Positions 1-31,401 of a stretch of 31,401 bases of DNA are shown piece by piece. The stretch spans positions 1 to 31,401 of IMG/VR virus record IMGVR_UViG_3300025322_000114; one strand, written 5' to 3'. This DNA is from a virus. The notes under the pieces were generated by a model. The model was not told where the DNA came from, made no database searches, and saw only the letters and a program-made list of their open reading frames with translations. A program made the position numbers and the translations under genes. The number at the start of each line of letters is the position of its first letter. The first letter of the stretch is position 1.

Positions 1-40
1 CGCGCTTGCGGCCGATGCGGATTGAGTCTAGATTCAACAT
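1..40 (-). CDS. 5' end of a possible ParB-like protein (partial)
   Basis: An ATG (complement of 38-40) overlaps the stop codon of the upstream glycosylase-like gene. It opens a frame reading MLNLDSIRIGRKR before the window ends. The pattern of a hydrophobic strand followed by IRIG-R-R is typical of the N-terminal domain of ParB/sulfiredoxin-type proteins, where it precedes the GERR-like motif. Only 13 codons are visible, so the family call is a guess from a short motif. The overlapping start is the main evidence that a gene is here. Confidence 0.35.
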   Translation of the reverse strand, partial: MLNLDSIRIGRKR

Positions 41-363
41 CGTTCACAGTCCTTTTTGCCAATGGATTGAGCCCGGCGCCGGTGGTCAGACCGTGCGTCG
101 GGCAATTCGTTTTCATGCTGCCACCTACACTTTAGAATGTTCATCCAGTTGGCGTCAGACCGCTTTAGGCCATACTTCTCCAGACTTCCACTTACAATCC
201 TGCCACTACGCCCGATTAGTGGACTGCCCTTCTCTTCCTCATTCTCGCCTGGGTTTTGGGCACAGAATGTAATCTTCGCTCCTGGGTGAATTTCATCGGG
301 GACAAATCCCTTTCCATCTCCATACCACTTACACGGCTTACACGCATCCGGCTTGTCTAGCAT
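34..363 (-). CDS. Uracil-DNA glycosylase family 4-like protein, short or C-terminally truncated
   Basis: The 109-aa product carries the N-terminal half of the family 4 UDG fold. C8-x2-C11 could be the first pair of [4Fe-4S] ligands. The NPGENEEE...GSPLIGRSG block (residues 37-54) corresponds to the GEAPG-x2-ED...G-PFVG-AG uracil-pocket motif, and NILKC (75-79) is followed by NELPDA. Full-length family members have about 180-230 aa and a later HPS motif, which is absent here; the frame ends in a lone C-x2-C. It is therefore either a degenerate/short phage form or broken by an indel near position 90. The known family role is excision of uracil from DNA; activity of this copy is doubtful. AGGAG lies 5 nt before the ATG. 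Confidence 0.6.
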   Translation of the reverse strand: MLDKPDACKPCKWYGDGKGFVPDEIHPGAKITFCAQNPGENEEEKGSPLIGRSGRIVSGSLEKYGLKRSDANWMNILKCRWQHENELPDARSDHRRRAQSIGKKDCERC

Positions 364-371
364 GGACGCTC

Positions 372-788
372 CTAGTTCTTGATCTTCTCAACCTTAATCC
401 CTTGAAACTCAAAAGAGCAAACTGAGTTACTTACGTCGTTTGGGTCAATGCCAAGGGCTTTCACGAAGCTTGTCCGCACAATAGCAATTCGGTCATTTCG
501 CTCTGGCTCGTATGTACCGAAGGCGCTTGACAGCATCTTAGGATACGCCGCACTTATCCAAACCAGACTTCCCTTGCGGCCCATAAACACTTTCCCTGGC
601 TTTGAGACTCTGAATCCACCTGCCCAATGACTACTCATGTATGTTTGACTGAACGACACCTTAGCCGCCTCGTACTCTTTAAGCTGCCGAAGGTCAGGGA
701 TCACCTTCAGAACTGCATTACGACACAAACTCACCGACCCAAGCTTAAAGAAATCGGGACTCATTCTTACTACTTTCACTGTATACAT
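372..788 (-). CDS. Hypothetical protein, 138 aa
   Basis: I do not recognise this protein. The start at 788 is chosen because AAGGAGGAAGAG sits directly upstream; a GTG/ATG eight codons earlier lies before that ribosome site. The product is mixed alpha/beta, has no membrane segment and contains three cysteines. It sits 8 nt upstream of the glycosylase-like gene and 17 nt after the preceding gene, within the leftward early operon. Confidence 0.7.
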   Translation of the reverse strand: MYTVKVVRMSPDFFKLGSVSLCRNAVLKVIPDLRQLKEYEAAKVSFSQTYMSSHWAGGFRVSKPGKVFMGRKGSLVWISAAYPKMLSSAFGTYEPERNDRIAIVRTSFVKALGIDPNDVSNSVCSFEFQGIKVEKIKN

Positions 789-805
789 CTCTTCCTCCTT
801 TATCA

Positions 806-1060
806 CTACCACAAATGGTGTGGCGCTTCTGGTGGGTCCACTTCATTTACCGCCATTAACAGAATCTTGTCTATCAGTATGCTTCTCGCCTCCTCAGGAG
901 TATCTCCACTCGCGCCAAGGTAGGCAATGTATACCTTCCCTGCGACTGTCGTCCACTCAAACACTGTAATACCCTCGGGAATTTCTAAGTTAGGGAAGGG
1001 ATTATCCTGACCGTCTCTCCAGGGGTACTTAGGGCCACGTTCTTCGCCACATTTTACCAT
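806..1060 (-). CDS. Hypothetical protein, 84 aa
   Basis: This is a small acidic protein I do not recognise. Its ATG overlaps the stop of the upstream gene (CTATGGTAA), with GGAAGG just ahead, which indicates translational coupling. No motif or membrane segment is apparent. It belongs to the tightly spaced leftward operon. Confidence 0.65.
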   Translation of the reverse strand: MVKCGEERGPKYPWRDGQDNPFPNLEIPEGITVFEWTTVAGKVYIAYLGASGDTPEEARSILIDKILLMAVNEVDPPEAPHHLW

Positions 1061-1287
1061 AGGTGGTCCTTCCGCTTTTTGGGTTCAACGCCCTCCTCTG
1101 GCTGGTAACAGTCTAGTATACGCTGTGTAGACTTACAGCATCGTATCCCAAACTGATCCGCTCGGCCACAGAATCCTTGGTCCTTATGCCACTCAGGTTG
1201 CTGCTCGGGCCACGCCCATCGTGGTGTCCTCCACCACACACAACGCCCGTCTTTCGGTTGAACATCGAAGACACTTAGCGGTTTCAT
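1054..1287 (-). CDS. Hypothetical Cys/Trp-rich protein, 77 aa
   Basis: The product is rich in Trp and Cys (CVWW near residue 16, then RCC and LDC), which suggests a small metal-binding or redox fold, but the spacing fits no family I know. There is no clear ribosome site before the ATG. The sequence upstream instead repeats GATGACAA twice. Translation is probably coupled to the gene ending at 1301. Its stop overlaps the next start. Confidence 0.6.
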   Translation of the reverse strand: MKPLSVFDVQPKDGRCVWWRTPRWAWPEQQPEWHKDQGFCGRADQFGIRCCKSTQRILDCYQPEEGVEPKKRKDHLW

Positions 1288-1300
1288 TTGTCATCACTTG

Positions 1301-1570
1301 TCATCGCTTAGTTAAGGAAGGAGGTAGAAAGTAGACTGCGCCTTCTACCTTAAAGTCTCCAGGTTTAACTCCGGCCTCACTAAGTATCTCGCGTATGCTG
1401 TCGCTACGGTCGCTGAACAACCTTCTTAGAGATGTGTCAGCAGGCCCACCAATAAACCCCGTTATTTCAAGGAGTGCCTGAGCCTCTTTGTACGAGAACC
1501 TAAGTGTGATAAACTCGAATGGAGGCGGAATGGGAACTACCGGCATTTCAGTATTTACTACACTCGCCAT
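1301..1570 (-). CDS. Hypothetical protein, 89 aa
   Basis: A small protein with a Pro-rich N-terminus (PVVPIPPPFEF) followed by an alpha-helical region. AAGGAGGTGTAAT precedes the ATG. It lies 11 nt downstream of the protease gene and is probably co-translated with it. I do not recognise it. Confidence 0.68.
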   Translation of the reverse strand: MASVVNTEMPVVPIPPPFEFITLRFSYKEAQALLEITGFIGGPADTSLRRLFSDRSDSIREILSEAGVKPGDFKVEGAVYFLPPSLTKR

Positions 1571-1581
1571 ATTACACCTCC

Positions 1582-2400
1582 TTACTTCTCCTCTTCAATA
1601 AACCCACGCTTCTGCAACTCCAAGTCCTCACGGCGGAGCTTCTCACGCATCTTCTCGCACTCTTCAAAAGTCACGGACGAGTCGAAGATGAACTGGTACT
1701 TCCATTGCTCCAGCAACTTATACAGCCGCTCAATGTCTGTAAAGTACCCCATATGCGTAATTGGCGAAGACCACCCAACAATGCCAACCCTCGACGGAAT
1801 ACCAATGAATGAGTTATCAGACGAATGGAACATTCCACCACCAGAATTCCCAAACACAATCTGAGCATCGCTCATCCAATATGACATCCCTTCGATCATG
1901 TCAGACATAGACGTAATCTTCCCCTTTGTAATCAGGGGAGGATGCCCAAGCGAACATCCAACCGCAATGGTGTCGTCAAGTAGCTGAATCTGCTTGGTGT
2001 CCGCCTTCGTAAAGAGCTTAGCTACATGCTCCATTGGAGAGGATACCTGCTTTAACCGGAGCAAGGCGACATCGTGATCTTTGTCGTGCATCTTAATCTC
2101 AGCCTCAACCCCATGTGTTCCAATCGCTCGTCCACCGTACTCATACTTAAAGAACTCTACTTTCACCATCGCCCGTGTTTCGATCTTTCGCATCCGTCCA
2201 AGTAGGGCGTCCCACTTCTCCTGAATGGTGATCGCATCTTGAATCACATGCCAGCAAGTAACTACATAATTCTCGTAATCACCCTTCGCGTTCTGTTTCG
2301 CATAGATAGCTGTGCCAGAACCTCCAGCTTCACCAGTCCTCACACGCACACAAGGATACAGAATTTCTTTCAAAATGGGCTGAACTGTCGAGTCACTCAT
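1582..2400 (-). CDS. Trypsin-like serine protease (S1/Trypsin_2 type)
   Basis: The 272-aa product shows the complete chymotrypsin-fold triad in order: His51 in VVTCWHVI, Asp110 in DHDVALLRL, and Ser186 in GNSGGGMF. The GSGTAIY segment at residues 27-33 is the usual first strand of HtrA/Trypsin_2 proteins. No signal peptide is visible, so it should act in the cytoplasm of the infected cell. There is no PDZ domain; the C-terminal ~50 residues are charged and helical. The start has a strong AAGGAGGGAAG site. Known family chemistry is peptide-bond hydrolysis. The target is unknown: host defence or regulatory proteins, or phage proteins, are all possible. It lies in the early operon, away from the virion genes, which argues against a prohead protease. 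Confidence 0.85.
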   Translation of the reverse strand: MSDSTVQPILKEILYPCVRVRTGEAGGSGTAIYAKQNAKGDYENYVVTCWHVIQDAITIQEKWDALLGRMRKIETRAMVKVEFFKYEYGGRAIGTHGVEAEIKMHDKDHDVALLRLKQVSSPMEHVAKLFTKADTKQIQLLDDTIAVGCSLGHPPLITKGKITSMSDMIEGMSYWMSDAQIVFGNSGGGMFHSSDNSFIGIPSRVGIVGWSSPITHMGYFTDIERLYKLLEQWKYQFIFDSSVTFEECEKMREKLRREDLELQKRGFIEEEK

Positions 2401-2412
2401 TATCTTCCCTCC

Positions 2413-2883
2413 TTACAGATACTCATGTCCAGTTTGCGGATCAATCTTCTTTGTGGGTTCCTTCCTTTTTTGGTGCGGTGATGGTTGCATCCCCGTTCCT
2501 ACAGGCACAAAGCCGTAAGGTAAGTGGCCTTCAGTTTTACTTAGTGGGTACGCCTTCTCAGCTTCGTCCCTCGCTAAAGCTTCAACGTGATCTACTGCTG
2601 CCTTCCGTGTTTCATTAAACGACACAAACTCCTCAAGTGTTAGCCGGTCAAGAATGTCCCGGTGTAGCATCATCCACGTACTGTCTCGTCCAGAGACAAA
2701 CGTAAGCACCCCATCCTTGTTGTAGAATTTGTCTTGATACTGGTCAGACTCCACTCGATCAATCGCAATCCCGTTCGGCATCATCGGGACTTGCATCCCT
2801 TTAAAGAGAATAAACTCACCGCCAACAGTGTCGCTAGCGTCTTTGAGGACCCAAGTAGAGGTTTTCATGCGGGGGTCTTGCAT
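2413..2883 (-). CDS. Hypothetical protein, 156 aa
   Basis: I do not recognise this protein. It is soluble, with an N-terminal beta-rich part and a helical Ala/Glu stretch near residues 85-112, then a Pro/Lys-rich tail. The start has AGGAGGAGACACA upstream, and the first ~50 nt overlap the end of the neighbouring membrane protein gene. The next gene, the protease, follows 12 nt after its stop. Confidence 0.7.
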   Translation of the reverse strand: MQDPRMKTSTWVLKDASDTVGGEFILFKGMQVPMMPNGIAIDRVESDQYQDKFYNKDGVLTFVSGRDSTWMMLHRDILDRLTLEEFVSFNETRKAAVDHVEALARDEAEKAYPLSKTEGHLPYGFVPVGTGMQPSPHQKRKEPTKKIDPQTGHEYL

Positions 2884-3091
2884 TGTGTCTCCTCCTATAC
2901 CACTTAAATTCGCGCTGCCATGCCATTTCCAGCTTCACTCTGGACTGCTCTTTAGGAATTATAAGAATCTCAGCGGGGGCTTCAGCCTCTAGTGAGGTGA
3001 CTCTAGTGTATTGGAGGTAGAAATCATAAGCTACTGCCCCCGCTAAACCTAAACACACTAGATGCCATACGATACTTAGTAGCTTATTCAG
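2834..3091 (-). CDS. Small membrane protein, probable CTG start
   Basis: The frame encodes a one-TM protein with a long hydrophobic stretch (about residues 4-27) followed by a short Tyr/Arg-rich cytoplasmic or periplasmic tail. No ATG or GTG follows the strong GGAGGACGAACA site; the codon at the right distance is CTG (complement of 3089-3091). Starting there keeps the whole TM helix. The only alternative is a GTG at 3058 inside the helix, with no ribosome site. The upstream stop in frame is just before the ribosome site, so the CTG reading gives 85 aa. A spanin-like role is conceivable but nothing in the sequence proves it. Confidence 0.6.
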   Translation of the reverse strand: MNKLLSIVWHLVCLGLAGAVAYDFYLQYTRVTSLEAEAPAEILIIPKEQSRVKLEMAWQREFKWYRRRHNARPPHENLYLGPQRR

Positions 3092-3113
3092 TGTTCGTCC
3101 TCCACTTTGTGAC

Positions 3114-3644
3114 TTACCCTACCACAAACCCCTTCTCTTCACTCGTCGCCACCTTAATCCCCTTGAAGTCCTGCACTGTAGTATCCACACCCTGAATCTT
3201 CGCCTGCCGGTGGGACACTTCAAACGTAATATACCCTCCAGGCAGGTAGTGACTCGCCGCGTCTTTCAGGGCCACACCGATGAGGTCTGCATCTTCAAGT
3301 CCAGCTATACGCCGAATCAGGTTCGACAACGAGTGACGCCCAATACTGTCCTCCTTGCTCACCCAAAAATCAATCCGGCCATTGGTCCGGTAGTTCTGGT
3401 CAGCCGGGAGTATAGCACCAGTGGCAAACTTGAGCGCAGTCACTCCAACAGAAATGACCTTCACTTGCCGCTCTCCACCAGCCACCCGTACCTTCCTCAA
3501 CTTCCCAGGCTCAGTCGCAGACGTGTCCACCTTCGATACTTTGCCAATGTACCTCTTTCCAGCAGGCAGCAACGTAGGCTCAGACAAGTCAGCGTCGTTA
3601 AAGTAATCTTCGTCGTTCATCTCGTCAAGGATTTCCTCAGTCAT
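3114..3644 (-). CDS. Putative single-stranded DNA-binding/recombination accessory protein
   Basis: The 176-aa product starts with an acidic stretch (residues 3-20). It continues as a beta-rich domain typical of small OB-fold proteins, with GKRYIGKVSKV at about 28-38 and alternating strands up to 165. No exact motif identifies it. The assignment rests on composition and on position: it directly follows a Sak4-like ATPase and a RecB-type nuclease, and phage Sak4 genes are commonly paired with an SSB gene. AAGGAGGAAACAAACC precedes the ATG. It could also be an unrelated DUF-type phage protein. Confidence 0.6.
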   Translation of the reverse strand: MTEEILDEMNDEDYFNDADLSEPTLLPAGKRYIGKVSKVDTSATEPGKLRKVRVAGGERQVKVISVGVTALKFATGAILPADQNYRTNGRIDFWVSKEDSIGRHSLSNLIRRIAGLEDADLIGVALKDAASHYLPGGYITFEVSHRQAKIQGVDTTVQDFKGIKVATSEEKGFVVG

Positions 3645-3659
3645 TGGTTTGTTTCCTCC

Positions 3660-3839
3660 TTAAATTAAGTCGGTGTTATCCACCGGAACCATCACAAGTC
3701 CCGACACACCATGCTCATGGTTTAAGAACCTTTCGTTTAGGCAGTTTAGGGCGGCTCTCAGTACTTCCAGTTTCTCCTCCGGTTTCAGTAGCTCCCACGT
3801 CTTCTCTAACAGGCTGTCCTCCATTGCTGTTTCCACCAT
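3660..3839 (-). CDS. Nested out-of-frame gene, 59 aa, at the 3' end of the ATPase gene
   Basis: This frame overlaps the last ~125 nt of the Sak4-like ATPase gene in another reading frame. Its ATG is preceded by GAGGAGGAAGCGA, an excellent ribosome site. The product has a good amphipathic helical pattern (LLEKTWELLKPEEKLEVLR). Its TAA stop lies immediately before the GGAGG of the next gene, filling what would otherwise be a 70-nt gap. The overlapped ATPase tail is a Gly/Glu/Thr-rich low-complexity segment, as expected if the second frame is the constrained one. Function unknown. Confidence 0.5.
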   Translation of the reverse strand: MVETAMEDSLLEKTWELLKPEEKLEVLRAALNCLNERFLNHEHGVSGLVMVPVDNTDLI

Positions 3840-4611
3840 TCGCTTCCTCCTCTTGTACAGGCTCCACATACGGTTTAATACCAATTAACTCCACAATTTT
3901 TTCAGCCGTTCCAGGCTTGTTCAGGTCATAGCTAATCTTCGCAGGAATTTTGTTATTGATCGGTGCGCGAATCCCAGCCACGAACCGCTGTGCAGGCTTA
4001 GTCCGCAGAATACGAATCGCCTCACCATTCGGCTGATCCTCAAGCTCAATGAGAAGGTTATAGCTGAACAGGCCATAAATGTTCGACTTTAACTGCCCAG
4101 GAATGATTACTTGCAAGCGGCCTTCTTTGCCAGTAATCTCATCCTTATCGGGCCACACAAGGCTCGTAATGACGAACAGGTGGGACAGCAACTTGAACCG
4201 CACGATCCATCGCCGCAGTGCTGTAGCGCAGGACATCCAGGTTTTGCCATGATCCTCTGGCATCACCCCCGACGGCACGCGCTCGTTCATCAAGAGCCAA
4301 TAACTTGACACCAACCCATCCCAAATGATTGCCCCAGGTTGCATCTTCTTAATGCGGGAGTACCATAGCTCCAAGTCAGTCTCGTTTGTCAACGTCCTGT
4401 ATGGTACATGCACGTCCGCAAGTGAAGGTGTCCCTTCCTCTTCTGGCCAATCGAGCAAGAAGGTGTTATTCTTGCCGACTACAGCCTCCGCTAACTTCTG
4501 CGCCAGTACAGTCTTCCCACACCGAGGAGGCCCCTGGAGCATGATCGTCCCCCGTGCGGCATCCTCGTCCGTCCACTTAATTTCCTTCAATAACTCCTGC
4601 GGAATTTTCAT
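3715..4611 (-). CDS. RecA-like P-loop ATPase, Sak4-type recombination protein
   Basis: The 298-aa product has Walker A GPPRCGKT (residues 27-34) and a Walker B-like GAIIWDG (93-99). It has the size and order of phage Sak4/AAA_24-type single-core RecA-like ATPases. These promote single-strand annealing or strand exchange together with an SSB. Residues after ~250 form a disordered acidic/Gly-rich tail ending in a basic patch. It sits between a PD-(D/E)XK nuclease upstream and a putative SSB downstream, a typical recombination set. The ribosome site is AGGAG with 8-nt spacing. The tail appears to be overprinted by another small gene. Confidence 0.8.
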   Translation of the reverse strand: MKIPQELLKEIKWTDEDAARGTIMLQGPPRCGKTVLAQKLAEAVVGKNNTFLLDWPEEEGTPSLADVHVPYRTLTNETDLELWYSRIKKMQPGAIIWDGLVSSYWLLMNERVPSGVMPEDHGKTWMSCATALRRWIVRFKLLSHLFVITSLVWPDKDEITGKEGRLQVIIPGQLKSNIYGLFSYNLLIELEDQPNGEAIRILRTKPAQRFVAGIRAPINNKIPAKISYDLNKPGTAEKIVELIGIKPYVEPVQEEEANGGNSNGGQPVREDVGATETGGETGSTESRPKLPKRKVLKP

Positions 4612-4635
4612 GTTTAGAACTCCTAGTGTGTCCGC

Positions 4636-5592
4636 TTAGGTTTCTCTTGTTTCCCGACACGATCCGGTGGCTTCTTGTAAATGTGTCCCATCAGCTTTCA
4701 CCTCCTGCTTCCACTTTGGTATATGGTACAAATCTGGCATCTCTAATGGGTGCATGTTCACCGAACACGCGAGAAAGAAGCTACACGGGAACGTCTTATG
4801 CCCATACTTCTGTATACAATTTCGCGTCCGCCTCGGTATATCATTCAACGCTCGATCAGGCTCCACCGCGAATGCCGCCAGGTCACGCATCTCCAAGTTC
4901 GCCTTCCACGCAGAAGCCAACCACATATTTGCCTTCCACCCTTCCACTGGGATAGAATGCCTGACAATCTTCGGCTCCTTCACCTTATACTTTCCCTTCG
5001 CCGGAGCGCCCCGAACTCGGTACTCCATAATGACTTCTTGCACTGGTTCTTTCATCCACTTTGACACGCCGATTGGATATAGCAAAGGCTGCCACGCCAA
5101 CTCATACTTGAGATTCTCATAATCCAAATCGGCAAACGGGCTTTCCATCTTCCCTTCGAGGACAGCCAGCGCACCGTCAGCCTTACGAAGTACCAAGTCA
5201 GGGCGCATTGGGGCGGGCCACTCAAGTTTAGGTTGTATCGCTACAATCTCCGCCCAGTCTGAGTCAAGACGAGGAACGGTGGACACGTACAGTTGGGTGA
5301 GGGCAAGTCCCTGATTCTCCCACGTTTGCCACTCTTCCTCTTCCACATCCAAATTTTCCTTACGAAACAAGCGCATCCTGGCGCTGTACTTTTCGACCGC
5401 TTGATCCACAGGGGCACTATTATAATGCAAATTCAACGCGGCGTCAAGGGCTTTTCCAACCAAAAGCCCCATGCGGGATTCGATCCGCTCGACACCTTGA
5501 CGGTACTTCATCAACCACGAAAACTGGCAGAAGTCGTGTTCGTCGTGTTCAGACGGTGACGGGAGTGTAGTTGTTAAGTCACGTAATCTCAT
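4636..5592 (-). CDS. PD-(D/E)XK nuclease, RecB/Cas4-like with probable Fe-S cluster
   Basis: The 318-aa product shows the RecB nuclease motif set. There is an N-terminal Cys22 in DFCQFSWLMKY, then GLLVGKALDAAL (42-53), Asp132 in MRPDLVL, Glu146-x-Lys148 in LEGKME, and a QxxxY motif (Q168, Y172). Three further cysteines at 259, 270 and 276 with Cys22 resemble the one-plus-three arrangement of the AddB/Cas4 iron-sulfur staple. The expected role is a 5' or 3' exonuclease making single strands for the adjacent Sak4-like ATPase. The ATG overlaps the upstream stop (TAATG) with GGGAG ahead. Confidence 0.85.
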   Translation of the reverse strand: MRLRDLTTTLPSPSEHDEHDFCQFSWLMKYRQGVERIESRMGLLVGKALDAALNLHYNSAPVDQAVEKYSARMRLFRKENLDVEEEEWQTWENQGLALTQLYVSTVPRLDSDWAEIVAIQPKLEWPAPMRPDLVLRKADGALAVLEGKMESPFADLDYENLKYELAWQPLLYPIGVSKWMKEPVQEVIMEYRVRGAPAKGKYKVKEPKIVRHSIPVEGWKANMWLASAWKANLEMRDLAAFAVEPDRALNDIPRRTRNCIQKYGHKTFPCSFFLACSVNMHPLEMPDLYHIPKWKQEVKADGTHLQEATGSCRETRET

Positions 5593-5819
5593 TATTCAAC
5601 TCCCATCCAATCATGCTCCGACACTTCAGTATTGACCACTTTAATAACCACAGGCTTCCACCCATGCCGCCACTGCTTGTACCGTGTAGAACGAATCGCT
5701 TTGGTCAGCACCTTACTTCGCCATGAAAACTTGAATGGCATGAAGAGATGCAACCACTTGAAAAAGCTGACGATTCTATACCTCGCTTCGTCTATGAATG
5801 CTTGCAAGTTATTTTTCAC
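5592..5819 (-). CDS. Hypothetical basic protein, 75 aa
   Basis: A GTG start at 5819 is chosen because GGCGGAGGAGGCAGAAAG precedes it; a longer frame upstream reads through poly-Gly, which is only the ribosome site translated. The product is basic, with an aromatic helical segment (about residues 15-30) that could be a short membrane-associated helix. Its stop overlaps the start of the nuclease gene, suggesting coupled translation. I do not recognise it. Confidence 0.6.
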   Translation of the reverse strand: MKNNLQAFIDEARYRIVSFFKWLHLFMPFKFSWRSKVLTKAIRSTRYKQWRHGWKPVVIKVVNTEVSEHDWMGVE

Positions 5820-5844
5820 CTTTCTGCCTCCTCCGCCTCCCCCG

Positions 5845-6387
5845 CTATAATCTATGTACTGCCCAGAGTGTACGCACCATTCGCGCCTGTTCCGCGACTC
5901 GTTCAACCTTGTCTATTGGCTCTCGTTCATAATCTATTAAGCCGAACGGAATACACTCACTGCATTGCATCTCTCCATCGTCACCGTACTGCCCAGAGTG
6001 TCCGTGATTCAGCCACAATTCTTTGCGGTAGTTCATTTCAGTGAGTTGCATCCTCGCCCATTCCTTCCCCGCGCTGACGGCGGAGGGGGAGAGTGCGGCA
6101 TTTACATGGTGACAACAACCTAAACAGTGTTCCCCGCACGGTGTATTTATCGCCTCCACACACCGCCCCAGGTCGGCGCGGAGAGTGTCCCGATCCCGCT
6201 CCGCACGCTGTTGGAGGGCGGCTTCATATCTTTCTATGTCGAGATTTCTTTGGTCATTGAGTAACGAAAACATCTTCCCTAACTCATTCCGCTCAGTCTC
6301 CGCAGCGGCGAGGCGGGTGCGACGATCGGTAAGTACATTACTTTCATATGGTGTCATATATCCACAAGCAGGACAAACATTACTCAT
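5845..6387 (-). CDS. Zinc-ribbon/coiled-coil hypothetical protein, 180 aa
   Basis: The N-terminus is a C5-x2-C8 half-ribbon. Residues ~25-75 form a charged coiled coil (AETERNELGKMF, then LDIERYEAALQQRAERD). A Cys/His cluster follows (C-GEH-C-LG-CCHH), and a further C-x2-C lies near residue 141 (MQCSEC). This looks like a small metal-binding scaffold found in many phage early regions. GAGGAGGCGAG precedes the ATG. The stop leaves just enough room for the next ribosome site. Confidence 0.7.
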   Translation of the reverse strand: MSNVCPACGYMTPYESNVLTDRRTRLAAAETERNELGKMFSLLNDQRNLDIERYEAALQQRAERDRDTLRADLGRCVEAINTPCGEHCLGCCHHVNAALSPSAVSAGKEWARMQLTEMNYRKELWLNHGHSGQYGDDGEMQCSECIPFGLIDYEREPIDKVERVAEQARMVRTLWAVHRL

Positions 6388-6402
6388 CTCGCCTCCTCGC
6401 CC

Positions 6403-6486
6403 CTAGTAGCACTCGGTACATAGCCACCCGAACGGCGTTTGTTGGCACCACAGGACCTTCAGACAACGCCAACACTGTCTCAGCAT
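6403..6486 (-). CDS. 27-aa zinc-ribbon micropeptide
   Basis: The very small frame has AGAGGAGGCCTAAC directly before its ATG, and its TAG is followed at once by the ribosome site of the next gene. The peptide has two C-x2-C pairs, C5/C8 and C23/C26, with Trp and Leu between them, which is the minimal shape of a zinc knuckle. Strong ribosome site, close fit to the spacing of the operon and Cys pairing support a real gene; no homologue is known to me. Confidence 0.6.
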   Translation of the reverse strand: MLRQCWRCLKVLWCQQTPFGWLCTECY

Positions 6487-6543
6487 GTTAGGCCTCCTCT
6501 CCCCTCACCTTGCGTACATCACAGAAAAATAAGCGTGCCGAGG

Positions 6544-6642
6544 TTATAATACCCCGGTTTCTGCTGCGGCAGCGCACGATTTGTCATGAGGGTTTCCGCA
6601 GCCCTCACATTTGTCGCGCCTTAATTCACGCCTAGCTAGTCC
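6544..6642 (-). other. In-frame extension after a TGA, with a zinc-knuckle-like motif
   Basis: Immediately after the TGA of the gene at 6643-6987 the same frame stays open for 32 codons to TAA. It encodes a charged segment with KCEGCGNPHDKSC (C-x2-C-x7-C). No ATG, GTG or TTG is available inside to start it separately. It may be a readthrough extension, the remains of a lost start codon, or chance. The rest of the 156-nt gap (6487-6642) holds only the ribosome site of the next gene. Confidence 0.25.
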
Positions 6643-6987
6643 TCAACGATATAAATAATCACACAAAACTGGAACCCGCTGCATGACTTCTTCTCTCGCC
6701 CCCTCAAACTCAACCCTGAACGACCGCTCCTCATTACTATCTATGATACCAAACCACGAATACTCCATATCACCTTGCTCACTCATCAGTGATAAAATAA
6801 ACCTGTAGTCCATAGGCTCGTACACCAGCCTGTAAGTCTTTCCAGCCCCAGCACCTACCCGTGCCACAAGAACCGGACGCTGATTTCCGCACGAATACAG
6901 CCCCGGTCCAGGAGTACCCGATCTTGCAAACTCCAGTAGTGAAGTGAAAGGAAGCGTAAGTGCGATTGCCAACACTAAGGACAACAT
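6643..6987 (-). CDS. Hypothetical secreted or membrane-anchored protein, 114 aa
   Basis: The start at 6987 has AAGGAGGGCTGTC ahead of the ATG; a longer frame upstream overlaps the exonuclease gene and has no such site. The N-terminus (MLSLVLAIALTLPF) is a hydrophobic signal or anchor of about 18 residues. The mature part is beta-rich with two cysteines (near 33 and 110) that could form a disulfide in the periplasm. Export suggests action at the cell envelope, for example against superinfection, but this is inference. Confidence 0.65.
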   Translation of the reverse strand: MLSLVLAIALTLPFTSLLEFARSGTPGPGLYSCGNQRPVLVARVGAGAGKTYRLVYEPMDYRFILSLMSEQGDMEYSWFGIIDSNEERSFRVEFEGAREEVMQRVPVLCDYLYR

Positions 6988-6998
6988 GACAGCCCTCC

Positions 6999-7586
6999 TT
7001 AATCTGACTCCTCCACTTCCGGCGTTTGATCCAGCCGTTCCCCGAGAATCAGCCTGTAAGCTGACTGCACCCAATGGACTTGCCTGATCGCATCAGCAAG
7101 CGCATCGTGCTTCACCCCATCGACCGGGACCATAGCTTTCCGTTCCTTCACGAACCTCCCATAGTCAGGAGCCATCCAAAACATCGTCCGAGTGTCGCGC
7201 ACCTGCTTATACTTCCACGGTGGCATCTGATTGAGGAGCCTATACGCAGAATCTAGTAGTGTCAAGTCAAAGTTTGACCCATGTGACCACGTAAACTTTG
7301 GTGTCCCATACCACTGCCTGAACGCACTCAACGCCTCATGAAATCCTGTTGGCGCAGGATCAAACAGCCGTTCCTGCGCTTCCTTTGACTGCGTAAGCCA
7401 CCACTTTACATTATCACCATCCACTGTACACCCCGCCTTTATGCTTGACTTAATGGAGATGTTCCTGTAGAATGGGTCGGTGTCCGCTATCCCTACCGGC
7501 AAGCCAAAGCGAACAGCACCAATACTAACAATGACTGACCCTGGCTGGGAGCCTAGACACTCAATGTCTACCATGACGTGATTCAT
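6999..7586 (-). CDS. DEDDh-family 3'-5' exonuclease
   Basis: The 195-aa product begins with VMVDIECLG, giving the first Asp7/Glu9 pair of the DEDD fold. It continues with SNFDLTLLDS (Asp107) and ends the core with KHDALADA (His160, Asp165), the complete DEDDh set. Members of this compact phage group (Rv2179c/DUF5051-like) degrade single-stranded RNA or DNA from the 3' end using two metal ions. AGGGGTGTATTC precedes the ATG. Its location next to the RNA ligase and recombination genes fits nucleic-acid turnover during infection. Confidence 0.85.
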   Translation of the reverse strand: MNHVMVDIECLGSQPGSVIVSIGAVRFGLPVGIADTDPFYRNISIKSSIKAGCTVDGDNVKWWLTQSKEAQERLFDPAPTGFHEALSAFRQWYGTPKFTWSHGSNFDLTLLDSAYRLLNQMPPWKYKQVRDTRTMFWMAPDYGRFVKERKAMVPVDGVKHDALADAIRQVHWVQSAYRLILGERLDQTPEVEESD

Positions 7587-7596
7587 GAATACACCC

Positions 7597-7776
7597 CTAG
7601 ATTACAAGAGTTAAAAAAGCCCAAACTACAGCCAGGAACCACCCTATAGCGAGAACAGTAATACCGACAAGCTTACCGACAAGTTTCAGGTCCTCCTTGT
7701 GAATGTATTTATAGACAAACGAACTGACGACAAGAAGCGAGACACCCAAAACAAGACTAGCCATCAGTATTTTCAT
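7597..7776 (-). CDS. Two-TM membrane protein, 59 aa
   Basis: The frame starts at a TAATG junction with the upstream gene and has GGAGGGAGTGGGTA before the ATG. It encodes two hydrophobic helices (about residues 4-22 and 34-57) joined by a short charged loop (KYIHKEDLK). It fills the whole gap between its neighbours. A small hairpin membrane protein of this kind could be an envelope modifier or holin-like, but its early-operon position makes a lysis role uncertain. Confidence 0.7.
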   Translation of the reverse strand: MKILMASLVLGVSLLVVSSFVYKYIHKEDLKLVGKLVGITVLAIGWFLAVVWAFLTLVI

Positions 7777-7991
7777 TACCCACTCCCTCCTCTTTCATAC
7801 TCCTGATACGCCTCCTCTAGTACCACATGAACGTATGAATCAAGTAGCTCAGTGAACCGCCTCCCAAGAATCGAAACGAGAAACTCATGCTCATGCTTGC
7901 GGCCAGCGACGTATCCATCCCTATACCCGTCACTATACGCTCTCTTCTCCGGTGTTATTGTCAGCCCTGTTATTTCCATTACCGCCCCCAT
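7776..7991 (-). CDS. Hypothetical protein, 71 aa
   Basis: A small charged, mostly helical protein with no recognised motif; a YSDGYRDGYVAGRKHEHEF segment is common in small phage accessory proteins. Two ATGs (7991 and 7979) are possible. The first is used because a G-rich run, AGGGGGGGGGT, lies just ahead. The G9 run could slip in replication or sequencing. A 15-bp operator-like palindrome is immediately upstream (8002-8016). Confidence 0.6.
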   Translation of the reverse strand: MGAVMEITGLTITPEKRAYSDGYRDGYVAGRKHEHEFLVSILGRRFTELLDSYVHVVLEEAYQEYERGGSG

Positions 7992-8001
7992 ACCCCCCCC
8001 C

Positions 8002-8016
8002 TAACGCGGTGCGTCA
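8002..8016 (-). promoter_or_regulatory. Operator-like 15-bp palindrome (TGACGC-N3-GCGTTA)
   Basis: The minus strand reads TTGACGCACCGCGTTA, the same element present in the 18.2-18.4 kb control region and in the promoters at 21.6 and 30.5 kb. As there, TTGACG could serve as a -35 hexamer. A clear -10 is lacking (TATGGG at 19 bp), so this may be a binding site with only weak or no promoter activity. It lies between the RNA ligase gene and the 71-aa gene. Confidence 0.4.
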
Positions 8017-8988
8017 ACCGCCGCTCCCCTCACCCAACGCGGCGTTTTTGGCGCTCCTCGTATCCATGCCATCATCCACTCCTTCAGTAGCCTTCATCAA
8101 CTCCGCCTTATACCACTCCGCCACGCCCCGACACACACCCCTCAGTACGTCCCCAATCAATTCCTTAAACATCTGCTCTTTTAGCCACTCGCCTTCCTCT
8201 TCCAGTAAATCACGTTTCAACTCCAAGATGATTGAGCCAATGTCCTTCGGCTCTTCCAGTAGTGTGCCAGCCTCCCTCAAGTGTTGCACAGCCTTACGCC
8301 ACCGTGCCTCAGTCTTGAGTACCTCCACAATCCGGGTCACGATGTCACCCTTACCTTGCCCCATCCCCTTCCACTCTGTCCGGTGCTTCTCCTTAAAGTC
8401 CGCACTCACGATCTTCGCCATCATCACCTTCCCATCAATACCAAATCTATCGTAGTTCTTAACAACAATACCCTCAACTTCACCCCCACCGAGGAAGGAC
8501 CTATACTTAAGAAACTCCATTAACTTCTCTAGCGAAAGCTGTGACGCATCTCCATAAAAGTAGTTGGTCACTGGCTCAAGTCCGAGGTGTTCGGCGTACT
8601 CGTTAAGAGTTTGAGGGTGATAAATGAAATTCTGCCCTTCATATTCTACGTCAAACAATGCCACGTTCCCATGCGGCACCCTTGCATACGCCATTACATT
8701 GTGTTTTGGCTTATGAAACGCCTCACCCCTATAAGTTGCGTCAGTCACCAACAAGGTTGCCACACTTAATACATACTTCACCGCAGGCGCAAACATATTC
8801 GGTGGCTGTTCAGGTTGGATTATCGCAGTCCTTGACCGAAACTGTACCTCACCGCTCTCCACTTTACGGAACGAAAACTGACTCCCATCCACTTTCTCCT
8901 GCACTACAGTAACACCACTCTTTAGTAAGTCAGTCAAGTATTTATGCCCATACCCATACACTTTCGGATACGACGCAAGGTGGCTCAT
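8014..8988 (-). CDS. RNA ligase (Rnl2-like nucleotidyltransferase)
   Basis: Taking the ATG at 8988 (AAGGAGGAACTAAA upstream), the product has 324 aa. It shows the ligase motif I EKVDGS with the adenylated Lys32, RGEAF and FDVEY for motifs Ia/III, VEGIVVKNY for motif IV and MMAKIV for motif V, in the right order. The C-terminal ~110 residues are a helical domain as in RNA_ligase-family proteins. It should join RNA 5'-phosphate and 3'-OH ends with ATP, typically repairing tRNA cut by host anticodon nucleases. The tRNA genes at 19.8-20.0 kb fit that role. A longer in-frame start at 9030 is less likely. Confidence 0.85.
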   Translation of the reverse strand: MSHLASYPKVYGYGHKYLTDLLKSGVTVVQEKVDGSQFSFRKVESGEVQFRSRTAIIQPEQPPNMFAPAVKYVLSVATLLVTDATYRGEAFHKPKHNVMAYARVPHGNVALFDVEYEGQNFIYHPQTLNEYAEHLGLEPVTNYFYGDASQLSLEKLMEFLKYRSFLGGGEVEGIVVKNYDRFGIDGKVMMAKIVSADFKEKHRTEWKGMGQGKGDIVTRIVEVLKTEARWRKAVQHLREAGTLLEEPKDIGSIILELKRDLLEEEGEWLKEQMFKELIGDVLRGVCRGVAEWYKAELMKATEGVDDGMDTRSAKNAALGEGSGG

Positions 8989-9323
8989 TTTAGTTCCTCC
9001 TTGGGGCCAGGTGGGACCATGAATGGACACTCACCAGGTTTATGGTGTCCTATAGTCTTACCGTCAGTACAAAGTACAGTTATAAGCTCGAATCCGGGGG
9101 TGAAAGCATCTACTTTGCCGTCGAATTGAATACACGGCATAGGAGAAATATGCAGTACCTCTCTATCGTACACGTTATCCCGCCACTTACGTGAAACGTG
9201 CGTCCTATCTTGACTCCTTGGATTGTACAACCCTAGACAACAGCTACTCACTTGACTAAAGAGTGTATCGCGCGTCTGATTAAGGAACGCATAGTACCAC
9301 TGCCTAACCTGCGACTCTACCAT
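8985..9323 (-). CDS. Hypothetical protein, 112 aa
   Basis: I do not recognise it. It contains several cysteines (CCLG near 28, then CIQF, VLC, GEC) and a final Pro-rich segment. The TGA stop overlaps the ligase start (ATGA), so the two are probably translated together; a role linked to RNA repair is possible but only by position. AAGGAGGATTAGTC precedes the ATG. Confidence 0.65.
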   Translation of the reverse strand: MVESQVRQWYYAFLNQTRDTLFSQVSSCCLGLYNPRSQDRTHVSRKWRDNVYDREVLHISPMPCIQFDGKVDAFTPGFELITVLCTDGKTIGHHKPGECPFMVPPGPKEELK

Positions 9324-9325
9324 GA

Positions 9326-9514
9326 CTAATCCTCCTTACTACATAAGTGTGTGGGTGGAAGAGGTATAGTCCACTTCAGTTTTGGTAACTCCTCCGCCAG
9401 CAAATCCCTATTTGCGCCGAAAATTCGACGGGCTAGGTCCCAATTTCTGTCCTCTAGCGCCTCAAAAAATTCACGAATGATTGCCTTATTGTCCTTGCTC
9501 AATTTGGTGGGCAT
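9326..9514 (-). CDS. Hypothetical helical protein, 62 aa
   Basis: The ATG at 9514 is chosen because it forms a TAATG overlap with the small gene before it and has AGGGAAGG upstream; the frame extends further but without support. The product is an amphipathic helical bundle (AIIREFFEALEDRNW, then DLARRIFG). No family recognised. Confidence 0.6.
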   Translation of the reverse strand: MPTKLSKDNKAIIREFFEALEDRNWDLARRIFGANRDLLAEELPKLKWTIPLPPTHLCSKED

Positions 9515-9660
9515 TATACTACCTTCCCTATCTCCACATGGAAGCGGAGAAACCACACACGAAGGGTTACGAATAGCTTGCGGTTCAGCAACCCGAACCC
9601 AACGTACGAGTATGAGGTATGCCACGTAACAGCCTTAGTAAACCCTGTCCAGATAAGCAT
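9514..9660 (-). CDS. Small aromatic/basic peptide, 48 aa
   Basis: TGGAGGAGCC precedes the ATG at 9660, and the TAA overlaps the next ATG. The peptide is rich in Trp, Phe, Arg and Leu and could lie on a membrane surface. Evidence is the ribosome site and the overlapping junction; the protein is unknown. Confidence 0.5.
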   Translation of the reverse strand: MLIWTGFTKAVTWHTSYSYVGFGLLNRKLFVTLRVWFLRFHVEIGKVV

Positions 9661-9680
9661 GGCTCCTCCAGTACTCTAAA

Positions 9681-9732
9681 GGGGAGTGAGTGAGGCCGAC
9701 TTCTGAAGATATGACAGTCTCACCCACTCCCC
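9681..9732 (-). ncRNA. Long RNA hairpin in the leader of the 48-aa gene
   Basis: GGGGAGTGAGTGAG (9681-9694) pairs with CTCACCCACTCCCC (9719-9732): a 14-bp stem with one mismatch that reads as G-U in the minus-strand RNA, and a 24-nt loop. On the minus strand it is followed by CCCCTTTAGAG rather than a long U run, so an RNase III processing site, mRNA stabiliser or attenuator is more likely than a plain terminator. It lies 20 nt before the next ribosome site. Confidence 0.55.
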
Positions 9733-9750
9733 CATAGGTAAAGCGGAACC

Positions 9751-9794
9751 AACCTACAGGCTGGAATAGGACCAGTATGAGGCCACTGTAGGTT
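9751..9794 (-). ncRNA. Second RNA hairpin, after the duplicated-domain gene
   Basis: AACCTACAG (9751-9759) and CTGTAGGTT (9786-9794) form a perfect 9-bp stem. Its loop contains a second small stem (CTGG/CCAG, 9761-9775). It lies just after the stop at 9811 and before the 14-bp hairpin, so the ~150-nt spacer is strongly structured in an operon whose other spacers are only a few nucleotides. Confidence 0.5.
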
Positions 9795-9810
9795 AAGTCC
9801 CTAGTCCACG

Positions 9811-10197
9811 TCAGCTACCGATGATGTTCTCCGCAGTCCAAGTCCACAGAGTAGAGGCGTCGGATGACGCAGTACGCTGCACATCAAACGCAATGCCGTA
9901 CATCCGATTCGCTCCGCCATCTTTGAACTGGAAATGCAGATACCCACGACGTGACCGCACCTGCCCAGGGATATACCGTGCCCCGGTGTTCGCCTGTGAA
10001 AGCTTCGATGCCTTGCTCGGCTCCTCTCGATTGAAAAACGACCGAACATCGCTAGGCACCGCCAGATTCACTGCAATACCGTATTCACGGTTCGCCTTAT
10101 GGCCTCTCCCTTGGACATGCAGCACCCCACCAGGATACATCCGTGCCTGGACTTCCACGTAGGTCTTGCCCGTCCCTGCCAGCGATTGCTTCAACAT
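9811..10197 (-). CDS. Protein with a tandemly duplicated ~35-aa domain
   Basis: The 128-aa product repeats one unit. Around residues 15-45 it has GGVLHVQGRGHKANREYGIA, and around 75-105 RGYLHFQFKDGGANRMYGIA, sharing the G-x-LHxQ...(A)NR-YGIA pattern. This is an internal duplication of a beta-rich module, perhaps a nucleic-acid or protein-binding domain. Gene and product stand out for a strong ribosome site (GAGAGGAGGTGAGCCT) and for the structured RNA that follows. No known family recognised. Confidence 0.75.
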   Translation of the reverse strand: MLKQSLAGTGKTYVEVQARMYPGGVLHVQGRGHKANREYGIAVNLAVPSDVRSFFNREEPSKASKLSQANTGARYIPGQVRSRRGYLHFQFKDGGANRMYGIAFDVQRTASSDASTLWTWTAENIIGS

Positions 10198-10228
10198 AGG
10201 CTCACCTCCTCTCGGTTTAGCGTTCTTG

Positions 10229-11104
10229 TTACTTGTTTAGGGGGCAGTCGCAATAAGGAACATCAAGCCAACAGCTTACACACGTCCCATCTATTGCGTC
10301 CCCGCGACACACAGTACACACTCCCCACTGAGTTGCGTCTGTGAGCTTTTTGTTAGTGGAGCCGGTCCCTTCGTCATGCGCTCCACCACCAAATACTTTA
10401 ACTCCCTTTCGGTAGTAATGTAGCGGTGTATCATCAGTTATATGCACTCCACTGTACGGAGTATAACCTACAGGGTCATAAATACCAGAAGTCAACCCCG
10501 TATACACTCCCTTTCCTGGTTCTGCTGTAAACTTTAACTCAGTAATGTCCTTCACGTAGTTGACCTGACCCGTCGTTTCTACCGCCTTATCACAGTACTT
10601 CTTTCGAACAAACTCTACTGGATTATCCGCCAGTTTATAAAGTCCAGCAATTACCGACAGAGCCGAGCCAGTTCTACCGTGCCCACCTTGGCAGCACGCC
10701 ACAACATTCAAGGGTTTGTTCTTCACGTTCGCTGCAAGCTGCTCAAGGTCACTAAGGAGTGCCAACCAGAATTCTTTGTCCAAAAGAGGTATACCCATAT
10801 CGGGCCAATCTACTCCAACCCGAAGCCTCTTTGGTATATGACTCGCTAACATCATAGGTGCAAAGCCGGAACACATAACAGCAGGCAAGTACAAATCGGC
10901 ACAGTCAAGGTACAGCCAGCCAGCCCTCTCCTGAAGTCCACGGGTCCTCCCCGCACCATGAAACTTAAGTACACCAGACGGTGAATCAAACACAAACATA
11001 TTTCCCTCATGACATTTCCACTTACTAATTGGCCCGTGTGTCTTGTCGTCTTTGTGGCTCTGGCCACGACCAATCACTCCACCTTTCTTCCACCACTTCG
11101 ACAT
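10229..11104 (-). CDS. Protein tyrosine/dual-specificity phosphatase with C-terminal zinc ribbon
   Basis: The 291-aa product has the phosphatase signature Cys138-QGGHG-Arg144-Thr (CX5R), the P-loop that forms the phospho-cysteine intermediate, and upstream a WPD motif (W100-P101-D102) that would supply the general acid. The C-terminal ~30 residues are a compact Cys cluster: C263/C266, C275/C278, C285/C287, likely zinc-binding. Family members remove phosphate from Tyr/Ser/Thr or from RNA 5' ends (BVP-type). It is separated by 11 nt from a 617-aa Cys-rich gene, and a second CX5R phosphatase lies on the other side, so these three probably work together. AAGGAGGTTACA precedes the ATG. Confidence 0.82.
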   Translation of the reverse strand: MSKWWKKGGVIGRGQSHKDDKTHGPISKWKCHEGNMFVFDSPSGVLKFHGAGRTRGLQERAGWLYLDCADLYLPAVMCSGFAPMMLASHIPKRLRVGVDWPDMGIPLLDKEFWLALLSDLEQLAANVKNKPLNVVACCQGGHGRTGSALSVIAGLYKLADNPVEFVRKKYCDKAVETTGQVNYVKDITELKFTAEPGKGVYTGLTSGIYDPVGYTPYSGVHITDDTPLHYYRKGVKVFGGGAHDEGTGSTNKKLTDATQWGVCTVCRGDAIDGTCVSCWLDVPYCDCPLNK

Positions 11105-11115
11105 TGTAACCTCCT

Positions 11116-12969
11116 TTAGTTACGGAAATTTTTATATTCTTTACCTATCGCCTTAAGTCTATCGTAATAATGACTAAGGGGTATCTTGTTATTACTAATG
11201 ACCTTCTCTACTGTATCCAAGGATGGAAGTCCCTTTAATTTACGAGTAGTATCATACACAATAGGAGTGTACCTCACCCCCCAAACTGCCTCGGGCAATA
11301 ACTGCACCGCGTCGCCCACTCGCTTGAGTAGCCCGAACCCTTCCGCTTCCTCAATCAGTTTTTTCTGTGCAGGATTTACCAGCACAGGCGGATAGTCATA
11401 CTCAGGAAGCATGCCCTCGAATTTTCTGTTTAGAATAGCATAAAGTTTTTGCCCAGGAGGCGAATGAAATAGCCCCGTCGGCTTAAAGATGAATGAGCCA
11501 CCGTTATGCACAAGTGTAATTGCCTTCTCCACAAATTCGGCCTGCGAAATTGTACCAAGGCGGAATTCTAGCGCGTTCTTTGCGATTGCTCCCCACGCTA
11601 CTCCGCCAAATCCACCATCCCACCTATCAGGAGCAAGGAAACATAGACAGGAAAGCTCAAGCAGTTCTTTGTCATCATAAACTCTAGCGTTCTTATACGC
11701 AGCATCCCGTCCATTCGCAACGGCCCTGAACACTTGAGGTAAAACAACTCCTATAGCCAGAATTACTTCGTTGCTGGCTGCAAGTAAGTTACCGATACAA
11801 GCCCGCGCTCCGTAGTGCCTCACTTCTCCAATACACGCTAGAACGCTTTGGTCGTAGAGTAGTCTAGTCAGTTGCTTCGATACTTCATCCATCTCTCTCT
11901 CTAGTCGTTGCTTAAATCCTCCACTATCTTCAAAGTCCTTTCGAGACTTCATCACCGCATGAATCCCCTCAAGACTATAGTGGACCCCAAGAAGTGCGCC
12001 TAAGTTTATTGCGTCAGCCGAATACGAACTAGCATTCCAGCATGCATAAGTGCAACACTTATGGCACCTCCCACATCTGCTACAATGTCCACTATACTCC
12101 TTATCTTGAGCCAAGTTACACGAAACGCACCGCCAGCATTTACAGCAAAAGATGCAATCCAAACAAACAGGGCAAACCGATGTTTCATTCTTCTCGCGAT
12201 TGATAGGAAGAAAGTCACATACGATCTGACGACACTGCTTACACTTCAAGTCGTCGGCACAACATGACGAGCAGGCTAAGCACGAAAGGCACCTAAAGTA
12301 CTTAAACTCCTTTGTTTTTCCACACATCCAGCACTTCGTCTTCCCTTCCGGTATGTCCTTAAGTTTTCTATTAGAAACGAGCGAAACCACATGCTGCATT
12401 TCGTCGCAAAACTTCTCGTCTAACTCAGTAAGGAATTCTTTAATGCCAGACACGATTAAGGGATGAACTTTTTTAGTACTCATCACCCCTCTAATCGCCT
12501 CCATAATCGTCACAAGAAAAAGGCCAAGCGCAAGGCGACTTCCTCTCGGAAGTCTTAATTTAAAATTCACTGACTGAGCTAATTCCTCTAACGTACCGAC
12601 GTGACTCACTACAAGGCGAAAACCTTGCAACATTTGATTTAGTCTATAAAAGAAGACATTCGCCTCGACCATAGAAGGCCCAGCGTCGTCCCTCCACTTC
12701 CCATACAGGCCATACAAACGTTCCCTCACATTCCCTCGGCTTATTAACGGCGCATTCTGGAGCCCAAGCGCCTTAAACACTGCAACGTGCGAACTCAGAA
12801 CAAGCTCATGGTTATCTGTTATAAGTGAACCACCGGAAACTCTAATCTCCCTCATCGGCATTGCACAGATACGCTTATCAAGCTCAACACCAAACGGAGA
12901 AGTGAACCCAAAAATCCCCCTCGTTAACTTACCAAGCGGCCAGTCAGTTGGTACATATTTATCTGGCAT
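11116..12969 (-). CDS. Large protein with a 24-cysteine zinc-binding core, 617 aa
   Basis: The ATG at 12969 (GAGGAAGAATTCA ahead) is preferred over one five codons upstream. The N-terminal ~210 residues are helical and uncharacterised. Residues ~213-310 hold 24 cysteines, mostly as C-x2-C pairs in series (CWMC, CLSCLACSSCC, CKQC, CPVCLDCIFCCKCWRCVSC, CSRCGRCHKCC), which suggests about six zinc sites, like stacked ribbons or a RING/TRIAD-type assembly. The C-terminal ~300 residues are helical, with an AWGAIAKNALEFRLG-type segment and a VHNGG motif. I know no family with this layout. Flanked on both sides by CX5R phosphatases and overlapping one by 11 nt, it may be their scaffold, substrate adaptor or regulator. 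Confidence 0.75.
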   Translation of the reverse strand: MPDKYVPTDWPLGKLTRGIFGFTSPFGVELDKRICAMPMREIRVSGGSLITDNHELVLSSHVAVFKALGLQNAPLISRGNVRERLYGLYGKWRDDAGPSMVEANVFFYRLNQMLQGFRLVVSHVGTLEELAQSVNFKLRLPRGSRLALGLFLVTIMEAIRGVMSTKKVHPLIVSGIKEFLTELDEKFCDEMQHVVSLVSNRKLKDIPEGKTKCWMCGKTKEFKYFRCLSCLACSSCCADDLKCKQCRQIVCDFLPINREKNETSVCPVCLDCIFCCKCWRCVSCNLAQDKEYSGHCSRCGRCHKCCTYACWNASSYSADAINLGALLGVHYSLEGIHAVMKSRKDFEDSGGFKQRLEREMDEVSKQLTRLLYDQSVLACIGEVRHYGARACIGNLLAASNEVILAIGVVLPQVFRAVANGRDAAYKNARVYDDKELLELSCLCFLAPDRWDGGFGGVAWGAIAKNALEFRLGTISQAEFVEKAITLVHNGGSFIFKPTGLFHSPPGQKLYAILNRKFEGMLPEYDYPPVLVNPAQKKLIEEAEGFGLLKRVGDAVQLLPEAVWGVRYTPIVYDTTRKLKGLPSLDTVEKVISNNKIPLSHYYDRLKAIGKEYKNFRN

Positions 12970-13426
12970 TGAATTCTTCCTCATAAGTCATATGCGCGAT
13001 TACCCTCGCTTGCTGTGCCTTCCGCTCACCTAAACTAAGTTGTTGGTATGCGCTATCAAGTAGTTCGACTGACGCCTTTGAGTTATAGCCTTTCAACCTA
13101 GCTACAGTATACAACACTACGCCAGTCCTATCAATCCCCGCTGCACAATGCACGAACACGGCGGCACCCTGGTTAATTCGGTCAAGGACTTCCCTTGCAA
13201 TAAGTATGACGGCTGCTGGTGGCGTCCAATTCATTCCAGAAGGCCGAAAGCTTATAGGCCGCCACAGCCACTCTTTGCCGCTCTTGAGAACAGCAGCACC
13301 TATAGCCTCAGGGCCTTCTGACTCCTTGAGCAGTGTTACAACGGTGCGAACCTTCGGCATCTTCTCAAAGTCCCTTAGCTTCGGGCGTGGGCCGACAAAT
13401 AGGCCGTCGATAAGTGATTGCCTCAC
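12959..13426 (-). CDS. Dual-specificity/tyrosine phosphatase, 155 aa
   Basis: The product has the classic HCAAGIDRTG signature: Cys94 nucleophile, Arg100 and following Thr, preceded by a Val-rich strand (AAVFVHC). Size and N-terminal layout (DGLFVGPRP, then TVVTLL) match small DSP/PFA-DSP-like phosphatases. The possible acid lies before residue 60. GTG start, with GAGAGGGGGATAGTAAG upstream. It overlaps the 24-cysteine gene by 11 nt, and a second unrelated-looking phosphatase lies at the other side of that gene. Confidence 0.82.
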   Translation of the reverse strand: MRQSLIDGLFVGPRPKLRDFEKMPKVRTVVTLLKESEGPEAIGAAVLKSGKEWLWRPISFRPSGMNWTPPAAVILIAREVLDRINQGAAVFVHCAAGIDRTGVVLYTVARLKGYNSKASVELLDSAYQQLSLGERKAQQARVIAHMTYEEEFNAR

Positions 13427-13483
13427 CTTACTATCCCCCTCTCGTTTAAAAGCAAAGCATGGCTGGCCTAGGCGACAAAATTT

Positions 13484-13675
13484 CTACCTCCTAAGCACAT
13501 TTTCGATGGCTTGCTTAACTTTCAGAAGCAGTCTTGCTTCCAGCACTTTCCTTTCGTCATGATCGTAATAATCAATGAACTTCGTTGCCTCGATTATTGA
13601 AAAGGAAACCGCGACTGAGCAGGTTACATCTTGGGAGAGAGAGGTTTGTTTGAGTTCTGCTTTGGTGATGCGCAT
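13484..13675 (-). CDS. Hypothetical protein, 63 aa
   Basis: A small protein with a beta-strand N-terminal half and a charged helix (DERKVLEARLLLKVKQAIENVL). The start has only a weak TAGGT site; the stop uses AGGAGG. Nothing recognised; it lies in operon spacing with its neighbours. Confidence 0.55.
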   Translation of the reverse strand: MRITKAELKQTSLSQDVTCSVAVSFSIIEATKFIDYYDHDERKVLEARLLLKVKQAIENVLRR

Positions 13676-13692
13676 TTATTTACCTACTTAGT

Positions 13693-13821
13693 TCAGCGAG
13701 GTTCACGGGGTAGGTTTGCAGTCCCTTCCCTCAATTCCATTTTCTCAAGATGACACCGCTTACAAAAGCCCTTGTCAAGTCTTGCGTGACATACTGGGCA
13801 ACGCTTCCCGTCGGTTTTCAT
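13693..13821 (-). CDS. 42-aa zinc-ribbon protein
   Basis: TGAGGAGCCACC precedes the ATG. The peptide has C8-x2-C11 and C20-x2-C23 pairs (CPVC...CKRC) separated by a short Gly-containing turn, the canonical zinc-ribbon pattern, and a charged tail. Too short for standard gene callers but well supported. DNA, RNA or protein partner unknown. Confidence 0.65.
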   Translation of the reverse strand: MKTDGKRCPVCHARLDKGFCKRCHLEKMELREGTANLPREPR

Positions 13822-13830
13822 GGTGGCTCC

Positions 13831-14052
13831 TCAGTCAGTGATTCTCAAGTCACCAGAAAGAAACTGCTCTACGTCCCAAGGATACGGGCCTTCTGTAAAC
13901 GTCGTTTGACCAGTTAGCCATTCGTTCAAGCGACAATACGTGGCTTGTGGTAGCTTCTCCTTTAAGTCGGCGTCCCTAATGTGTGGTGGATTAAACCTCA
14001 CCACTAGCCCAAACGATTCACACAGTGGGTACAACTTGTACACTCTTGCCAT
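13831..14052 (-). CDS. Hypothetical protein, 73 aa
   Basis: The ATG at 14052 has TGAGGGACGCAAC upstream, and the longer frame before it overlaps the zinc protein next door, so the shorter form is preferred. The product is a mixed alpha/beta small protein with no cysteine pairs or TM segment. Not recognised. Confidence 0.55.
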   Translation of the reverse strand: MARVYKLYPLCESFGLVVRFNPPHIRDADLKEKLPQATYCRLNEWLTGQTTFTEGPYPWDVEQFLSGDLRITD

Positions 14053-14071
14053 GTTGCGTCCCTCAGCCTCC

Positions 14072-14257
14072 CTACTCGCTCCACGTTCGTTTACAACAAG
14101 GGCACGTAAACTCGACACCATAAGCAGTACTGCAACACTCGCACTCGCTTATACAAAAGCCCCTAAGAGTGAGGGGTTGGCTTGCCAACCATTCGGTGTA
14201 ACAGTCGGGACACCTAATTACTGGAGCAGAACCCATTGAATGTTTATCCTTTGGCAT
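14072..14257 (-). CDS. Zinc-ribbon protein, 61 aa
   Basis: Several paired cysteines (CPDC, CECC, CPCC) give the look of one or two zinc sites. Start at 14257 with AGGAG nine nt upstream; a second ATG seven codons later is possible. Part of the run of small zinc proteins at the promoter-proximal part of this operon. Confidence 0.6.
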   Translation of the reverse strand: MPKDKHSMGSAPVIRCPDCYTEWLASQPLTLRGFCISECECCSTAYGVEFTCPCCKRTWSE

Positions 14258-14273
14258 ATCGGCACACTCCTAA

Positions 14274-14603
14274 CTATGTTCCTTTACACTCCGATAACTT
14301 ACGAGGACTCCAATGTAAGTCCCTTTCGATAGGCAAGCCGAACTGCCCACGGAAATCCACAAGCTCCTTCATGTCGAAGTATCCAAACTCGAACTCATGG
14401 ATATGTGCAGCACCGAAGGCTCTCCGAGTAGTCGGATCGTACTCAGCTATGTACCATGTGCCCGCACCCGCTGGATTAAACAACTTAACCAAAGCCTGTG
14501 GGTTGTATCCAGCATGTTTTGGCACATTATCCGACGCCCGGATGTACCGATACGCTGGCCTGTTCTGGAACGTACTAATCTCCAAGTCAGGTTTGTGTGC
14601 CAT
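14274..14603 (-). CDS. DUF2958-family protein
   Basis: The 109-aa product matches the known layout of DUF2958: a central GTWYIAEYD strand pair, then a HEFEFGYFDMKEL segment and a final LPIERDLHWSP. The function of the family is unknown; it is common in plasmids and phages. GTGGAGAAGTAGTT precedes the ATG; the preceding gene ends 2 nt before this ATG. Confidence 0.78.
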   Translation of the reverse strand: MAHKPDLEISTFQNRPAYRYIRASDNVPKHAGYNPQALVKLFNPAGAGTWYIAEYDPTTRRAFGAAHIHEFEFGYFDMKELVDFRGQFGLPIERDLHWSPRKLSECKGT

Positions 14604-14605
14604 AA

Positions 14606-15013
14606 CTACTTCTCCACCCTAACAACACAGGACTTCTGGATGTACTCCACCAGCCCAAGCAACTTCAACCCTGGACGCCTTACCGTAACCTCAGTCACGA
14701 TCTGTTGACCATAACCTATAGGCAGCACCTCAACGTGGGCTCTCCCTATGCTCTCCAAATACCGCGCCGCGTCAAGCGGAGCCAAAAATCGCCTCCCACC
14801 CGAACGGCGGTTTTTTGGTGCGGTTCGGGCTCTCCCTCGCGCACCCTTGTAGCCCGCTAAGTTATGCTCGACTATCTTAGTGTTCCCTCGCATGAGTGGC
14901 GGTGAGCATGTCTCGGGGTTCCTCATAACCCCCGATGGATCGTTAGATAGCCCCGACAGTACCTTCTCCCGAAGCATCGCCCGATACCTCTTTGCCTTGC
15001 AGTAAGCTCTCAC
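14606..15013 (-). CDS. Hypothetical basic protein, 135 aa
   Basis: GTG start at 15013 with AAAGGAGGTTCAAC upstream. The first 80 residues are strongly basic (KGARGRARTAPKNRR) and may bind nucleic acid; the C-terminal part is beta-rich. Its 5' end overlaps the previous gene by 70 nt. Not recognised. Confidence 0.6.
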   Translation of the reverse strand: MRAYCKAKRYRAMLREKVLSGLSNDPSGVMRNPETCSPPLMRGNTKIVEHNLAGYKGARGRARTAPKNRRSGGRRFLAPLDAARYLESIGRAHVEVLPIGYGQQIVTEVTVRRPGLKLLGLVEYIQKSCVVRVEK

Positions 15014-15188
15014 GTTGAACCTCCTTTACGAGCCACTCAAACACGAAGCGTCTTGTGTGGGCTGGGATGCTGTATGGGTCCAGGTACTTGATTTCGCTGC
15101 TTAGTACACTAGTACCTTGCTTAAGTAGCCGCCCGTACAGCATCTCCGCCGCTTCGTACAGTCGCTCAGTGTTCATCATTTGTAGCAT
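14943..15188 (-). CDS. Hypothetical protein, 81 aa
   Basis: The ATG at 15188 directly follows the stop of the preceding gene (TAGATG), indicating coupling. The product is helical (LYEAAEMLYGRLLKQ) with an Arg/Phe-rich centre. The last ~24 codons overlap the next gene in another frame. No family recognised. Confidence 0.55.
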   Translation of the reverse strand: MLQMMNTERLYEAAEMLYGRLLKQGTSVLSSEIKYLDPYSIPAHTRRFVFEWLVKEVQRESLLQGKEVSGDASGEGTVGAI

Positions 15189-15365
15189 CTACGCAGAAGG
15201 CTGCGTAAGCGTAACCTCTTCACCCAACTCAGCGGCCAACAACGGGATAAGCTCGGCCTTATCCGCGTCCGTTAGCTTCTTTACATCATCAGCGAATGCC
15301 TTGAGGCTCTGCTGCGGAAGCTGCCCAAAGAATGTCCGACACGCGACAACGAAAGACTTTGCCAT
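15189..15365 (-). CDS. Hypothetical helical protein, 58 aa
   Basis: AAAAGGAGGAGAATAGTC precedes the ATG at 15365, and the frame fills the space between two genes exactly. The product is a small helical protein (TFFGQLPQQSLKAFADDVKK, then ADKAELIPLLAAELG), similar in style to short phage proteins of unknown role. Confidence 0.68.
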   Translation of the reverse strand: MAKSFVVACRTFFGQLPQQSLKAFADDVKKLTDADKAELIPLLAAELGEEVTLTQPSA

Positions 15366-15367
15366 GA

Positions 15368-15658
15368 CTATTCTCCTCCTTTTTCAATCGCCTTTACCAA
15401 CCCGGCACCAAACTTCGCCCCGAAATTCCACCCTACGCGCTTGTCATTCACTGTCACAGTCATGATCTCGTCATGGACTAACTCCAATAGCCGATGATAC
15501 TGTTCATGCGACAGAACAGCACCATCATGTCCTGGGACTCTAATCCACATAGACCAGGGATTTTTGTTAAGCTGTACCTCAGCTTTTATCTGTCTCAACC
15601 GAGACAGCAACAAGTTCTCAGCTTCGAGACGCTCAAGTTGTGTCATTTGCGGCGTCAT
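15368..15658 (-). CDS. Hypothetical protein, 96 aa
   Basis: An N-terminal coiled-coil helix (LERLEAENLLLSRLRQI) is followed by an alpha/beta part. The ATG overlaps the upstream stop (ATGA). The stop lies within the ribosome site of the next gene. Not recognised. Confidence 0.62.
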   Translation of the reverse strand: MTPQMTQLERLEAENLLLSRLRQIKAEVQLNKNPWSMWIRVPGHDGAVLSHEQYHRLLELVHDEIMTVTVNDKRVGWNFGAKFGAGLVKAIEKGGE

Positions 15659-16044
15659 TCTCTTGGGAGCAAATCGTTTTCCGTAAGTACCTGTTTATAT
15701 TCCTCAATCTTACAGGAAAGGGCGGCGTCATATTCCAAGGTAAATGCTATCAAAGCGGTATAGGCGTCTCCTGCGTGAGACATCACGTGATGTGCCTCGT
15801 TTATGTACTGAGTGCTGGTAAACGATCTAGCTCTGTTTAGTGTTAGCGAATTCCGCTCCGATAAAAAGGGCGGAGGAGGGAACACAAAACCGGAAAAGCA
15901 CCACTCATTAGGATCGACCCCCAAAGCTTTCGCTGTAAACCACCGTAACGGTGCAATTACTATGACTTTCCAAGCTTCCGCTCCTTGGCTTTCAACATCT
16001 GGCCCACGCAAACCAGCACAAACGAGATACGGTAATGGTTTCAT
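15655..16044 (-). CDS. Hypothetical protein, 129 aa
   Basis: CGGAGGTAGTC precedes the ATG. The N-terminus is beta-rich (WKVIVIAPLRWFTAKALG) with a Pro-rich loop (FPPPPF) and a helical C-terminus. Not recognised. It follows the secreted-protein gene at 16057 within the operon. Confidence 0.62.
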   Translation of the reverse strand: MKPLPYLVCAGLRGPDVESQGAEAWKVIVIAPLRWFTAKALGVDPNEWCFSGFVFPPPPFLSERNSLTLNRARSFTSTQYINEAHHVMSHAGDAYTALIAFTLEYDAALSCKIEEYKQVLTENDLLPRE

Positions 16045-16056
16045 GACTACCTCCGC

Positions 16057-16248
16057 TCAAAACTTCCTTGTTGGAAAGTCCGGTATGTTATCCCCCTTAA
16101 GTATCTTCGGGGAGACTAAGGCACAGATTATGACAGCATTCTCGTCTCGCAGTTCGTAGTTACACTGCGCCTTATCCGCTCCTGACCACTGACCTAACAG
16201 GATTGCAAGGGCCGTGAGGAAAGCTTTCAGGGCCATTACAGGTTCCAT
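16057..16248 (-). CDS. Small exported protein, 63 aa
   Basis: The N-terminal segment (MALKAFLTALAILLG) is a typical signal peptide or TM anchor; the short mature part has two cysteines (near 29 and 42) and no known motif. GAGAGGAAGGTC lies before the ATG at 16248, a second ATG is four codons on. Together with the one-TM peptide just upstream it may form an envelope-directed pair. Confidence 0.6.
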   Translation of the reverse strand: MEPVMALKAFLTALAILLGQWSGADKAQCNYELRDENAVIICALVSPKILKGDNIPDFPTRKF

Positions 16249-16258
16249 GACCTTCCTC

Positions 16259-16354
16259 TCAATTTGCTAGTGCCAAGACCAACACAAGCGCCACAATGAC
16301 GAGACAGATGATGTACGCATACACTGCGCCGGGTCTGATGGTTTGTATGCTCAT
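16259..16354 (-). CDS. One-TM peptide, 31 aa
   Basis: The tiny frame encodes a short polar N-terminus and one perfect TM helix (residues ~11-30, rich in Val/Leu/Ile). TTAGGGGTGA lies just ahead of the ATG, rather close. It fits between two genes with no other candidate. Small single-helix peptides like this may be regulators of membrane enzymes or toxins; no family is evident. Confidence 0.5.
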   Translation of the reverse strand: MSIQTIRPGAVYAYIICLVIVALVLVLALAN

Positions 16355-16360
16355 TCACCC

Positions 16361-16624
16361 CTAACCTTTCCGCGCCGCTTGGCATTGTAAGCAAGTCGCA
16401 TCGTCTGGAAAGTGCATTGTGCCTAACGCTGTGAGGCTGGTAAGTGCATCGTATGAATATAGGCCGTGCTTAATTGGCACGTGGACACGCGAGGCGTCAC
16501 GCTTCCATGTCCTCACCCTCCCATTCACTCGCCACCTTCGGCAAGTCCCGTCGGCGTTGAAGTAGCCCGTTTCGTGAAGTATATCACCAAGGGCCAATGC
16601 TTTCGCTTGTTCTAAACTAATCAT
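16361..16624 (-). CDS. Conserved phage hypothetical protein, 87 aa
   Basis: The ATG at 16624 has GAGAAGGGTACTGCC upstream; a longer TTG-started reading is less likely. The first part (ISLEQAKALALGDILHETG, then NADGTCRRWRVNG) is a pattern I associate with small proteins seen in many uncultured tailed phages, beta-rich and basic. There is a final C-x2-C. Function unknown. Confidence 0.65.
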   Translation of the reverse strand: MISLEQAKALALGDILHETGYFNADGTCRRWRVNGRVRTWKRDASRVHVPIKHGLYSYDALTSLTALGTMHFPDDATCLQCQAARKG

Positions 16625-16653
16625 GGCAGTACCCTTCTCATCTCTTGTCTCCG

Positions 16654-16839
16654 TCAATCAGGGTCAGTCCCACCAATGCTATCCTCCACCGACCGTGCAG
16701 GATGCAGAGCCACAGTCTTTGCCTCAGTCCCACACACATGACACTTGGCCGGGACAGTAGATACAACCGCAAAGAGAAACTTGTGGTCCCTACAATTCTC
16801 GTTTTCGCAGTATGCGTGGACCTCGTATGTAGTATCCAT
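16654..16839 (-). CDS. Zinc-binding protein, 61 aa
   Basis: Start at 16839 after AGAGGCTTAGTT. The sequence has a C-x4-C pair (CENENC) and a CHVC pair about 23 residues later, with a beta-hairpin between them, a rubredoxin/zinc-ribbon pattern. Function unknown; one of the series of zinc ribbons in this operon. Confidence 0.63.
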   Translation of the reverse strand: MDTTYEVHAYCENENCRDHKFLFAVVSTVPAKCHVCGTEAKTVALHPARSVEDSIGGTDPD

Positions 16840-16841
16840 AA

Positions 16842-17069
16842 CTAAGCCTCTTGCCTTATCCAATAACCGGACTCGAAGTGTTCCCCAAGTTCATCCCTGA
16901 TCCACCGACCACCCACAGTCGCGTGTATCTGCCTGCCCGCCAACCTCTGCACAAACCTCTCAGCCCTAAAACGACAATAGGCGCGGACGTAGTGGATAAC
17001 CTCGCCGTTCAGGATGATCGGTATGTGATACCGTCCCTTGTCGTCCCTTGGCTTAAGTAGAATGCTCAT
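16842..17069 (-). CDS. Hypothetical basic protein, 75 aa
   Basis: The ATG at 17069 overlaps the upstream stop (ATGA) and has GTGAGGGAGCGGCC ahead. The product is basic and Arg/Tyr-rich, predicted alpha/beta, with no cysteine pairs. Not recognised. Confidence 0.6.
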   Translation of the reverse strand: MSILLKPRDDKGRYHIPIILNGEVIHYVRAYCRFRAERFVQRLAGRQIHATVGGRWIRDELGEHFESGYWIRQEA

Positions 17070-17290
17070 GGCCGCTCCCTCACCGTGCAACCTTTGTTTA
17101 GTGGGTGATCCCAGTCCTTACCGAAACCATAGTCTCGGTAAACGAGTGTAGCACCACACTTACTACAGCACGGCTTACTTTGTGCTACCCACTTATCCAC
17201 TGGGCTATCCTCATGTATTGCTGGATGAATCTCCTCAAGATTGGCGCGCATCTGACTACCCGGCCATCTTTGACCACAAAACCTGCACAC
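17066..17290 (-). CDS. Zinc-ribbon protein, 74 aa
   Basis: Cysteine pairs C2-x2-C5 and, near residue 41, CCSKC suggest a zinc ribbon split by a helix. The start is uncertain: a GTG at 17290 lies directly before the first Cys, with no good ribosome site, and the frame has a stop four codons earlier. Ends in an ATGA overlap with the next gene. Confidence 0.55.
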   Translation of the reverse strand: MCRFCGQRWPGSQMRANLEEIHPAIHEDSPVDKWVAQSKPCCSKCGATLVYRDYGFGKDWDHPLNKGCTVRERP

Positions 17291-17323
17291 AGGTATGAGT
17301 TACATACCCTGTACAGACCATCC

Positions 17324-17584
17324 TTAAGCATTAGCTTTGTGGTCAATAATAGCCTGGATTGACAGCTTGCTAGGCTTGCTCGTAGGCTGCACCTGCCTCT
17401 TGACTAGAAGCTGGCCCTTGCCTAACCCCAAGCCGATACCCACACGCTCATGATGAGGCAGACACATGAACGCCCAAGGGCCAAGCTTAGTCTTGCCGTC
17501 CACAAGCGCATGGCACTTGACACCGTTCAACCGGCAAAAATCACAGTTCGGATACTCGTTAACCTGGACCGTGAAGGTGGCCAT
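17324..17584 (-). CDS. Conserved phage zinc-binding protein, 86 aa
   Basis: The N-terminus has CDFC, then KCHALVDGKTKLGPWAFMC and PHHERVGIGLGLGKGQ. This CxxC - VDGKT - GPWA-MC - H - GLGLGKGQ layout is one I have seen in many tailed phages, usually as a zinc-finger of unknown role. GAGGTAGCATC precedes the ATG. It lies near the start of the leftward operon and should be expressed early. Confidence 0.75.
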   Translation of the reverse strand: MATFTVQVNEYPNCDFCRLNGVKCHALVDGKTKLGPWAFMCLPHHERVGIGLGLGKGQLLVKRQVQPTSKPSKLSIQAIIDHKANA

Positions 17585-17593
17585 GATGCTACC

Positions 17594-17827
17594 TCACTTC
17601 GGCCAAATGCTGTTAGCTTGCTGCTTTGCCTGCCTACCAGCGCAGGCGATCAGCACATCCGACCAAGCTGCACGACTAGCCCTTATCATGTCAGGTGTTT
17701 TGAACCTTACCTCACCGTTATCAAGAAAGTCAAGCTTAATCCCCTTAGCTTGAGCAGCAGCGAGGATTTGACCTTCCGTCATCAAGACTGTAAGCCTCGC
17801 TTTCAGGAGCATGTCAAGTCTTGCCAT
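17594..17827 (-). CDS. Hypothetical protein, 77 aa
   Basis: The start at 17827 (GGCGAGGCAAGGTCA upstream) is preferred over an earlier in-frame ATG that lies in the spacer. The product is helical, with a KAKG-containing strand-like middle and a final RAAWSDVLIACAGRQAKQQ helix. Not recognised. Confidence 0.58.
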   Translation of the reverse strand: MARLDMLLKARLTVLMTEGQILAAAQAKGIKLDFLDNGEVRFKTPDMIRASRAAWSDVLIACAGRQAKQQANSIWPK

Positions 17828-17895
17828 TGACCTTGCCTCGCCCGTGTGATAAAGTGTAGGCGAGGGCGATATGTTATCCACCCCCGCCCGTGGGT

Positions 17896-18162
17896 TTACT
17901 GCACTTCGCCGGTGTCGGCTTTCGGCTTCACCGAAAGCTTGCTGTCGTTGGCCGTGATGAAGGCCATAATCTCTGCCTGCGCCGCAAAGAGCCTAAGCCA
18001 TTGCTCTTTGTACAGCGTTACCGGAAACTTGCCCAAGCCGTAGATACTGACTGCGCCCTTCACGGACACCTTAGGCGTGGGCTTGGTGAACTTGCTGGTG
18101 CGAAGGGCTTGATTTTCCGATTCCAGGGTAGCAATACGTGCCTCATACTCTGCCCGATTCAT
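17896..18162 (-). CDS. Conserved phage hypothetical protein, 88 aa; first gene of the leftward operon
   Basis: The ATG at 18162 has AGGAGGATCACC ahead. An N-terminal coiled coil (residues 4-20) precedes a conserved-looking module, GAVSIYGLGKFPVTLYKEQW, that I associate with many short phage proteins. It is the first gene after the control region and should be among the earliest expressed. Function unknown. Confidence 0.72.
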   Translation of the reverse strand: MNRAEYEARIATLESENQALRTSKFTKPTPKVSVKGAVSIYGLGKFPVTLYKEQWLRLFAAQAEIMAFITANDSKLSVKPKADTGEVQ

Positions 18163-18242
18163 GGTGATCCTCCTGGGCACTTAGCCCTGTGTGATGGGGT
18201 GACAGCCGCGACTGGCCGACATGGTGTGCAGGGTGTGTACCA

Positions 18243-18316
18243 TGACGCGGTGCGGCGCGGTCGAACCCAACGAAATCGCGCACTTGACGCGATGCGTTAC
18301 GTGACGCGGTGCGTTA
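18243..18316. repeat. Three copies of the TGACGC-N3-GCG operator
   Basis: TGACGCGGTGCGGCG (18243-18257, right arm degenerate), TGACGCGATGCGTTA (18285-18299) and TGACGCGGTGCGTTA (18302-18316). The last two are 17 bp apart start to start, on slightly shifted faces of the helix. The same element recurs at 18383, 21613, 30460 and (inverted) 8002, so it is most likely the site of a phage repressor or activator. Confidence 0.6.
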
Positions 18317-18320
18317 AAAG

Positions 18321-18382
18321 TGTGCCGTTTTGGCGCAGTTTAGTGTGCCGACCAACACACCAAACTGTGCCGATTTGGCACA
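18321..18382. repeat. TGTGCC...GGCACA palindromes (second operator family)
   Basis: TGTGCCGTTTTGGCGCA (18321-18337) and TGTGCCGATTTGGCACA (18366-18382) are near-identical palindromes. Between them is a half-like site, TGTGCCGACCAACACA (18344-18359). Starts are 22-23 bp apart, about two helical turns, so bound proteins would line up on one face. Confidence 0.6.
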
Positions 18383-18397
18383 TGACGCATTGCGTCA
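18383..18397. promoter_or_regulatory. Perfect 15-bp palindromic operator
   Basis: TGACGCATTGCGTCA is a perfect 7-1-7 palindrome and the best copy of the family. It immediately follows the second TGTGCC-type palindrome, so two different proteins could compete or cooperate here. Confidence 0.6.
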
Positions 18398-18419
18398 TCG
18401 CGTGTCCGAAGTCTTCCCT

Positions 18420-18425
18420 AGTGTA
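18420..18425 (-). promoter_or_regulatory. Possible -10 box of the leftward promoter
   Basis: The minus strand has TACACT, the same -10 found in the promoters at 21.55 and 30.48 kb. At the -35 distance there is no good hexamer; instead the tandem AGTCTTACA repeats lie there, so it could be an activator-dependent promoter for the leftward operon. Confidence 0.35.
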
Positions 18426-18433
18426 GCAAGTGC

Positions 18434-18460
18434 TGTAAGACTTACTAGACTTGTAAGACT
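18434..18460. repeat. Three tandem 9-bp repeats
   Basis: TGTAAGACT, TACTAGACT and TGTAAGACT follow one another with no spacer. The first and third are identical, the middle differs at three positions. They sit just upstream of the possible leftward -10 and look like a tandem protein-binding array. Confidence 0.55.
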
Positions 18461-18472
18461 AAACGCGCGCCC

Positions 18473-18525
18473 GTCGGATCAGACACGCGCCGGTAGGCGC
18501 AGACTCGCGTCCGATCAGACACGCG
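18473..18525. repeat. 17-bp direct repeat, two copies
   Basis: GTCGGATCAGACACGCG (18473-18489) and GTCCGATCAGACACGCG (18509-18525) differ at one base and are 36 bp apart. They could be another regulator site or iterons. They sit in a very GC-rich segment. Confidence 0.55.
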
Positions 18526-18530
18526 GGGGA

Positions 18531-18564
18531 CTCGCGCACACGCACACGCGCACACGCCCGCGAG
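18531..18564. repeat. Alternating purine-pyrimidine tract with terminal inverted repeat
   Basis: A run of CG/CA steps (about 30 bp) bounded by CTCGCG and CGCGAG. Such tracts favour left-handed DNA under negative supercoiling and the ends can pair as a hairpin. Lies ~85 bp upstream of the rightward -10. Confidence 0.4.
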
Positions 18565-18623
18565 CAAGCCGGGGTGGGGGCGGGCTCTCTCCCTTCGGAA
18601 TTCGATTCGGTTTCTCGCTAAAT

Positions 18624-18652
18624 TTTCACCATTTTTCTTGTTTCTATAATAG
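18624..18652 (+). promoter_or_regulatory. Rightward promoter before the 89-aa gene
   Basis: A TATAAT -10 (in TTTCTATAATAGAAG) is preceded at 16 bp by TTTTCA, a 4-of-6 match to the -35. The surrounding AT-rich stretch contrasts with the GC-rich repeats upstream. It should drive the genes from 18716 and probably the tRNAs. Confidence 0.6.
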
Positions 18653-18715
18653 AAGTGTGATAGAATGGATGTCCTAGGTGCAACACACACACACACATCA
18701 CAGGAGGGCATGAGC

Positions 18716-18985
18716 ATGGCGAAGTCGTTTTCATACGAAGGCAATAAAGCGAAGATAAGTGCTAAGTATGTGAAAAGGCCGCAGCGTGAAGTGAATGGCG
18801 TTCGTATTCCACCAGGCGATCATGTGTGCCTCACGTTCAGCAAAGCAAAGGGGTGTGAGGGTGGGATGGACATGTGGATGAGGGTGGACGAGGCAGTGGC
18901 AGTGATTGGGTGCTTGAGTGAGGCCATCTGGGATGTGTGTGTGGAGAAGTTCTGGGTGCCGGTTGCGAAAGGGGTTGACAAGTGA
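18716..18985 (+). CDS. Hypothetical protein, 89 aa
   Basis: Start at the second ATG (18716), which is 8 nt from AGGAGG; the first ATG (18710) is too close. The product has a basic N-terminus and a Cys/Trp-containing C-terminal half (VCVEKFWV). No family recognised. First gene of the rightward early transcript. Confidence 0.65.
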   Translation: MAKSFSYEGNKAKISAKYVKRPQREVNGVRIPPGDHVCLTFSKAKGCEGGMDMWMRVDEAVAVIGCLSEAIWDVCVEKFWVPVAKGVDK

Positions 18986-19173
18986 AGCCGAAATGCCTCG
19001 CGTGTGGGAAGACAGCACCTATAACGACTGGCCTGCCATTCGGCTACCGTGTTGGGTCAAGTATGGAATATGAATGGGCGTGCTTTTCGTGTTCAGACTG
19101 GCTGCTTCGTATGTTTAGAAGCTTTGGGTTTACATACCCCTGGAGGTGCTTAGGTGCTAGTATGGCTCATTGA
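18982..19173 (+). CDS. Zinc-ribbon protein, 63 aa
   Basis: The GTG start overlaps the previous stop (GTGA). CLAC at residues 5-8 and CFSC near 34-37 form a zinc ribbon; the sequence between them includes a Gly-rich turn. The C-terminal part is aromatic. Function unknown; its 3' end overlaps the next small gene. Confidence 0.62.
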   Translation: MKPKCLACGKTAPITTGLPFGYRVGSSMEYEWACFSCSDWLLRMFRSFGFTYPWRCLGASMAH

Positions 19174-19255
19174 AGCGTATGTGAGTGTTGTGTTAGTGTT
19201 TATACTGGTTTACTGGTGCGCCACGCGAGACACTGGAGGGCGGGATGGCCAGTGA
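19154..19255 (+). CDS. One-TM peptide, 33 aa
   Basis: TGGAGGTGCTTAG precedes a GTG at 19154. The peptide is a single hydrophobic helix (about residues 2-23) with a short polar Asp/Gly tail. It overlaps the genes on both sides by 10-20 nt, as is usual in this operon. Unknown function. Confidence 0.5.
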   Translation: MLVWLIEAYVSVVLVFILVYWCATRDTGGRDGQ

Positions 19256-19415
19256 ACGGACACTGAAGCATAAAGCAGAAAGAAAGAGAATTCGCATACT
19301 TACGTGTAAAACACACGGGACACACACAACATGGGTGAAGCATGGTGATGACTTGGCATGTATGCGCTGTGCAATCACTGCGGGGCTAGTAAAAGACAAA
19401 CGGTGGGGACTATGA
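19245..19415 (+). CDS. Zinc-binding protein, 56 aa
   Basis: GGAGGGCGGG lies before the ATG. C21-x2-H24 and C39-x2-C42 make a CCHC-type site resembling the HNH/recombination endonuclease VII zinc core, but catalytic His-Asn residues are not seen. The N-terminus is strongly basic, suggesting nucleic-acid contact. Stop overlaps the next ATG (ATGA). Confidence 0.6.
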   Translation: MASERTLKHKAERKRIRILTCKTHGTHTTWVKHGDDLACMRCAITAGLVKDKRWGL

Positions 19416-19624
19416 ACGACGGAGAGGTACTGATTATCTGGGGGCTGCTGGTTGTATTTCTTGCTGTAATGTACTATCTAAACCTATACGAACAAAAGAA
19501 GCCTCGATGTAAGTGGCATACGTGGACGTACGTAGAAGAGAAGAAGCATTATAAGTGTTCAGTATGTGGTTGGATAGCGAATGGCTTTTTTGAAACAACA
19601 CTAAAAGACGTGCATATTCCGTAA
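19412..19624 (+). CDS. TM protein with C-terminal zinc ribbon, 70 aa
   Basis: The ATG overlaps the previous stop. One TM helix (about residues 5-22) is followed by a zinc-ribbon-like domain with CKWH and CSVC about 15 residues apart. The ribbon would face the cytoplasm or periplasm depending on orientation. Function unknown. Confidence 0.62.
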   Translation: MNDGEVLIIWGLLVVFLAVMYYLNLYEQKKPRCKWHTWTYVEEKKHYKCSVCGWIANGFFETTLKDVHIP

Positions 19625-19632
19625 GTTGGCTC

Positions 19633-19782
19633 ATGTACCAAGTGTGCAAGGAGTTGGGCCGGTGTTATACACTGGCCTACTATAACTTACCTGTGACTCT
19701 TAGTGACGGAATGTGTTTTGACTTGAGTGCCTTATACAGCCACCAAGTACGTGTGACACAGAGTCGGGTCACAGGACGCTAG
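19633..19782 (+). CDS. Possible small gene, 49 aa
   Basis: An ATG frame runs from just after the TM/zinc gene to 5 nt into tRNA-Thr. It has three cysteines and a plausible composition but no ribosome site. A hairpin (19657-19677) lies inside it. It may not be translated. Confidence 0.22.
   Translation: MYQVCKELGRCYTLAYYNLPVTLSDGMCFDLSALYSHQVRVTQSRVTGR
19657..19677 (+). other. Hairpin upstream of the tRNA genes
   Basis: GGCCGGTGT and ACACTGGCC pair over 9 bp (one G-U) with a 3-nt loop. No U-run follows, so it is more likely a processing or stalling element than a terminator. The rest of the 19625-19777 spacer shows no further clear signal. Confidence 0.4.
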
Positions 19783-19853
19783 ACTAGCTCATCAGGTAGA
19801 GCGGCTGCTTTGTAAGTAGCGGGTGCGGGGTTCGAGTCCTCGGTCTAGCTCCA
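19778..19853 (+). tRNA. tRNA-Thr (anticodon TGT)
   Basis: Complete cloverleaf: acceptor GCTAGAC/GTCTAGC, D-arm GCTC...GAGC, anticodon stem GCTGC/GTAGC with loop TTTGTAA, T-arm CGGGG-TTCGAGT-CCTCG with one G-U. 3' CCA is encoded. Reads ACA codons (and, by wobble, others in the Thr box). Confidence 0.92.
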
Positions 19854-19855
19854 GT

Positions 19856-19930
19856 TGTGGAGTAGTTCAACGGTAGAACAGGTGCCTGTTAAGCACCGCG
19901 CTGGAGGTTCGAGTCCTTCCTCCACAGCCA
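19856..19930 (+). tRNA. tRNA-Asn (anticodon GTT)
   Basis: Acceptor TGTGGAG/CTCCACA, D-arm GTTC...GAAC, anticodon stem GGTGC/GCACC with loop CTGTTAA, T-arm GGAGG-TTCGAGT-CCTTC, encoded CCA. Two nucleotides after tRNA-Thr, so probably one precursor. Confidence 0.92.
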
Positions 19931-19931
19931 C

Positions 19932-20007
19932 GGAGCCATAGGCGAACGGTCAAGCCCCCAGCCCTTCAAGCTGGTGATTGCGAGTTCGAATCTCGCTGGC
20001 TCTACCA
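19932..20007 (+). tRNA. Probable tRNA-Glu (anticodon TTC) with C at position 33
   Basis: Acceptor GGAGCCA/TGGCTCT (first pair G-U), D-arm GGC...GCC, anticodon stem CCAGC/GCTGG, T-arm GCGAG-TTCGAAT-CTCGC, encoded CCA. The 7-nt loop is CCTTCAA, giving TTC at 34-36 but C instead of the universal T at 33. All stems are sound, so it is unlikely to be a pseudogene. Confidence 0.8.
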
Positions 20008-20074
20008 TAGCCATGCTCATACCGAGTGTGTGCAGCGTTGGCTTGGGGGTCTGCCCTGGGCTACAAGGAGTCAT

Positions 20075-20248
20075 ATGTTCACAGTGAAAGGCAGTAAGGG
20101 AAGGTGGGAACGCCTTGATAATGAGTTAGCGTTTCAGTGTAAGGACTGTGGTACATACAGGCAAGCACCTGATTCACTGAAGATTATTGAGGGTAGCCTA
20201 AAGTGTATTTGTGATAATGTACCAAACAAGGAGGAGCATGATGGCTAA
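20075..20248 (+). CDS. Zinc-ribbon protein, 57 aa
   Basis: ACAAGGAGTCAT precedes the ATG at 20075. CKDC and CIC-type cysteines about 20 residues apart form a small zinc ribbon; a basic N-terminal segment (VKGSKGRW) precedes it. It overlaps the start of the DNA-binding protein gene, so the two are probably co-expressed. Confidence 0.63.
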   Translation: MFTVKGSKGRWERLDNELAFQCKDCGTYRQAPDSLKIIEGSLKCICDNVPNKEEHDG

Positions 20249-20477
20249 TTACGGATGGACAACAGTAGCGTGCAGGCCGGATGTTCGTGAGCTTATCTCG
20301 GGGGTGGCACGGGCGCTATCAACGAGTGTTTCAGGGCTTCTGGAAGAGATTGTTGTGGATGCCATGACTGAAGCTTATAAAACGGACAAGATGACCCCGA
20401 CGGCTAAAGCGATTGTGGAAAAGTTCCTTGAGGGGAGAGCGGCGAAGGCGCGTGTGGAAGCATCAATAAAGGAGTGA
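20241..20477 (+). CDS. Ribbon-helix-helix-like DNA-binding protein, 78 aa
   Basis: Start at the second of two ATGs (20241), 6 nt after AAGGAGG. The N-terminal WTTVACRPDVRELI is a beta-strand followed by helix A, then a turn with STSVSG and helix B LLEEIVVDAM, the layout of RHH (MetJ/Arc) repressors. A helical C-terminal extension ends in a Lys/Arg-rich segment. RHH dimers bind short palindromes, so it is the best visible candidate to read one of the operator families in this window; this is inference. Confidence 0.65.
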   Translation: MANYGWTTVACRPDVRELISGVARALSTSVSGLLEEIVVDAMTEAYKTDKMTPTAKAIVEKFLEGRAAKARVEASIKE

Positions 20478-20498
20478 TTCACTCGCCAGTGTCTCAGT

Positions 20499-20533
20499 CT
20501 CAGTACCCCCTAATAGTAAGGTGTGAGATTTTT
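20499..20533 (+). terminator. Probable rho-independent terminator of the tRNA operon
   Basis: CTCAGTACC (20499-20507) can pair with GGTGTGAG (20520-20527) with a small bulge. It is followed by ATTTTT. Position just after the last rightward gene and before the convergent ATPase gene fits. The stem is imperfect. Confidence 0.45.
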
Positions 20534-20536
20534 CGT

Positions 20537-20604
20537 GAGACAAGCTGTAACTTGTTCACAACAAAGCGTTTGCGGTGTCTCAACTTTTTGTCTCACTTGT
20601 CTCA
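20537..20604. repeat. Repeated TGAGACA/TGTCTCA heptamers at the 3' end of the ATPase gene
   Basis: GTGAGACA occurs around 20535-20541, and TGTCTCA three times between 20574 and 20604 at about 10-12 bp spacing. A further copy overlaps the +1 region of the ATPase promoter (21541-21547). Part of the array is coding (GETSETKS), so the repeat may be a by-product, but the promoter copy is not. Confidence 0.45.
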
Positions 20605-21473
20605 CCCCTCAATTTCACAATTTTACGGTAGGCGGTCGCCCTTGAGCAAATGCCTCGGTTGACGGCCTCTTCTACCGCTTCAGGGACAGAAAGCTCAGGA
20701 TGGGCCTTCAGTAGCTCCTGAATGGTATATAAAGAGTCTGTCCGAGAGAACGTCCACTTGAGCGGGTCGAAGGTAAGCTTTATAACAGAGTGTGGGTGGT
20801 CGTGGTTCCTGAGTTTAGCGAAGGAAAGAACTCTAGTGTAGCCTCCAAGGGTTGAGAGTTGGACGTTTGTATCAATGGCTCCGCCAAGCGTGCTTGAGCC
20901 GCGCATCTTGTTTAAGCCTTCCCTGGGGTTGTCCTCGTTTGACTTCGCATGGTGGTGGACAATAAATATAGAAAGGCCAAGTTGCTGCCATGCACGTAGA
21001 GGGTCAATGACACCTGCTCTCATTCCCTTAGCGTCGTTCTCGTCTTGATGGTGGAATTCAATAAGCGGGTCGATGATAACGACTTCAATTTTATTTTTCT
21101 TGAGCCAGTGAGTTGTTGCTTGCATAACTACAGGTTCGTCGAGGTAGAAATTAAGTGGGTCAGTGTCTATCCATAGCGTCTTGGGGTAGGCCGTATCGTC
21201 TTTATTTTGAGTCAGTAAGCGATGCTGGATAGTTGCAGGTGGGACTTCTTTCATAATCAGGAGAGTGTTTTGAGGTCGAGGGACAAGGTATCCAAGGAAG
21301 TGGTCGCCGTTTGCAATGTTCATAGCGAGTTGAAGGGTCAGTAACGATTTTCCGGTTCCGGGTTCGCCGCTCAGGATTGTTATACCGTTTTTATCAAGGA
21401 TTCCTCCGCTAATTACTGATTCTATTGGTGGATAATGCTCTGCTGCGAAGTCGCAGCAAGTGAGTTTGTGCAT
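20580..21473 (-). CDS. RepA/AAA_25-type replicative ATPase with C-terminal HTH
   Basis: Start at 21473 (GAAAGGAGCTAAGGAGT ahead), 297 aa. Walker A GEPGTGKS (36-43), Walker B VVIIDP (131-136), an IVHHHAKSN segment (171-179) and RGSSTLGGAIDT (191-202) are the characteristic blocks of RepA/DnaB-like hexameric AAA_25 ATPases used in phage replication or plasmid initiation. The C-terminal ~40 residues look like a winged/helix-turn-helix (VPEAVEEAVNRGICSRATAYRKI), suggesting DNA binding. It is the only leftward gene among rightward genes and has its own strong promoter. The end of the gene and its promoter share TGTCTCA repeats, so self-control is possible. Confidence 0.83.
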   Translation of the reverse strand: MHKLTCCDFAAEHYPPIESVISGGILDKNGITILSGEPGTGKSLLTLQLAMNIANGDHFLGYLVPRPQNTLLIMKEVPPATIQHRLLTQNKDDTAYPKTLWIDTDPLNFYLDEPVVMQATTHWLKKNKIEVVIIDPLIEFHHQDENDAKGMRAGVIDPLRAWQQLGLSIFIVHHHAKSNEDNPREGLNKMRGSSTLGGAIDTNVQLSTLGGYTRVLSFAKLRNHDHPHSVIKLTFDPLKWTFSRTDSLYTIQELLKAHPELSVPEAVEEAVNRGICSRATAYRKIVKLRGETSETKS

Positions 21474-21540
21474 ACTCCTTAGCTCCTTTCGTTCGGTGGG
21501 CACCCCGGCTGCACGCGCTGTGTAGTGGGGTTGTTTGAGG

Positions 21541-21579
21541 TGAGACAACCAGTGTAACACGGCCACTTGCACCTGTCAA
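21541..21579 (-). promoter_or_regulatory. Leftward sigma70-type promoter for the ATPase
   Basis: On the minus strand TTGACA (21574-21579), a 17-bp spacer, then TACACT (21551-21556). A TGTCTCA heptamer (21541-21547) lies a few bases downstream at the expected start region and could be an operator. The mRNA leader would be about 70 nt. Confidence 0.75.
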
Positions 21580-21611
21580 TGATTATTTTATAAAGAAGAC
21601 GCACTTTTTGG

Positions 21612-21640
21612 TTGACTCACTGCGTCATACGTGTTATAGT
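21612..21640 (+). promoter_or_regulatory. Rightward late promoter with embedded operator
   Basis: TTGACT (21612-21617), 17 bp, TATAGT (21635-21640). The palindrome TGACTCACTGCGTCA (21613-21627) covers the -35 and half the spacer, so a bound protein would block RNA polymerase. It drives the terminase/portal operon. The leader before 21693 is about 45 nt. Confidence 0.8.
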
Positions 21641-21692
21641 GTAGTATCTACTTGTGCCCCCGCGGGGCGCGTTTCGTATTCAAGGAGTAACG

Positions 21693-22334
21693 ATGGCCGT
21701 CCCGGTTAGTCCAGAGCTTCAAGAGACTGAAGCAGCCCTAAGTAGCGAAATACCCGAGGTTGCTGGCTCATTCGGTCCAATTCTTCGCTTCCTCCTCGGT
21801 AGTACACAAAAGGAGCGGGCTGGTGGGAGAATGGCGTCGGGGATGCCTGGGCAGATTCACGCATATGGGCCAAAAGCTACAGGGCTTTGGTCTGCCCTAA
21901 ACGACTTATACAAAACGGACCCACTTCGGTCTAAAGTACTGAAGTATCTTCTCGGCCATGAAAAGACCGTCCCCATCAGTACGCTGCCTGGCGGGAAGGC
22001 TGGGGTGTCAAATTACGGTGGCTTTTATAATCCAATCAAAAGGACTGGCCCGTGGGTCACTGTAGGTGAAGAGTCAGCCCCGTCGGTCCTTGCTGAAGAA
22101 CTCGGACACGCCGCTGAAGACCTGACTGGTGCAGCCGGAAAGCTGACGCACGGGCTTGAGTGGGTTCCGGGTAGAGAAGCAGAGTTGGCACGCACTGGCG
22201 CATACGCGGCTGAAGAACTCCCTAGTGAACTCTGGGCGAAGTGGATGGCTCGCTCGCCAGAAGTGAACGTCAAGTCACCAGAAGACTTGTCCCGCATGAT
22301 TGACATAATGTTTGGTCCCGAGTTAGTGCCATAA
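21693..22334 (+). CDS. Metallopeptidase-like protein with degenerate active site, 213 aa
   Basis: Start at 21693 after TCAAGGAGTAACG. Residues ~130-142 read SVLAEELGHAAED, which aligns with the HExxH zinc helix of phage metallopeptidase-like domains but has Glu in place of the first His. A later AAEELPSELWAKWMA helix (about 175-190) resembles the third-ligand helix of such domains. It is therefore probably an inactive relative, or used as a structural module, first gene of the late operon. Confidence in the family is moderate. Confidence 0.5.
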   Translation: MAVPVSPELQETEAALSSEIPEVAGSFGPILRFLLGSTQKERAGGRMASGMPGQIHAYGPKATGLWSALNDLYKTDPLRSKVLKYLLGHEKTVPISTLPGGKAGVSNYGGFYNPIKRTGPWVTVGEESAPSVLAEELGHAAEDLTGAAGKLTHGLEWVPGREAELARTGAYAAEELPSELWAKWMARSPEVNVKSPEDLSRMIDIMFGPELVP

Positions 22335-22741
22335 TGTTCCTCGACTTCGACGCGGAGTTCATTGTTCCATCCTGGCTGGCACAGGAGAAAAGGGAGGATT
22401 TCCTTGCAAGAGCGAAAGTCCTTATTGAAAAATACCGAATCGCCTATCCTGACGATCAGCAAGTCAGACGTTTCCACACTCGCCAAGCTCTACGGGGACT
22501 CCGTGCCTGCTTCAAGCGAGGCACCGTCGGAAATAAGTCCTGGTCAAACAGTGTCAGGGCCTCGCGGGGCGCACGTAGTCTCTGGAGAAAGGTGGCCAAT
22601 GCTGGATTTAGAAAAGATGAATACACCAAACTTACCCTTGCCGGGCATCGAGGATTGCTCAGGGACAGCGAAGCCAGCGCGGTTCACCCAGTTCGTCCCG
22701 TCACGCGGCGCAGTCAAAGCAAGAACTGGCTTGAAATCTAG
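22334..22741 (+). CDS. First part of a probably frameshifted protein (135-aa frame)
   Basis: The ATG overlaps the previous stop. The first ~38 codons look like real protein (FDAEFIVPSWLAQEKREDFL, then ARAKVLIEKY). After about 22450 the composition turns Arg-rich and shadow-like, while the +1 frame becomes protein-like. I read this as the N-terminus of a single protein continued in the other frame (next entry), either by programmed shift or by an indel. Confidence 0.5.
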   Translation: MFLDFDAEFIVPSWLAQEKREDFLARAKVLIEKYRIAYPDDQQVRRFHTRQALRGLRACFKRGTVGNKSWSNSVRASRGARSLWRKVANAGFRKDEYTKLTLAGHRGLLRDSEASAVHPVRPVTRRSQSKNWLEI

Positions 22742-23132
22742 CCTTCTTGGCCAGCACCCAATCAACTTCAAGGCGATTGTCAAGAAGTTGAAGTCGGAGA
22801 ATTCCAGCGACGGCTTCCGCCAGTTGCGTGACTTACTTTTAGAGAAATACAACGAAATCAAATTCGAGTTTGGCGCGGTCAATGTCATTAACTTAGCCAT
22901 CGCGTGTGACCGCCACGCAATGTTTGCTGAGGTCGCGGCCAGTAAGGTCAAGGAAAAGGACGACCAGACCGCGTATGAGCGCCTGCAAGATTACTTGCAC
23001 GGCAAAACTGACTTATTCACCTCCAGTCCAAAGGTGAAGGAGGCTCTCGAAAGTGGCGCAGATTTATTTCCAGACGAACGCACAGAAGAAGACCGCGAAC
23101 TTGAAGTTGATGAAGTCGGGCACCCCGATTGA
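22599..23132 (+). CDS. Unknown protein upstream of the terminase (177 aa from ATG; open frame from 22362)
   Basis: The frame is protein-like from about 22440. If it is a separate gene, ATG 22599 with AAGGTGGCCA ahead is the best start. Otherwise it continues the preceding entry. The C-terminal half is helical (FKAIVKKLKSENSSDGFRQL, then LRDLLLEKYNEI) and ends in an acidic tail. Position before the large terminase subunit would suit a small terminase subunit, but no HTH or known motif is visible. Confidence 0.55.
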   Translation: MLDLEKMNTPNLPLPGIEDCSGTAKPARFTQFVPSRGAVKARTGLKSSLLGQHPINFKAIVKKLKSENSSDGFRQLRDLLLEKYNEIKFEFGAVNVINLAIACDRHAMFAEVAASKVKEKDDQTAYERLQDYLHGKTDLFTSSPKVKEALESGADLFPDERTEEDRELEVDEVGHPD

Positions 23133-23217
23133 CACAGACGAACAAGGGAACATTGCGCCGGTAGGCTCTAAGAAAGCCTATTCGCCAGTTCCACCGCCCA
23201 AGAGCGAAAACGAATAG
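23110..23217 (+). CDS. Possible 35-aa peptide
   Basis: An ATG frame overlapping the end of the previous gene and running to a TAG before the next ribosome site. The sequence is polar and Pro-rich (PVPPPKSENE), weakly protein-like. The ribosome site is poor (GAAGTTG). Confidence 0.3.
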   Translation: MKSGTPIDTDEQGNIAPVGSKKAYSPVPPPKSENE

Positions 23218-23239
23218 TTCTGTTTGTCAAGGAGGGAAT

Positions 23240-23521
23240 ATGTGGCTCTATTTCTGGCTAGGATTCGTCACAGCTTCGCAGGCGGCAATCGTTGGTGCAG
23301 TCGCATATGTACTGTATCACTATACCTACCTCCCGTGGAAAGTGATGCGAAAGGACTTCCAGGCTGCTGCTGAGAAGTTTCGTCAAATTGACGTAGACAT
23401 CGCGGAGTGTAAGTCATTAGTGAAGGCACACCAAGCGGACACGTTTTCTGACCAAGAACTCGCGGCAATCGAGGAGCGACTAAAGCGTAGGAGCCAAATT
23501 CGTGCCGAGCGGTCAGTCTAA
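23240..23521 (+). CDS. Membrane/coiled-coil protein, 93 aa
   Basis: TCAAGGAGGGAAT precedes the ATG. One TM helix (residues ~5-28) is followed by a charged coiled coil to the C-terminus (VMRKDFQAAAEKFRQIDVDI, then the ELAAIEERLKRRSQ segment). That topology is like inner-membrane spanin components, though it is not next to the endolysin. Its 3' end overlaps the terminase by 20 nt. Confidence 0.68.
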   Translation: MWLYFWLGFVTASQAAIVGAVAYVLYHYTYLPWKVMRKDFQAAAEKFRQIDVDIAECKSLVKAHQADTFSDQELAAIEERLKRRSQIRAERSV

Positions 23522-25217
23522 AGTTGGTGGCCTCCGCTCGGATCGCTTCAAGCGGTTCATGCAGGGACTCCAGATTCGCAATGAGCGAGGCTGGATTGTC
23601 CCAATGCGCTTCAGTGAGTCCCAGGAGATTCTCTGGTCGCACGTATCTCCTAAACTTGATCTCGACCAGCGGCTTTGGTTCATCGTCTTGAAGTCGAGGC
23701 AGACATATGCCTCCACCTTCTTCGAGGCGTTGACATTCACTCGGACACTCGAACAGCCAGGGACTCAATCGTTGGTGTTGGCCCAAGACCTCGATTCCTC
23801 CCACGCCTTGTTCAACATGGCGAAGCTGTTTTACGACTACCTGCCACTCCCGAAGCTTGTCCCACCCCGCGTGAAAGTGCTGGAGTTCCCCTTCAAAACC
23901 GGCACGTCGCGCTTTCGGGTCATTTCGGCTGGCGTGTCCGCGAAGGGGAGAGGCACGACCCAGACTTGCATTCATGCGAGTGAAGTAGCATTCTGGAAGC
24001 AACCAGAAATTCTCACTGGCCTGTTCCAAGTCATGCCGGACCTAAACGATACGATGTGGATTCTTGAATCCACAGCGAACGGAAAGGTTGGTGACGGCCA
24101 GTTATTCTACGAAGAATGGCAGCGGGCCATTAGTGGAGAGTCAGACCTTATCCCTATCTTCATCCCGTGGTTTATTATGTCAAAGTATCGGCGGTCCCCA
24201 GGACTGCCGGAAGCTGAATGGGATGAAGAAGAGAAGCTGATTGCGAAGACGCATGGGCTAACGCCAGAGCAACTTGCCTGGCGACGGTTCGCTATCAAGA
24301 CGAAGTGCCAAGGGTCGCTGGAGGTGTTCCACCAGGAATACCCCGCATCTCCCGAAGAGGCCTTCATTTCTCGCGGGCTTCCAGCATTCGACCCTCTCGC
24401 ACTCATTCGTCAGCGAACAAACATTCGCCCCCCACAATGGCGAGGTCGGATGTACAAGTGCCCGCAGGACGACACCTGGAAGTTCACCGACGACCTAAAA
24501 GGTGAGGTGCGCGTCTGGGCAAAGCCAAAAGAAGGCCGCCGGTATGTCATTGGTGCTGACACAGCGGCGGGAGTGATTGGCGGAAACGCCGCGTGTGCAG
24601 AAGTCATTGATATTGAGACACTCGAACAGGTCGCTTGTGTGTACGGTACGATTGCCCCGTGGGATTTTGCCATCGCACTCAATGCTGTTGGGTTGTGGTA
24701 CAACAAGGCGGTTGTTGCCGTCGAAGTGAATAACACCGGCCACGCGGTGCAGGACCCGTTGATTCGCGTTCACAACTATCCGAACTTACATATGTGGCGT
24801 GGCCGCCCTGATAAGATTCGCTTATATCGCTCGCGCCTGTATGGGTGGGAAACGAACGTCTTCAGTCGCCCACTGCTTATTGAAGCGGGCCGCCGTGCCC
24901 TGAACGAGAACTTGTGTACCATCCATGAACAAAAGTTACTTGATGAACTCGCGGACTTCACTCGGACAGACAGTGGAAAGTATGAAGCCGAACACGGCAG
25001 GGACGACAGAGTGATTGCCTTCCTTGTCGCCCTTCGCTCCCGCGAAGAGAATTACTTCGAGCCGCGCAAGGCCATCGCCGTTGTCAGTGATGATGAATTG
25101 CCTGAAGGCATTAAGATCGTCGAGCAGCTTGACCCAAGTGCGCGGGCAAAGAAGCGAGTCGGTGATGTGTTGCGTGAGCAAGCTGGGACTGCGACGAAGA
25201 ATTGGTTGGAGTTATAG
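23502..25217 (+). CDS. terL: Terminase large subunit (DNA packaging ATPase/nuclease)
   Basis: The 571-aa product has the classical Walker A-like LKSRQTYAST (63-72), Walker B TCIHASE with Glu161, and the coupling motif LESTANG (188-194). The C-terminal nuclease domain has Asp353 in GADTAAG, Glu408 in AVEVNN and Asp501/502 in HGRDDRVIA, the three-metal-ligand RNase H-like set. It translocates DNA into the prohead and cuts the concatemer. GTG start with TAGGAGCCAAATTC ahead. Followed, unusually, by the lysis genes. Confidence 0.93.
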   Translation: MPSGQSKVGGLRSDRFKRFMQGLQIRNERGWIVPMRFSESQEILWSHVSPKLDLDQRLWFIVLKSRQTYASTFFEALTFTRTLEQPGTQSLVLAQDLDSSHALFNMAKLFYDYLPLPKLVPPRVKVLEFPFKTGTSRFRVISAGVSAKGRGTTQTCIHASEVAFWKQPEILTGLFQVMPDLNDTMWILESTANGKVGDGQLFYEEWQRAISGESDLIPIFIPWFIMSKYRRSPGLPEAEWDEEEKLIAKTHGLTPEQLAWRRFAIKTKCQGSLEVFHQEYPASPEEAFISRGLPAFDPLALIRQRTNIRPPQWRGRMYKCPQDDTWKFTDDLKGEVRVWAKPKEGRRYVIGADTAAGVIGGNAACAEVIDIETLEQVACVYGTIAPWDFAIALNAVGLWYNKAVVAVEVNNTGHAVQDPLIRVHNYPNLHMWRGRPDKIRLYRSRLYGWETNVFSRPLLIEAGRRALNENLCTIHEQKLLDELADFTRTDSGKYEAEHGRDDRVIAFLVALRSREENYFEPRKAIAVVSDDELPEGIKIVEQLDPSARAKKRVGDVLREQAGTATKNWLEL

Positions 25218-25218
25218 T

Positions 25219-25320
25219 ATGATGAAGGCGCTTGCTAGGGGACTTGGCTGGGTCATCGGCGCTCCTTCGTTGTTCTTCCTTCTTCTTGCTTCAAAGTTAT
25301 ATGAATATGGAGAATCCTAA
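25219..25320 (+). CDS. One-TM peptide, 33 aa, at head of the lysis cassette
   Basis: TTGGAGTTATAGT lies before the ATG. The product is a short amphipathic N-terminus and a Leu/Phe-rich TM helix (about 10-24), ending in a polar tail. It ends in a TAATG overlap with the holin gene, so an antiholin or second holin is plausible. Confidence 0.58.
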   Translation: MMKALARGLGWVIGAPSLFFLLLASKLYEYGES

Positions 25321-25766
25321 TGGGTTTCTTAGCTGCAATTCCTTTCATTGGTTCGCTCCTCGATTCTGTATTTAATGGAATAGATAAAGTTTCCACCACC
25401 GACGAAGAGCGACTCAAGTTCAAGCACGAAATGATGACGGTTGCTGCGCCGGTGATTACCATGCTGGTGCAAGCACAGGCCGAATTCGACAAAGCTCAGC
25501 GCGACATTCAGATCGCCGCTTTGCAGTCTGGTGATCCGTTCGTTCGCCGCGTCCGCCCTCTGTTGATGTGCGCGACGTTTGTGGCATGGATTGCGATTGA
25601 AGGCTTCGCTATGTACCTGACCGGCGCAAGCCCTGAGTACCTCGAAGCGGCTGCACAACGGGCGTTCTACGCATTCGGTCTCATTGGTGGCCTCTTCACT
25701 GCGACTCGCGGTGTCGAGAAGGGTATTATGCACTGGGCAGCCAGTAAGAACGGTAGCAACAAATAA
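25320..25766 (+). CDS. Holin, gene-transfer-agent 3-TM type
   Basis: The 148-aa product has an N-terminal hydrophobic patch (LAAIPFIGSLLDSV), a charged helical middle with QAQAEFDKAQRDIQ, the signature GDPFVRRVRPLLM, and two C-terminal TM helices around 80-100 and 115-130 (GLIGGLFTATRG). This is the layout of GTA_holin_3TM. It makes lesions that release the endolysin. The stop overlaps the lysozyme start (TAATG). Confidence 0.85.
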   Translation: MGFLAAIPFIGSLLDSVFNGIDKVSTTDEERLKFKHEMMTVAAPVITMLVQAQAEFDKAQRDIQIAALQSGDPFVRRVRPLLMCATFVAWIAIEGFAMYLTGASPEYLEAAAQRAFYAFGLIGGLFTATRGVEKGIMHWAASKNGSNK

Positions 25767-26239
25767 TGGACACAACGGAGGGAACACTAAATCGGTGTCT
25801 CACTCCAGCAGGCCTTGCATTTATTAAGTCCTGGGAGTCCTTCAGTGCGACTCCATATCAGGATACTGGTGGTGTGTGGACGAACGGGTACGGGAACACC
25901 CAAGGCGTTGGGCCTGACACACCGCCACTCACTGAAGAAGAAGCGGAGAAGTTACTCGCGGAGGATTGTGAAACAGCCGAAGATGCTGTGGGTCGGTTAG
26001 TGACAGTCCCGCTTACGAATGAACAGTTCGACGCGCTAGTGTCCTTCACGTACAATGTCGGTGAAGATGCCTTACGCATATCTACTCTTCGCCAATTCCT
26101 TAACGCAGGTATGTATAACGAAGTTCCTCGGCAGCTGCTCCGATGGGTTTTTGACAACGGCGTGAAGATTCCTGGCTTAGTGAATCGTCGAAACGCCGAG
26201 TGTCGCATCTGGTTGGAGGGAAAGTATGAGAAAGTATAA
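25766..26239 (+). CDS. Endolysin, GH24 lysozyme (T4/lambdoid type)
   Basis: The 157-aa product shows the E-8aa-D-5aa-T catalytic set of phage lysozymes: Glu24 (KSWESF), Asp33 and Thr39 in GGVWTNGYGNT. LVSFTYNVG (about 92-100) is the conserved core. No signal or SAR helix is visible, so it depends on the holin. It cleaves the peptidoglycan glycan backbone. Its 3' end overlaps the next gene. Confidence 0.9.
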   Translation: MDTTEGTLNRCLTPAGLAFIKSWESFSATPYQDTGGVWTNGYGNTQGVGPDTPPLTEEEAEKLLAEDCETAEDAVGRLVTVPLTNEQFDALVSFTYNVGEDALRISTLRQFLNAGMYNEVPRQLLRWVFDNGVKIPGLVNRRNAECRIWLEGKYEKV

Positions 26240-26429
26240 AGCGCCTCGCTGTACCGCCCCAGACGAAATGGGAGGAAAGCCCGAGCGTCCGTGTGGGTTA
26301 GAAATGAAGTTGTTGAACGAGCGACACCCACTTTGGCGACCTGGCCACTGGATGTTTATATGTCCACGGTGTGAGTCGCTCCGTGCGCTCAGCGATCAAA
26401 CACTCGACCGTTATGTACCACGACAGTAG
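26226..26429 (+). CDS. Zinc-binding protein, 67 aa
   Basis: GGAGGGAAAGT precedes the ATG, within the end of the lysozyme gene. Two single cysteines in the first 25 residues and a CPRC pair (about 46-49) make a zinc-ribbon-like arrangement. Function unknown. Confidence 0.6.
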   Translation: MRKYKAPRCTAPDEMGGKPERPCGLEMKLLNERHPLWRPGHWMFICPRCESLRALSDQTLDRYVPRQ

Positions 26430-26437
26430 GAGATACT

Positions 26438-26611
26438 ATGTCATCCATCAGTGAAATGCTTGAGTCACTTGAAGAGACACTAGAGGCAGCGGTCGAGTTG
26501 CATCAGACGCATATGGATGATTCCGACACCGCCACGATGGACTCTCAAGAAGAACTCATGGAGAAACTTAAGGCTTCCTTAGAACTTATTCGAGAGCAAG
26601 ACCAAGAGTAG
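26438..26611 (+). CDS. Acidic coiled-coil protein, 57 aa
   Basis: TAGGAGATACT precedes the ATG. The entire product is an acidic heptad-like helix (EMLESLEETLEAAVELH, then EELMEKLKASLELIREQ), a small coiled-coil oligomer, such as a packaging or scaffold accessory. Located between lysis and portal genes. Confidence 0.65.
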   Translation: MSSISEMLESLEETLEAAVELHQTHMDDSDTATMDSQEELMEKLKASLELIREQDQE

Positions 26612-26621
26612 GAGGAGGGTA

Positions 26622-27092
26622 ATGGCAAAATGGAAACTCAAGTCCCTGATCGAGAAACTAACTGGAAGTGCGCCTGGCCTGGCTGCACCACCTTCGGGCT
26701 CATCCAGTCCAACATCCCCCATTTCAGGCACGTCTGTTACGGAGGCCACGGGACCGGAAAGCCCCGAAACCTTGACCGACCAGCCGATGTATTTTATGTT
26801 TGCAGAGCGCATTGGCTTGACTGGTCTAAACAACACGGCCTGGGTTCTCCCTCTCCAAGCGATCCTCGAAGGCGATCCTGATGCCTTCAAGTCGTTGTCT
26901 CTCGGCTACTTAAGTAAAGGAGATCGAGAGTTGCTGGTAACGATGGCCGCTGGCCGAGGTGAGACTGTGGCAGACACAATCAGAGCCATTGCCGCGTCGT
27001 TCACAGAAGACGACATGACCTATCAAGAATTCGGTGAGCATTCACTTCTTGAAGCTGTGCAGTGGTACTTAACTAATCAATACCAAGGATAA
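26622..27092 (+). CDS. Hypothetical protein before the portal, 156 aa
   Basis: AGGAGGAGGGTA lies before the ATG. Residues ~15-50 are a Ser/Pro/Thr-rich low-complexity linker. The rest is a helical domain (FKSLSLGYLSKGDREL, MAAGRGETVADTIRAI, SLLEAVQWYLTNQ). Position next to the portal suggests a head-assembly role. Its first half overlaps another good frame (26630-26881). Confidence 0.7.
   Translation: MAKWKLKSLIEKLTGSAPGLAAPPSGSSSPTSPISGTSVTEATGPESPETLTDQPMYFMFAERIGLTGLNNTAWVLPLQAILEGDPDAFKSLSLGYLSKGDRELLVTMAAGRGETVADTIRAIAASFTEDDMTYQEFGEHSLLEAVQWYLTNQYQG
26630..26881 (+). CDS. Nested out-of-frame zinc-finger gene, 83 aa
   Basis: The ATG is 8 nt after that of the host gene, in the +2 frame, and could use the same AGGAGGAGGG site. 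The product has the C-x4-C (KCAWPGC), a HFRHVC segment and YVCRAH (C-x2-H) pattern that I associate with small phage zinc ribbons, with plausible hydrophobic spacing throughout. The host protein is low-complexity over the same span. Both frames look coding. Confidence 0.5.
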   Translation: METQVPDRETNWKCAWPGCTTFGLIQSNIPHFRHVCYGGHGTGKPRNLDRPADVFYVCRAHWLDWSKQHGLGSPSPSDPRRRS

Positions 27093-27095
27093 TGT

Positions 27096-28853
27096 ATGGA
27101 AGACATCGAGGCTGCTAAGTCTACGCTGACTCTAAAGGATGAGTCCACCACACCTGCGGGTTTGTATACACCCACCCCCCAAGAAGTCGAGATGTGGGGC
27201 TGGTTGGAGAGCGCCGCGAACGAATCTGAGCGAGTCCGAGAAGACGAGGCGGAGTTTTCTAAATTTGACAGCGCCCTGAATATCTTCTACGGGAAGCACT
27301 GGCCAAAAACCATGCCCTCGTACCGCCCGCCTATTGTCGCAAACGAGCTTCGCACGCTCATTCTGTCTGAAGCGAGCGACTTAAGCGAGTCGCAGCTTCG
27401 TATTTATGTATCCCGCAATAAAAATACACAAGGTCGAGATGCGAAAGCGGAGCGTGCATTCCGCGCAGTGTGGGCACGGAACTTTGTAGACCTTGAGTTA
27501 CTGTACGCCTGCATGTGGTCCCTCATTGTTGGGACTGGCTTCATTGATGTCCAGTGGGATTCGGCTGCGGCGAACGGGATGGGGGATGTTGTAGTTGAAC
27601 ACCGCGATCCTCGTACCGTCCTGCCTGACCCCGATGCCGTGAACGACATCAAATGGAACATGGTCATTAAAGAGACGGTCATGGACCTGTACGACGTTCG
27701 CCGCTTGTTCCCTATCAAGGGGATGTATGTCAAGCCAGAGGATCGGTACAGTGCTAAGGAACGCGCTGGGTCGTTCAGTCCTGAAGGCCCCCGCACGTCA
27801 TACTACAGCGGCCCACTATATTCCAGTTCAATCTTCCAGACTTCCACCCTTGGGTTTAAGAAGTCCCGCGCTCGCATCCTTGATGCAGTCTTCCGTGATC
27901 CCGCAATGGAGTCCGTTGTTGAGGAGGAGCTAGACAGTGAAGGAACTCCACGCTTAGACGAGAATGGGAATAAGATACTGGTGTCACGCGAAAAGGCACT
28001 CTACCCATTCGCCCGCCGCGTCGTTGGGTGTAATGGTGTCATCCTGTGGGACGGCCCATACAACTACCGAGACTTCGGCTTGCTGCGTGTGATCCTTGAG
28101 CCAGCCCTAGGCCGCTTTTGGTCTAACGGCTTCGTCCAACAGACTGAGCAACTCCAGCTTGCCGCGAACAAGATGCTGTCTGCTCAGGTGGAAAACGCGA
28201 TCCGGTTGAATAACGGGCTGGTGGTTGCCATAGGAAATACCGGACTGGACTGGGAAAGCTTCGCGTCCATTCCCGCCCAGGTATTACAAATCAACGCGAA
28301 CTCTGAAGTGAAGATTGTGTACCCGCCCCCTATGCCACCGGACATGGTACAAGCCCCCGAGCGTATGCTGGCGCTGCAACGCCGCTTGCTTGGGTTCTCT
28401 GAGCCACGCACGGGCCAAGCAGGACGCGGGAACATCTCCGCTGATCTGACTGAAACTGAAATCGCGCAGTCGCAGTCCACGACTCGGCTCCGCGCACGTA
28501 TGCTGTACAACGTCGTGCAGCGCCTCGCGGAAATGATCTTCGCTCGGATGGCGATGGGGTACACTACCCCTCGGACTATTCCTGCTGTCGAAGGACAGTC
28601 CTATGAGCCTGTGAATTGGGAGCCACTAGAGAAACCTGAGGAGTATTCAGTGTACGTGGACCCTGCGTCCTTCGCAGTCATGTCCAAAACCATGCTCAAG
28701 CGCCTCGGGTCTATGCTGTTCCGAATGCAGGCCATTGATCGCAAGTCACTGCTCGAAACAATCGAGTGGCCAAATTGGGAAAGTGTGGCTGGTCGTATGG
28801 ATAAAGCAGCCGCCGCTGCTGCGATGATGAAGGCGCAGTCGAAGAAGAAGTAA
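27096..28853 (+). CDS. Portal protein (P22/podovirus-like)
   Basis: The 585-aa product has the length and features of large podovirus-type portals: YRPPIVANELRTLI near 76-90, VGTGFIDVQWD (about 145-155), PDPDAVNDIKWN (about 176-187), a crown/clip region with YRDFGLLRVILEP, and a helical C-terminus ending in a basic tail. It forms the dodecameric ring through which the terminase packages DNA. The lack of a fused Mu-type domain fits a P22-like form. AAGGATAATGT precedes the ATG. Confidence 0.8.
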   Translation: MEDIEAAKSTLTLKDESTTPAGLYTPTPQEVEMWGWLESAANESERVREDEAEFSKFDSALNIFYGKHWPKTMPSYRPPIVANELRTLILSEASDLSESQLRIYVSRNKNTQGRDAKAERAFRAVWARNFVDLELLYACMWSLIVGTGFIDVQWDSAAANGMGDVVVEHRDPRTVLPDPDAVNDIKWNMVIKETVMDLYDVRRLFPIKGMYVKPEDRYSAKERAGSFSPEGPRTSYYSGPLYSSSIFQTSTLGFKKSRARILDAVFRDPAMESVVEEELDSEGTPRLDENGNKILVSREKALYPFARRVVGCNGVILWDGPYNYRDFGLLRVILEPALGRFWSNGFVQQTEQLQLAANKMLSAQVENAIRLNNGLVVAIGNTGLDWESFASIPAQVLQINANSEVKIVYPPPMPPDMVQAPERMLALQRRLLGFSEPRTGQAGRGNISADLTETEIAQSQSTTRLRARMLYNVVQRLAEMIFARMAMGYTTPRTIPAVEGQSYEPVNWEPLEKPEEYSVYVDPASFAVMSKTMLKRLGSMLFRMQAIDRKSLLETIEWPNWESVAGRMDKAAAAAAMMKAQSKKK

Positions 28854-28881
28854 CTGGCAATCTGGCACATTGGAGGGAGTC

Positions 28882-29313
28882 ATGGCAGAAACATATGTCG
28901 CCTTTTGTCGTGTGTGTGAGCAAGTACGATACAAGTCCAGCCGTCCGCTTGAAGCAAAAGAAAAGCCCAACGCGGCGGACTTTGTGGCGGTAGGCCAGCA
29001 GCCGTCGCCAGAGACATTTGTAGACACACCCATTACGTGCTATCACTGTATTAAACCGTTAGTGTTCTTCCCTGAGTCAAACTTAGGGACGAAGCTTCGC
29101 ACGCGGTCAGTGAGTGAAGCAGAGAAAGCGACTGCGGAAGCAGTGGCGGCTGAAGGTGGCTTGGTGCCCGTAACACAACCAGTACCACGGGGCGCACCAA
29201 GAACCATCCCAATTTTTGCTCCCGAAATCGGGGAAGACATTAAACTTGTCATGCAGCACCCGATGGGTGTACTCGTTACAACATCGCGGCGTGTTGTATT
29301 GATTCAGGTGTAG
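28882..29313 (+). CDS. Zinc-binding protein after the portal, 143 aa
   Basis: GGAGGGAGTC precedes the ATG at 28882. CRVC near residue 9 and CYHC near 54 form one zinc site, followed by a Ala/Glu-rich linker and a beta-rich end (MGVLVTTSRRVVLIQV). Possibly a small structural or scaffold-associated protein; not recognised. Confidence 0.65.
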   Translation: MAETYVAFCRVCEQVRYKSSRPLEAKEKPNAADFVAVGQQPSPETFVDTPITCYHCIKPLVFFPESNLGTKLRTRSVSEAEKATAEAVAAEGGLVPVTQPVPRGAPRTIPIFAPEIGEDIKLVMQHPMGVLVTTSRRVVLIQV

Positions 29314-29315
29314 TC

Positions 29316-29909
29316 ATGGCCGACGAACGACAAAAGGTGACAATCCTTGAAGTCCACAAGCGCGGTGAGTGGTATATCATTAAAGGTGTGGTAGATGGAG
29401 TCCCGATCTCCACTGACATTCACGCGAAGGACATTGAGACTCGTAACCGCCAGGACAGCGAAGACCTTATGAAGCGTGCCTTAGCCGGAACCGCAATGCT
29501 GGAGAAAGAACGTCATGCACAGTCGGAAGTTTTTAACTGGTATGGTGGAGTCGTTTTTACCGGCCCGCCTCCAGGCACCGTAGTCGCTGAGACTGCCCCG
29601 CTGCCGCGTGGGTGGTACAAAGTTGGCGTCGTCTTCTCTGTGGATGCTACTGCGGAGTTGTACCTTGAACTTTTAATCCTAAACCCAACACTTGCGTATG
29701 ATGTAGACCATACTCTCCGCTTAGTGAAGGAAAAAGGAACACATGAGTTGACGCTCCCGGTAGCCGTGTATATCACCGACGCCGCGAAATTTCATATCAA
29801 GTTAATCTCGAACATCCCACAGGCAGCGAAAGTGTCTGCGAATATCTTCGTCAATCTTTTGGCAATCCCATCTGACACAGTGTTCTTACCGGCGGTTGGG
29901 AGAACGTAA
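29316..29909 (+). CDS. Probable virion protein, 197 aa
   Basis: The ATG lies 2 nt after the upstream stop. The N-terminus is beta-rich with a central helical region (DLMKRALAGTAMLEKERH). The C-terminal ~110 residues form a beta-sandwich-like run (GWYKVGVVFSVDATAELYLEL, then LLILNPTLAYDV), typical of decoration or tail-attachment proteins. No firm family. Confidence 0.6.
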   Translation: MADERQKVTILEVHKRGEWYIIKGVVDGVPISTDIHAKDIETRNRQDSEDLMKRALAGTAMLEKERHAQSEVFNWYGGVVFTGPPPGTVVAETAPLPRGWYKVGVVFSVDATAELYLELLILNPTLAYDVDHTLRLVKEKGTHELTLPVAVYITDAAKFHIKLISNIPQAAKVSANIFVNLLAIPSDTVFLPAVGRT

Positions 29910-30259
29910 TGGCTCACGGTGATCCTGTAGACCAAGGTTCCTATGGCTCAGGGGCATACTGGACTTCATGGAAGCTCTTAGATGCTGCTGTAGCGACTAC
30001 GACAGGCGTGTGGATAGATGTGCGTGGGTTTCGTAATTTCTCTGTTGATATAACTGGAATCAGCATTGCTACTGTACAGTTACAAGGATCAAATGCCGCA
30101 ACAAAACCTAGTAATGTCACAGCCGGTACACAACTAGGTGTAGATATTACTGAAGATAGTTTTATAAGTATTGACCTTCCGCTTCGTTGGATGAAGGCTG
30201 TAGTATCCAATTACACTAGCGGAACTATAAATGCTGTCCTCACTTCCTCGGTGCCATAA
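29909..30259 (+). CDS. Probable virion beta-sandwich protein, 116 aa
   Basis: Starts at a TAATG overlap. It is Ser/Thr/Ala/Gly-rich with regular beta strands (GVWIDVRGFRNFSVDI, ATVQLQGSN) and no cysteine, like small decoration or tail-fibre-associated proteins. Confidence 0.6.
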   Translation: MAHGDPVDQGSYGSGAYWTSWKLLDAAVATTTGVWIDVRGFRNFSVDITGISIATVQLQGSNAATKPSNVTAGTQLGVDITEDSFISIDLPLRWMKAVVSNYTSGTINAVLTSSVP

Positions 30260-30456
30260 TGGGAATGCTTATAATTAGCCCAAAACACGGGAGATTTAGC
30301 CGCTTACTGCACCGAATTGTGCGAGCATTTATGGTCAGTCTGTGGTTTAAAGATGCTCTATTTGCCATGCGGAACGAACTAGAAGCACTCAGGGCCGATA
30401 AAAACGCACTCGCAATAGAAATAACCGAACTTAGACGCTCCATTACCACAAAATAA
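30259..30456 (+). CDS. Coiled-coil protein, 65 aa
   Basis: Overlaps the upstream stop (TAATG). A basic, partly hydrophobic N-terminus (FSRLLHRIVRAFMV) and a charged coiled coil (MRNELEALRADKNALAI). Possibly membrane-associated; not recognised. It ends just before the promoter at 30459. Confidence 0.55.
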   Translation: MGMLIISPKHGRFSRLLHRIVRAFMVSLWFKDALFAMRNELEALRADKNALAIEITELRRSITTK

Positions 30457-30458
30457 AC

Positions 30459-30487
30459 TTGACGCAGTGCATTATATATAATACACT
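30459..30487 (+). promoter_or_regulatory. Internal sigma70-like promoter with operator-like palindrome
   Basis: TTGACG (30459-30464), 17 bp, TACACT (30482-30487). TGACGCAGTGCATTA (30460-30474) covers the -35 and differs by one base from the family consensus. The spacer is TA-rich. It could boost the virion genes from 30513 onward. Confidence 0.65.
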
Positions 30488-30512
30488 AGTGTGTTATACG
30501 AGGTAAGAAAAG

Positions 30513-30773
30513 GTGACTGTCAAGTCTGTTTCTGGCATCCGTATTCCAGTAGATGAACCTACTAAGTTCACGACTTTACTGGCGTTTGATTCAAACGGCC
30601 TCTTGATTTATATAGGGAAGGCCGCTCCTGGGTCTAGCCAATCCTCTGGTGTATGGAGGATTGTAAGATTAGAGTACGACAGTAACTCGAACTTGACTGG
30701 CATGAAGTGGGCCGTTGGGTCAGACAACTTCACAAATGTATGGGACAACAGAACAGGATTATCCTACTCTTAA
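30513..30773 (+). CDS. Conserved phage virion-associated protein, 86 aa
   Basis: GTG start with GAGGTAAGAAAAG upstream. The pattern LLIYIGKAAPG, then WRIVRLEYDSNSNLTGMKWA and NVWDNRTG is one I know from many tailed phages, placed among structural genes. The role is unknown, probably a minor virion protein. It follows a promoter directly. Confidence 0.68.
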   Translation: MTVKSVSGIRIPVDEPTKFTTLLAFDSNGLLIYIGKAAPGSSQSSGVWRIVRLEYDSNSNLTGMKWAVGSDNFTNVWDNRTGLSYS

Positions 30774-30792
30774 AGAATCACAGGAGGGTGAC

Positions 30793-31017
30793 ATGAGAGA
30801 ATGGAAAGGAAGCCTAAAGTCAATCCCTGAGACTGTCAATACAGTTCACGGGGAAATGGACATCGCCTTGCTGAATAAGAGAACAGGCGAGATTGACAAT
30901 GAAAACGAAACAACCACCTGGGTCGAGTATTATTTCAATGGTGAGTTAGTGCATCGCTCGGCGCATGTCACACTCAAAAAGATGCCCCCAATGTCGGGGG
31001 TTATCCAACCCATCTAG
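30793..31017 (+). CDS. Hypothetical protein, 74 aa
   Basis: TCACAGGAGGGTGAC precedes the ATG. Beta-rich small protein (HGEMDIALLNKRTGEI, WVEYYFNGEL), likely virion-associated from its neighbours; not recognised. Confidence 0.6.
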   Translation: MREWKGSLKSIPETVNTVHGEMDIALLNKRTGEIDNENETTTWVEYYFNGELVHRSAHVTLKKMPPMSGVIQPI

Positions 31018-31026
31018 GAGAAATAA

Positions 31027-31401
31027 ATGGCAAACACACAAGCAATGGCAACGAGTTTCAAGGTGGAACTCCTAAACGGGATTCATGCGTTTGGGACCAC
31101 AGTTACTCGCGGCACAACGACCGCTGACTCATTCAAGGCTGCATTGTACCTCACTACGGCAACGGTCAATGCCTCGTCCACAGTATATACAGCAACGGGT
31201 GAAGTGTCAGGGACAAACTACGTCGCGGGCGGAGTTGACCTCACAGGTTCACCAGATTGGATCGCGCCGACGAGTACTAGCACGACCGCCTTTAGTACGC
31301 CGACTGCTTCCATCGTGTACACAACTGTGACATTGGCAACCGCCTTTGATGCGGTGATGATTTACAACTCGACTCAGGGTAACAAGACGGTGAGTCGAGT
31401 T
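31027..31401 (+). CDS. Probable phage virion protein (partial, 3' end off the window)
   Basis: AGGAGAAATAA precedes the ATG at 31027; 125 codons are visible with no stop. The start (TSFKVELLNGIHAFG), ADSFKAALYLTTA and the GEVSGTNYVAGGVDLTG and AVMIYNSTQGNKTV blocks are typical of a family of beta-rich structural proteins widely seen in tailed phages. Ala/Thr-rich, no cysteine. Confidence 0.75.
   Translation, partial: MANTQAMATSFKVELLNGIHAFGTTVTRGTTTADSFKAALYLTTATVNASSTVYTATGEVSGTNYVAGGVDLTGSPDWIAPTSTSTTAFSTPTASIVYTTVTLATAFDAVMIYNSTQGNKTVSRV

Follow-up and report, generated by a model that had tools for sequence, protein, structure and literature searches.

The protease gene and its surroundings

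The window analyzed here is an entire virus record of 31,401 bases. Its minus strand encodes, at positions 1582–2400, a stand-alone serine protease of the trypsin/HtrA fold (272 amino acids, ATG start), with a strong AGGAGG upstream of the start codon. The catalytic triad is intact, in the order His–Asp–Ser (H51, D110, S186), and S186 lies within a GNSGGG motif. An earlier note on this DNA had described this triad and the lack of both a signal peptide and a PDZ domain, and it was right on this anatomy: Pfam gave no PDZ domain, and a hydrophobicity check revealed no signal or membrane segment, the N-terminus not being hydrophobic.

The Pfam matches were Trypsin_2 (E = 1.3e-13, 52.3 bits against a cutoff of 27.6) and Trypsin (6.9e-5, 23.2 bits against a cutoff of 20.6); nothing else appeared at E ≤ 1, and the S78 and S77 prohead protease profiles were not matched. 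The NCBIfam models of the Do family matched weakly (33.1 bits, below the cutoff of 416.2). Among PHROG profiles, the protease domain matched best to phrog_11383 (7.3e-11, without assigned function) and phrog_9683 ("protease", 8.4e-9), in each case over part of the profile.

The gene is separated by 11–12 bases from its neighbor on each side and shares their strand, an arrangement that resembles an operon. Downstream lies a gene for an 89-residue protein (1301–1570, minus strand), which had no PHROG match and whose relatives are absent from the other loci of the family; upstream is a gene for a 156-residue protein (2413–2883, minus strand) with no confident family match. Still further upstream, also on the minus strand, come the genes for a 176-residue protein (3114–3644), then for a Sak4-like single-strand DNA annealing protein, or AAA_24 P-loop protein (3715–4611; phrog_124, 8.2e-11; AAA_24, 6.6e-5, under the cutoff), and finally for a PD-(D/E)XK nuclease (4636–5592; PDDEXK_1, 5.6e-5, over the cutoff). 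At the contig end sits a partial gene of the uracil-DNA glycosylase (UDG) superfamily (34–363, minus strand; PF03167, 1.4e-7); it covers 61 of the 141 profile positions, and its shortness may reflect a frameshift or a real truncation. Together with an RNA ligase, a Rv2179c-like exoribonuclease and some weakly PTP-like proteins, the nuclease, Sak4-like and UDG genes make up a leftward block of about 16 kb. At 10229–13426, a 622-residue Cys-rich protein lies between two others whose matches, PTP-like or to phrog_17568, are weak.

The late genes run rightward: terminase (23502–25217), holin (25320–25766), endolysin (25766–26239) and portal (27096–28853). The position of the holin and endolysin genes, between the large terminase and the portal, seemed unusual for a lysis cassette. 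Three tRNA genes in a row (Thr-TGT, Asn-GTT and Glu-TTC, at 19778–20007) lie near the strand switch. About 21 kb separate the protease gene from the terminase gene, and the terminase, portal, holin and endolysin genes are all at least 21 kb away on the opposite strand. The statement in the earlier note that the protease lies among early genes and far from virion genes thus stands as regards the distance and a setting in a DNA-metabolism operon; the word "early" is a reading of gene content and strand, from which early expression of the protease seems probable to us too.

A near-identity search with 25,000 of the window's 31,401 bases found no match among phages, and neither the Sak4-like protein nor the PDDEXK nuclease gave a tblastn match in phage records.

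Predicted fold

We modeled the protease as a monomer with AlphaFold2, using an alignment of relatives (A3, described below). The model (pLDDT 88.5, pTM 0.87) shows a mainly strand domain, after which a C-terminal helix, residues 245–271, closes the protein. DegP, DegS and DegQ took the top ranks when the model was compared with known structures by Foldseek and VIA-align. DegP superposed with Z = 25.9 and 2.4 Å over 192 residues (23% identity), and the DegP, DegS and HtrA chains as a group gave Z = 22.5–25.9 over 176–193 residues. On the strength of this model, we are confident that the domain has a DegP/DegS-type fold.

The window protein and the HtrA/Deg enzymes (DegP, DegQ, DegS; Trypsin_2) have in common the chymotrypsin-fold domain, the His/Asp/Ser triad and the GNSGG motif. 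Whereas bacterial HtrA/Deg members carry an export signal or a membrane anchor, the phage-encoded form has no export signal; it also lacks a PDZ domain, is set apart by its C-terminal helix, and is 18–25% identical to the structures compared. Prohead proteases (S78, S77) are likewise phage-encoded serine proteases, but their profiles do not match it.

A large family of relatives

A scan of viral contigs with the window protease as single sequence returned no relatives, because that method needs exact 8-residue words. A two-row alignment (A2), pairing the window protein with an HtrA protein of MT836729, a bacterial-looking record, retrieved one weak locus. In a motif scan (GNSGGG, one hydrophobic residue, F), we found at least 119 loci; at 52 of them the encoded protein scored above 60 bits in phmmer, which came to 41 different proteins. 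Alignment A3 consists of the window protein and 36 of these 41; the five omitted ones (L116, L151, L152, L204 and L209) were near-copies, fragments or outliers. We then scanned again with A4, an alignment of nine rows drawn from the proteins closest to the window protease. Of the 418 candidate stretches that resulted, 392 qualified as relatives at E ≤ 1e-3, and the best 80 of the 392 were taken further. The idea, put forward in the earlier note, that chymotrypsin-fold enzymes are simply rare in phage early operons is not supported in that form, given so many relatives in uncultured phages.

Against A3, at least 142 ORFs among the matches listed scored above 60 bits and at least 137 above 100 bits, the latter including the window protein (136 further ones). 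Among the 137 ORFs listed, every row with a residue at the position had His at H51 (135/135), Asp at D110 (135/135) and Ser at S186 (137/137); the Ser motif belonged to the search patterns, while the His and the Asp were absent from the patterns of both the motif scan and the A4 scan. The window protease aligns over its full length, with conserved GSG, TxxHV, D110, GCS and GNSGG motifs. Another conserved residue, R204 (124 of the 137 ORFs listed), was considered for a part in S1-pocket specificity.

Purifying selection acts across the family: dN/dS was 0.012–0.110 in 12 of 15 close pairs, all between relatives and none including the window protein, with the other three pairs saturated. The window protein has no close relative, its top identity being 47%, to L215. 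Taken together, the family alignment, the purifying selection in relatives and the confident fold place the ORF far beyond chance; it is a genuine gene. That it might be inactive or decaying is hardly credible, as we found nothing in the sequence in favor of this, against a conserved triad, a family under purifying selection and a reading frame that is open and preceded by a good ribosome-binding site. To judge from sequence, conservation is as expected of an active enzyme.

We searched 50,697 phage records by tblastn with seven queries from different branches (E ≤ 0.01 for the window protein, E ≤ 1e-3 for the others). Matching records numbered one for the window protein, none for L179, one for L126, none for L222, nine for L223, two for L241 and none for L215. 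The matches were weak or resembled bacterial HtrA, except those in Microcystis phage Mae-JY35 and in LR756511, a 595-kb uncultured phage; the two proteins scored 57.1 and 56.6 bits, respectively, against the family HMM, for which the family line is 60 bits. Hence, as far as such searches can tell, the family appears close to absent from these records. The window protease had no match in plasmids. In 84,980 prokaryote genomes, 77 pattern matches led to three loci, absence elsewhere being unproven with an exact-word pattern; by eye, L213 looks like the T4-like phage contigs, L212 has phage-like gene content and L214 looks cellular. What emerges from these sequences is a large, uncharacterized protease family, found mostly in environmental or uncultured phages. 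In the open-licence literature, we found no description of a phage-encoded intracellular trypsin-like protease.

Branches and gene neighborhoods

For the tree, ten loci were left out first, and 106 distinct proteins were thinned at 90% identity to 76 rows. By a simple hydrophobicity rule, 15 of the 76 rows were labeled as signal-peptide forms and 61 as cytoplasmic; ten of the 15 form a single, fully supported set. The window protein lacks a leader and falls into no well-supported small set; its branch is long (0.9 changes per column), so the protein could have a role of its own.

The earlier note had proposed a search of phage data for linked genes. No conserved partner, either inhibitor or substrate, turned up among the neighbors across lineages. 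L283 has AAA_24/Sak4, protease and UDG genes as in the window, and in addition an AAA protein resembling that encoded at 20580–21572 of the window. In group B the order is UvsX-like protein, Cas4-type exonuclease, RuvC-like protein, protease, terminase; in the T4-like group, a single-strand DNA-binding protein, a helicase loader, an exonuclease and an endolysin are encoded near the protease. Among the same-strand neighbors of the dereplicated cytoplasmic loci (132 of 218 listed), terminase (5), Hsp20 (4) and ribonucleotide reductase (3) lead, and among the neighbors of 14 signal-peptide loci (81 of 100 listed), endolysin phrog_7 and the small terminase subunit lead with three each. Depending on the lineage, the protease is accompanied by recombination genes, Hsp20 or terminase, so that no one partner is shared and the neighborhood names no target. 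As relatives also occur beside genes for terminase, Hsp20, tail proteins or lysis, the link to early operons drawn in the earlier note does not extend to the family; the branches in lysis or tail regions mean that the ancestral role may have been neither early nor cytoplasmic. In L147, L164, L192 and L203, the protease gene points the other way from the conserved block around it, suggesting that it is locally mobile.

Proximity was assessed in 50 family-bearing records, with tests that were post hoc and ignored kinship, so that clades are not independent and the statistics are weak. RecA, present in nine of the 50 records, was encoded within 1 kb of the protease in three, all from one clade (0.79 expected, p = 0.034), with no excess at 3 or 4 kb (p = 0.40 and 0.31).

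Hsp20 was present in ten records, and within 3 kb of the protease in six of them (1.93 expected, p = 0.0045). In the one clade formed by L220, L222, L240, L265 and L269, the Hsp20 gene is followed by the protease within 0.4–1.6 kb; in part of this clade a peptide-deformylase-like gene, recognized by eye, lies downstream. Such proximity, the DnaJ-like and ClpP-like neighbors that we recognized by eye (L224, L285), and the modeled DegP-type fold itself would suit a role in proteostasis: like bacterial HtrA, the enzyme would clear misfolded or surplus proteins while phage proteins are made in a burst, in concert with phage chaperones. We consider this unlikely for the window protein, because five of the six close Hsp20 cases come from a single clade, no Hsp20 was identified in the window, and there is no PDZ domain for recognizing unfolded substrates.

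The known phage proteases serve mostly in virion maturation. Processing of head, tail or ejected proteins is one alternative for the window protease. Consistent with it, the T4-like contigs L126, L146 and L211 have the protease gene between tail-protein and baseplate-hub genes, and other copies adjoin terminase genes. The family shows no fixed link to virion genes, however, and the window copy lies 21 kb from them. In a different selection of 50 family-bearing records, mostly larger contigs, canonical prohead proteases occur, over the cutoff, in seven (S78 in six, S77 in one); these seven phages thus have a prohead protease of their own, which argues against a general role in head maturation; no virion protease was recognized by eye in the sibling contig L003/L090. 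Moreover, Trypsin_2 was found in none of 48 records with terminases related to that of the window, many of them fragments, which suggests that the protease is an accessory gene; in a comparison with five such terminase relatives, the window protease had no match. Overall, virion maturation is disfavored for the family, and we regard virion processing as quite improbable.

Possible role in the infected cell

That the family is large, uncharacterized and carried mostly by environmental phages suggests to us that the window protease probably serves to cut some protein within the infected cell. More specifically, the phage would make a substrate-specific serine endoprotease with an HtrA catalytic domain in the cytoplasm of its host. 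The enzyme would act early, from an operon-like run shared with recombination and repair genes, and would cleave one or a few proteins in connection with host takeover, counter-defense or phage DNA-metabolism factors, rather than virion maturation. Of the readings considered, we hold this to be the likeliest, at about even odds: an enzyme that is active during infection, specific, and located in the cytoplasm.

Because it recurs across unrelated lineages of phages and beside changing neighbors, the protease stands out as a mobile accessory function, most simply a host-directed one. A study of jumbo phages (PMC7824862) holds that well-conserved peptidases track virion types and that patchy ones may be used against the host. 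Host takeover or counter-defense is a plausible role for the window protease. Of the possible targets named in the earlier note (host regulators, anti-phage proteins, phage precursors), those belonging to the host or its defenses are a fair hypothesis. If so, a widespread stand-alone intracellular enzyme of the trypsin fold would open a new way to study the takeover of host proteins by phages.

PADLOC models for RT-Protease_XI (2.2e-8), LmuA (1.8e-7) and PDC-S45 (5.9e-5) matched the window protease, as might be expected of a phage-carried effector of defense or superinfection exclusion directed at other phages. These matches, however, span only the shared protease domain, and no reverse transcriptase or SMC-like partner occurs among the window proteins scanned; an effector of this sort is very unlikely.

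A signal-peptide branch near lysis genes

Some members of the signal-peptide branch are located by lysis-type genes (L223, 2158–3015; L256, 971–1777; L137, 12744–13505; L295, 11965–12723), and these may be secreted lysis proteases. In L256 a Phage_lysozyme gene adjoins the protease gene, in the record of L218 a lysozyme gene is 0.93 kb away, and in L223 an M15_4 protein is encoded nearby. An M15 identity given by eye to neighbors in L137, L226 and L229 was dropped, as Pfam and PDB gave no match.

These cases, with that of Mae-JY35, bring up a lysis protease as an explanation for the window gene as well: the enzyme would help break the envelope, or activate or clear a lysis factor at the end of infection, and a cytoplasmic form would leave by way of the holin. 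Peptidoglycan hydrolases of four Pfam families, picked partly after seeing examples, were detected in just eight of the 50 records; they lay within 1 kb of the protease in three of the eight (0.66 expected, p = 0.021, post hoc), within 3 kb in four (1.89 expected, p = 0.079) and within 4 kb in five (2.34 expected, p = 0.034). PF08291 was found in none of the 50, and the M15-like neighbors fell away as described. In the window itself, the protease has no leader, and the holin and endolysin genes (25320–26239) are 23 kb away on the other strand. A lysis function of the window protease is accordingly improbable.

For the family as a whole, a tentative and rather doubtful possibility is that, phage-specific and nearly unseen in cultured phages, it uses one HtrA-type domain in two compartments, as an early cytoplasmic form that cuts a host or defense protein (the window) and as a secreted form in lysis cassettes. 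With the signal-peptide branch, a protease would then join holin, endolysin and spanin in the picture of phage lysis.

Microcystis phage Mae-JY35, although distant, is in culture and offers a system for the idea of a secreted lysis protease. Its trypsin-like protein XAI96534.1 is 27.8–30.1% identical to L223 and L241; unlike the window protease, it has a signal-peptide-like start and is encoded behind lysis genes, and its 57 bits fall below the 60-bit line of the family. The gene order in this phage is an amidase-like gene (annotated as lysozyme-like), four small ORFs and the protease with its leader-like start. By eye, the four small ORFs encode, in turn, a holin-like protein, a transmembrane protein, a lipoprotein and a second transmembrane protein.
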